Source of the DNA: Sphagnum magellanicum
Taxonomy: Eukaryota; Streptophyta; Sphagnopsida; Sphagnales; Sphagnaceae
NCBI GenBank assembly: GCA_021904315.1
Contig: CM038907.1
Coordinates: 16,623,223-16,687,222 of the forward strand
Reading direction: 5' to 3'
Length of the DNA: 64,000 nt
Shown piece by piece: positions 1 through 64,000 of this stretch. Made by a program: the position numbers and the translations under genes. Every line of letters begins with the position of its first letter. Within the stretch, counting starts at the first letter, position 1. The notes below the pieces were generated by a model. It searched no databases, had not been told where the DNA came from, and was given only the letters and a program-made list of their open reading frames with translations.

Positions 1-125
1 TACTCATTATGCTTGTGATGCAATCTCTTGGAAGTCTTAAAAAATTTTGCCTTTATTTCACTTACAACTTGATGTGGTACATTTGTGTAACTTTCCGCCC
101 CACTAAAAGAAAGATGATGTCCTCA
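1..125 (-). other. Element A sequence downstream of the pol stop codon
   Basis: This is the stretch between the pol stop codon and the unseen 3' LTR. On the minus strand it contains a short purine-rich run near 98-112 (AGTGGGGCGGAAAG) that could be part of a polypurine tract. The LTR start (TGTCGCAACC) is not reached before the window edge. No host gene is visible. Confidence 0.5.
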
Positions 126-2108
126 TCACGCTCTATGTTTCCTTTGCCTCTTTGCCGGTCTATTGTGGAACTCTTCTATGGCTTCTTGGGCATGTTCCAT
201 ATCGGACTCGTTCACCCAAGATGCCTCTATTGGATGGTAACCTTTCCACTTGACCAAGTACTCCCGTTCTCTCCCCCTTATTTGCCTTGACTTGAGCACG
301 GCCTCCACTTCAAACTCGGGCTCATTGTGGACCAAGTCCGGAGGGGGCCTTGAATTGTGCTCTCGATTAGGCCTTGAGGCATCACGGGTGACCGGCTTCA
401 AAAGCGAAACATGGAATACGGGATGAACCTTAAGATTTTCCGGTAGATCTAATTTGTAAGTGTCGGGAAATTTCTTTTCCAACACTTTGAATGGGCCCGC
501 ATATGGGCCCAAGAACTTGTGACTCAAACCTTCGGGCAACCGGAAGTTCTTAATGTTCAACCATACTTCATCACCTTCTTCAAAATGCACCTCTCGTCGG
601 GACTTGTCCGCAAAGTCTTTGTACCTTTTATGCGCCTTCTCAAGATTAGCCTTGGCCATCTCCCACAAGCGCCGCCTTTCTTCATCAAGTTGTGTGACCA
701 TGGGCACTTCCTCACTCGCATCACTTGGAGGTTGTCCAACCCAAGTTGTGGGTACAATTGGTGACTTGCCCGTCACCATTTGAAATGGGGTGGCCCCCGT
801 TGCTGAATGCTCCGAATTGTTGTAACAAAATTCGGCCAACTCCAAATGGTCCACCCAATCTTGTTGGTCCGCCGCCACATAATTCCTTAGGAATTGTTGG
901 ATCACCAAGTTCACCCTCTCGGTTTGTCCATCGGTTTGGGGCCGAAAGGAAGTGCTCATCTTGAGCTCGGACCCCATGCGCTTCCACAATGCTCTCCAAA
1001 ACTTGCTCGTGAACTTGGGGTCTCGATGCGACACAATGTCCTTGGGGAGGCCGTGATGCTTGAACACGTGGGTGAAGAACAACCTTCCCGTCTCTTGGGC
1101 CGTGGCATTTTCCTTGGTAGGAATGAAATGTGCCATCTTGCTAAACCGATCCACCACCACCATGATCGCATCAAACCCCTTTGATGGTGGCAAACTCACC
1201 ATGAAATCCATGGAAACACTTTCCCACGGCCCTTCCGGAATGGGTAATGGTCGCAACAATCCCGCTTGCTTTTTATTGAGTGCCCGGTTTTGTTGGCAAG
1301 TCAAGCAAGTCTTCACGTATTCCTCCGCATCCTCTTTCAAGTTGGGCCAATAATAGGACTTCTTGAGGAATGTGGTGGTGCGCTTTGCACCACCATGGCC
1401 CGCAAGGGGCCCATCATGACATTCCTTCAAAAGCACATCCCTTAACCTCCCTTTTGGAACATAGAGCCGGTTTTGCTTGTACCATAATAGTCCATTTTGT
1501 AAGTGGAAGTGGGACTTCATCCCCCTTTGGATTTCTTGCTTCCTTTCCTTGGCAAACTCGTCATGGCGGCTCCCAACACGAACTTCCTTTTGGAACTCGC
1601 TTTCCCCCACATACACCACTTTGAGTTGGTGTTTCCGACTCAATGCATCCGGCACCACATTTTCCTTCCCGGGCTTATGCCGAATATCCACATTGAACAA
1701 GGCCAATGTGTCTTGCCATCTCACTTGCTTTGATGACAACTTTGGTTGAGTTGCAAAGTACTTCAAGGTGACATTGTCGGTCCACACCACCACGTCCTTG
1801 GAGCCTATGTAATGGCCCCAAGTCTTGAGACAATGGATGACGGCCCACATTTCCTTCTCATGGGTTGGCCACCTTCGCTCCGTCTCGCTTAACTTCTTGC
1901 TTTCGAAGGCCACCGGCCTTCCATCTTGCACTAGGACTCCTCCTATGGCAAAGTCGGACGCATCGGAGTGGATCTCAAAGTCCTTGTCAAAATCGGGTAA
2001 CTTCAACACGGGCGCCTTCACCAAAATGCCCTTCAAGGTTTCAAAGGCCTCATTGCATGCCTCTTCCCATTCGTAAGCCCCGGATGACTTCTTCAAAAGG
2101 TTTGTCAA
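126..2108 (-). CDS. RNase H-integrase-chromodomain frame of element A (out of frame with RT)
   Basis: This is the continuation of pol after the frameshift. The frame is open from about 2145, and 2108 is only the first TTG, so it has no genuine start of its own. Order: RNase H with D49, E86 and D111 present; integrase HHCC zinc-binding domain (H231, H238, C268, C271); integrase core; GPY/F module (about 533-545); C-terminal chromodomain (about 599-646, YLVKWKGY...SWV), then a basic tail. The core has D301 in SMDF and E397 in DGQTERVN, but the middle catalytic Asp is His361 (codon 1028-1026). It lies exactly 35 residues before the Glu, as in the D,D35E family. Chromodomains of this class steer insertion to histone-marked chromatin. 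With the frameshift and the lost Asp, this copy should be unable to integrate by itself. Confidence 0.92.
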
Positions 2109-4617
2109 AGGTGCGGCTATCTTTGCAAAGTTCTTGATGCCATTTCCAATAATAGGATGCCAATCCTAGAAATGACCTTAAGGCGGGAACCGACCTAGGC
2201 GGTTCCCAATCCAAAATTGCCTTCACCTTGTGGTCATCCATCTTCAAACCTTCTTGGGTGATCCTATGCCCAAGGAAGTCCACCTCCGAGACTCCAAACT
2301 CGCACTTCTCAAACTTGGCATACAACTTGTTTTCCTTCAACCTTTGGAACACCTTTCGAAGGTGTTCCGCATGCTCCTCCATGGAGTTGCTATAAACCAA
2401 AATGTCGTCTATGTAGACGACCACAAAGTCGTCCAACCACTCTCGGAAAATGTCATTCATGAGGGTGCAAAATGTGGCGGGTGCGTTGGTGAGCCCAAAA
2501 GGCATCACCAAAAACTCGTAGGAACCATACCTCGTGCGGCAAGCGGTTTTCTCTTCATCCCCTTGTGCAATTCGAATTTGGTAATACCCGGAACGTAGGT
2601 CAATCCTACTAAACACTTTGGCTCCCGAAAGTCGATCAAACAAGTCATCAATCCGAGGCAATGGGTACCTATTCTTCACGGTCACCTTGTTGAGGGCCCT
2701 ATAATCCACGCACATCCTCAAAGTCCCATCCTTTTTGTGAACAAAAAGGACGGGTGCCCCATATGGCGACTTGCTAGGTTTGATGTACCCCTTCGCGAGG
2801 AGTTCTTCGAGTTGAACCTTGAGCTCTTTTAACTCCTCATGACTCATTCGATACGGGGCCTTGGCGGGAGGTGCCACTCCCGGGACCACCTCAATGGCAT
2901 GGTCCACTTGTCTTCTCGGGGGCAACTCATCGGGCAACTCTTCAGGCATCACATCCGGGAATTCCTCTAACACTTGCTTAATGCACTTGTGGGGGCTCAC
3001 CACCTTGGTGGCCTCCTTTGGTTCAAACTCATCCAACACCCGCATCACACATAACATGCTATGGCCTCCCCCACATTCTTTTTCCAAGTTCTTTCCCAAC
3101 ATCAAGTGGATGGTTGTCCCACCCACGCTAGGCACTTCATGTGCCTTCACTCGCACGATCCCATTTTTGGATGGGATCCTAACTAGCCGATTGTGCCCTT
3201 CTATGAGCACATTGTTCCTTGTGATGAATTCCATTCCCAAAATGCAATCCATTCCCCTTAAGGTGGAAACTAGTAAGTCCACCTTGCCTCTCCAATTCCC
3301 CAATTGAAGAGGCACATCTTTTGCTCGCAACTTGGTGGGATGGGGAATGCCATCCGCAAAATGCACCTCGATGGGTGCCTTGAGCTCCTCCAAGGGGAGC
3401 TCCATTCTTTCCGCACTTTCTTGTGTTATGAAGTTGTGGGAAGCCCCTGTGTCCAAAAGACAAAGCACTTCCCGCTTAGAAACCTTCCCTTTCAAGAAAA
3501 TAAGGCGATTACATTCACCTTGGGCTAGGTTGGCGGCAAGGGCATTTACCTTAGTAGCCCCACTCCCCGGTTTGGGTTTGGGACAATCTTTGGAATAGTG
3601 CCCCGCTTCATTGCAATTGAAACACACTCCTTTGGGTTTCCCACTAGCATCTCCCTTGGGTTGGCTCCCTTTGAAAGGAACTCCCTTCTTGACAAAATTT
3701 CCCTTGGGTTTAAAACTCGAGCCTTGGAATGGTTTAGGCTTTTCCCCCTTTGAGGTGTCTTGGCCTTGACTCCATTCCCCTTCATGGCGCGCTTTCTTGT
3801 GAGGGAACTTACTATCCCTTTTGAATCCGGACTTCTCACCTCGCCCCACATCCGAAAAGCCTTCCACTTTCATGATGGCTTCGGTGAGTGAGGCGGGCCA
3901 ATTCTCTTCAAGTTTGCGCTTCGCCCAAGTTGGAAGCCCCATCACAAAGTGGCACACCCGGTCTAACTCATGCATATGCCTAATTTCAAGCATGAGTTCG
4001 GAATAAGCCCTCACATATTGACGTAAGTTCTCATTGCTTGCATTCACAAGGTCACGAAGTTTACATCTTGAAATGTAGTCGGAATTCTTGGGAATGAATT
4101 CCAACTCAATACGCTCCTTGAAGAATTCCCATGTGTAGCCATGGGTCTTCCCCTCTTCTTGCCTCACCGTCCTCCACCATGTGGAGGCATAGCCCTTCAA
4201 ATAGGATTGGGCAAGTTCCACGGCCGAATATCGACCAACTTTAGCGGCATGGAGGTAATCTTCCATTTCCGCAAGCCAAGCATCCACAACCTTCCGATCC
4301 CGGGCCCCATCAAAATTCCCAGGCCTAGCGGGCTTGAATCCCACACTTTTAGACGAACCTCCCTTGAGGGCCTCTACCAATTCACTAAAATTGGGCCTAT
4401 TCATTTTGAGTAGGACCTCCAATTGCTCCGGGGTGAAGAAGACTCCATTTGGTTGTTCTTCTTCATTCTCATGCTCCTCAAGGCTAGCACGGTCTCCTTC
4501 ATCTTCGGAATGGTCTTGTTCCTCCTCCCTAATAGGTTTGGGAGGAACATCTAAATCTTGGGTGGGTTCTTCCACCACGGTCTCTTGGACTGGTTTGCGG
4601 GCCTTCTTTGGTGCCAT
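2050..4617 (-). CDS. Gag-protease-reverse transcriptase frame of element A
   Basis: This is an 855-residue frame starting at an ATG 37 nt downstream of the primer-binding site. An acidic N-terminal region is followed by a Retrotrans_gag-type domain (about residues 95-255), a CCHC zinc knuckle (residues 332-345, C-X2-C-X4-H-X4-C), an aspartic protease with LLDTGAS (D389), and a reverse transcriptase (about 590-800) with [26 protein letters not shown] and the catalytic YIDD (735-738). Gag and Pol share one frame, as in many plant chromoviruses. The last 30 or so residues, after the Tyr-Tyr at 822-823, are nonsense. Thirteen nucleotides stand where twelve are expected, which shifts the RNase H domain into another frame. 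The product would normally build the particle, cleave the polyprotein and copy the RNA in the cytoplasm. Confidence 0.93.
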
Positions 4618-4653
4618 CGGAACTTCCTAATAAGTGGATCGAGCTCTCCCAGA

Positions 4654-4665
4654 GCTCTGATACCA
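4654..4665 (-). other. Primer-binding site of element A (initiator-Met tRNA type)
   Basis: The minus strand reads TGGTATCAGAGC, the form widely seen in plant LTR retrotransposons and matching the 3' end of initiator methionine tRNA. It begins 2 nt after the LTR terminal CA (4669-4668), so it fixes both the LTR edge and the element's orientation. Confidence 0.9.
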
Positions 4666-4667
4666 AG

Positions 4668-5611
4668 TGACGCACTCCTAACCACTCGAAGGACTCAAAT
4701 GTGAGTCCAAGTGAAAGACAGCGGAAGTGGGAGTGGTCGGGAGGCGCTCCCTAGCTCACAACACTTGGAGGGGTAGAGGGGCGTGTTGGAGCTCCGGGAT
4801 GGGACTAGGAAGAGTTGACAAGCTTCACTCACTCACACGGGCCTGCATGGAACCACACAAAGTGGTTAGAACATAGTTGGAGCACATTTGGTGCTAGGAC
4901 GAGCCACGGGCAACACGGACACACAAGACTCACCACGGCCCGGACTTGGGGGAAGCCACCACCTTCCCCCTTATAGTATACTCTGTGCCACGTCGCGGGG
5001 GTGGCACCCAAATGGACATTTTGTCCCGGGAGTCCCGGGACTCCCGCGCGGGAGTCCCGAAATCCCGCCCAGCGGGACTCCCGGGACTTTGAACGCGCAT
5101 AACTTTCGGAGCAGACCTCCGATGACGACGCGGTCTGAAGCAAAGTTGTAGATCTCGTCGAGACCTTTCCAACGGTATGTCGCACGTTCTCAGCAGCCAA
5201 GTATTTCGGGTCGATTCCCGACTTTTAGTGCCCGGGAGTCAAAACTGGCGGACTCCCGCGAGTTTGACTCCCGGGCCTTCTTTTGGCCATAACTTGCGTT
5301 TTAGATGTCCAAATGAGCAATGCGAGCCCATTTTAGACATTTACACTTCAAGACCTTTCCATTGATATAAAGAGCGCACCAAGCCATTGAGTTTTGACCC
5401 CTCAAAACGAGCTCTGAAGTTTCGGGAGTCCTTTTGGGACTCCAACTCTCACCAACTCCCAACATGGGAGTTGCCTTGGGAGTGTGAGGGTCCACTCCCT
5501 CACACTTTCTTGCACTCCCGGGAGTCTTGATGTGACTCTCGGGCTTCCTTTTTGGCCCGCACCCTTGCAACCCCCTTGCCTTGGTCGCGAGCCAAGGCTA
5601 GGGTTGCGACA
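4668..5611 (-). repeat. 5' LTR of element A (944 bp)
   Basis: On the minus strand it starts TGTCGCAACC at 5611 and ends GCGTCA at 4668, the expected TG...CA termini, directly followed by the primer-binding site. It is much richer in G+C than the surrounding DNA and full of CCCGGGAGTC-type motifs on both strands, including two overlapping perfect palindromes at 5028-5045 and 5037-5058. A TATA-like stretch (4971-4980) and a stem-loop (4948-4970) mark the probable U3/R boundary. It is homologous along most of its length to the solo LTR at 11318-12138, although the two have clearly diverged. Confidence 0.9.
4948..4980 (-). promoter_or_regulatory. TATA-like element and adjacent stem-loop in the element A LTR
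   Basis: On the minus strand TATACTATAAG (4980-4970) is followed at once by a stem-loop with arms GGGGGAAG and CTTCCCCC and a 7-nt loop (4970-4948). The same 23 nt stem-loop, base for base, follows a TATA-like run in the solo LTR at 11831-11853. Position and conservation suggest the start of the R region or a leader structure; this is inference. Confidence 0.55.
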
Positions 5612-5635
5612 CACTTGATTGGTTCACGTGTTATA

Positions 5636-6163
5636 GATGACGGTCGTAATCTGGTCATTAGTTTTAGCATGGCTAAACTAGTGAGCTTTCCTACCTCTGA
5701 TTCTACATTCACATATTAGAAGGGAGCTAAAAACACTTCACTCGTGGATTTTTTACTCAGCAAAGGTGTTGTGAATAACCATTTTTTCCACAAAGTCTTT
5801 CACTCATTTCTGAAGGTGGTGCCTACTGAGAGAACTTCCATCGCCACCAGAGTTGCCATTATCGATAATACTAAGTCAACAATCCAGGTGGGAGGACATA
5901 CACCCAAAGTGGTACTTCTTGATACAGGTGCTTAACTAGTGATTCTTGGAGTTCAATTCGCTAAGAAGATGGCCATGCTCAGCTCCAAACTACGGAAATC
6001 TATGTGGCAAATTCGCACAGTTAGTGGGAGCCTAGAGGAGGTACTTGGGGAGAGCTCAAATTTGATTGCACTTAACTTCAATGAAGGTACAGATCAAGAG
6101 CTTTGCCTACAAGTCAGATGTTTAGTCACCAATGCCACCACTTACGATGTGCTCATCAGGTAA
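5636..6163 (+). pseudogene. Gag-end/protease remnant of element B
   Basis: One reading frame with two internal stops runs through this stretch. The recognisable feature is KVVLLDTGA (protease active-site motif, codons 5906-5932), followed by a stop and then protease-like sequence up to TTYDVLIR (about 6135-6160), which resembles the end of retroviral-type aspartic proteases (the DVILG region). A protease dimer would normally cut the Gag-Pol polyprotein. Upstream, from 5636, the frame is open but shows no zinc knuckle. Gag proper is absent, presumably separated by the insertion of element A. Confidence 0.75.
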
Positions 6164-6223
6164 GAAGCCCTGTTTCCACTAGGTTTCACACTTGATAGCT
6201 AATTCAAGCATGCGTACTATCGA

Positions 6224-7686
6224 GTGGATTGGGAGATTAATGGCCACCGCCTGGGATACATACCCTTTGATTTACATGGGAACCATAATCCTATGGCTCA
6301 CCATTATATGCTCAAGGAAGCACACACCATTTCCTACATCCAACAAGCTAGCCACAAATGGATAGAGGGAGATGAAGAGGAGATAGTTTACGCCCAAGCT
6401 ACTGAAAGTTTGAAGGTGGTTCTTAATGACATTCAACATGGATCAGAGGTTTTACAAAGGTTCAAAGTAGCCCACGAGCCTTTGGTCAAAGCTCTGTCAA
6501 GTTTTGAGAACATGGAAAGCCATGGTGAACCAATTAAGCTAATATTTCGTCAACTAATCACCTGGACACTGCCTAAGGAGGGGATTACATTACTAAAGTT
6601 CTTTGGTGGTATTGGTACAAGTCTCAAAGCCCTGTTATAGTCAGGGATGGTGGTTCAGAAGTATTTCTATGTAGACATTGATCCTATTATAAGGCAAGTG
6701 GCGACATTGAGAATGATGGAGCTCATAGCTAGAGTACAAGAATTTACAACCATCACACGGAAGGCCAATTTCACTTTCTTGCCCTTTGACATACAACTAA
6801 TTCAAAAGAAACATATGAACTATTTGGCCCCGTGGACTTCATCATTTCAGGTTGGGAGTGTCAAGGATTTTCAACAGTTGGATTTGGAGAAGGATTGAGT
6901 GACACAAGATCTGATCTCTTCACGGACATGGTACGATTGATCACTTGGGCTCAATCCATTTCTCCTACGCTTGGTTATGTAATTAAGAACACCACTTCTT
7001 AGTTTGACCAAAGGAAAAAAATCTAAGAGCATTACACGTTAGTCAAACATTACTTTGGAGAGCTACTTCTACTTGATGTAACACAATGCAGTTCCTATGT
7101 GCACTGGTTGCGTAATTGGTGGACCAACCTTGTAGCACTCTCAGTTCTGCAGTTGGCTCTAAGATACACCATTACAGACCCCAACCTGCAGGTTTTTCAC
7201 ATATTGGATGATCAAAGCTCCTACTAACCAATTATAAGGTAAGAAAAACCTCCGTGCTTTCTTGTGAACACAATAGGAAAACCAAGAGGTGCTTGGCCCA
7301 CCTATGTCTCCTTCCCAGGAGCACATGCCTTTCAGGGAGATGGACCAAGCCTAGTGTATCGTCATGTTTTAGCCATTTGGGATGAACTGAGCCCAGAAGA
7401 AAGAGAAAGGGCTATGGGTTTTCAAACTGGCACTACTAATCACACCAAGGTGACTAAATTGGAGCGTAACGTTCTACTGGGGAGAGGCATGGACTTGAAC
7501 TCCCTTACATGGTTATTGGTAACTTGTGTACTCTTTCAAATGTACACAACACCAACACTAATTCAATCAGCTTCCAATTTCGACGATGCAACCACATGGC
7601 ACCTCGACCAAGTACACTTGCCTATATTCAACACTTTACACTTCATTCTTAATGTTAGGGGGGGGAGGAGGTACCATGTAATTTGA
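6224..7686 (+). pseudogene. C5-cytosine DNA methyltransferase domain inside element B pol
   Basis: Methyltransferase motifs occur in canonical order. Motif I (SAM binding) is KFFGGIGTSL at about 6596-6625. A motif II-like YFYVDIDP follows. Motif IV is GWECQGFS, with the catalytic Cys codon at 6859-6861. A motif VI-like VIKNTTS is at 6979-6999, where the usual Glu of ENV is Lys. The motif VIII region is LRNWWTNL at 7108-7131. Motifs IX-X are SPEERERAMGFQTGTT (7390-7437) and RNVLLGRGMDLNS (7465-7503). A one-base deletion near 6826 and several stops break it. Motifs VIII-X resemble DNMT3-type enzymes, while motif IV Cys-Gln is like DNMT1 and bacterial enzymes. It sits between protease and RT, so it was part of the retroelement polyprotein and not a host gene. 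Intact, it would transfer methyl from SAM to cytosine. Confidence 0.82.
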
Positions 7687-7763
7687 TTCAATTTGTTTCT
7701 AATGCACTTGGAGGTACATCAGCTTTTGGAAAAACAATTACAACCTTTTATGAATCTGCGTAG

Positions 7764-9350
7764 TTGGATAGTGGAAAACCCAATGCACTAGGTTTTTCAA
7801 ACACACTTTCTAACTCCATTCCATGTGTTTCCAACTACCCTTTTGTTATGGGGAACCAATTCACCAAGAAGGAGAGACACCAGGTCATAGACTTACTAAT
7901 TAAGTATGAAAATGTGTTCACATTTTTAATGAAAGACTTAGGTAGGTGTAAGACCATGCAATTTTATATAGACCTTACAGATGAGACACCCGTTTATCGA
8001 AGGAGGCATAGGTTAAGTAAGCATGAGTGGGAACTGGTAGATGAAAGATGCAAAGAGCTCCATGAGGCTGTTCTCATTCAACCATCAAGTTTTGATTTTG
8101 TAGTCGTTACAATAATGCTAACAAAGAAATATTCAGTTGGATTATGGACTAAGAAAAGGATGTGTGGGGATTATAGGCCATTGAACCTAGTTACACCTTA
8201 GGATAGGTACCCCATGCCCATCCCTGAAGAATTGTTTGATAACATTGGAGACTCAAACATCTTCATAATTGTGGATCTAAGGCAAGGCTTCAACCATATT
8301 GTGTTCACTGTAAAGGATCACAAAAAAACGACATTCCATGGAAGCAATAAGTTGTGGGAATGGCTTGTGATGCCTTTTGGATTGAAGAATGCAAATGTCT
8401 TCTTTTAGCGAGTCGTGGACCAGGTTTTTGAAGGGGCAAATTTCTTGAAGTGCTACATAGATGATGTCCTAGTGCTTAGTAAGGGACTCTTGTAGCACTT
8501 GGCTCATCTTGAGGAGTTATTCAAAAAGCTCCACGAAGTCAATATGAAGGTTCATCCTAAAAAGTGGGAGGTTACTATCACCTTAGTAGTCTACCTTAGA
8601 CACAGAATTTTGCCAAATGGTATTATGGCTCATTGGGCTGAAGTAGTATCCATTTTGGAGATGCCCAATCCTACTAATGTTCACATTTTGAGGAGTTTCA
8701 TTAGACTATGTAATTACTATAGGATTTATGTCCAAGACTTCAATACTATTGCTCATCCTTTCTATGCATTGTTAAAAAAGGATGTTGCTTGGAAATGGAG
8801 TGAAGAGGCTCAAGAAGCTTTCGACACACTCAAGGAAAAGCTTTCAGAGTTCCCCATTCTGAGAAGACCTAATTTAAGCAAGGTTTTCATTCTACACATT
8901 GACTGGAATGCTCTTGGTATTGGTGTTGTTCTCAGCCAACTTGATGAGGAAGGCAAGGAATATGTTATTGCCTATGCATCTCGAAACAACAACAAGGCTG
9001 AGAACAACTATTCTTCATACAAAGGGTTGTGTCTTACTGTTGTATGGGCCGTCATACATTTTAGGCCCTATTTTTATGGCACCAAGTTCACTTTGTATAC
9101 TGACCACTAGCCTATCAAGTGGTTGATGATTAACAATAAGCTTACTGGTAAGTTAGTTTGTTGGGCGCTTATACTTCATGAGTATGAGTTCAAGGTTATT
9201 CACCGACTTGGTATTACACATCAGAATGCGAATACCATGTCACGGAAACGCTTCACTAGCTCTGAAGATTTTTTAGAAGCCAGGCAAGACTTCGGCCATA
9301 TTCTAGTAATACATGTATCTTATGCATCTAATTATCTTGCATTACTATAA
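7764..9350 (+). pseudogene. Reverse transcriptase-RNase H of element B
   Basis: A single frame interrupted by TAG stops at 8199, 8406, 8496 and 9108. RT landmarks: a PVYRRRHRLS..HEWELV lead-in, CGDYRPLN, FIIVDLRQGFN, WLVMPFGLKNA and the catalytic YIDD (8454-8465), all in the order expected of Ty3/gypsy RT. RNase H follows at about 8880-9260: the first Asp (HIDW, 8901-8903) and third Asp (YTDH) remain, but the Glu-containing helix reads YKGLCLTVVWA, so the catalytic Glu is gone. After TDH a stop stands where this family almost always has Gln-Pro. The copy is inactive but easily recognisable. Confidence 0.88.
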
Positions 9351-9533
9351 TGTAGCCTGATTAAGCATCCCATTGTGGATATATGGGAGGATTTGGACAT
9401 TTTGAGGTTTCTTTAACATGGGGAATACCCTCCCCAAGTTACATCAATTCATTGGGATCACATACAACAACGGTGTAAACATTACTCATGGAGGGACAAT
9501 CACTTCGTTCGATGTTTACCACAAGGCAACATA

Positions 9534-10257
9534 GTGGTTCCTCCACCACATGAATGGCTCAGTCTTATTCAAAAGGTACACTTGGAGCTTATACATTTTG
9601 GAGTTAAATGTATTTATAGCCTTCTTGTTCCTCATTACCATTGGAGAGCTATGTATGCTCAAGTCCGAAACATCATTGCTAAGTGTGAACAATGTGATAG
9701 AGTGAGAACTTCTTTCTCCTTTTGATAGTTCATGCTTTTCCACTCCCTATTCAGGACATGTTCTATTGCTAGTCATGTGATTAGTTGGAGAGTTACCACA
9801 GACCTCCAAGGGTAATGTCTACATCATGATTATGATTAAGCATTTTTCAAAGTGGGTCGAGCTTGTTGTGCTACCGAACAAGTCATCACATAACACCAGC
9901 CAGGTTTTCTTACAATAGGTCCTAAGTAGGTTTGGGGCTTGTTCTAAGTGCCTTACTGTTCAAGGATCATAATTCAGAGGAAAATTCCAAGACCTATTTG
10001 ACCATGCTTTCATTGACCATTGCCGGACTTCATGGGATCATCCCCAAGCCAATGGCCTTGCAGAAAGGATGGTTCAGACATGCAAGAAAGGACTTTGGAA
10101 GATTTGCCTCATTAAGTTCCAAGAGGATTGGGACTTGGCCCTACCTTACATCGCCATGGGTTACAAGATGTCCAAACATGCCTTTTTGTCTCATTTCTCT
10201 CCTTACTTTCTACTTTTTGGGAGACATCCCATTCCACCCTTTTCCATTGCTGCTTAA
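9534..10257 (+). pseudogene. Integrase of element B (zinc-binding domain and core, degenerate)
   Basis: Residues 16-54 of the first segment hold the HHCC zinc-binding domain (H16, H21, C51, C54; codons 9579-9695). The core continues after a stop at 9723-9725 in shifting frames. A Cys-Asp from the first catalytic region survives near 9772. The segment around 9950-9990 that should carry the second Asp reads CLTVQGS-stop-FRG, so the Asp is Val. GLAERMVQTCKKGL near 10053-10094 retains the third-position Glu. The later stretch (ALPYIAMGYKMSKH..SPYFLLFGRHPIPP) is typical of the region downstream of gypsy integrase cores. It would have joined the cDNA to the chromosome; in this copy it cannot. Confidence 0.75.
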
Positions 10258-10428
10258 ATGGACTAGGTTGTGGACTTCGACTCCCTAGCCACTTAGGTTA
10301 GGGTTATCACAAAGAGGGCTACTCTATTCAGGAGGGTTATGCCCATGGCCATGGAGAACTTTTCCATTGCACAACATTGAAACACCTTATGGTATGCACA
10401 CACACAAGGTGGCAGTTACAAACCTAAG

Positions 10429-10824
10429 GTGAGACAATTTGATGTTGGTGATTTTGTGTATTTCCAGCGACAACGTAATGATACTTTAGACACTTCTTCC
10501 GGTCACACTATCTTGAGGATTAAGGTGATTAGACCTTCAAGTGTGTTGAAGTTGCAAGGAGCTGACGGATGCACAATTCGAGATCACTCCAAAAATTGTG
10601 CGCCTTGCCACCTGCCGAACTTAGATCCTACCATCATCATGTCGATTTGGATTCCTCCACTTGACTATCCATGTCAGGTATGTCAAAGGACAAATAATGT
10701 TGATCAAATGTTGTTTTGCGATAATTGTAATGGTGGATACCATTTATTCTGCCTCAAGTTAGAGCTCACTCAAGTTCTCGTTGACATTTGGTATTGTTCA
10801 TCATGTTCTCTTGTAGCACCTTGA
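10429..10824 (+). pseudogene. Post-integrase module and C-terminal PHD finger of element B pol
   Basis: This 131-residue open segment starts with QFDVGDFVYFQRQ, the module after the integrase core, and ends in a complete C4HC3 PHD finger. The ligands are C82-X2-C85-X11-C97-X2-C100-X4-H105-X2-C108-X14-C123-X2-C126, with the conserved Trp two residues before the seventh ligand (W121) and CDNCNGGYH around the fourth. PHD fingers read histone H3 tails, mainly the state of Lys4. In this position it takes the place of the chromodomain of chromoviruses such as element A and may have guided insertion. All eight zinc ligands remain in a copy otherwise full of stops. Its stop codon lies about 40 bp before the polypurine tract. 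Confidence 0.82.
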
Positions 10825-10861
10825 TTTCTACTCAAACCATACCATGTTTTTCCTAGCTCAA

Positions 10862-10873
10862 ATCTGGGGGGGG
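10862..10873 (+). other. Polypurine tract of element B
   Basis: AATCT is followed by eight G and then TGATACATG, the expected plus-strand priming site directly before the 3' LTR start at 10874. Confidence 0.7.
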
Positions 10874-11317
10874 TGATACATGAAAATTTCATTTCTGCTT
10901 CTTCTTGTGCATTATATATATATGCGCATGCATATATTTTTAGTTGATTAGTTTTTACCTTTGATTGGTTTTAGTCTTTTTGTTTAATAGAGTTTATTAT
11001 GGATTTACACCCTTACGACATTATATGTCACGACACTACGTGTCACGATAATTGTCATCCTTGTATGCATGGCTTCATACATGATGGCTGGTTACGGGCA
11101 TGCCAATCATGCCTTTTAGGGTTAATGTACGTTCTTAGGTTACTGTATGCTATTAGGTGTTTTAGGGTTATGGCTTGTTTAGGGTTCAACTTGTTGGCGG
11201 TTGTATAAAAGGTCAAGTTCTTCCCTTTTCTAGTTAGTTTTTTTATAATTCCTTTGTTAAGGGGAGTTTCCTCCATACTCAAATTGGATTTCTAGATGCT
11301 CATGGTGGCTATTACAC
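10874..11317 (+). repeat. 3' LTR of element B, part left of the solo-LTR insertion
   Basis: Begins TGATACATGAAAATTTC right after the polypurine tract. It contains an alternating AT/GC palindromic stretch near 10914-10937. About 170 bp (10877-11048) recur at 12194-12364. The LTR is cut at 11317 by the solo LTR and resumes at 12139; its end is not identifiable with confidence. Confidence 0.65.
11313..11317. repeat. Target-site duplication TACAC, left copy
   Basis: TACAC immediately precedes the TG of the solo LTR and is repeated exactly after its terminal CA at 12139-12143. Five base pairs is the normal Ty3/gypsy duplication size. Confidence 0.85.
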
Positions 11318-12138
11318 TGTTGCAACCCCACTGTGAGGGAGTTGTGAGGTTGCCACTCACACTCCCGAAAATGGGACTTGCGAGTCCTCCGAGACTCCCG
11401 AAAACTTGGAGCGCAATTGCAGGGGTCAAAACACCTCACATTGGGGCGTTCTTAGTATCGTTGAAAAGGTCTTGAAGTGTAGATGTCCAAAATGGCCTTG
11501 CATGAGCCATTTGGACATCTGCAGCACAAGTTATGGTCGAAAGAAAGGTCGGGAGTCAAATTGGTAGTTTGACTCCCGACCACTAAAAGTCGGGAATCGA
11601 CCCGAATTCGGTGTGTGTAGGTGAAGTGCGACACACTATTGAAAAGCTCTCGATGAGAGCTACAACTTTGGTTTAGACTTCGTCCCAATCCGAGTTCGGG
11701 GCGAGGAGTTATGAGTGTCCAAAGTCCCGGGAGTCCAAACCGAGACAGTTTCGGGACTCCACTTTGGGAGTCCCGGGAAAAAGAACCATTTGGATGCAAG
11801 TGCGGTGGAGAGCTGCAGAGAATACTATATGGGGGAAGGTGGTGGCTTCCCCCGAGTCCAGGCCGTGGTGAGTCAAGTGAGTCCAAGGTAGCCTGTGACT
11901 TGTCCCAACACCAAAAGGGTGCAGAATGAGTTCTAACCAACTTGTTGGTTGGATTTGGATGCAAGACTGTGTAATTGAGTAAACTTATCCCTCTCCTTAG
12001 TCTATCCCGGAGCTTTCAGCACGCCCCTCTCACCCCCTTTAGTGCTGGAAGCTGTGAGTGTGCCCCGAGTCCAGAAATTCCGTAATTTGAGTGACTTAGT
12101 TCCAACTTGGGGCTAACTTGGGACTTGGGAGCGCGTCA
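11318..12138 (+). mobile_element. Solo LTR related to the element A LTR (821 bp)
   Basis: Starts TGTTGCAACC and ends GCGCGTCA, matching the termini of the element A LTR (TGTCGCAACC...GCGTCA) in the opposite orientation. Shared blocks include GTCTTGAAGTGTAGATGTC near 11468, the block around 11583-11606 with AAAGTCGGGAATCGACCCGA, the TATA-like run plus 23-nt stem-loop (11823-11853), and CACGCCCCTCTC near 12020. No internal retrotransposon sequence lies between its ends and exact 5-bp duplications flank it. It is therefore a solo LTR left by LTR-LTR recombination of a full element that had inserted into element B's 3' LTR. Confidence 0.9.
11831..11853 (+). promoter_or_regulatory. Stem-loop after the TATA-like run in the solo LTR
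   Basis: Arms GGGGGAAG and CTTCCCCC around a GTGGTGG loop, directly after TACTATAT. It is identical in all 23 positions to the element A LTR counterpart although the flanking sequence has diverged. Confidence 0.5.
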
Positions 12139-12143
12139 TACAC
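12139..12143. repeat. Target-site duplication TACAC, right copy
   Basis: Exact repeat of 11313-11317, directly after the terminal CA of the solo LTR. Confidence 0.85.
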
Positions 12144-12193
12144 GGCCATCGTTTACATACACTACGTTTTCTTTCCTTCTTTGCAATTTAATA

Positions 12194-12364
12194 TACATGA
12201 AAATTTCATCTTAGCCTCCTCTTGTGCATTGTATATATATGTGCATGCATATCTTTTTAGTTGATTAGTTTCTATCTTCGACTAGTTTTAGTCTTTTTGT
12301 TTAGTAGAGTTTACTATGGATTTACACGCTTATGACACCATATGTCACAACACTACACGTCACA
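12194..12364 (+). repeat. Second copy of the start of the element B LTR
   Basis: About 170 bp closely matching 10877-11048 in the same orientation (TACATGAAAATTTCAT..., the GCATGCATAT palindrome, the GGATTTACAC..TATGTCAC block). It lies just after the resumed part of B's 3' LTR. This suggests either tandem LTRs or insertion of B next to an older LTR of the same family. Confidence 0.65.
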
Positions 12365-14803
12365 ACATGATGTAATTAATTTAAGTTTTAATGTAATCAT
12401 GAGAGTGAATACATGTTAAATTACATAATTAAAAGAAGCAATAATAGATAATTATGTAGTTTTACATGTTTTTAATTTTGTAGTTGGATACATAATTAAA
12501 TTATGTAATTTCAAATGTGAAAACATACATTAATTTGAAATATTTATGGGCCAAGTCAAAATAGTACGTTACTTTCATATGTATATTTTATATCATCTTC
12601 ACAAGCACATTTATCCTTTATATATATCTTTTTTTGTTCATTTTTCAACAATTTTTTTGATTAAGATTTGTAATTGTTGAAAAACAATTGCCAATGCATG
12701 GTCTAGGTATGTCCTTTTCATTTACATTATTAATGTTTAATAACACAATAAGCCCTTTGGTAGTGGCTTGAATAGTACACTTAGAAGCATGCAAAAAGAT
12801 GAAACCTTTAGTTTAGTAATGGATGAGTTGTTCAACATTTATTAAACCCTCATTCAGAGGTACAAAATATCAAAATTAAAATCTAGTACCTAATTGCTCA
12901 AATAAGGGGTCAACATCATTTAAATTGAATAAGTGCCCTAGTTATGTAATCTTAATGACAACTAGATGTAGTCAATTGCTCATTCTAAATGAGCACATGA
13001 TTAAATTGGAGACATAGATTGTGGATGCTAGGTTTTGGTGTAATGCATCTAGCTACTAAAATGGGGCTTGAACCCACTTTTAGTTTATGTCAATATAACC
13101 TCACATGTACTTTGAAGTCGTTCACAATGCCAACATTATGATGCCAATTGATGTCCCAAGAAGTCCACACAAGCCTCCATACTCTCAAGACATTGAGACA
13201 AGACTTGTAAAAAAATCTTACATTTAATTATAAGATAGAAGTTGCATACCACAATGGTGCTCCATGCCCCCCACAACATTTAGCCTGACTTTTGCAGTTC
13301 ATTTAGTTGTTCAATTCTACCAAAAGTGCATGGTTAGCAACCTCAATGTAAGATTAATTAAGTTAAGAAGCTCAATAGTTGTCAATAAGCAAGCCATAGT
13401 TCAACATATTTTATTAAGCTCACATGTGAAGTCTTGTATAAACGATTCATAACATACATTAGTTCCCTCCTCTTGTCTTGGTGTTGCTTATGCACTTGGG
13501 ATGTTTCCACAAGTAACCTATGATCTACCCTTGGGGTCATCAATTGCATGAACATTGTACTTCCTTTGTAAATTTGTACTTGTGTATAGAATTTGGAGAA
13601 TTTAGACCTAATTGAAGGTAAATAATGTAAACTGTTGATGTTGATGGCAAAGTAGCTGTAGTTGTCAAGAATTGTTGGTCTTTCCTTGTGTTGTGGAGAC
13701 TGGTAGGAAATGTGCAATTGTTCCAGAATTTAAGTTTGTTCAAATCATGAGGCTTCTCTTGCAGTACTTCATTGCTTGGATATTGTCACCGATCGAGCAA
13801 CAAGTAGTGTGGTACTCCTGCGATTTTTTTCCCAATTGATTTTGCTTTGTCAGCAAGTTTTGGTAAAGCAAGAAGTCACAAGATCATGGAACCATCCCTA
13901 GTGAGAATCTTGATGCTATGAAATTGGAAGGACATTAGGTTGTATGAGTTACAAACCATAACATTTGACCTCGGTTTCATTAGCGACCTACTAGTTTAGC
14001 ACAAGGTACCACCTTGGGCTCTCATTTGACCAAGGATTCCATAACCCTTCTCTGCTTGGATGAAGATTTCATAACCACTTTTTGCATGGATGAAAAGAGG
14101 GCATCTCAATTCTCAAGAGGGATGGTTGTGTCTGGTAACCAGCTTGCTCAAGTGCGCTGGTCTCAACCTTCATACACCTTGACTGTTGAAAAGTAACCTA
14201 TAAGTGCTCTTGCACTCTAGCGTAGTGTAAATCAAGACTTGTGTCAAGTGTCAACTCCAGACATGTGGATGTCATAAGGAAGTGCAAAGAAGCCTTTCAT
14301 GTGTACTGCATGTTTGAGGCAAATCAAATTATGTCTCAGATCAGCACTCCCCCTTATTGTTGGGTAAACCTCCTCCTAGTTTGTACCAAGTGCATGCATG
14401 CAGCTACGAGATCCTGTTGACAATCACAATGGAATGTTAGAGAGGGTGCATCACCCCCACGGTCTAAAGATCTGATTTGTTTGTTGATTGTGTGACTACA
14501 GAATTCATGATTTGGAACAAATTCTGGCGAGTTTTTGGAGACAAGATAATTAACCCTAATTAGCAGGCAAATAACACAAAGCTAGTAGTACCTGTTGAAG
14601 TCATGACTTTTGCTCAAGTAGACTGCCTGTGTAATTGGTTGGACACTCTTTCTAGAACTAGAACTATATAATGACTCTGCCAACCAGATTGTCAATCTTC
14701 AAATGCAGAGCATACATCTAACTTCCCCATTTACTTGGGCTCCATTGGACATCCTCACAAGTAACAAAGCTTCATGATTTTGCCTTCTTATTAGGAGCCC
14801 AGG

Positions 14804-14820
14804 TTTAGGGTTTAGGGTTT
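14804..14820 (+). repeat. Short interstitial TTTAGGG repeat (two units plus TTT)
   Basis: Two and a half units of the plant telomere repeat followed by a pyrimidine-rich run. It is too short to be telomeric. Teloboxes of this kind also occur in promoters of growth-related plant genes, but no gene follows here. Confidence 0.6.
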
Positions 14821-14883
14821 GTTCTTCTCTCTCAATCTTATGAATACTGTAGAATGTTTGCCATTCCAGCATCTTCTTGCCAA

Positions 14884-14918
14884 ATATATAAATATAAATA
14901 TAAATATAAATAAATAAC
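14884..14918. repeat. AAATAT-type microsatellite
   Basis: Several ATAAAT units in tandem, ending in AAATAAATAA. Confidence 0.7.
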
Positions 14919-16439
14919 TAAAAATTCAAAAGTTTCACTCCAGCAGTAACAATAAGAATTTCTGGAAATTCCATCACTTTCCTGGCCATGTAGACCTGGA
15001 ATAAGCGAAATGACCATTTGGGTACTGCTGGAATGGTAAAGGTACTCCTGTGTATATGAGGTTGGCCGGATTTTATAGGCCTGCCTTGTGTCATGTGGTT
15101 GTGAAAGGGTAGTACCTACATGGAACACAATCTTCACATCTGCTGGGGTTGTTGCAGCCAAGGAACTTGAAAATTGCAACTTCTTGCAAGGTGGCTCTGA
15201 TGCCTTCCTTGTAAGTAACTTGTTCCTCTGCAACAGCAAGAATGAAACCAGTTATCCTTGTTATGCAATTATGGTCACATATTGGAAACTGCATATTTGT
15301 TCAACCAAACAATCCAGGTTCTGCCTACTTGATTGGACCGTAAACAACAGCACAACATTTTCAGTGTATATCAAGTGGAATCTGTCCTCCACACTTGGTG
15401 CCCGCATTTTGAACAACCAAACAAAACTCCTGGTGGGAAAAAATCAAATTCAGCTGGTGCTTTATGCAAGGTAACACCCTTGCAGGTTGGTGGTGATTTT
15501 TTGCTTTCTTACTAGGTGGGGATGTTGTTTGGGAAGATGCTAAGCACCCCCTTAACAAGCACTATCTGGTGCAAAAGGTGGCTGACCGTGCTTAGCTGTG
15601 CACAGACCTCATGTGTGGGCTTTACCCATTGTGAATTACAACTTACAAGGTGAAGGCTATCATGAACCTAAACATATATGTACATGCGCAAAAAAAAATC
15701 AAAAACTAAAAAATGAATTTTTTTGGGAAGGTTTCAATGGCCATTCACAAGAGGGGAAAAGAACATTAAAATAGCCAAATTTTTTACACTTGATTTTCAG
15801 TATGTAGGTAAAAATATAAAGAAGGATGATTGAAGATTTGTGCTTCATATCTGGTTTTATAGCCAGATTTGCCTAAATCTTCACTTTTTCTGCAGAGTCC
15901 ACAGATGATCACCACTTTGGCTACATAAAAAATTCCCCAATATGCTGATCACGAGGTGTCCAAGAGGGAAGGGATATTATGACTACTTAAGAGTGGGAGG
16001 GATCTTACACCTAGTTTGTAAGATGGAGGTGTATGTAGGTGTGATATCCCTCCTCTTTTTGATGAGGATACATATTAAGGAATATAAGGTACCCTCCAAA
16101 TACAGTAAGAATACAAACTGGAGGACTGCACTCGTGTTTGTGGGCAATGGACACTTTACATCAGGAGTCATGACCTGAGTGGCATCATTACATTTTACAT
16201 TGTTATCATGATGCTGGCAGGCTACTGGAGTGGAGTGGCTCTTACATAACAATGTAATGCTGATAACACGGCTTGGTCCTGCCATGAAATTAAAAAAATT
16301 TAAAACACATATTGATTTCTTTTAAGCACATTTCAAAAATTTCCTTTATTTTGATGGACATAAACTGCAAGTTTGATTTTTAAAATTTTTAGATCCATGA
16401 AAGTCATGATCAACCAAGGAAAAGATAATCTACAAAGTA

Positions 16440-16512
16440 GGGGCCAAAGTCCCTTGAAGCTAGTGCACTCTATAATGAATCTCAAAATATATTCCTACCT
16501 ACCAAGGCCCAG
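16440..16512 (+). repeat. Dispersed repeat R1, copy 1 (right end only)
   Basis: Matches the last 75 bp or so of the fuller copies at 19955-20262 and 22647-22962: GGGGCCAAA, a CTCTATAATGAATC block, and CTACCAAGGCC near the end. The left part of the repeat is absent. Confidence 0.55.
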
Positions 16513-16976
16513 CCAAAAAACTTGGGCTCCAAGCATCCATAAGGGGTAGATTTCGGTTGTATACTGTTATGGGCCTTAAAAAGTCCATAAACATTGGTCA
16601 AAATCTGGGGTCTCCTTTGAGGTTTGAGGAAGGGGAAGGTTTGCCCAAATTGAATTGTGTCCAGGGGTGACATTTTACACTGAAGAGTGTTGTCGGAAAT
16701 GAGATTCTGATTTTGGTCTATTAGGTACAACGCAACATCCATGTTCCCAGAGAACAATGGTGCAGCAGTTGCACCTGAGAACCCAGGTTTTTTCTCTCCA
16801 GAAGTTGTGGAGGCCAAAAAGTGCTACTGCCATGTAAGTGGCAAAGGAAAGTTTGTGACACAGAAATTCCTAGGGTGCAATTTCAGGCATTCAATTATTG
16901 TTTTTTTCTTTTTTTTGGGTTAGTTTTTGGCTAGGGTTTTCATAAGATAATTAGCCATTTGGCCAAAATATGTGTC

Positions 16977-17095
16977 TTTTGGTGATCAACGTGTTTTGTA
17001 CATCTTTGTTTTGACAATTGGCAAATTTTGAATATAGGCATTTTGATGATCAACATGCTTTAAGCATCTTTGTTTTGGTGATAGACAACTAGCTA
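16977..17095. repeat. Tandem duplication of about 64 bp
   Basis: TTTTGGTGATCAAC...CATCTTTGTTTTG at 16977 recurs with changes at 17041 (TTTTGATGATCAAC...CATCTTTGTTTTGG). Confidence 0.6.
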
Positions 17096-17585
17096 AGAAC
17101 ATCATTAGAACCTAATTTCTCATACATTTGGATTGCTTAAGCCAAACTATTCAAAGCTTAATAAAAAAATAAGTTTCCTTCAAGGGAATCAAACTTCAAC
17201 CATAAGGCCTTGCCCATGCAACAAGAACATTTGCAACCCCACACATTAAAAAGAAACTCAACAAAGACCCCAACTTCGAAACATTCAACCCAACACCCAA
17301 GAGAATATCCACATCTTGTTTTCTTGCTTAACATCAAGATTGAATAACAAATTGCTTGCATGACCATTGACTACCACAAAGGAAAAAAATCAAAACATGT
17401 TCTAATTGTTGGTAGCTAAAAAAAATGCAACAACCAAAAGGAATTTAAAATGGCGTTTAAAAGCTCAAAGCAAAATTGGCACTAATTATGTGTTAAAGAG
17501 ATCTACCTTAAAACAACATTAAAGGTGAGCTCTATCAATTTGTTTGGTACCTCATTTCCTCCTCTTTCCAATGTGAGATATTATC

Positions 17586-19560
17586 CTAGTATGGCAAAGT
17601 AGATCGGCTCAAATTGTTTTGGCTAAAAATGTAAACACAAACATCAAGATGTGTTGTCCAAGGGTTTCGCAACTTGTTTTTCATGAAGGTCAAATTGTTG
17701 AATGTCATTTCATCTTCCATAGAACCCAATCTTGAACCACAAAAAATTTCAACAAGTTTGTTATATTCATTCAACTTATGTGCTAGATTGGGGGAGTTAT
17801 CCATTTTCGTTCACAACTTGGAAATTGGGTTCTTATTAGAGTTTTTAGTCATTATTGACTTTGCATTATGAAATCATGGTTAGTTGAAAAAGTGAAGATT
17901 GCACATCAAGTTGTTATGAGTCCAAAAATGGGGAACAAAAACTCCAATTTTCTTCTTCTTTCCAATTCAAAAGGTAGTTTTGATTAGTGCCAAGTGGATT
18001 GAATATTATGGATTGGAAATGTGACATCAAAATTCTTTCTATTTAGTTATGATTGTGGATAAACATTCCCATCACACTCATGAGTTCATGATTTGGAAGT
18101 TTGTGTTGCAACTCTAAAATCAAACTTTGGGCTACCTCTTTGCTTGCTCCTTTGACCTTGGATGCCAATAAAATTGTATATTCTCTATGAATTGGATGGA
18201 ATAATCCATTAACAAACCTTTTGTGCACACCAAAAGTTCATTCATCAATCTTCAAGCCAAAGATTTCTTGTGAATGTGCAAAATCATACCACTACCCTAA
18301 AAGCAATTACCCATTGGAATGGTTTGATCAAAGAGTTAAAAGCATCAAAAGTTGGATCTACAAATCAAGAGTATGGATAATCTACAAACCTAAATAGTTT
18401 AACCTTTGCAAGTTTGATAACATTCACAATTCAAAAATGAACATGTTTCAATGTTGCACAAACTTGATCAAAATATGCACCACCTCCAACATGGGCAAAA
18501 AGCAAGGTAGACCGATAATTAGTTCAAGGTCACAAAGCAAAACCACATTGTTTTGAACAACCTTGTTTGTTTGTTGAATCCAAGTGCATTTTCACAATGA
18601 GAGATTTGTGTTTCAAAGGGTTTAGCATATTGATCCAACGTTTTTTCACATTTTTTAACAACTTTTGACCTTTAGTAGCAAATTTTTTTGCAAGTTTGGA
18701 AAAGTCAAGGTTATTTTTGGGGTTGTGAACAAAAAAATGTGCATAATGCTAACAACAATGACTCAATGTGAAATACTAGACATAATTTGGATAAAACAAT
18801 GATAAACAAGTTAATTTGTTGTACCACACAATGCACAATGATGAGGTAAGGAGCAATATTATCTTTTACTTGAGTAACAATGCTTGTGTGATGGCCCCAT
18901 ATGACACAATCATTGTTACACTAAAACCCAAAACATACCCATTGAAAAATTAGCTACTTTTTAGATAAAATTCCAAACTTAACCATGTTCTACAAAATAT
19001 TAGTCATAATGTTTTTAGTTGTTGCACCCATTTCAACATGTTCAAGCATCAATGAAATTGGAATTTGAACTTGATTTTTCGTCACGTAAACATAGACATT
19101 TATCTGTTATTGGTTGTTGATCATTGTTAGTTCGTTTGAAGTCAAAACAAAGAAATCACAATCTTGCACAATAGTTTTGGTGTTTTTCAAAATGATCGCA
19201 TGCATGTTTTTTTCCATTCCCCACCCATTACTATTAGTTTAGTGTTTCCTCATGTTGTTTTTCACATTTAATAGTAAGTATCTAAAAACTTCAAATTTCG
19301 TCATTAATCAACCATGGTTTAACAAGTGAAAAATATTTTGAAACTAGATCAATTATTTTTGGAGCTCCCATGAATTTTAGCCAGAGCTAAGCTATTGACG
19401 AATTCATTACTTTGACTTATATAGATCCTTTCATTTTTGTTGTGATTTGCATCATTGTTGTAAAACCAATTTCCAAGGGCAACATTAGTTATGGCAACAA
19501 TTGCCTCGTAGTAATTGGCGTGTTTCTAGAAAGTTTCTAATTTAAGTCGTAACAACTTTT
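17586..19560 (-). pseudogene. hAT-superfamily transposase relic, copy 1
   Basis: Minus-strand fragments in transposase order. An N-terminal piece near 19560-19480 is in shifted frames. A piece near 18732-18668 reads like a LTFPNLQKNLL segment. Near 18550-18435 is CDLELIIGLPCFLPMLEVVH. At 18228-18043 is RFVNGLFHPIHREY..LQHKLPNHELMSVM. The C-terminal hAT dimerisation region (17760-17600) reads GSMEDEMTFNNLTFMKNKLRNPWTTHLDVCV. Many stops and frameshifts separate the pieces. hAT transposases cut and paste DNA with 8-bp duplications; I see no terminal inverted repeats, so boundaries are approximate. The same protein order recurs in copies 2 and 3, which supports the call. Confidence 0.6.
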
Positions 19561-19954
19561 CTTTTCGCTCAATTTTAGAAAAGATGACACACCTCACTTA
19601 AGACATTACAACATTTGGTCTTAAAACAAATTGAGCCCAAGGGAATTATGTAGCTTAATTGTTTTGGAAAACTCCAAACTTTTCAGAAGACTTTTTAGGT
19701 TTCAAGTGGACAAATGGTTGGTTTGTGATAGAACTATCAAGTAGAGATGGATTGATGGATGGAAGAGCAAAAGAACTTGGAGTTGAAGCACATAGAGATT
19801 GATTATGACTAGGAATTGAATGCCAAAACCAAACCATGTAAAAGAAAATTGAAACTAGAAATTGGGTGGTGGTAATGGAGCCATCTCTATTGACTAAACT
19901 AAAGATTGATTGAACTTTAAGAAAGATAGAAAAGGCGTGCACACAACTTGAAAC

Positions 19955-20262
19955 AAGGGGTGTGTCACACTATGGCCTTGCCATTTACATTGAAAAGTAT
20001 TTTAAGCCAAAAGAAGAATTATGAAAACTCAAATATTTCACCATGCAAAAATATAATCTTCAAAGAATCCTACAAAAGAAAGAAAAATCCTTCAATATAT
20101 TATAACTTTATAATTAATTTCCAATTTCAACAGAAGCCAAAATATCATCTTTCAAAAATCCTCATATAAAAATAAACTTATTACCTAGGGGCCAAAATCC
20201 TTTAAGCTATTATACTTTATAATGGATTTGAACACAATATCCTTGCCTTGGTAGGCAAGGCC
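19955..20262 (+). repeat. Dispersed repeat R1, copy 2 (about 310 bp)
   Basis: Closely matches 22647-22962 from GGGGTGTGTCACACT through GGCCTTGCCATTTACATT, TTTCACCATGCAAAAATATA and CTAGGGGCCAAAATCC to CCTTGGTAGGCAAGGCC. The inner ends GGCCTTGCC and GGCAAGGCC are inverted copies, and the right end can form a CCTTGCC/GGCAAGG hairpin. The class is unknown; it could be a MITE or a short non-autonomous element. Confidence 0.7.
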
Positions 20263-22646
20263 AAAAAGAAGAAGAGAAGAATGCCCACCAATGTGGAGTC
20301 TTGGAGAATTGCAGCTTGAAGCTTGCAAGTTGACAAAGCTTGAAGAATGTTTTGCATTATATCATGTTCAATAACGAATTGCTAGTAGCTTACACCATTT
20401 GGATTTTTCAATGTAAACACCTAAAGTAAGTTGTAACAACTAGGATTGATGTAGAAACAACAAAAGTAAGTTGTACCTTGGTCCATGCACTTGTAACTCA
20501 CATTGAACATCGAAGCTTACAACTTGTGCAATGCAAGATCATCAAGATTTGGTGGTAGTTGCCTTTCAAAAGTGATGTCCGATCATTGAAAAGAAAACCA
20601 CATAAAAAATTGCAACATTGAATGGACATAATGTTTACAAATTGCATTTCAAGCTCAACTACAATGTACCTTGGTCCTTGAATTTTTAGTAAAGTTCATA
20701 CTAGATTGCCATTAAATGTTGTTGCACTCTGCAAAAAAAAAACCTTGAATGCTTGAATGAACAACACATATTTTTGTGAAAGTAATATGTTACACATTAT
20801 GTGAGCGAAAATGAAGGAAATAGACTAGTTCTTTTGCTGAACTTGCCCCTAATGTTGTCAATGTTTGGTGAATCCAATGATCCACAAGATTGTGATGGAG
20901 GTGATCCTCTAAATAAATAAATAAATAAAAAACACCCAGCAAGGGAGCAAGAGAAGAAAAGAGAAAGGACCAAAGGCAGAACAAAAGACCACACCTGAAA
21001 GTGCAAACTGCACAATGGGGGGCCCTAAGAGAAGAAAACCTGAAACCTAGGACCCAAACCCATCATCAGTAGCATGAAGCAAATCATGCAAGAAGATGGC
21101 TGTTTATAATTAGGGATAGGATCTGGCTACCATGGGTAGGATTGAGGGGGTTTTGGGGTGACTAAAAAAATATGAAGACATAAAAATCACAAAGGACCTT
21201 GAGCAGCCCCTTTTTCCTTGTCAAAATCTGAAGAGAAATTGCCAGGAAAAAAGTTGCTGAGAACACAATGAGACCAGTAAGATGGGCTTCTGTTTTGTCA
21301 GGTGACAACTGGTTCTACCAGGACCTGTTCCAGAGTGATTTCCCTCACCCGCTTGATTCTCATTTCAAGCACATTCTTCACCATGGATTCACATGACAAG
21401 TGAAACTGACTTCGCTACAAAATGCCTGAATAGAACATCCAAACCTTGGGCTGCCCAGTAGATGGAATCAAATGTCCATGAAATGAAGGGTGTAAAAACA
21501 ATTTCTTCATGACACTCACAATCACATTTTCACGGTTGTGGGAAATTGGTTTGTACTCCAGTTGAGATATAAGTTTTTGAGATGAAGGAATTGCAGTAAA
21601 GAAGAGGAGGTGGAATTGTGGCCATGATTAGCATCACATGTGTTCCTTGTTTCGTCCCTTTCCTTCTAAAGCTATGATTAGCACACCATGAGTTCCTTGT
21701 TTTGTTTCTTTTTAGGATTGTCTAGTCACTAGGGCTAAATCCAGGACATCTTGCTATTATTACAGGTTGAGAATTATTAAAAATGTTCAGCTTGTATTAG
21801 CCTATGGTGGGTCAATAGTAGCTAGCACTAGATTCCATAAGATGAATGGGTGTATGAATTTATGGATAGTCCAAACATGCTACATTTGGATTGCAAAAAT
21901 AATTTATATGACTCGGCCACTTGACACTGGGAAGTTCTAATTTTGGAAAACCTTCTAATGCTTGAGCAGTTCAGATTGATGTCCATCTGCTCACTTTTGT
22001 ACTTTGTGACAAATGCTTACACTTGAGATTGATTGAATCCTCTGTTCTGCTGAGAAATGGAAATTCTGTGTATTTTATAAAAGAAAGTGCAATGATATTC
22101 ATACAATAATTCTGTAGGGAAAAAAAACTTAGAATTCTCACTACATGATCATGTATGAAGCTCCTTTGGTTTGTTGTGAGCTAATGATAGTTTTGTCAAT
22201 AGTCGTGATAACCTAATGCCGATTCTTCTCTGTAAGTTATGAAAATCCCAAGATTTATGGATGTAACTCTGAAAATTTGAAAAATTAAGGTTTCTTTTTT
22301 GGCAGTTCTTTGTCCCTTGGCAACCCAAAAAAGAATCCAGTGTGACTCATACAAAGTTATTTTGTGAAGAAAATGGACCAAAGTAGCCAAAATTTGAGGA
22401 AAAGAATTCTGAAATCATCATATTTAAACAATGTGTTCCAAAAAGTCACAAAAGTATAGCAGGGTACTTAATTTTTCTACTTTCCAATCTCATTTGTAGT
22501 AAAATTTGGCTAATTCCTCCTGTGGATGATTGATTGCCAGTGTGGCTTCATCACAAAATTGAAAAAAAAAACCGTGTTGATATTATACATTTTGGGGGTC
22601 TGTTTGAGTCCTACACCTTTGATTTTTTTGGTGCCATAAAGTGAAT
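20263..22646. other. AT-rich intergenic stretch, no supported gene
   Basis: No frame here shows a recognisable domain and no tandem structure stands out. It lies between two copies of dispersed repeat R1 in the same orientation. Confidence 0.5.
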
Positions 22647-22962
22647 AAGGGGTGTGTCACACTGGGGCCTCGCCATTTACATTAAAAAGTATCTTAAGAA
22701 GGCAAAAGAAGAATTATGGAAATTCAAATATTTCACCATGCAAAAATATAATCTTCAAAAAAGTCCTCTAAAAGAAACCAAAACCCTTCCAGATATCATA
22801 ACTCTATAAATAATCTCAAGTTTCAACACAAGCCAAAAGTACCATCTTTCAAAAATCCTCATATAAAAGTAGACGTACTACCTAGGGGCCAAAATCCACT
22901 AAGCTACTATACTCTATAATGAATCCAAACACAATATCCTTGCATTGGTAGGCAAGGCCAAC
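22647..22962 (+). repeat. Dispersed repeat R1, copy 3 (about 315 bp)
   Basis: Same orientation and extent as copy 2. Shared flanking GGGGTGTGTCACACT on the left and GGCAAGGCCAA on the right help set the repeat boundaries. Confidence 0.7.
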
Positions 22963-24015
22963 AAAGTGCACAAGTAATGTGCTAGAACCCTGATTGTAAA
23001 TAGCTATTACACATTGAATTGTTACTTCACTCAAGATAACTACGAAAAACATTGCAGACCACCAGATCAAGCAGTTTCAGTAGGCAAATTTTTTTTCTTC
23101 ACACCTCCGCACAAACCTATTCAACTCCTCCCTCTGTATATTAATACACTAATACTGTAACCCTTGTCTGGGTTTATGGTAAGAACAATTTTTTTGAGTT
23201 TATGACCTGGTTGTTAAGAAATTTGTTCCAAATTCTGGCTGCAAAAGGCACAATGATGCGGCCAGAAAGATCCAAAGATCTCCTGACCAAGTTGGTAAAG
23301 AAGCATCTTGGGTACTTCTAGTGATTTGACAATATTTGTCTCCTAGAATGATGTGGCTCCTGAGACCCTACAAACAATTGTCGGTTTTGAAGACTTCTGC
23401 CTTTGTGGTCATATGATCTGGTATGGTACGCCTGTGTACCCATCCCAATGATCTATTTGCCATTTGCTTCCAGGCAACAGCTGCTATGCACAAATTAGAA
23501 CAAAGTTGGTGTAGAGGTACTTCACAGACCTTGATGGAGGTGATACTCCACAGTTGAGCTCTAGGTAATTAACAAGAGGTCTGTGACTCTGTAGTCTCCG
23601 TTCGCACCCAAGTTTGACAACGTATTAGTGAGTGTGACTTCCAGTGGCCATATGATCAGATTTGCAAAACTCCATTCAGCAAATGGAATTGTTCAAAATG
23701 TGAATAGTTGAAAATTTGCAGCACTCATGGGATGAATCTGTTGAGGTAATGCATGAGGATTGAGGGGATTCAAAAGCTTGAACAACTCCTTTCTCAACTC
23801 TAGAAATTAAAAGGAATGTCTTAGTTGCATCTCCATTTACTGAACATAAAGAGTGCAAAAGTTGTGAGTCAAAAAAACATTTCAAAGTTGAGGGAAGGCT
23901 CAATTTCAATGCATTAAACTTGAGTCCAAACAACATTTTCAATTCAAAAGTTTAAATAGACGATACCAAGAGGTTGAATTGTAGGTATTTAGTAGATCCA
24001 CTGAGAATAATTTAT
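22963..24015. other. Intergenic stretch, no supported gene
   Basis: Mixed-composition DNA with short frames on both strands and no recognisable domain, and no repeat structure apparent by eye. Confidence 0.4.
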
Positions 24016-24800
24016 CTACGAAGGAAGGTAGTTTGTTTGTTTTGTTTGTTGCATCGAAATCTCCCAAACCACAATATCTCTTGTTGTGCTCTTAGTATCT
24101 TTGAAAAGCCCTTGATGAATTGGGGGGCCCATGGAGTTGGTTTCATAATGTTTTGACCTACAGTGGAGAAGTTATTGATTATTGAACAATTTTTTCATTG
24201 AAAATTCATTTAATCGAAATTAAAAATTATAGAGGAATTCGGGCATGATCTTGGTATTATTGGAAAAGCCGTCAATGAGTAGGATTTAATGAAAGTGTTT
24301 TGGAAATTTTTATGCCTAATATGTGGAGATATTTGAATTTCGAGTACTTTTTTGTCATTAAAAATTTAATTAAATTACAAAAAATAGTTTTGGAAAGGAA
24401 AAATAGTTGGGTAACTAGTTCACACTTAGGCCAATGACATAGGCTACACTAGTCTATCTTTCAGGGAAGGTAGTTTATTATGTTTGTTTTGTTTCTCATG
24501 TTGAGATCTCCCATTTAGCATGGTGCCTCTATGCCTTTTGTGGCATTGGAAAGTGCTCAATTAATAGTGGTGCATGAAGGTGGTCTCGTATTGTGTAAGA
24601 GACCTGTGGTGTAAGAGTTATTGAATACTATTGAACAATTTTGTCATAGAAAACTCATCAAAATCAATTTTTTTTAAAAAAAAAAGGGGTTTTTTTTGGT
24701 ATTGTTAAAAATCCCTTTATGAATGGATTTCTTGGAGGTGATTTCATAATTTTTAGACCTAAGGTGGGGGGAGATATTGGATTTTGACTAATTTTCATTA
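24016..24800 (+). repeat. Local cluster of diverged direct repeats (R2)
   Basis: Blocks around 24020-24235, 24236-24400, 24467-24680 and 24690-24800 share an order of motifs: GAAGGTAGTTTGTTTGTTTTG, GAGATCTCCCA-like, TTGGTATTxTTGGAAAAGCC, GTTTCATAATxTTTTGACCTA, GTGGAGAAGTTATTG and AACAATTTTTTCATT. Another copy lies at about 50370-50560. The units are diverged and do not encode anything I recognise. Confidence 0.55.
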
Positions 24801-26230
24801 GTGCATATAATTAATTTAAAATTTAACATATTTTTTCTCACAATGGGGCTTTATTATCAAGGTCTGTTTATACTTGGAGCATTTATGCAATTCTATTTAC
24901 ACCTGGGCCAATGGCATATGCCACAATAATGGTCTATAAATAGTGATTTGGATGAAGCACATGCTTTAAACAATGTGAAATTGAGTTTGGACTTGCACAT
25001 CTGAAAAATATGCAATGTTATTTTAAAAGGCTAGTAAAAAATATGATTGATTTGATTGGCTAGTAACAATGATTTGTCCATGGAGTGGTATTTAATTAAT
25101 ATTCAATCTACATTGTCTATGATTTCATGGTTATGCATAGGGTGAGGTGAAAAGTTGCACACTATTTTGAATGTGGTAGACATTGGTAGAGCCCTCATCC
25201 CATGTGTAGTCAAAATTTCCCTTTTTATGCTTGGATGGTTAGGTCCTGTAGAAGCCTATTTGACAATCCTTGGGTAGTGTTTAAGACATTGAGGATTTAT
25301 GTAATTAGTTAACATTATTCAATTTTCCATTCCATTTGAGAATGAAGTGGTGGTTCTTTGCTTCATTTGTATCTAATTGTTTTGGCTTTAGGCAAGAATT
25401 AAGATTGATTACCATTGTTAGGAATTTATTGTAGAATATTAAAATTTTAATAGTTATTTGTTGTTGGACCTTAATGTGAATTAGGTTCTAGCTTTTTAGG
25501 TCAGGTTTTGCTTAAATGTTTTTAAAATATTTTTTTTCACAATGTTTATGCAATTTTTGGAACAAAATACCATATAACACAATGTTAAATGTGTGATAAT
25601 GAAATATAAAATTATAATCTTGTAATGTGAAACAAGAACATCATAAAAATGTTCAAATTATGTTTTCATGCATATTTAAATGATATTTTGGTTGTATTAT
25701 AAACACCAAATTCTTGTTTTGTATATATATATATAATAAACATTTGAATAAAAAAGAATTATTGTAATTGGATATGCATATATGATTTGTTGAGTGCCTT
25801 ATTTACCTTCTTAAATATATTGATGGGCCTTCAAGATTATAAGAGTGTGTTGAAATGTCACATTTTTGTGCACTTAACAAATTATCTTGTGTTAGTGGGG
25901 CTCAATCACCTCCTAATGTACTTATCATGATGAATTATACTATTATATTTATTCTATTATTTTAAAATTGTAATCATATGCTTTATAAATGGGTCTTGTG
26001 CTTTTAAAATATATAGAATGCATGACTTTTTTTCACCAAATCTCATGAAATACCAAAATTTTCTATATGTTTGAACCCAAAATGAATACAAAAATGCTAG
26101 ATGTCATATGGTTTGAGTGTTTGAAGATCTTGACACAATTTGTTTGCAATCCATATGACTATGTGGGAAAATGGTGGAAATGTTTAAAAACGTTTTGACA
26201 TCACTTATGAGGCATCAAAGTTGAGGCAAT
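24801..26230. other. Strongly AT-rich stretch, no supported gene
   Basis: Includes an AT dinucleotide run near 25722-25735. No frame of note. Confidence 0.5.
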
Positions 26231-26562
26231 GAACAAACTTTACACTTATCGAAATGATGACATTGTGGGCTTTATTCTAAGGTTCAACACAATCACTTGT
26301 TGATTCTTTCAATGAAAAAATTCTAGACATTTTTGTTCTTAAGTTGGCAAAGCATATATTGAGAAAATTATAAAGAAGTTCAAGAGTGATGAACAAACTT
26401 TACACTTATTGAAATGTTGACATTGTGGGCTTTATTCTACAATTCACTACAATCACTTGTTGATTCTTTCAATGAAAGAATTCTAGAGATTTTTGTTTTT
26501 AAGTTGGCAAAGCTCTTTTATTTTTTTATATTGAGAAGGATTATAAAGAAGTTCAAGAGTGA
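26231..26562 (+). repeat. Tandem duplication, units of about 160 and 172 bp
   Basis: GAACAAACTTTACACTTAT at 26231 recurs at 26391, with the same following blocks (CATTGTGGGCTTTATTCTA, ACAATCACTTGTTGATTCTT, TAAAGAAGTTCAAGAGTGAT). A third unit begins at 26563 but diverges at once. Confidence 0.75.
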
Positions 26563-26622
26563 TGAACAAAAACTTGTGCTTATCAATGATATTAAAGCAT
26601 TGAAGTGGACACAAGCGTTGAT

Positions 26623-26778
26623 GAGTTAACACCCATGTTTGTGGAAGATCTTCTTGGTCAATTTTCACCAATTTTTTAGGGTATTATTGTTCATGTAGGT
26701 GAGTTAACACCCATGTTTGTGGGAGATCTTGTTGATCAATTTTCACCAATTTATTAAGGTATTAATGTCCATGAATTG
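26623..26778 (+). repeat. Tandem duplication, two 78-bp units
   Basis: GAGTTAACACCCATGTTTGT at 26623 recurs at 26701, followed in both by GAGATCTT-like sequence and TCAATTTTCACCAATTT. Confidence 0.75.
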
Positions 26779-27775
26779 TGATGACTTTAGTAAGGTGAAA
26801 CCTTTGACAGTACTTTTTGGCCATCCTCATTGACATGATGTTATGGCAAGCTATACTTTGCATTCCTACAAGGCTTTACGCAACAAAAAAAAAAACTATC
26901 AAATACATCAAGAGGTGTTTGCAAGGTTTGAAAGCCTTTGACTACATACTTATTGCTTATATCAGTTGTTTATGATCTATCATTGTGAGATTGGAATTTT
27001 GAAGTCCTCAAAATATCTAAGTTTGATGGATATCCTCTGTCTCATATAGTATCTTCCAATTACCTATTGCGAGATTGATTATGAAGATGTACTTAGAAGC
27101 ATTGAAAAGAAATGTAGTGTGAAACTTCGAATAAATTGAGAATTGTCTTTTTGATCCCATTAGCACATAAGCACAAAGGCTACACTTCGTGTTGTATTTT
27201 GTAGTTTTGACATTGAATGGTACATTTTAGTGTGGATTGGTTATTTCTTTTTTAAATAACCGTTAGGTAGGTTATTTTTTGAAATTTTTTGGCGGCCATG
27301 CATGTCATCAATATCAAAAAGATTTAGGGTGTTGTGTAGGTTATAATAAAAAAATTGGGTAATAACCATTGGTTATGCATAAGGGGTGGGTTATCAAATA
27401 AGTGGCTGAGAACCACCAGTTAAGCTGTTGTTTACACACCGGTTATAGGGTTTTAAGAAAAAAATTAAATAAAAATAAAAATACTCATTTTCCGTGCTTT
27501 TTAAAATTTTGTACTAGTGTGAAGATTGATAACCTCCCTGGATGATGATAATCAGGTCATCCAGCTAGGTTATTAGATTTTGAAATATCCATACCAAGTG
27601 GGTATCAATTCAACTGCTTATGAAAAAATCAAAGAACGAATTGATAGGTCATTCATAACTAGCCAACACTGGTACATTTAAAGATTCAATTTACAAAAGG
27701 TATGCAAAACTTACATTATTTGATGACTGACATGTTTATTATACATGGTGTATAATATGTTCATACTTGACAATT
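26779..27775. other. AT-rich intergenic stretch with GGTTAT/ATAACC motifs
   Basis: No gene. Repeated ATAACC/GGTTAT motifs (for example 27246-27275 and 27345-27450) and a unit near 27525-27640 resembling the 167-bp units at 28676-29001 suggest an extended decayed repeat. Confidence 0.4.
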
Positions 27776-27842
27776 TGGCCTTCCCCAAATAAGTGCCCTC
27801 TTGGCTCTGCCTCAGGTGGGCGCTTAGTTCGGCAATGCCCCA
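27776..27842. repeat. Foldback element F1, copy 1
   Basis: Left arm GGCCTTCCCCAAATAAGTGCC (27778-27798) pairs with right arm GGGCGCTTAGTTCGGCAATGCCCC (about 27818-27841) around a short spacer rich in GGCTC/GCCTC. The same arms and spacer recur at 57902-58005. Confidence 0.55.
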
Positions 27843-27937
27843 CTACAAGGGTATCACTTGATGCAAGGAACCGGCAGAAAACTATTTCAATTGATTTCCT
27901 TGTCCCTACTACCCTGGTTCGGGAACTTCAGTTTGTC

Positions 27938-28018
27938 AAGGAACCGGCGGGTCTGGAACTGATATTATGAAGGAACCGGAGGGTCTGGAACTGCTGTTGT
28001 CAAGGAACCGGAGGTTCT
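27938..28018 (+). repeat. 32-bp tandem repeat, two and a half units
   Basis: AAGGAACCGG-(C/A)GGGTCTGGAACTG units start at 27938, 27970 and 28002; the third is truncated. Confidence 0.8.
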
Positions 28019-28650
28019 TTAAAAATTCAAAGACCCGCACAGCACTGGTTCTGACTTCTGAGTTCTGTTTCTTCAGCAACACCTTCTTTCCCCCAATTAA
28101 AACTCAGCAGATCACAAGTACGTAAGTAGTACACATGCGACAAATTAAAGCAGTATAGCAGACCATCACGAGAGCACGAGACGAAGCAAATCGCACCCAT
28201 GACTCCATGACCACTGTCGAGTGTTGTTGCTCAAGGACGGGGACAGCGCCTGCCTGCACAGTGCACACTGACTGACTGACTGCCTGCCTGCCTGCCTGCC
28301 TGTTCCCAGTTCGTGGATCCCCGACTCGACTGCAAGGATCATTAGGCACACTAGCTTACGAGAGACCAATCGTGAATCCAAATCCCATTTACACATTCCA
28401 CCAGACCCACCCACCTCTTAGAGGATCTGGGATCAGCGGCTCATCGTCACGACGTGGGCTGAGCGCGTCTGTCCTGGTTTCTCCACTGCTCCTCCCCACA
28501 CAGATTCCCTCACAGAGAGGCGAGTCAATCCAATATTTTGGATTCTTTTTTTTCCCAGGCTGGAAACACCCTTGCTTCACTGGAAACCTGAAATAAAGCA
28601 AAGCTCACTGATGATTCTCACTCAGAAGAACTCAGGAGAGAACTGTCAGA
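28019..28650. other. GC-rich gene-like island between GGTTCTTTAAA repeats
   Basis: This stretch has clearly higher G+C than its surroundings, with more CpG, a CTGA/CTGC microsatellite and pyrimidine-rich tracts, resembling a plant promoter or 5' UTR. Short frames exist on both strands without a recognisable domain. It is bounded by GGTTCTTTAAAAATTCAAAGA (28012 on) and GGTTCTTTAAAATTTCC (28654 on). This could be a captured gene fragment or a true gene end. Confidence 0.4.
28268..28302 (+). repeat. CTGA/CTGC compound microsatellite
   Basis: Three CTGA units followed by five to six CTGC units. Confidence 0.85.
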
Positions 28651-28675
28651 GCCGGTTCTTTAAAATTTCCAGAGT

Positions 28676-29001
28676 CAAAGAACCGTCGGTTCCAGTCAAA
28701 TGGAAAACCTTGCAGAATTGGTGCTTTGACTTTCTTTTTATATAAATATTTTGGGTTCCACGGTTATATACCAATTATTGGGTTTTGAAAATTTGAGAAG
28801 CAGCAGTTAAGTGGGTATATACCCAGGTTGATAACCTGGAATCAAAGAACCATCAGTTCCAGTTAGTTGGAAAACCTTAATGAACGGGTGGTTTGACTTT
28901 TCTTATATATATATTTGAGAACCACGGTTATATGTCAATATTGATTTTTGACAATTTGAGAACTGACAGGTAGGTGAGCATATACCCATTTTGATAACCG
29001 G
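28676..29001 (+). repeat. Tandem duplication, units of about 167 bp
   Basis: CAAAGAACC(G/A)TC(G/A)GTTCCAG starts at 28676 and 28843. Both units continue through TGGAAAACCTT, GGTTTGACTTTTCTT-like, TTCCACGGTTATAT-like, ATTTGAGAA and ATATACCCA blocks and end near GATAACC. Confidence 0.75.
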
Positions 29002-30125
29002 TGCAGATCTGTCCCCCCTACTAAGAACTGCCCAACAGGGGGAAAGAACAATGATGGCCAGAGAAGAAGGAAAGCCCCTTCAGGCCTCAACCACAGCAGC
29101 AGTGTTTTAAGTCTTGGTTGCTCAACTTCAAGGCTCTAACCATTAAGGTCTGGGTGGCAGATTATGTCATTTTCTTGAACACATTATATGACAGAATGTT
29201 CTGCTGATGATCATACACAAGTGTTATGATGACCCAAATGTGTGTTGAACATGACTTTTCCACAAAAACCGATAATCTGCCACCCCAGAAATTAACCCCT
29301 AAATGTCAGGGCAAGCCAATTTGGTCCGCTTTCGAGTGTATTTTTTACTTTCTCTGCCATTTAGGGGTTAATGTCATGGAATGGTCTGGCCCTCACCCAT
29401 TCTGTGGGGAGAGGCATCCACTGAGCCCCTAAGCCAGGCAAACCCCTTAGCCAGGCAAACCCCTTCGGGACTTGCCTGGCGCCTTACCCAAGGACGGGCT
29501 TGACCACTCCATAGTACCTACATAAGTGGCCTAGCTCATGGTAGGTCAGGTTCACAATCATTTACATGTTTTGTAAGCTAAAGGCAAACAACCAATGTTG
29601 TTGTTTCTTTGTAGGGACTAGTGTGCTTTGTCTCACTGATAATTGCATCAATAGGTCCTCCAGAACATCAAATGTTGAGAATTTCTTGAGTGCATTCTAG
29701 ACAAACTTAACATTAATAATATGTGGCTACCATAAATGCCCCATTTTCCAATTCAATGCAATGGTATGAAGTGTGAAAGTGTTCTAACTTATCATCATAT
29801 CCATAAATCTGAAGATATCTGAATCTATCTTAATCTTCAAAGGCTTTTTGGCTCTCTTATGATCAAGAATGTCATGTCTTTCTGCTCTCTTATGAGAATC
29901 AATGGCATAATAAGCCTGAAATAGGTCTATGCCACATTTTAAGCCAATGGGTTAGATTTAAATCAAAATCTTAGATAAACATTAACAATATTGCAACCTT
30001 TTTTGGGTCTAAAAGCCCATGGTTTCTACACATCTCATTAGCAATGTCATAAGTCTTCAATAGGATGTCCACCTTAATATGCCATATTCTACACCAATGG
30101 ATAATATTAGATGCAAAAGCTTTGA
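29002..30125. other. Intergenic stretch with short inverted repeats
   Basis: Holds a perfect 15-bp inverted repeat (ATTAACCCCTAAATG near 29289 and its complement near 29357) spaced by about 53 bp. Repeated GCCAGGCAAACCCC motifs lie near 29430-29465 with an inverted TTGCCTGGC just after. No gene. Confidence 0.5.
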
Positions 30126-30494
30126 TATAAAGTAGCCATTTTGCAATCTTACATGATCAAATAGGGTGGTTAGGGTTGTCGGCCAGGTAGGTCATGATCT
30201 TGTGATCTATAATAGTAATTATTTCAATTTTGTCCACCCAAAAGACACATTGTCAGAATTTTAAACTTTCCAAAACATTTGGTCATTAAAAATTCTAGTT
30301 TCTTATATAAAGTAGCCATTTTGCAATCTTACATTATCAAATATGACAATCAGGAATGTTGGCCAGGTAGTTCATGATCGTGTGATCATGATAATATTTA
30401 TTTCAAATTTTATCCACCCAAAAGAGATGTCAGAATTTTAATTGAGATTAAAACTTTCCCAAGAAATTGGTCATTTTATAATCTAGTTTCTTAA
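30126..30494 (+). repeat. Tandem duplication, unit 180 bp
   Basis: TATAAAGTAGCCATTTTGCA at 30126 recurs exactly at 30306. Shared later blocks are GGCCAGGTAG, TCATGATC, ATCCACCCAAAAGA-like and TGTCAGAATTTTAA. Confidence 0.8.
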
Positions 30495-33400
30495 TGATAA
30501 ACAATAGTTGAAATGTCATATGATAAATCGGATGGTCATGTTTATCCTCAAATACTTCACACAAAGTGCTCCCAACCACCTTCCTTACAACATCAACATA
30601 ATTCACAAATGGTTCATTCCATGTTGGTGGTGGTCAAAGTGGGTAGATAAAAACAAAGCCATTGCCATAGAATCAAATGTGATCCATCATTCCAAGGCAC
30701 AACTAGCACAAATCATCAAATCATATCTACAAAAGTGGTGGATGGGTTGGTCACATATTATCCACCATTTATGGTGCACCTTCAAATGTATCCAACCATT
30801 AGATAATGCTTTCACCTTTGTAAGATGACTCCTCATCTCACCATTCACATAGAAACCATTAATAGGAGCTTCCAAATTCAAACCCAAGAATGCTTCAAAA
30901 GCACTATCCAAGTGCCAATGAATAGTTGAAAATGGAATCTCATCCTACAATATAAATCATGAATTACTCATTTACAACAATCTTCACTTTGCTTGCCACT
31001 TTAACCATTTTGGAACATGTGAACATCTCATTAGGTATCTTTTTAATTCCCCATAGTATTTGTTGTAAGGTTGATCCATTGTAATTGACATGTAGTTGGA
31101 TCACATGATTACCTACAATTAGGTTCAATCGTCCAATGGTGGAGTTTCTTTGTTGCCCTTGACCTCTTCTAGGATCAAGGTAAGGTCCTTTACTTTGGAA
31201 AATGCCAAAGTGAGGTCCTTTTGTGTTGTTCATATGTTTACCATTTCCAAAGTGTATGCATGTCATGTTTGTGATCCAATTATCCACAATATTTACACTA
31301 TCCACATTACATTATCCTCTTTTGCCTTTATGAACGGAGAGAGGAATGTTGATTGTAGATTTAAAAGTCTTATCTTTCATTATAAAATTTAAATGGATGA
31401 TTTCAACATGTGAAAGCCAAGTTTAGTATGGTTATATATATCTAAATTTGATATGATGTTGATACACAATTAACATGTCTATTTATTATCCTTTTTTGTG
31501 AACACCCAATTCTATTATTTTTTGAAGGCTAGATAAACCATAATGTGTTTAATTTCATTTGTGCATGAATATGGAAACGATAATATTTTTCATATGTGAT
31601 TATAAAAGGGACATGACTTGCATTAATGCTTGCCACAATTGCATTTGACAAAAATATTTTAGAATTATGTTGATTTGTAGAAACTTCATAATTTTATTCT
31701 CATGAAATCATTTTTGATTGGCCTTGAACAATGTGCTTTTGATATCAATCACTTTATGCAAGTTACTAAATTAAATGGTGCAAGTTTGTAGGTTAATTGT
31801 TGGAAATGTAGTTTTGTTGGGTTGATGTTTTTCAAAAACATTTATAAATTTCTCTCATGTACATCCAATGTCTAGTTCTCCTCCAACTAAATTGAAATTT
31901 GGTAAGCTGTTTTGGCCAAATGTATGGCATTTTAAATCACATGGATTGTGGGATTAGGTTCCAAGCTATCAATAATGCCCAATCTCACATTAGAAAAAGC
32001 CTATATATATCATGTACTATTTTATGTCAGCATTTTCTCAACAAACACGATCTACATCTACTTCAGCTTGCTTTGTCTTGCTTCTATTTAAATTCCCAAA
32101 CTCCACACCACATAAACAATTTGTGTGACATGTTAAAGATGATTGAAACTAGGAACCAAAACCATAGATGTTGGATCTCATTGGGTGCTTTGGAGGAAGG
32201 ATAGTTTAAACATGATTTATTTCTTATGATCATGCAAGATGAAGCAGAAATTGAAATCACCACAATGAATTATGATCACAATGAAATTTTCAACATGTTA
32301 TAAAACTTTTGTGAACATAGGTATTTGGTTATACCCTTTACCCTTCCAGAACCCAACACTTGCAAAGCACATATTATAATCAAATTTACATACAAGCTGA
32401 ATCTTATTGGAAAAACATCTAAACAACCTTCAATCATGGAATTGTACCTGCGGAGTTCAGACTGACCTGTGGCTTCATGAGAAATTGCTTGTCCCCAGCA
32501 ATACCCACAAATCTGTTGTTTGGAGTACAACTGAGTATGCAGTCAAAATAAAACATTCTACACTTCTAACTAACCACTTTATAATAATCCTGCCAACCAG
32601 ATCTTTGTTGCTGCAGTACCCAATGCTTAAGTTTTAATCCTCGCTCTCCAGATCTTTGTTGCTGAAGCACCCAATGTAAATTTACTTATTTCTGATACTC
32701 CTGCACAGACCAGACACTCGGAGAGTGAGTGACACAGATGGCCCAAAAAGATTTTCTTACAGCAATTTGTCATTTGAACAGCCATACAAATTATGCTCAC
32801 AGCAGGTTCATGAGGCCAATTCCAAATTTGGGGAATGTTGCAATCGATCTTACATATTTCCTACAGCTACAGCTTTGACCCAATTTGCCCCCCCAGATCT
32901 CACAAATGATTTCACAAACAAGTAACAGGAACTTTAAGGCAGGGTGAGCTAGTGATAGAAAGTAGCACATTAAAGCATCTTCTGCAGCAGTAGTAGAACT
33001 GCTCTGCAGGTCTCAAATTTTCATCACAAAGGTGTGAAAATGGGCTCAGTTCCTCTAAGACCTGAGGAAAGAAAATGATTGCTTTTGGTTGGTCATCCAT
33101 AGTGATTAGCCATGATATAATTAGGATGTGATAAATAGTGATATTGTTTCAAAATATATTGCATGGCTAGAGCTGCTCTTATATTCTTGATCAAACTCTT
33201 ATCCGGATGGATATCAAAGCAACGAAAGTCAGTGCAAAAAACTTGGAATTAGTTGGTAGCTCAAACTTTCAAGAGGATTGAATTGATGGCCAGATTATCC
33301 AGTTCTCCCATTATATTCTTGAAGACGGTTTTGATCACATCATAACAATACAAAATAGTACTGTGGATGTGAGTTGAAACATGCAACAAACGTGCTTAGT

Positions 33401-35359
33401 CAAATCTTGGGTAGGTAGAGTTGTATAACTTGTAACATATTATTGTGTTTCAGTGAGAAGCCAAGAGAAAAACAAGCTGGGGAAGAAGCTGTAACAAAAC
33501 TACTGAGCAATTTGATGACTCTCTGATGATCCTCTGGTGAGCAAAATATTTTTGAGCAGGAGAGTAGGTCTAAAGCAGCCTTTTATTTTTGGCATGCCAA
33601 AAATTTTATGTCACAAATTCGTGATGCCATTTTGTGTTCATGTGAATGTGTGTTGTAAAATCTTATCTCACAAATTCAATGATTTTTCTAAAATAAAAAA
33701 ATTCAAAAAAAAAGTCTGAAACAATCACCAGATTTCTATACATGGTTCAAGTAGGTAGTTGAAAATATATGAAGTTTTAAAACTGTTTTCATTTCCAAAC
33801 TTGGCTAAATCAATTTATGGAGGATTGCCACCTCGGCAACCTAACAAAATTGAAAACAAAAAACTGATCTGAAGGGTTTTTTGACCTGAAGCTGATAATA
33901 AATCAAAGGAAAAAAAGAGAAATAAAGATACAGAGATCATGCTGGTCAGAATTAGAAGATCTGTAGGAACCCAAATCTTTAGTACAGATGGCTCCCCAGA
34001 CTGTTGCTTCTTCATTTTGCTGAGTACATTATCTTCTGATATTTCAATAGGAAGGCAACCCCCTCTTGCTACTGAGTAGTTTGAGTGAGGCTCCTAGTAG
34101 ATTGTTGAAGGGCTGAACTTGTTGATGTAATTAAAAATAAAGCAGTTTTGATGTGGCAACATGGCAATGTTTCATGACAAATGCAGTGGTTAAATCTGTG
34201 TTTTGCTAGTATGTTCTGGGGCTTATTGGGGCAATGTAAATTCAAGGCAGTTATAAATCCAAGAACCACTGGATAACCTGCGGGGGTCTGTTCCTGTTTC
34301 TAATAACCACCCAGCACTGCAGTGTTTTCTTTTTGTTTTTTTTCAGTGTAGCTCAGCTAGCCTCTCCAACTTGTACTGGGTCTGGGCAAAGTGGCACCAG
34401 CCACATGGGTAGTGCAAATCGGTAGGTTACATTAGCATTTTTCACATGATCTTATGGCTATTTCATGTTGAAGTATATGAGTGCAAGGTGGTAAATGCAT
34501 TTTTTGGTTGTAGGATATGACTAGCTGGTTGCTTAAGGTGAAATTCTGGCTATACAATATTGATTATAGACAAAAAAATAAAAATGATTACTTGTATGCT
34601 TTGAAGGGGGGTGTTTGAGCCTCATGTATGATTCTATTATGCGTTATTGCAATTGAAGGCTGACCTGCATGCCACAGAACCAGTACAAGCTCAAAAGATG
34701 TAAAGAAATCAAAGCTATACAACAAGATGCCTTAAGGGACATTGAACCCCAATCCATAAACCGATTATGTCTAGGTGCAATTGAAGGTTACTATGTTCCC
34801 ATAGAACCATATGTCAATCACAAGTATCATAAAAATGAAAACAAACATAGCTTTAGTGCAAACATGCATAAACAACAAGATGGGTTGCAAGGGTTTCAAG
34901 ATTGAACCCAATTGATGAATGGATTTTGCCCACAAGCAAGTGAAGGTTAACTTGCATAGAATCACACAAAACTCAAAACTTGTTATGAGTTGAAATCAAC
35001 TAAGAGAAAAGTCCTCACCATAGTGCATTCATATATGCCTAGAGGTTGGTGACATTAAAGTTATTACAAAGATAGAATTGCATCAAATGAAAAACATACC
35101 TATACATGTCCTTATAATGCACTCCAAATCCACACCATACTAACTTTTGTTAGTTTGTCAATCTCAAATCTATAAGTGGCGGGCATGCACTTGCCTGCTT
35201 CTTAAGTATGAAGCACCTCCTACCTAATTAAAATTGGAATTGTTTTGAGCAAAGTTCCAATTTCTTGTATTCATGTCTTTTTGATGGCATCTAATATTTG
35301 TCAAGGGTGCACTTTGCTCCAGGATGGACTTGAAACTGCTAGTGTAGAATGAAATGTGC
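30495..35359. other. Intergenic stretch, no supported gene
   Basis: Several medium frames (30508-30828 +, 30964-31305 -, 31899-32204 +, 34669-34905 +) have no domain I can name, and their composition does not set them apart. A direct repeat CCAGATCTTTGTTGCTG lies at about 32597 and 32649. No RNA gene was seen. Confidence 0.45.
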
Positions 35360-38300
35360 TTAGAGAATAGATTTTTTGGATAAATGGTTTTTCAACTTGT
35401 TCTTGATGTAGGTCAAGGTTTGAGAAGATCTATTCATTTTCTATTGAACCTAGTGTGATCAAATGAATATTTCAACAAGCTTCATATACTTTGAAAGCAT
35501 GTCCTTCAAAATGCCACTAGATCCTAGCTTTGCCATAACTAAGATGTTGGGTTACAATTAAAGGGTGGTAGCATGGCAAAAGTGCAATCTTTTTTCATGG
35601 TGACAACCAAAAAAGATGCTTGTTGATTCAATTTCAAACCATCTATCTAGCAAGGTTGAACACATCACACCATTATTAATAGCTACCCTAGGCTGGCAAT
35701 ATTGTTTTTTGGGCAATGTAAGGTGCCCAAGAAGTGTTTGGTTGGCATCAAGTTACAACCAATATTGCAAGTAGATAATTCTTGAGCATTGAAGACCTAT
35801 TGTGTAAGGAATATCTTTGTCAAGTTTATTGATTAATTGTATTACAACTTGGGTGCATTGAATTTTCACTTTTTGCACCAACCTTGCCCACATTTCTTGA
35901 GTGACCATGTCATAAAGACTAGTCAACTTGCATGTTTTGTGGATATTATAAATTTTTCCATAGTAGGAAAATGTTTCCTTTTGTATTCCAATAGTTGGAT
36001 TCTTCTACCACACAATGTGCAACGGATCAAAAGTCTAATCAATGAAGTTTGGAATTATAGGAAGTCGATATAGTTAGACTTCTTTTCTTCATCATAATAT
36101 ATGTTGTGCAAATCAACTTGACACAACTTCACATTGTTCACAAAGTCGCAAATGAAGGTTTTTCGGCTCTCAACATACTTGCTCAAACTTGCAAAGTTTC
36201 CAACATAGGCATTGCACAAGTAAGTTGTATAATGGTGTCAATGTCACACAACAATTGATAATTTGCAACTTCAAATTCAATAATGAGAGCATCTTGTGCC
36301 ATTTTCACCAAAAGAATTTTTAACTTTTCAAGGACCACCTTGCTTGGAGCAATCATGGTAATCCATCCCCAATCCATCTAATCTTGATGTTGTGTAAAAT
36401 TTTGAAACCCCTTGTTTCCATAGTTTCAATCGGTTTCCATCTTTGGGTAAATTCACAAAATAAGGAGCCAAGGGTGCACCCTTAGTAAGGACTTTGGTGA
36501 TTGCTTATTTTGAAAAATTCTTGATATGTATTACGAATATTCCATTTGTAAGTTGCAAAAAAAAAGAAAATCCTTTTGATTCAAAAATATATTACATTAT
36601 ACTCTTATGTGAATATGTGTTTTAAGAGTCTCTACAAAATTATGTTATTTTCAAATCCTTTAAGAGTCATTTATGAGTTTTTTCAAGTAGTAAGCACTAT
36701 AAAACATTGGTTACAATGATTAATCAATGCTTTTGAAAATTCAAATTTCATTATATTATTTTCAAATTATTGCACATATTTCCATAATATATTAAGAACA
36801 TTATCATCAAAATATATTTTAAAAGTGTGCAATATTAAATATTTTTTGACATGAAAACATGAAAAACAAAACATTAGTTACAACTCCTATGGTTCCAAAT
36901 TATTTTTTGGAAAGTGATTAAAATATGCATACACATTCACCAAAGAACACCTCAATATCGAATATTCTACCATAATAGGAAACTTCTTTATTATGGGCAA
37001 ATCAGTAAAGGTGAGTGCTATTAGGTTGGTCTTATGAACTACATAATGCAAAAAAATACAAGAAGGTGAGGATTTTTATTTTAGTTGGGTTGCAACCCCA
37101 ATTTTGATGCCTTGGAAGGTGGCAACACCATTTGCATTAAAGTAAACAACTTTAGTAGTCAAGTCATCATAAGACAATCCCCCAAAAAACCTTCATAAAC
37201 TTTTAGATCATGTTTGTGAAATTGTTTGTCGCACAACCTTTTACACAAACCCATCCTTGGGTGTCACCATTAAGAACCACCTCACCAAAATTCAAGGGAA
37301 GGTGGACCTAGTTGAATTTAATTGAACATATTTAATCTTTTTTAAATTGTGATTTTTACTATTGACTTGCACCACATGGGCTTTGTGTTCCCCATCTATG
37401 TATACACTGTGAAAAAATTGTAAACATTTACATAGGTTACACAAATAAGAGATTTGTGTTCTTGAAATGTTCCTAACATGTGTTCCTAAAAAATTTAGTC
37501 TTTATCATTAAGTGTCAAATTGCACCTTAATTTGAATTAAATTTTTTTTTTTTGGGGTTTATAAACTACAGTAATTAGGGTATGGCCCAAATTGTTGATT
37601 GAAACAAAAAAATGAGAATTATTGCAAATTTGTAAACATATCAATGCATTGGCCTTTCAAGACTTCTTAGTTTTGACCTTTGAAAATTGTTCAAAAAAAT
37701 ATAATTGCCTCAATCCACAATCTATTAAATAAATACATAAATAAATAATTTGAAGCCATCATAGATATTAAAAACATTGAAAAAATGCTCCTTTTGTGTT
37801 CTTGAACAAAGGAAGCCCAAGTGAATTACTTTCTTTAAAAAAATTCTGAAGCACTCACTTAGAATATTAAAATTAAAATTTCTGAAAATCCAATCGGAGT
37901 TTCAAATTCTACATGACTTGGATAATCTTTGGATTTAAAATTTGAAATGAACAATTTTCCTTTAGTGAATCCTATGTTGTTTTAAAGTTGCACGGGTCTC
38001 CAAATTTTGGGGTGTGATGTTCCTAGTGATACCACCAAGGATGGGTTTGCCCTTTTGTTATTTGTTTTATATTCACCAAGATTGGAACCCTCTTGAAATC
38101 CTCAACAAGATAGGCATGCATGAAAATATATGTTTAATTATTTATATTAGTCACTTCATTGTAACTTATGGAAATGTAGTTTGTTGTTTAGATGGTTGTT
38201 TTTATGGTTGCCAAGACCACATTGGTCATGCATTTTGTCATGCCCCAACCACTGATGTTTGTTTAATGTTTGTCAAGATTGTTTTCCACTTTCAAAAAAT

Positions 38301-38520
38301 ATAATAGTTCATGTATGCTCTCAAAGTTAGTAATGGGTTTCCCCAATTTCAAAAGATGAAAAAGGCAATGAATTCTAATTACCTTATTGTGTTGCATTGC
38401 TTGGAGTTGAATGCCATCACACCTAATTATGGTGTAAATCTTTTCATTTTCAACATGTTGTCTATCAAAATTGATGTAGGATTTCCCAACCTCCTTGTTA
38501 GGCCAATCTATTTTACACAT
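35360..38520 (-). pseudogene. hAT-superfamily transposase relic, copy 2
   Basis: Minus-strand order. At 38520-38263 is an N-terminal piece (RIHCLFHLLKLGKPITNFES, then YFLKVENN). Near 37190-37085 is YDDLTTKVVYFNANGVATFQG. At 36377-36183 are PSKVVLEKLKILLVKMAQDA and ANYQLLCDIDTIIQLTCAMP. At 36180-36070 is SRKTFICDFVNNVKLCQVDL. Near 35790-35690 is LQYWL. The C-terminal dimerisation region at about 35490-35370 is broken by stops. AT-rich DNA separates some pieces, so insertions or large gaps are likely. Each piece has a counterpart in copies 1 or 3, or in the known hAT order. Ends are approximate. Confidence 0.6.
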
Positions 38521-41500
38521 TCACTTATCATTGTGTTTTTTCAATCCATCAAGTTTGAGGACAAACAATTTCTCTTCATGTTCCACTATGGAGTAGACTT
38601 TGCATTGAATCATTCGTATCTTGCCATTTGGCCCAACAATTAGTTTGGTCCAAGGAAAATTTGCAACGTGGGTCAAAACCTGTAACTAGGAACCAAAGGG
38701 ATTACTTTGGAAAAGGACTACAAGTCCTTTTTCCCAAAAAAAACATTTACATGCAAATGAATTTTTTAATGAAGTTTTTTATAACTTGTTGTAAAAAAAA
38801 TTTAAATGTTCCCCAATGCATCACATTTTTTTTGTTAATTGTTATTGAATAAATATTAATTTTTAAAAGTGTACAGATTCTTTATAGATTCAATGTTTCA
38901 TTTTGAAAAATGATCAAAATTTTGAGTCATTAAAATTTCACATTCTTTAATTTTATTACATCATGTACATTATAACCCATTTATATGTGGTAAAGGATTC
39001 TTGAAGCTTTGAAACTTTGAAAGAATTTTAAAACATCCTTTGAATTTTTAAAATTTTAGAATTCCACATTTTTAAAAATATGAATTTTTTTGAGTGTGGC
39101 TAATATGTTTTTATCATCTATATTTTTTTCAATGATTTTTTTAAAAATTATATGAGTCCTTTTGATAGTCCTTTGCAAAATTGATTTCATCTAATGTAGT
39201 AGCTATACATTTTCAAACGTTCTAAATTAAAACCAAAACTTAAAATTGGATCAAATGATGTTTAATTTTGACTAATTATGTCTAACATCCAACACACTTT
39301 TTGGCTCCTAGTTTTTGTTTTGACCCACCCATGTATCTTGGAAGTTTTGATTCAATTATAACTTGAATTTTTTTTGTTTTTTGTATTTGTAAATCTTTTT
39401 TAGCTCGTTCATTAACAATGCGATTGATAGGATCAATCCTTAAAATGCTAGGATTAGTTGAAATAGAAACCCCACTAGCAAATGCATTAAGATTAACATT
39501 AACAACAACATGAACCTTACCTTCGTTGGAACTAGAAAATATAAGGGGACTTGAATTCATGGGTGTAGAAATAGAGTTTGTAGAAAGTGGAATAGAACCA
39601 TGAAAAATAGTTTGTACTTAAAGTTTTAAAGTAATTTCAAGGGTGTCAATGTGAAGAACGAGTTTGCAACACACACAAACAACAAAATTTATGAACATGG
39701 AAAAACTTTAAAACATGTAGGTTGAAAACAATAATGGAAAACAAACCTTTTGGTGAACCCCAGAAATGTGTGATGGAAAAACTTGGAAATGTTACCATAA
39801 GTTGAATACAAGAAAGAAAAACAAAACTTTGCCACATTGCCAAATTTCAAGAATGTGTGATGGAAGAATTTGGAAACACATAGGTTCAACACAAGAATGA
39901 AAATGAAAGTTCTATTAAATTGCAAGAATATGTGATGGACGAACTTGGAAACACATGGGTTCAACACAAGAATGAAAAAACAAACTTGATGCATTTACCA
40001 TTTGCAACACGCTCCAAATTAAGTACCATGAAGTTGGAGAACCTTAGTTGGCTATTGAACATTTTTTAAACTTGTTGCCACTATCCACCACAAGTTGACA
40101 ATTCTAATTGTGTATTTGCAAGATCTCAATGTTTGTTGTGCAATCCAATTTGTCATTTGTAAACCCCAAGAAACCTTTATAAGACCCAAAATTTGTTCAA
40201 ACCATGTTCATTGGTGTTCTATTCATAATTCATAAAAGCTAGTTGGTATTTTATTTGTGATTTGCAAGAATTGGGTGGCATTGTATTCATAACTTAAGAG
40301 AGTAAGAATGGTGATGTTTAATGAGAAGGAATCATAAAAAGGCAATGAACTTGTTCAATAACATAACCCTAATTGGCAAACTCTTCTAAGATTTACCCTA
40401 CTAGGCAATATATCACATTTTCATTGCCAATATTTATGACAATAGATCTTGAATGTTGGTGGATTGTTAAAGGTCCATTCATAGTTGGGGTATACAAAAG
40501 GAATGTCTTGCCCCAAAATCACTCTCAAGACATTACTTTGAATGACCATTACATTAAATAATCACATATTTCTTGATTAAAATGGTGGTTATTTTTTTTG
40601 ATTTGGATGATTAAAACACGTCTTTAAGTGTCTTGAAAGATGGCTCAAGAACCATGTCCCACTACATAGTTTTATAAAAAAAGACTCAACATGATTAGCA
40701 ATATTTGTTAAAATTGTTCCATATTTTAATCACAAATAGAATAAAATATGTTCTATATGATGGTATAAATTTTTAGTATGATAAATCACCAAATTTTGTG
40801 GAATTGAATTTTTAAAATGAAACAAATGTGTTAATAAGGACAATCAAATTAGATTTGTTAATTAAAAATATACATTCCAAAGGTTTGAAAAGAAGTATAA
40901 AAGATGTGGGTGGAAAAAATAGGACATTGTTTGATTTTTTAATAAAGTTTTGGCACTCTAAATGAAAGTGTGTCATTTTGGATTGTTTAAGTAATCTTGC
41001 ATTCCTTTTTGGTTTATATTTGAACAAGACATTCAAATTTTGTTCAATTGATTTGAATCATTCATTATAACACTTATTGGTTGAAAGCCTAAACATACAT
41101 ATCCCCTTTCATTGTTGAACATCTTAGAATATTCATTTTGTTAAGTTGTTGTTTCGGCACTTAGGTCACCAAACAAATGAGATTCATGGTTCTTGTTGTG
41201 GTACCCCAACTATGAATGCACCTTTAAGTGAAAATCAATGTTTTTTTGATCAAATTTTGACAAAATGTTAACCCTAACCCCTTTATGGGTGTCATTGGTG
41301 AGGATTTGAGGTTGCATAAATGTGAAATTTTGCTAGAAAAAAATGTTGTAAAATTCGTTTGAACTTTGAACCCCTATAATAGTCTACCTTTTGCAACATG
41401 GATGGCCAAAATCATAAATTAATGTTTAAAAATTACAAATAACTAAATATAAAAAGATTGTTGCATTCAAAACTTAATCATAACTTGTATAATAGAAATT

Positions 41501-42969
41501 TGATAACAACATGAAAAAAAGGTGAAAGTTTTTCATTGAAAAACACAATTACCTATGCATCCATACATAACTTTCATAGCCTACACAATGCATCAATATA
41601 GTAGTGCACATGAAATGTCTTCCAATGTTTTACATTTGCAAGTAACAATAACCCAAATGCAAAACCATAAATAATTTAAGTTCCAACATTAAGTTTTGTA
41701 TGAACCTTGTTATTAAAAAACAAGGTTTAAGTTTGATGGAAATAATTATAGAAGTTGACATAATGTTAAAATTATCCTTTGAGCGTTTTTTTCACCCCCA
41801 CCCTTCTTGGAGCTCTAAATTTTGTTACCTACAAAAGGAAAAACTTTAATTAAAATTAGATGTCAAATATTGACAATCTTCATTTGTTGCACATGATTTG
41901 TCAAAATTTTGGTTTTAGTTATAACATTAGTCAAGTTACGCAAAATCAAAGTCCAACTAGTTTACCACTAGTAATGATGATAAAAAATAATTACAAACTT
42001 TAAAGGTTGACATACTTTTTTGAAAAATATTTTAAAGTTCAACTTTCATGCTACCTAAATTGTTTGTGTTGTTATTGTATTTTCTTTTCTTTTTGCAAAT
42101 CTTTTTTTTAGAATTTATTTAATATGAAAAATATATAATATATAGATTAGTGTATTTTTTTTGGGTTGAGAAATGTGGGTGAAATGGCCACTATTTCATA
42201 TGGTCATGGAGGGAAAATTAATGACTAGTGCATGTGTATAGGTGTCAAAACAAGTGGCACCTTCTTGAAACCACAAGAATGGTTTTGGTTACTTTCTACA
42301 AATTAACAACTAAAGGTTTGGTGATTAATTTTTTAATGTCTAGCTGTTGTTGGTTATTTGAAAAAGTTCATCATGAGTATATTGGTGATAATATTTATGA
42401 AGTGTCAACTTTATTGGCAATTTATGAATCTTGAATTGAGATTTTGCTACCTAAACACTAACTTACAAGTTACAACAAATCAAAATCACATACAAACTTG
42501 CATTAAACAATGATGAATCATGATAAAAAAACTAAATAAATGACTTATGGGGGAATTGAATGTTGGTCTAAAATGACCTTGCCCTTTGCAATAGAAATGT
42601 GGACTTGCTTAAATAAACACACAAACTGTTAATTAAAATCCAAATTTCACAAAATCGCAAATTGAATAGTAATTATGACATGATGTATACCTCATCAACT
42701 TACCAAAATTATAAAACCCACATAAAATTGCAAATCATTGAAGGCACAAACAAATTATTAACTACACATTGTAATTGTAACATGTCTTCAAGTTGATGTT
42801 CCCAATATTTTTTTTGATTTTTGAAACAAAAAATACCTTCAATGCCATATTACCAATTTGCCACTACCAAACAAAACTTGCACAAAGATGCTAGAATTGT
42901 AAACTTCAAGCATTAATATTATAACATGTATTTTTTTCCCTCCATGCAACTATGGCCTAAGCAAAAGAT
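38521..42969. other. AT-rich intergenic stretch with one tandem array
   Basis: Apart from the array at 39685-39995 I see no gene or transposon domain. The minus-strand frame at 39560-39282 is unassigned; it lies just upstream of the hAT copy 2 N-terminus and could be part of that element. Confidence 0.45.
39685..39995. repeat. Tandem array, about four units of 75-85 bp
   Basis: AATGTGTGATGGAA(A/G)AA(C/T)TTGGAAA repeats near 39768, 39852 and 39928, with a more diverged unit before. Each is followed by GGTTCAACACAAGAATGAAAA-like sequence. Confidence 0.75.
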
Positions 42970-45000
42970 TCAAGGTTGTAAAAGTCTTGTGAAAACATTC
43001 TCACACACATCAAGATGGGTGGTGAGATGATTATAAAGTTTGCCCTTCATGAAAGACAAAATGTTAAAGCAACGTTCATCTTCAACAGATCCCAAAACTT
43101 GGCACATAGCAAGTTTGGCAAGCTTCACAGACTCATATATGCCCAAAGTGAGCACTTTAAAACTTGATATAAACAACCACATGCGCTTCAAATGGTTGCA
43201 CTATTTGCCATCCTTTTTCAAGATTTCAAAACCATTATGGAGCATGGTTGTTTTAGACAAAGAGGCTTGAGATTCAAACTTCAACTTGTCAAGTGGAATA
43301 ACCACCAACAACTTAGAATTAAAAGTTTTTGTGGCACATAGTAGAAAGACATGATGACCTCAAAGTGTAGAAGAAATGATGCTTCAAAATTTGTAGCAAC
43401 CTAATAATGTGGATTGACCACCCCTAAAGCATTCATCAACTCTTAACTTGGGAAGTGCTAGTTTAGTTCATTTGAAAGTGCATGAATTGTTTCAAAGCAC
43501 TACAATTAAACATAACCACAAATGTTAGAAAACAATGTACGGTTCATAGGTAAAGCAACCCCAACTTTATGGTCCCAAAAATGAACTAGAATAATGTGAC
43601 CATTGAATTTTGTAGCACATTAATCATTGTCAATGGTGGGGGATTTAATAAAAAGCAAAGGCAACCCATCATGCTTTCTAGCCAAAAAGAAGCTTCATCC
43701 TTGAACTTACATTTAGGATCAATGTGAAGCTCATATAATTTAACTCTACACCTTGATTGTTTCAACAAAATCACAAATGTATTCATCCTTCCCTTGAATG
43801 TACTTGATCAAGGTATGAACCAATTCAAGAAGTGGTAAGATGTAATGGAGCCCAAATCCAACAACTTTTGCAAATTGGATCTTGCAGCTTCATTTTCAAT
43901 ATGATCTTTTGATATCTTTGCAATGAGGGTCTTGTATCCACAACCTACTTGCATGGAAATAACATGGAAATCCAATGGGTTTTAACATTTTGCAAGATTT
44001 TGTTACCTTTGGTGTTTAAGAAAGTTGCAAGCTTCTACAATTCAAACAATCTTTTGGGACTTTTTGCAAAATAAGAATGAAAGGATTATAACAAATCTTC
44101 CATATGGTGCACTATGGACAAAGAAGAAAGGGTTTGAATGGCCAAATTTGTACAATGTGCACAACAATGCACTGCCACCAAATATGGAGCCAATTTCTCT
44201 TTCATTTGCATTGACACACTAGTTCTACATCCAACAAACATAGACCCACCATTTACTTTAATGGAAACCAATTTTTTTTTAATCTTAGCTTCTATAAGCC
44301 CCTTTTGGATCAATAAAGTTTGTAGTATCACATTGTAGATCTTTTCAACAATAACACCATTAGTGACCTTCTCCAAGTTCAACAAAATAGGTATTCATTG
44401 CCAATTTTCAAGAATATACCCATGGATAGAAATCCAACACTTAGTGTCAGATGTAGTGATTTCATTAGTAGAAATAGCAAGGAAAGGAAATTCTTTTATC
44501 ACTTCTTTTGTGCATTCTAATACCACATCATAAATACTTCCTGCCATTTCCCAACCTAAGTTATTAAACCAATGCTTCTTGGGCATGTTTTTGAGTTTGA
44601 AAAAGCAAAAAAATCCTTGAGGGACTCATAGTCCGTCAAGGGACGACCTTCTTCAACAAGTAAAACACAACAATAAAATGGACCTTTTTATTTTTCTTTT
44701 CCCTAATCTCCCCCAAATCCAATTGATGAACCACATTGTTATGAAAATTGGTAGCATAGGATGTTTCATTTTTTGGTGCACAAAATTCTTATAGTAATAG
44801 ATTGTACCCTCTACCATCCTAAGGTGATTTGCTTTGGTTTTCTTTCTCCCCACATGTTTTTACAAGGAATCCAACTTGGTTGCCAATAATTTATCCTTGC
44901 CTTCAATGGTCATCCACATTTTGCAATGCACTTGGTTAAAAACACCATCACTTCTAGCCATTGATTTAACCCATGATAGTTTAACAAACTAAACATCCTG
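42970..45000 (-). pseudogene. hAT-superfamily transposase relic, copy 3 (most complete)
   Basis: This copy runs from N to C terminus on the minus strand. Near 45000-44830 is a zinc-finger-like start (VHCKMWMTIEGKDKLLATK, then KHVGRKK). At 44586-44395 is PKKHWFNNLGWEMAGSIYDV..ISTNEITTSDTKCWISIHGY. At 44385-44086 is a block with VNGGSMFVGCRTSVSMQ and HCCAHCTNLAIQTLSSLSIV. At 43786-43590 is LYELHIDPKCKFKDEA. The C-terminal hAT dimerisation region at about 43140-42985 reads LAKLAMCQVLGSVEDERCF..LSFMKGKLYNHL. Stops and frameshifts remove activity. It is the best guide for aligning copies 1 and 2. Confidence 0.68.
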
Positions 45001-48000
45001 AAAGGTTTGATGAATTTCATATTCTTTCTTTTTGAAGCATTTTTCTTACTCAGACATTTCAACATGAGGCATTTTCATAGGCACATCATTGATAGACACA
45101 ACATTACTAGAGGAAGAAGATGTAAGGTTAGAATTTTTAAAGATTAAAGCTCCCAAAAAAAACTTGTATTTGAAATTGGCAGGTGGTTGCAGAGGAGTCA
45201 TGGAAACTTGGAAGTGCTAAAACTACTAGTCTACCACCAACAAAATGACAAAAGAAACACAAGTTCAAGAAAACGCAACATAGTTCAAAGTCTAGATTCC
45301 AAACCCCTAATGAACAATCATCAAAAAATAACACAAAAAAAGAACATTGAACAACAAGTTCATTAAAATTTGAACTCCAGGGACTGAAATCTGAGACTAT
45401 AGTCTACAAGTTAGAAGATGTTGTGACTACATAGTGCATAATGCACATTGGATTTTGGAGTTTAACATAATTGCATAATGCAAGACCCAAGTTGCATAAT
45501 ACAAATTTTAGGAAAAAAAAAATCTATTTGCTAAAGAGTTGAAAATCAATATTTATTTTATTAGTGATGAATCATGATGTGCGCACATTGCTTATTGTTG
45601 TTGTTGTTGCACAATTGCAACATTTCAATTCTCCAAGTTGGATCAACATTTGTGATTTTCCATCACAAGTTGCATTTCAAGGTCACAATTTGCAAATCTC
45701 AATGTTGAAACCTAAATGATATAATACCTTACTACCCAACTTGTTGCTTCAAAATTGAGCAATGAACATCAACTGACATTTTGATTATCAAATGTTGAAT
45801 CTTGAATCTTGAACTGTTAATGGTCTTTGCACCATGCACATTGCAAACACAAGCATTGAAGGATGTTCAACAATAACCTTCAACAACAAGTTGTAACTTG
45901 TAAGCATTGAAGCCATGTTGCCATTGTTCATAAATTTTAGAGATTAGAGTGTGATTGAATAATCAAAGATTGGAAGGCAAAAGTTAGGTGAACAACTTGT
46001 TAGAATGAAATGTTATGTTGGCAAATGCTTGTGCTAAAGGGAAAATAGGCGGTGAAAGAAAAAAAAGGTTGGTTTGGTGATGGTGACCCTTGTCATAACT
46101 CAAATGCTTGTTGGTTAGAGGAATAACATCCATCAATGGATGTGGGAATCTTGTATTCTTGATCAATAGTCGAGATGGCTACAACCTTAAACCTAATAGG
46201 AGCAAGAGGGTGAAAGCAATAACACTTTGTTGTTAGATTTGACTATTTTGAGCCTTTTTTTTCCCAAAAAATTGCACTACAAAACCACTAGCTCCCTTGG
46301 CATGTTGGGGAATGGCTATAAATTGCCAAACAAAAAATCATTGATATAGATGATTCAAATTTCATTGTAAGTTTAAACACTTTACAAATTGTGCTCAAAA
46401 TGCACCTTAGTTTAGGCAAGCCATGTACATATATACATTGATATCTTTCTTGATGCAATATCTAGATCATGGGTGAAACTCATAATTACATGAATCTAAA
46501 CACTCAAACACCTTGCAAAGTTACTAATTAGGAGACAAACCTACAAAATTAGGGGAAAAATGATATATGGCATACCAATTTCAAATTTTCTTTTTGCAAA
46601 ATTTTCATGTAGCATAAGTTTTGATCATCCTTAATTAAGATTGATGATTTAACTAGATTTGGTTACAAACAAAAACCTGAAAGTAGAAAGATTTATGGAG
46701 CATTTGATTTTTTTGGCTATGTCCTACTAAAATATAATGTAGAATCTTGGTGATTTAGGGTTTTTGAAAAAGTTTAAATTTGACAATTAAAGACATTGAA
46801 AATCTTTGACTTGTTGCTATTTTGGGAAAAAAGTTCTCTAGGATTTAAAATTTCAACACAAGGAAATGTTCATGCCAATGTATTGGACTTGGATTTCCAA
46901 ACCATGTTGAGGTGTCCATGAGTTATAAAAAGGTGTTCATGTAAGTTACACTAAATCAAAAGAACATTCAGTGTGATTATAATGCTTATATTTTGCAAGT
47001 TATTACATGTTAAAATTTGTCAATAAAGACTTAGATTGAGTTTATTAGCTTGAGTATGTATATAATAGGTTATTTTTATGTATAATTCATAAATTGCAAG
47101 AGCTATGGACTTTTAAAGTTGAAAATTGAAGATTGCAATTTTTGCTTGTTAGTTAGACAACACGTCAATGGAACCAGATTTGAAAAGTTCTTCATCATGT
47201 CAATTGTAATAATTTAGTTATGGACTTTTTTCCATTGTAACAATAATGTCTTTTAAAAAGTATAATATGTCACATTTAAAATAAAATAATTTTATATTGT
47301 GATTGTGTACACATTTACATAAACAAAAGCTTTAGGTGGGCTTTAGTTAATAGGGGAAAGCAAATCAAAACCATTCTCAAGAACCATGTAATTCTTGCTT
47401 AGTCACCCCGAAAACTATGTAAAATAAACTTCAATGATGGAACCAGAATGTTTACCTTAGTGGCCTTAAAGATGATCAAATGGAGGCCCTCAACAATTTC
47501 CCACTAATATATATTTGTCCACTTCTTGGGATTGTGTGGGGCCTTTGAGAAGGGTGAAAACCTGATATATAGGACAACAAATTTATTAAATATTATTGTT
47601 CAACAAGTAGATGAATAGTAGATTCTATCGGATTTTCAACAATCGAATCTTCATTTTCAAAAATAAAACTTACCAACAATAGATTTTTTTGGTACACCAT
47701 GTCATGTGTCCTTATAACATTTCAGAATCATTTTCTTGTTAGCTTTGGACTTATGAAAATTCAAAATATCCAAAAAAACCCCCCAAAATATTGGACCACT
47801 TTTTCAAGTGTTCAATCACAATGGAAACACACTTCATGGATGTGATACATTTTGTTTTAAAAATTCAACAGAATAATATTGAAGGCATGAAACCAAAATT
47901 TTCATTTCTCAATTCTTGAGGAATTCCAAGTATTTGGTGTCCACTTTGAAAAAGTTCACAATAATTGACATAAAATTCATTACCTCAGAAGTCTAAACCA

Positions 48001-50369
48001 TAATTATAATATGCTTTCAAAGTTACAAATGAATAAAGTTTAGTTTTAAATGAATGTATTTACTTCCTGCTTCAATGAATTGAGTTTTGGTGCATATTAA
48101 CCAAAGATTCCAATCTTTACATGCAACCCTCAATTTTTGTGTTTATTTATCATGCTTTCATTCAAAATTCAAATTGAAATCTTTTGGTTTCATATTTTAG
48201 TAATTGATGCGTTTTTTGACAAAAGGGTGAAAGATTAGTGCAAATCGAATGTGTTTCCTGTGCCTTTCCCATGGGCCATACCATAAAATTTCAACTTATT
48301 CTACAATTATTTGTTACCTTTTAAAAGTATATAATTTCTTAAACATCAAGTGCAAACCATTTTTTCCCCCAAAATATCATGATACTTTTTTCACTTTATT
48401 TCCATTGCCCATGTGTATTTCCTAGGCTTGTCTTTGTCCATATGTTTATGGAAATAATTCTTTCTGCACAAGTATCTAGGCTTTCCCATAATGGGATTTT
48501 AGATTTTAAAATGGCACCAACTACAAACCCTTCTTCAAGAACTTTTTCTAGCAAGCCAAAGCTCTTGAAACTTCCTTGCATTATCTTTTCTTGATTTGAG
48601 GTGCTTTTATTTTTAGAGACATGATCATGATTGTGACAAAACTAGCTTTGTGGAGTGATAAGGGGTGCACTCTTTGGGGTGGAATTTTCAATAGTGATTA
48701 AGGCATGGTGTTAAACACTACATGAAGATTTTGATTATTCAAAATTATATCAACATCAGTAGTAAACAAGACAAAATCTTATCATGATCAACATTTTTGT
48801 TGGAATTGAAATACTTCACTCTCAAATTCACATGAAGTGTGAGGGGCTTCATTAGGTGTCTCATCAATTATCCATAGAATGGTACTTGCACAAAAACAAC
48901 AAAACTCATTCTTCTTCAATCCATGAAAATCCAAATTGACCAACTTCTCACCACCTTTGCACCCACAATTGACACGGCACCCAATCGGCAACTTTTACAA
49001 TCTACACAATAATGGTGGCTATTTGTGATAAGAGTAGGGGAGAATGGTGCAACATTTGTGAGTAATGGTGAAGTAAGAGCTCCTAGCTATGGTGATTGAT
49101 GTGAAGGAAAATAATGCAACTTGCTAACCATCCTACTTCAAAGCTGAGGTTACAATGGACAATCTAGATGTATACTTTCCATTACATCCAATAGTATCTT
49201 ACAACAATTGGGCCTTGAATCCTTTGGACCTTGTCTTGATCGGTGGCAACACTTAATTCCCAAGTTGCTTCATTATTGTTGAACCTTAAATTAAATTGAT
49301 GAATATTTTGCTAAAATTTGGCATTTTCATCCATATTTGACTTTGTGAACTATACTTAACCCTAACTTTTTACAAAAAATTTGGTTATATTTAGCCTTAA
49401 AAAACAGTGTTGTGTGAGTAATTTTGCCATTGGTTTTGTTGTGGAGTAATTTTTTTGAATAGAAACTAAGAAATTTCAAAACCCCTCATTAGTTATTTCA
49501 GCAATGAATGGTGTGCAAAAACTTTTGATTCATGTTAATGGATACATATGCTTTAAAATAATGTGGATCCATAATTTAAAATAATCCACATTTATACCTA
49601 AATTTGTCCAAATGTTTAAATAAAAAATTATTGACTGTGACACTTTTGATATTTAAGCATAATATAGATTTCAACATAACCCAATATATTTAGACACCTA
49701 AATATAAATAAGTCAAATTGTCTATATATGAACTATTTTTAATTGTGATACTTCAATATTTAATTAGAATATATTTAGTGATAAACATGGGGCATTCTAT
49801 GATGTGAAAATAGTTAATTCTATTTTCCCCATCAAAAGTTTAAATTCAAGACCTTACATTAAAGCTCTAGGCTAAAATTTGTGAGAAAAATAACTATCAT
49901 ACCTTCAATGTTGTGATTAATAATCATACAAGTTTTCCCTAATTGAATTGGGGTATAGAACTTACACTAAACAATAGTTCAGGGTATGATGTTTGGTTTA
50001 AGATTTAATATATTAAGAATGTGGTTTTCATTTTCAGAAATTGCAAATAAGGTGGTTATACCATATCCTTGGAAAATTTCTATCTATAACTTTCTTATAA
50101 ATATGAATTATGGGTCCCTCACACCATATCCAAATTTGTGTTATGCACAAAATTAACATTTGTCTAAATATGGGATTATGTCTAAATCAGCATGTTGTTT
50201 TAATATAAGTTATGCATAATTTAAAAATTTGCATAGTGTTGAAATCAAAAATCAAATGATAATCAACCAATAAATCCTATCCAGAACAATAGAAAAATTG
50301 TTCAGAATGTAATAAAGACTTAAATAATTGGACCATTAATAACACATGCCAACATCTTACTATTAATGA

Positions 50370-50560
50370 AGGTAGTTTGTTTGCTTTGTCACATTGAGAT
50401 CTCACAAACCACAACATCTTGTGCCCATGATCTTGGTCGCCTATATTGGGAAGCCTTGATGAGTATGAGTGCACAGAGGTGGTTTTCTAAATGTTTAGAC
50501 CTACAGTGTGGAAGTTATTGAACTTTGAATATCTTTAATTATTTGAAAAATTTAATAAAA
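50370..50560 (+). repeat. Dispersed repeat R2, distant copy
   Basis: GAAGGTAGTTTGTTTGCTTTG, TTGAGATCTCACAAACCACAA, GGGAAGCCTTGATGAGTA and TTTAGACCTACAGTG follow the same order as the 24.0-24.8 kb cluster. Confidence 0.55.
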
Positions 50561-50957
50561 TTTTACAAAATTACAAAAGCAATCAATATCATTTATTTGT
50601 GAACTTAAAAAAATGATAGAAAACAACATGTAGTATGAATGAATGTTATTTCTAGAGATGACAACATAGTGCAACCTTAATGCCTGAGCAAAAAAGGACA
50701 CAACAAACACAACATCAGTAGCCTTTTGAATGTAGATGATTTGTATTGGGATAGATAAGTTACTAGGGCCGTGTTTAATCAATCACTCACAACAGATATG
50801 ACGGACTTGAATAAGTCAAGACTCTGATGACTACCCACAACGAGATCACAATCCCACTCCGTATCTCCAGATTCTATTCATGTCACTAGAAAAGGCTATT
50901 TGTAGTATAGAGGATGAGGTAGGGAGTGGAGAAGGCATGGGAGATGTGGGGGATGGG

Positions 50958-51024
50958 GGAATAGGAGGAGCACCGAAAGGGAAGGGAGAAAGAGAGGGGA
51001 ATAGGACAGGCACCAAAAGGGAAG
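50958..51024. repeat. Direct repeat of about 28 bp within a purine-rich tract
   Basis: GGGAATAGGAGGAGCACCGA near 50958 and GGGAATAGGACAGGCACCAA near 50998, both followed by AAGGGAAG. The whole of 50915-51035 is almost entirely A and G on this strand. Confidence 0.65.
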
Positions 51025-51930
51025 AAGGGATAAAGAGTGTGAATTGAAGAGCTTAAGTTGAATTGAATTGGTACACACAATGGATATAGTAGGGGTATTT
51101 TTGTTCCATTTAACCTTCTCCTGGTTGGGGTGTTAAAATTAAAAGAGTAAATTAACCCGTTTAACTTTAAATTTATTCAACTTTAACTTATTAAACCCGT
51201 TTAACCTTACATTGAGCCATTTAGTTTAGACTTAGGGTGGAAAATTGGGTATTAAGATGACACCCAAATCATGGAGGATACTTTAATCTTTTGAAATCAA
51301 GGGGTTGAATCAACCTCCTTATTCCACCCTAAGTTGAAACCACATTTCAAAATATTTAATATATTTATTCCTTAAAATAATGTAACTGAAAGCATTTATC
51401 CCCTCCATGACACATGAGATAGATACCAGTATTGGGCAGTTATTAAATTTTTTTCATACTTTCCTGATTTGGTTCTCAAAATTTTTTAATTAAAAAACAG
51501 AAATGGTTCTCACATTTTGGCTCTTTATTTGTATTTTCCCTCATTCCTAACTAATTCAGTAAAAATATTTCAATTTTTAAGTATTCTCACTTTGGGCGAT
51601 TAAAACCCTCCAAAATCATTTGGTTTTAGAATTTCAAGATTCACTTTCTTGCAAAATCTTGCCAGTAAAAAGAAAGGCTTGCTTTGACAAGTGATATATA
51701 TATATATTATTTTTTTTCAATTTTCTAATGTTGTGTCATTGCCTAACATCCCAAGAGGGATTTAGAATTAAATAATGGCATGCTTCTAGAACATGCCTAA
51801 ATAGTAAAAGAACTAGTTTTTAAAATGGTACCAAACGAAAATGTGGCTTAAAAATTGAATTTCAGTTTTTTTTTCTTTTTTTGTAATTTGAAGACTTTTT
51901 ACAGGGATAAAGGGAATATTGTGACAGAAT

Positions 51931-52914
51931 CCATAAGGAAAAAGGTCTCATACATAGGTAGGTAGGAAAATAGGTAACTACTAAGTAAGTAGATGGTTTA
52001 TACATATGCAAGGGCTGTTTTTATTATCTACCTACCTACCTACTATCAACCTGCTTGTGGGTTGTTAGTGGGTAGGTAGGAAAAAAAAAGAAAAAAGTAA
52101 CCACCATGGTTAGCTAGGGAACTACAAGGATTTGGACAGATCATGGGAATGTCTGAGAATCAGGATGAAGAAAGCAGCAATCCAGCCACTATGATAACGT
52201 GCAGTAGGCTAGCAGCAAGCACCAGTGGCCTTTGTGCCATGGGCTGCCCATCCTGAAGCTCCATTAACCTTTAGGCACTGTTCCTAACCTAACCTACCTT
52301 TAACTATCTAACTTTGATGGCTAACTTTGGCCATCAACTTTCTCCCTACTTTCCACCTTTTCCAATTTAGCACTTAGAGAGTTCACTTGACTTTTTTTAT
52401 CTCTTAAAATAGAGCTTTATCTATGTAAATAGAGGACAAGCCTTTATGGCATTGCGTTGGGGGTGTATTGTGTGTCTCTTTTTTTTAACTTAGTTTCTTT
52501 TTCTTTTGACGCTTTAAAGGTCATAGAGTGTCACGATTGTGTGCAATTTATTGGCCTTGCCTACCAAGGCAAGGATATTGTGTTTCGATTCAGTATAGTG
52601 TATAGCAGCTTCAGGGATTTTGGCCCCAAGGTAGTAGGTTTATTTTTATATGAGGATATTTTATATTTTTATAGTTTTGAAAGATGATATTTTGACTTGT
52701 GTTGAAACTTGAGATTAGTTATAGAGTTGTGTTATCTTGAAGGATTTTGGCTAACCATGGTAATTACCTCAGTTGCTTTTTTTTTTCCTAGCTACCTACC
52801 TAGGTTGTTAGTAGGTAGGTAGTAAAAACAGCTCTCACCTATGTATAAACCATCTATTTACCTAGTAGTTACCTATTTTGCTAGGTATCTACCTATAGAT
52901 GAGACCTATATTCT
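51931..52914. mobile_element. Long inverted-repeat element upstream of the cytokinin oxidase gene
   Basis: Left arm 51944-52112 and right arm 52751-52906 are inverted copies. GGTCTCAT..ATAGGTAG, AATAGGTAACTACTA, AGATGGTTTATACATA and GCTGTTTTTA lead through a CTACCTACCTAC-rich middle and a poly-A/poly-T run to CCATGGTTAGC. Length and arm size would fit a non-autonomous Mutator-like or foldback element. ACAGAAT at 51924-51930 and 52915-52921 is a candidate 7-bp target duplication. The interior carries a reverse copy of dispersed repeat R1 and no transposase. Confidence 0.65.
52547..52752 (-). repeat. Dispersed repeat R1, copy 4 (inverted, truncated)
   Basis: On the plus strand TTGGCCTTGCCTACCAAGG, TATTGTGTTT, TTTTGGCCCCAAGGTAGTAG and CTTGTGTTGAAACTTGAGAT mirror copies 2 and 3. 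The remaining end is missing or replaced by the inverted-repeat arm. Confidence 0.65.
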
Positions 52915-53243
52915 ACAGAATTAATGATGGAGGTGAAACCAAATATTAACTCAGATGAGGTTCATCCACAACTGAGTACTTACAGGCATCCAGTGGATGA
53001 TGGTGCACTGTTGGAAGTGGCCGGAAACTGGGTGGCTAAAGTAAAGTAGGTTAAGTTAGTTGAAGTAAGTATGCACTGCTGATAGTAATAAGCTTACAAA
53101 GATTTATGGGGCTGGCGGTTGGGCAGCCCGTGAAAGAAAAGGAGATCGAGGCGCGCTGGAGGGCTGGAGGGCCCCCCCACCCACGCATGGACACTATTCC
53201 AAAGCATGTGGAACAACCAGAATCGCCACGAACACGATTCCGG

Positions 53244-53250
53244 TATAAAA
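53244..53250 (+). promoter_or_regulatory. TATA box of the cytokinin oxidase gene
   Basis: TATAAAA about 226 bp upstream of the start codon, in a GC-richer stretch, would put transcription start near 53275-53285. The inverted-repeat element ends about 330 bp upstream. Confidence 0.55.
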
Positions 53251-53324
53251 CAAACACAAGAACAACTCCACAATCCCATTACCATCACAAGGAAAGTCTC
53301 TTGAGAGTTGTGGTGAAGAGTTTT

Positions 53325-53345
53325 ATGCTGAGAACTTGCCTGTAG
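53325..53345 (+). promoter_or_regulatory. Short uORF in the predicted 5' UTR
   Basis: ATG followed by five sense codons and TAG (peptide MLRTCL). It ends 124 nt before the main ATG, downstream of the predicted transcription start, and could reduce or modulate translation. Confidence 0.4.
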
Positions 53346-53380
53346 GAGCTTGAGAAGATTCAGTTCTGATCAGAATTAGT

Positions 53381-53406
53381 GTTGTTGTTGTTGTTGTTGT
53401 TGTGGT
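53381..53406 (+). repeat. GTT microsatellite in the predicted 5' UTR
   Basis: About eight GTT/TTG units between the uORF and the main start codon; likely length-variable. Confidence 0.75.
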
Positions 53407-53469
53407 TGTACGGTCGTCTAGAGTGATTTTGTGGGTATTTTCAGAGAGCTCCCCAAGGAAGAGTCCATC

Positions 53470-56061
<2,592 letters not shown>

Positions 56062-56272
56062 TGATTCTTGCTTGTACATACAGCACCGAGAATGAATGAT
56101 GCCTTCAAAACTTAGCACCATTCATTTATGTCAATGAAGAAGCACATACACCACTGAGACATATTACATGATTGGAAGACTTTGGAAACTTTTTCTTCTA
56201 CAACCCATTGGACTGTGATTTGTGAAGGAGCTTGAGACTGTATGAAATTACCTGATCAATGTTGATTTCTTT

Positions 56273-56278
56273 AATAAA
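56273..56278 (+). terminator. CKX: Candidate poly(A) signal of the cytokinin oxidase gene
   Basis: AATAAA 212 bp after the stop codon in a T-rich context. Plant signals are loose, so other sites (for example AATGAA near 56090) are possible. Confidence 0.4.
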
Positions 56279-57901
56279 ATGTGTGATTGATTTCCAAATT
56301 CCTCTAGGAGGAGGTAGGTTGTTGGCAGCTAGACTTATCAATCCTGATGTACGAGCTGATATTGGATTCAAGGAATCTTGAGACACAAAAAACACTTTGT
56401 AACCTCAATTTGTATGTACTTTGCAGCTTGGGTCACTCAATTGCTTTGTTCAGAGATTTAAGGGCACAGCAGGAAGAATTCAAACTGTTGTAACTTTGTT
56501 GAGCTTTAAAAGATTCTCTTGCTTTTGAAATCTTGAACTAGTAGTGGAACCAAGAGAAAAGTGGACATATGTATGTGAATCTTTGTGTTGTTGTAATAGC
56601 CATGATGACAATTTCTCTCCATCATGGGCTTCCCAAATGCCAAAGGAAGTTTCTCTGGGAGTTATTCCTTGCATCTCAAGTGCAACATTTTAGGTCTTAA
56701 TTTTTTGGGCAATGCAAGCTTAGCTTCATTAATCCTTTCAAATATCTGGCCTGATATTATGTCCAACTGTTGTGTGAAGTCTTTAGCAGCTCCAGCACAA
56801 ACACTCCTACACTCCTCAACAACCATCAGCAACTTCTTTTGTGGGATCAATATGATTCGTGAACTCTGGTGACATTTGTTTGCAAGTGAACTGTGCACTT
56901 TGTGAGTACTATGTCTGCCAGTTTAATCAAATCATGATCAAAGCAAGATAATTGATCCATCCTTCAGCTTGCAATGGAACTGCAACACAGTGCCCACTGA
57001 GAACTCAGATTGCAGTGTGCACCAGAGGCTGCCACATAGAGTAAATTGATTCAAAGGTTTTGTGTATTCAACAAATATTATCTCTTGACTTCTTGATTGT
57101 GAAAGATGTATCCTGACACTCTGTTGATTCCTAGCTTAAGTCTGAGTCCGGATCATTATATAAGTCACAACTGTAATTTGATGTACTTCATGTTGGAGAT
57201 CACAATCTCCACACAGAACAAACACAACCAACTGGAAATGGGAATGTTGCCATAGTCCCTTTTCAAAAGGGTTTTTTACAGGGTTTCAAACTGAGAACAA
57301 TATCCTGTTCAAAGGGGTAGTAGGTACTTTCCACAAAACACTTGAGAGGACACTCACAGATCAGATGTTCTGATTATCCCATTGTGTTTGAACCTGAGAG
57401 TACAGGGTATATGTACTCGTAAAATGAAATCTGAATCTTCACTCACTGGCTATTGATGTCTTGACCTTGAGATGTGGAAAAACAAACAACTCTGTCACAA
57501 ATAAAACATTGCCCAAGAAATCCTGAAAGTCTGCTGAAAATATTTTTGGGGTGTGTATTATTCTTCTGTGTATAGTCTATTTTGCTTCTGTCTGGATGGA
57601 TATACTGCTGCTTGCAGCATGTCATTTGGACTACATATAACTCCATTCTCTTGAGAACTGGCATTGTACAGTCTTCAGCACCCAGCAGTGCTAATATTCC
57701 CTCCAACATAAAGCACCAGCAGAAATATTGTAGTGTATATGTGCATGTTATCAAGTAGAATCTGTCCTCCACAAAGGCCACGGCATCTCAGGTAGGATAA
57801 TGTCCTTACAGTGGGGAGTTCCGAAAGTAAGCATCCCTTGACTCAACAGTGCATTGTGTACCGAGGGAAAAAACGAAAAAAATTCTGTTAGTGCTTTACT
57901 C
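56279..57901. other. Intergenic DNA downstream of CKX, no supported gene
   Basis: Minus-strand frames at 56395-56198, 56674-56480 and 56898-56662 lie close together and could be remnants of one gene, but I recognise no domain. A further copy of the foldback F1 arm lies at about 57786-57832. Confidence 0.4.
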
Positions 57902-58005
57902 AGGGTAACATCCTCAGAGCAGGGCATTTCCGAAATAAGCATTCCTTGGCTCCACCTCTGGTAGGCACTTATTTCAGGAACGCCCCACTTCTCCAGTGTT
58001 ACCCT
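57902..58005. repeat. Foldback element F1, copy 2
   Basis: Left arm AGGGTAACATCC...GGGCATTTCCGAAATAAGC (57902-57940) pairs with right arm GGCACTTATTTCAGGAACGCCCC...GTGTTACCCT (57964-58005). The spacer CCTTGGCTCCACCTCTGG matches the spacer of copy 1. A lone arm in the left orientation lies at about 57786-57832. Confidence 0.6.
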
Positions 58006-60250
58006 ACAAGAAATTCATAATTCTCTGATACAATCTGAAGGAAGATGTTATACCCTTGTACCTCTAGTGGCTTCTTTCTCATATTCTTTGAGCTACTACC
58101 ACACTGGGATGAGAACCAAAAAGCCCCCATCCCCCATGTAGGTTTTCCAACTGAGTCTCAGGTACTTGCAGAAAACTTTCATCCCTGCCAACCTGCTGGG
58201 GGAAGTTCAAGAAAATGAAATTGCCCTTGCTAACCTGATCTGTGATTGTCATGTTTTCAAGCCCTTCCCGAGATTAAAGGAGCTTTTCTGCAAGTGCTTC
58301 ATATGGACTAGTGAGCAGGCCTCTATTCCTGGCACACCTACCCAATGTGATCCCCCAAGAAGGCCCAATCCTCAAAATTGATATTGAGCTGGAAAGCCAA
58401 ATGAGATGTAGAATCAGCCGTTGGGGGAATGCTAGGATTTGCCCTTAAAATGACAGAAAATGCCAGCTTTGATTCTAATGTATTCTGGAAAGCGTTGGGT
58501 ACAGGCCATTGTGAATGTGAGGGGCATGTGAGAAATTTGGACAAGCCTGGTATGGCAAGCCAAAATTTACGAACGGGCACAGTAAAATGTGTTGGTTACA
58601 GGCCCTGTACCCAGCACACTCCATAACATAATGGTTTTCATGATGTGCATAATTGGCATGTGGATTGGCAGAGTGGGCATGTGTATTTTGCACAATGGTG
58701 GTCAGGTACACCCCCAGAAGACTGTAAGTCGACTAAAAAGAGGCAGAGAAGGCAATATGAAACAATTATGTACATAGTGTGTGCTTTAAAAAGGACAATA
58801 CAAATGATAACTTATATGCAATCTCAACATGCATATCACCATTTGGATTTTGGGATTCAAAGTCTACATCATATTTCTGTGACCAATCAGTTGCATCGCA
58901 CCAAGTCTAACCCCCTGCAATAGTGGCCATTCCATTATCTGTCCAAACCACTATTCGCTTGAGTTCACTATTTGTCTTGCTCTACTTGGACATCTGATCA
59001 CCATCAAACAATGAATGCCCTACACAAGGTTGTTCAGGTGTGTAGCATGGAGATCTCGTTGCTGGATCCAAGTTGATCACAAAAACATCTATCATGTTTC
59101 AAAAGATGTTATCACTTCATGAAAAGTAAGTTGAACTCCAATACTTGGAACTGTTATAAGCATTCCAACAATATCCTATTGAACTAATTTAATATTCAAA
59201 ATGTTATATTCAACACCCTAGTGGTGAGTCAATGTGAACCATAAGGGATTTTTATTCTTCAACTTGTAAACTCAAAACTTGTGTGCAATAGAAATTGGAA
59301 GTGTCCATATTTGATTTATTAAACCAACAATCTAACTTAAGAAACGAGAACAAAGCTTTGAATTAACTTGTTGAAAGTCTACATATGTAACAATCAACTC
59401 ATGTGATTGTTAGGAACATCACCATCATGAAAGGGATTTGGGATACTCATGCCAAACATCACATTGATATAAGACTAGTTAACAAGTAAAACCATCTTTC
59501 CATGAATCAAAAAAATGTCAAATCATGATCAAAACTACATTATTTATTACATATGCATGTGTGGTGCCATTTTAATAGCATGTTAATCATGGCAAGTTAT
59601 GTTTTATGATTAATATGGATGTTGAAAATCTAAATTAAATCATTAAATCTTTCAATTTTGAATTTTGGTTTGAGCAAAAGACCTTTAAAATTGAACAAAT
59701 GTTTTGTTAAACATGATTCTTTTCACAAATGGCCCTTTAATTTTCATAATACAAATTTTGAAAGCTCATTTTAATAATAATAATAATACAGGACTATTAT
59801 ATATGCCTAAAAACATTCAAAATACAAGAAATTTGTAACTTGATGTTTTTCAAAAAATTGAAATTTATGGTCGGTTAAGTTCATGATTCCTTTACAACAT
59901 GTAAATATGGTGCAATGTATATGGTGTTTTTAAAAAATTGTAAATTGTAATGTACAATAAATTAAAATTCAAAGTATTTAACATGTTTTAACATGATTTA
60001 AAATTGTGATCATTTTTAAAGATGAAACAAAAGAATTTAACAAAATTTGTACATTTTTGAGAATTCATATTTACCCATAAATGATCAATAACACAAAACA
60101 TGTGATATATTGGGAAAACTATAAATATTTTGAATAAAAAAATGCCAAATATTTCATAATTTCATTCAAAAATAATTTTCTATCATTTTTTTTTTCAAAA
60201 AAATTATAATCCTTCATGAAAAATAAACACGTTGGCTAATGGAAACATGC
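58006..60250. other. Intergenic stretch with one imperfect foldback
   Basis: An imperfect inverted repeat (TTGGGTACAGGCC near 58495 against GGCCCTGTACCCAGC near 58600, extending inward for about 50 bp) spans 58490-58620. From 59100 on the sequence is strongly AT-rich with no gene. Confidence 0.45.
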
Positions 60251-61095
60251 TTTTATCCTAACATGATCTTCTTGATCAGGAAGTCCTACATGTCCCACAT
60301 GAATGACATGGACACAAATATGCAAATTCACCTCAATAAGCTATAACAATGATGGTAGACAAGTTGGTTAAGGAAGTTACTTCCATTTTTTCCAAATGAT
60401 GTGCAAAACAAATATAGAGTGCAACTTATTGGAAAACAAAAAAACTCATGATTTATTTAAATGAAAATAGGTTGTTTAGAATTGAACTACATGAAAATAC
60501 CTACAATATTTTCAATTTTAATAAAATATATTCATGTAACATTTTATTATTTCATTGCATATTAAAAAATAGCCCTTTATTTCACATGTTCCATAAAAAT
60601 ATACAAAGAATGACTTCCCTTCGCAAACTAAATGCCATTGATGCAATTGTAATGAAAGACATGTAGGTGATCTTCTTCCTCATTAATTTATCACATATCT
60701 ACCAAAACTTAATACCATCTTGAAAATTTTCCAACTACAAGATTAGACCTAGGACATTTTAAGCACAATGTTGTTGAATGAAGAACTTGAATTCACAAGG
60801 AAGGAGAAAAGAAAATCTCAACAATACAAAAATGTTGCAACCTTGATGATTAAACAATCAAGTTTTAAACACATGATAGATATCAAAGTAAGGATATCTA
60901 CAACCATTATAATGATAAAGGACATTGGGCCAAAGACTACAAGAAGAGAAAACAAGATCTCTATGCAAGGGAAGGAAGAATAAAGGTACAATGTTAGAGT
61001 GCAAAAAAGTGCATGCATCTTAGGCTTGTTTGCTTTTTCCAATGATGATACATGTGGTACATACAATTCAAAGCATTAGTGCACCTCTATCATAA
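60251..61095 (+). pseudogene. Ty1/copia gag-protease relic
   Basis: Shifting plus-strand frames contain a gag-like MNDMDTNMQIHLNKL near 60300, a degenerate zinc knuckle near 60900-60945 (YNHYNDKGHWAKDYKKRKQ, with the Cys ligands changed), and WYIQFKALVHL near 61054-61085. The last sits where copia proteases have the WYxDSGAS motif and has lost the Asp. Spacing and order fit a Ty1/copia element, but every motif is damaged. No LTR was identified. Confidence 0.45.
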
Positions 61096-64000
61096 TTTGG
61101 ACTAGTCCATGGGTTTTGAAAAAATAACATCTACATAAGGGTGTCAAAGTGTCTAGGCATCTATTAGGATGTGATGTGTCTATTTGGACATTGATGTTGC
61201 CCAACATCATGTCAAAATAGGGTCAACATAAAGTCAACATAGGTCATAGCCCAAATCAAATTGCTTGGGGTCAAATGTAAGGTAATGGATACTTGCGCCA
61301 AACAATAGCTTAAGCCTTTTGGCAACTGAAATGGCCATTATCACACATCAAAGTTTGGCGTACTATTGCTACATAAACAAATTTTAGTGGTGCACACCAA
61401 GCATCCTTGCAATACCCCCTGCACATGAAGGTCCTACACATACTACTGCTTTAAAAATATAGTGTTTGGCAATTAGCTTAACATTAGAGTTTGCTTGTTT
61501 TGTTTCCACTAAGGAAGTACACATCCCAGCTATTAGTTCTTGGGCTGACACAATAACTTTTGGAGGCAAAAAGGATTCAAGCATACTAGGAACCAAGATG
61601 TTACTTGATAAGATTCTTTCCATCACCATTTTTTTGTTTTTTGGTCTAGGACAAGTTCGTAGCCCAATTTGGATAGATTCCACAATTGTGGAAGTAACCC
61701 TAAATTGATTTCGAATTCCCATAATCTCTTTTCGCTTGAAAGTTCATCATTTATATGATTTTGACATAAAACTATTGCTTTCTGAATGTTACAACACTTA
61801 CATTATCAAACATTTTGTGTTGCTCCCTTTAATTGTTCATGTGTTACCTGCTTAACAATGGGCCTTGATCGAAGATTAGGCCTTGATTGAGGCCTTGGCC
61901 TTTTTTTACCTTCCTTAATTGCAGCTAGCTTTAGATTACCCATTTTAATCACTCACTTGCCTAAGGTTCAGTGCTAATTAATTACTTCAAACCATGTTGC
62001 AATACTTTTGTTGATAGATTTGGAATGACAAAACTCTTGAAACAAACCCAAAGTGCCTTTTAGGGAAAACTTAGAATGTAATTAAAACCTAGATATTGAA
62101 ATCTACTATTGTTGAACATTGTATAATCAAATGAACAAGTACCAATTCACGCATCTTATTCAATCACATTTTTACATTGCCAAAGTTCAAGCAACCTAGT
62201 GAAGTCATGGGCATTCTTCTTATAATGAATTTGTTTAGTGGATGATCAAAGCAAGGTTAAAATTATAGGTCTTGCCATTTTTCCTTCAAAGTCCATACAT
62301 ATATGAAATCAGTCATGAAAATGTTCTTCACATCTTAAACTATAAGCGAATGCCATTATGTCCCACTTAGCAAGTGTTGTATGGGATTCTAAAGGTTGAA
62401 ATGTCTTCAACAATTCATCCTTCAATATGTATTTTGCACATATAGATGAATTCATTAAATGCGACCCCACAAGAGTTGCACCCATGAGTGACATTGTTGT
62501 ATTTAAAATAAAAACCCAAGTCTTAAATGACAATGCCAAAGAAAAAACAAAAAAGCTCCAGAGATATGCATAGAGGTTACTTACCAAGTTTATTATCAAA
62601 TTTCAATGTCTACTCTACACAAGGATTTTAAGGTTGAAATTCATGATCAACAATAAGTAACAAATGAATGTTATATTAAATTTCAAAGCTTATGGATTTA
62701 AAGTAAGGTTATTGGACTAAACTTTTCAAGAAAGAGAAAATTGAATTGGTGGAGGAAAAGACTTGCAAATAGATCATTGGGAGATGGATATTTACATTTT
62801 TGATGTATACTTTGATTTGAGATGAATAGTTTGACAATTGTAGCACCAATAATCAAGCACCAATAAACAATAGATCTTTACAAAGTTCACATATGAATGT
62901 TATATCCATTGCCATTATTAGGTCATTATAATCCAATATTTGCAATTTTCCAAACAAACTCTTAAAATATCATGTAATGAATATTAAGATCCATCAAGAT
63001 TAATTGTTCAAATGATAATTGTGTCTTCTATAAGCATAGAATATGAACATTTTTCATAATTGATTTTTCACTATCCAAAATATTGTAAATTCCACATTTA
63101 ATTTACAAGTCATATCTTACCACTCCTCAAGGGCTTATTGCAAACTTGTTGTAAATAATATCTACACATCATACAAGAACCCACATTATAACAAAATTCA
63201 ATATAGTAAATTTCCATCCATCTATTTTCATCACACAATTTCAAAGGACCACAATTGTTTATGGCATAGACATGTAACACTAACTAGTTGAATTCCAAGA
63301 TTGTCATGAAACAATACCTTGGACCACTTTACCTATGTTTGACAACACACTCATGATAGTTAGAACAGGAGACCAATACACCTTCGTATAGACTATATTT
63401 CAATTACCCTACCTGAGCAAGCATTGGTTTCATTAAAAACTTTGAAAAAAAAGGTTTGTTAGCAACATTTGATTATGAACCCTAAGTTTTATGACCCAAA
63501 ATGATTCAAAGAAAAAAATTCACCATAGGGTGCAAATGGGATAACACAAGCCACACCTGCCTGTTTATTAATTGCTTTTGTGACTACTTTAGGGGAAATA
63601 TTTTTAGGATATTCTTGGAATGTTCTTGAATTTTTTTTCGAAAAAATCTTTAAAATTAAAAAAAAAATCATTCTATTTTATTAAGGTTCATGTTAAAAAT
63701 TTGGTAAGAAATGTCATTTTCAAAAAAATTGAAATATATTTACAAGTCCTTTTATTACTTAAAAACAAGTGTTATAATGTTTAATGAATGCTTTTGTTAA
63801 TTTTTTATTCATTGGATTAATTTCAGATTAGTTCGCATGTTCCCATGATATATTAAAAATACAACTATATTAAAAAAAATCTTACAATTTCAACATCAAA
63901 TTAAATTATGACTTTAAAACATGAGAAAACCAAGCAACTGTTACACTTGTTATGGTATGTGTTATTGTGACTACACCCACATCATAAATCAAGTATGATC
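61096..64000. other. Intergenic stretch to the window end, no firmly supported gene
   Basis: Minus-strand frames at 61722-61384 and 62599-62309 stand out in length. The second has a weak PPR-like look (CAKY..L..TF..LESH...W near its middle) but not enough for a call. The remainder is AT-rich. Confidence 0.4.

What the first reader, a model, noticed from the sequence alone, without database searches (positions are those of the whole stretch)
6572..7550. A retrotransposon that encoded its own cytosine-5 DNA methyltransferase
Seen: motif I FFGGIGT, motif IV GWECQGFS with the catalytic Cys, a motif VI-like segment, LRNWWTNL, ERERAMGF and LLGR motifs in canonical order, lying between the protease DTGA and the RT of one Ty3/gypsy element. 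Known: C5-methyltransferases captured by retrotransposons have been described in dinoflagellates and a charophyte alga (de Mendoza and colleagues, 2018, from memory); I do not know of a well-characterised land-plant example. Inference: the element may have methylated DNA to hide itself or to tune its chromatin.
Basis: partly seen in the sequence, partly recalled or inferred. Interest (0 to 1): 0.88.

Follow-up and report, generated by a model that had tools for sequence, protein, structure and literature searches.

The report
Moss retrotransposon carrying DNA methyltransferase
The stretch is a decayed copy of a peat-moss jumping gene that carries its own DNA-methylating enzyme; the genome holds many more copies, some with the enzyme frame open, and the enzyme shows signs of having been kept working while the element was moving.

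Summary
Window 6572-7550 is a decayed C5-methyltransferase domain (Pfam PF00145, 1.9e-7 from one 66-aa piece) between protease and RT of an element with gypsy-type Pol ending in a PHD finger. The host is taken to be Sphagnum magellanicum (a named protein's contig has exactly the length of our contig C15). At least 119 DNMT copies (78-100% identical; 119 of 1087 candidates scored) lie in the genome, 10 of them full-length without stops, one in a single 2379-aa Gag-Pol frame. Sequence and predicted fold are DNMT3-type. In 17 copies, shared DNMT changes have N/S 0.63 against 2.70 for private ones (p=8.6e-6): purifying selection while mobile. Relatives occur in liverworts, other Sphagnum, Closterium, chlorophytes and unnamed sequences; DNMT position (after PR, or between RT and integrase) splits them with one change (100/99). 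The kind is known (KnitGypsy-Dnmt3, charophyte); a 2019 paper says land plants lack it. New here: bryophyte members in quantity, two DNMT positions, and an anatomy (split repeats A-body-B-A-B, 4-bp target duplications, self-complementary primer site) suggesting integration from circles cut at an internal palindrome. Methylation of its own DNA is inferred, not shown.

The parts
1..5607 (-). Younger chromovirus (gag-PR-RT frame 2050-4626, RH-INT-chromodomain frame 126-2165, LTR-like stretch up to about 5607) that cuts off the 5' part of the DNMT element
   Evidence: Pfam gag, RVP_2, RVT_1, RNaseH, Integrase_H2C2, Chromo; alignment to L009 starts at 5608; frames
5608..6202 (+). Element remnant: end of the gag-PR spacer and aspartic protease (DTGA in 5912-5932)
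   Evidence: alignment to L009; motif position
6572..7550 (+). Decayed DNMT3-type C5-methyltransferase domain, motifs I to X in canonical order
   Evidence: PF00145; motifs; 5 stops
7960..8650 (+). Reverse transcriptase (MCGDYRPLN 8160-8186, YIDDVL 8454-8471), decayed; limits approximate
   Evidence: RT row G000:C1:16631184-16631858
8796..9250 (+). RNase H; end approximate
   Evidence: Pfam RT_RNaseH_2 2.4e-31
9520..10180 (+). Integrase (zinc-binding part CEQCD 9684-9698; catalytic part DHPQANGLAERM 10036-10071), decayed; limits approximate
   Evidence: weak rve_3 (0.043, under its cut-off); open copy L009 rve 2.8e-11
10672..10821 (+). PHD finger at the C-terminus of Pol
   Evidence: PF00628 8.9e-11
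10865..10873 (+). Polypurine-tract candidate (TGGGGGGGG)
   Evidence: read directly; same place in L009 and L012
10876..11048 (+). Repeat B1
   Evidence: 87% direct repeat of 12193; 83% to B of L012
11053..12192 (+). Repeat A2, matched up to 11317, then interrupted by a foreign LTR-like insert, then its last bases
   Evidence: 75.8% to A of L012; sequence 11300-12192 read
11320..12150 (+). LTR-like insert inside A2, related to the chromovirus LTR-like stretch at 4917-5430 (approximate limits)
   Evidence: inverted repeats I1-I4, 76-83%
12193..12367 (+). Repeat B2; right end of the element (...CACAACA)

Best explanation
The window holds a dead copy of a retrotransposon family of Sphagnum magellanicum with gypsy-type Pol, running PR - DNMT3-type methyltransferase - RT - RNase H - integrase - PHD finger (shown). 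Because the methyltransferase is part of Gag-Pol, it would be packed with RT and integrase, and most likely it methylates the element's own newly made DNA before or at integration, so that new copies arrive premarked (inferred). The cycle I propose from the repeats: RNA starts in A about 32 nt after TATAAAA; its 5' end pairs with the complementary site after A1 and primes RT (complement shown, use inferred); RT makes BA-body-BA; the ends join into a two-LTR circle; the integrase cuts the B|A palindrome (CACGACA-GC-TGTCATG), giving A-body-B-A-B with TG...CA ends and 4-bp target duplications (end products shown, circle inferred); a one-LTR circle would give the second form, A-body-B. The PHD finger would help choose the chromatin target (inferred).
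Against: No activity was measured. In print, the DNMT of KnitGypsy-Dnmt3 gave no methylation in yeast, which the authors call inconclusive (PMC5890265 section 10). The C>T decay can come from host methylases alone. 25 of 84 rows, this family included, have Glu instead of Pro before the catalytic Cys. RT, PR, RNase H and PHD show no significant shared/private contrast. With the window copy added, the DNMT contrast weakens to 0.91 against 1.93, p=0.0069. Copy L017 has no target duplication. Circles were not seen; form 2 could arise by B1 x B2 recombination after insertion. The zero is for exact matches, and the genome-wide count of left ends that would calibrate it did not complete (the primer-site half occurs in 11 of the 18 fetched loci). 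Family B repeats were not found in the one copy read.
Confidence: 0.5

Rival explanations
1. The methyltransferase acts on chromatin at the target site or on other genomic DNA (host genes, rival elements), together with the PHD finger, rather than on the element's own cDNA.
For: A canonical PHD finger follows the integrase; by motif it occurs in 31 of 93 relatives, which are 31 of the 38 with an integrase match. DNMT3 enzymes act on chromatin (established knowledge).
Against: The DNMT sits inside Pol, so it is made with the cDNA machinery; nothing here shows a separate product.
Confidence: 0.25
2. The domain is a passenger: captured once, no longer needed, kept only by drift.
For: 108 of 119 scored copies have a stop inside the DNMT match; retrotransposons without a DNMT thrive in the same genome (chromovirus in the window).
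Against: N/S of shared changes is about a quarter of neutral in the DNMT; catalytic residues are kept over moss, liverwort and algal relatives.
Confidence: 0.06
3. The DNMT serves a non-enzymatic or RNA-directed role (for example binding cDNA or RNA in the particle) with DNA methylation lost.
For: Glu for Pro before the catalytic Cys in 25 of 84 rows; no activity seen in yeast in the charophyte case.
Against: Cys, Glu, Asn and both motif VIII Arg are conserved in nearly all rows; a binding role would not need them all.
Confidence: 0.15
4. Chance motifs in a decayed PR-RT linker, or a host gene fragment hit by the element.
For: The window copy is badly broken.
Against: At least 119 copies, one unbroken Gag-Pol frame, relatives elsewhere.
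Confidence: 0.01

Closest known systems
KnitGypsy-Dnmt3 of Klebsormidium nitens (de Mendoza et al. 2018, PMC5890265)
   Same: Non-rearranged Dnmt3-type domain inside the Pol frame of a Gypsy element; purifying selection on it; the Fig. 4 legend says the repeats are arranged as in DIRS elements while the domains are those of Gypsy.
   Different: Host is a moss with at least 119 copies; the main text of that paper holds no 'moss' and no 'PHD'; target duplications, primer site and a circle model are not in the sections I read (9, 10, 11). No K. nitens sequence was at hand to align.
SymbioDIRS-Dnmt3 of Symbiodinium (same paper)
   Same: Retroelement-borne Dnmt3; those enzymes methylate CG in yeast.
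   Different: DIRS class there; this element has a DDE-type integrase (rve) and 4-bp target duplications.
Database proteins of Marchantia polymorpha, Calypogeia fissa and other Sphagnum (e.g. P0037, P0034, P0121, P0081, P0122, P0207)
   Same: DNMT after PR where PR is in the protein. P0034 and P0037 are 66 and 64% identical to the family B domain, P0081 44%; P0121, P0122 and P0207 are 64, 79 and 89% identical to family A over 77, 65 and 34% of it.
   Different: Deposited under names such as hypothetical protein, unnamed protein product, CCHC-type domain, DNA (cytosine-5)-methyltransferase or reverse transcriptase.
Green-algal and unnamed elements (Haematococcus P0019, Monoraphidium P0025, Chromochloris P0020)
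   Same: DNMT of the same group, integrase plus PHD finger.
   Different: DNMT lies between RT/RNase H and integrase instead of between PR and RT (P0020 shows only the integrase side).
Tf1 of fission yeast (recalled, no call)
   Same: RNA 5' end complementary to the primer site next to the left repeat.
   Different: No DNMT, no split repeats (recalled).

Membership tests
DNMT3-type C5-methyltransferases | Motifs I, IV, VI, VIII, IX/X in canonical, non-rearranged order with catalytic Cys and Glu | tested here: met
   (open copy L009)
DNMT3-type C5-methyltransferases | Closest to DNMT3 rather than DNMT1, bacterial or DRM enzymes | tested here: met
DNMT3-type C5-methyltransferases | Falls within plant or animal DNMT3 in a tree | tested here: inconclusive
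   only DNMT3A, one host DRM and HhaI as outgroups, long branches; retro group support 81
DNMT3-type C5-methyltransferases | De novo DNA methylation activity | not testable with these tools
   needs protein
DRM (plant rearranged DNMT3) | Motifs VI-X before I-V | tested here: not met
   order I to X in L009; host DRM L027 shows the rearranged order
Ty3/gypsy (by Pol) | PR-RT-RNase H-integrase order with DDE-type integrase and short target duplication | tested here: met
   Pfam order in L009; 4-bp duplication in 6 of 7 copies
Ty3/gypsy (by Pol) | RT falls within gypsy in a broad RT tree | not tested
   one search had one chromovirus as the only outside row
Elements with two canonical LTRs | The same complete LTR on both sides of the body | tested here: not met
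   split repeats A-body-B-A-B or A-body-B; none of 7 copies with the left end in view has B before A; 0 exact genome hits for a canonical left end
Chromoviruses | Chromodomain after the integrase | tested here: not met
   no Chromo up to E 0.1 in the L009 polyprotein, PHD instead
DIRS order | Tyrosine recombinase, no target duplication | tested here: not met
   rve integrase and 4-bp duplications
DIRS order | Split direct repeats | tested here: met
   8 of 18 fetched loci, and the window, show B-A-B at the 3' end
Dnmt3-encoding Gypsy elements (KnitGypsy-Dnmt3) | Dnmt3 in Gypsy Pol, DIRS-like repeats, purifying selection | tested here: met
   against the wording
Dnmt3-encoding Gypsy elements (KnitGypsy-Dnmt3) | Shared descent with the K. 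nitens element | not tested
   no K. nitens sequence obtained; the zygnematophyte Closterium P0093 is 37% identical to family A over 180 residues

The most novel reading that the evidence does not exclude
A lineage of gypsy-type elements, spread over chlorophytes, charophytes, liverworts and mosses, that integrates from DNA circles: a DDE integrase cuts a palindromic LTR-internal junction of one- or two-LTR circles, while the element's own DNMT3 methylates the circle and a PHD finger places it. The split repeats, 4-bp duplications and exact A|B joints would be the footprint.
Probability: 0.3. Interest if true: 0.82.

Novelty: new variant of a known kind. Interest (0 to 1): 0.62.

Why it matters
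Transposons are normally the target of DNA methylation; here one carries the enzyme. [quoted passage not shown] for bryophytes that is not so. Many copies, some with open frames, beside host DRM genes in a sequenced plant make it testable whether an element gains by methylating itself. The anatomy also bears on whether an integrase element can use circular DNA.

Tried and rejected
Chance motifs and host-gene fragment: rejected. DRM capture: rejected by motif order. DIRS element with tyrosine recombinase: rejected. Neutral relic: disfavoured. Pairwise dN/dS gave about 0.3 for the DNMT in all bins but is biased by C>T decay, so I rely on the shared/private test instead. A first tree with three outgroups has long branches meeting and is used only for the inner split, repeated without outgroups. 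The genome count for family B and the left-end count did not complete. No protein that I recognise as a plant DNMT3 was obtained. Rows dropped: L006, L007, L008 and L012 (incomplete) and, in the main test, the window, rows with under 285 profile positions except P0062 and P0081, and P0085, P0087, P0089, P0090, the 3 outgroups and 5 short rows (87 to 79). The RT-DNMT-INT label was set by id; some of those rows show only one neighbour, and many of the other group show only PR. In one search the row named mossA_L020x comes from L028.

Full report
Observation. The window copy is broken by stops and a frame change, but a 66-aa open piece alone passes Pfam's cut-off for DNA_methylase, and the Pfam search of the whole genome finds this very place on its own. 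The rest of the element follows: RT, RNase H (2.4e-31), integrase remains and a PHD finger (8.9e-11). Its 5' part is cut off by a chromovirus with chromodomain on the other strand, and a related LTR-like insert sits in its 3' repeat.

Host. The window lies in contig C1 of a 438,994,042-base assembly of 31 contigs. A database protein named as Sphagnum magellanicum CY35_15G039600 lies on a contig of 18,169,471 bases, exactly the length of our C15, so the host is taken to be that species.

The family. With the DNMT domain of copy L009 as query, 119 of 1087 candidates were scored; all match at 78-100% identity, so 119 is a lower bound. Ten of them cover at least 339 of 340 residues without a stop; 108 have a stop inside the match. 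L009 holds gag with two zinc knuckles, PR, DNMT, RT, RNase H, integrase and PHD in one 2379-aa frame. All 17 full-length copies compared carry the whole domain; these had been found by their DNMT, so I also searched by RT: 150 of 3578 candidates were scored, and of the 51 best rows 45 have a DNMT row upstream. Of the 6 others I looked at 2: one has the full domain, one only its end. A second family (B; L001, L003/L029, L004) has a PR-DNMT frame, then RT, integrase and a PHD finger broken by a stop in the copy read; its DNMT is 42% identical to family A. Its copy number was not obtained.

Selection. Among 17 copies, DNMT changes shared by two or more copies are 26 nonsynonymous to 41 synonymous, private ones 81 to 30 (Fisher p 8.6e-6); the expectation for unconstrained change with the private spectrum is 2.44. 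Gag (p 0.0001) and integrase (p 0.013) behave alike; PR, RT, RNase H and PHD give no significant contrast in this set. With the window copy added the DNMT result is 0.91 against 1.93, p 0.0069. Private changes are 71% C>T/G>A, most frequent per site in CG and CHG: these copies decay as methylated DNA does, whoever methylates them.

Relatives. Three protein searches gave 32, 62 and 281 hits (the second scored only the best 8000 candidates, the third lists 120). The DNMT follows PR, and precedes RT where the protein reaches it, in the bryophyte proteins; Closterium P0093 shows only the PR side. In the chlorophyte ones it lies before the integrase, after RT where RT is present. On a tree of 79 DNMT domains this label changes once (branch 100/99; 0 of 500 shuffles as low), and the RT tree separates the same groups (28 rows, 99/100). 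So position follows lineage: either one capture with one move, or two captures from one source. The root is not fixed.

Ends and cycle. Family A loci show A-body-B1-A2-B2 or A-body-B. In 7 copies both ends are in view; 6 have equal 4-bp flanks next to TGTCATG... and ...CAC(G/A)ACA, L017 does not. B1|A2 reads CACGACA-GC-TGTCATG, with a 10-bp palindrome, in 6 of the 9 joints printed; two loci and the window differ. A2|B2 joins ...TTTCAAT to ATACATGA in the eight loci. In the genome the B|A...A|B arrangement has 12 exact hits, a canonical left end (B|A...primer site) none, reversed-pattern controls none; the left-end count that would calibrate the zero did not complete. A G-run lies just before B1. 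The site after A1 complements a stretch of A 32 nt past TATAAAA: 10-16 nt in the 6 copies tried, 5-8 nt in control stretches. I read these as self-priming and as integration from circles; neither was observed directly. The Tf1 comparison is recalled.

Compared with print. The kind is published: KnitGypsy-Dnmt3 in a charophyte, with Dnmt3 in Gypsy Pol, purifying selection and DIRS-like repeats (PMC5890265: abstract, passages and sections 9-11 read). A passage of PMC12344493 cites that finding. PMC6338049 (parts 1 and 2 of 4 read) states absence from land plants. PMC11244446, PMC10538959, PMC6453930 and PMC6186995 were seen in passages only; those passages report nothing of the kind in bryophytes. 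Ten searches listed, by titles and abstract starts, no paper on DNMT-carrying retrotransposons in bryophytes; most subscription papers and preprints are not in that library.

Verdict. It is a new variant of a known kind: land-plant hosts, many copies, a PHD finger, two DNMT positions and an unusual integration anatomy. What the enzyme does is still open.

Noticed in passing
window 53422-56061 (+): Host-type gene in pieces: FAD_binding_4 and cytokinin dehydrogenase (Cytokin-bind 1.4e-33) domains.
   Followed up: partly
window 126-4626 (-): Chromovirus with long open frames (858 and 679 aa) and a chromodomain, inserted into the DNMT element.
   Followed up: partly
protein P0152: A DNMT filed under a Candidatus Obscuribacterales MAG is 44% identical to family A and looks like a retroelement domain, so probably a misbinned eukaryotic contig (sequence seen).
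   Followed up: no
L002, L005, L027; L026: Host DRM-type genes and, by eye from one short piece, a DNMT1/MET1-like gene in the same genome.
   Followed up: partly
G000:C18:10527000-10538000 (L029, L030): Second DNMT-retroelement family (B), nearest to Marchantia, Calypogeia and other Sphagnum proteins; terminal repeats not found in this copy.
   Followed up: partly
25 of 84 retro-DNMT rows: Glu replaces the usual Pro before the catalytic Cys in both position groups (6 of 50 and 19 of 34 rows); effect on catalysis unknown.
   Followed up: no
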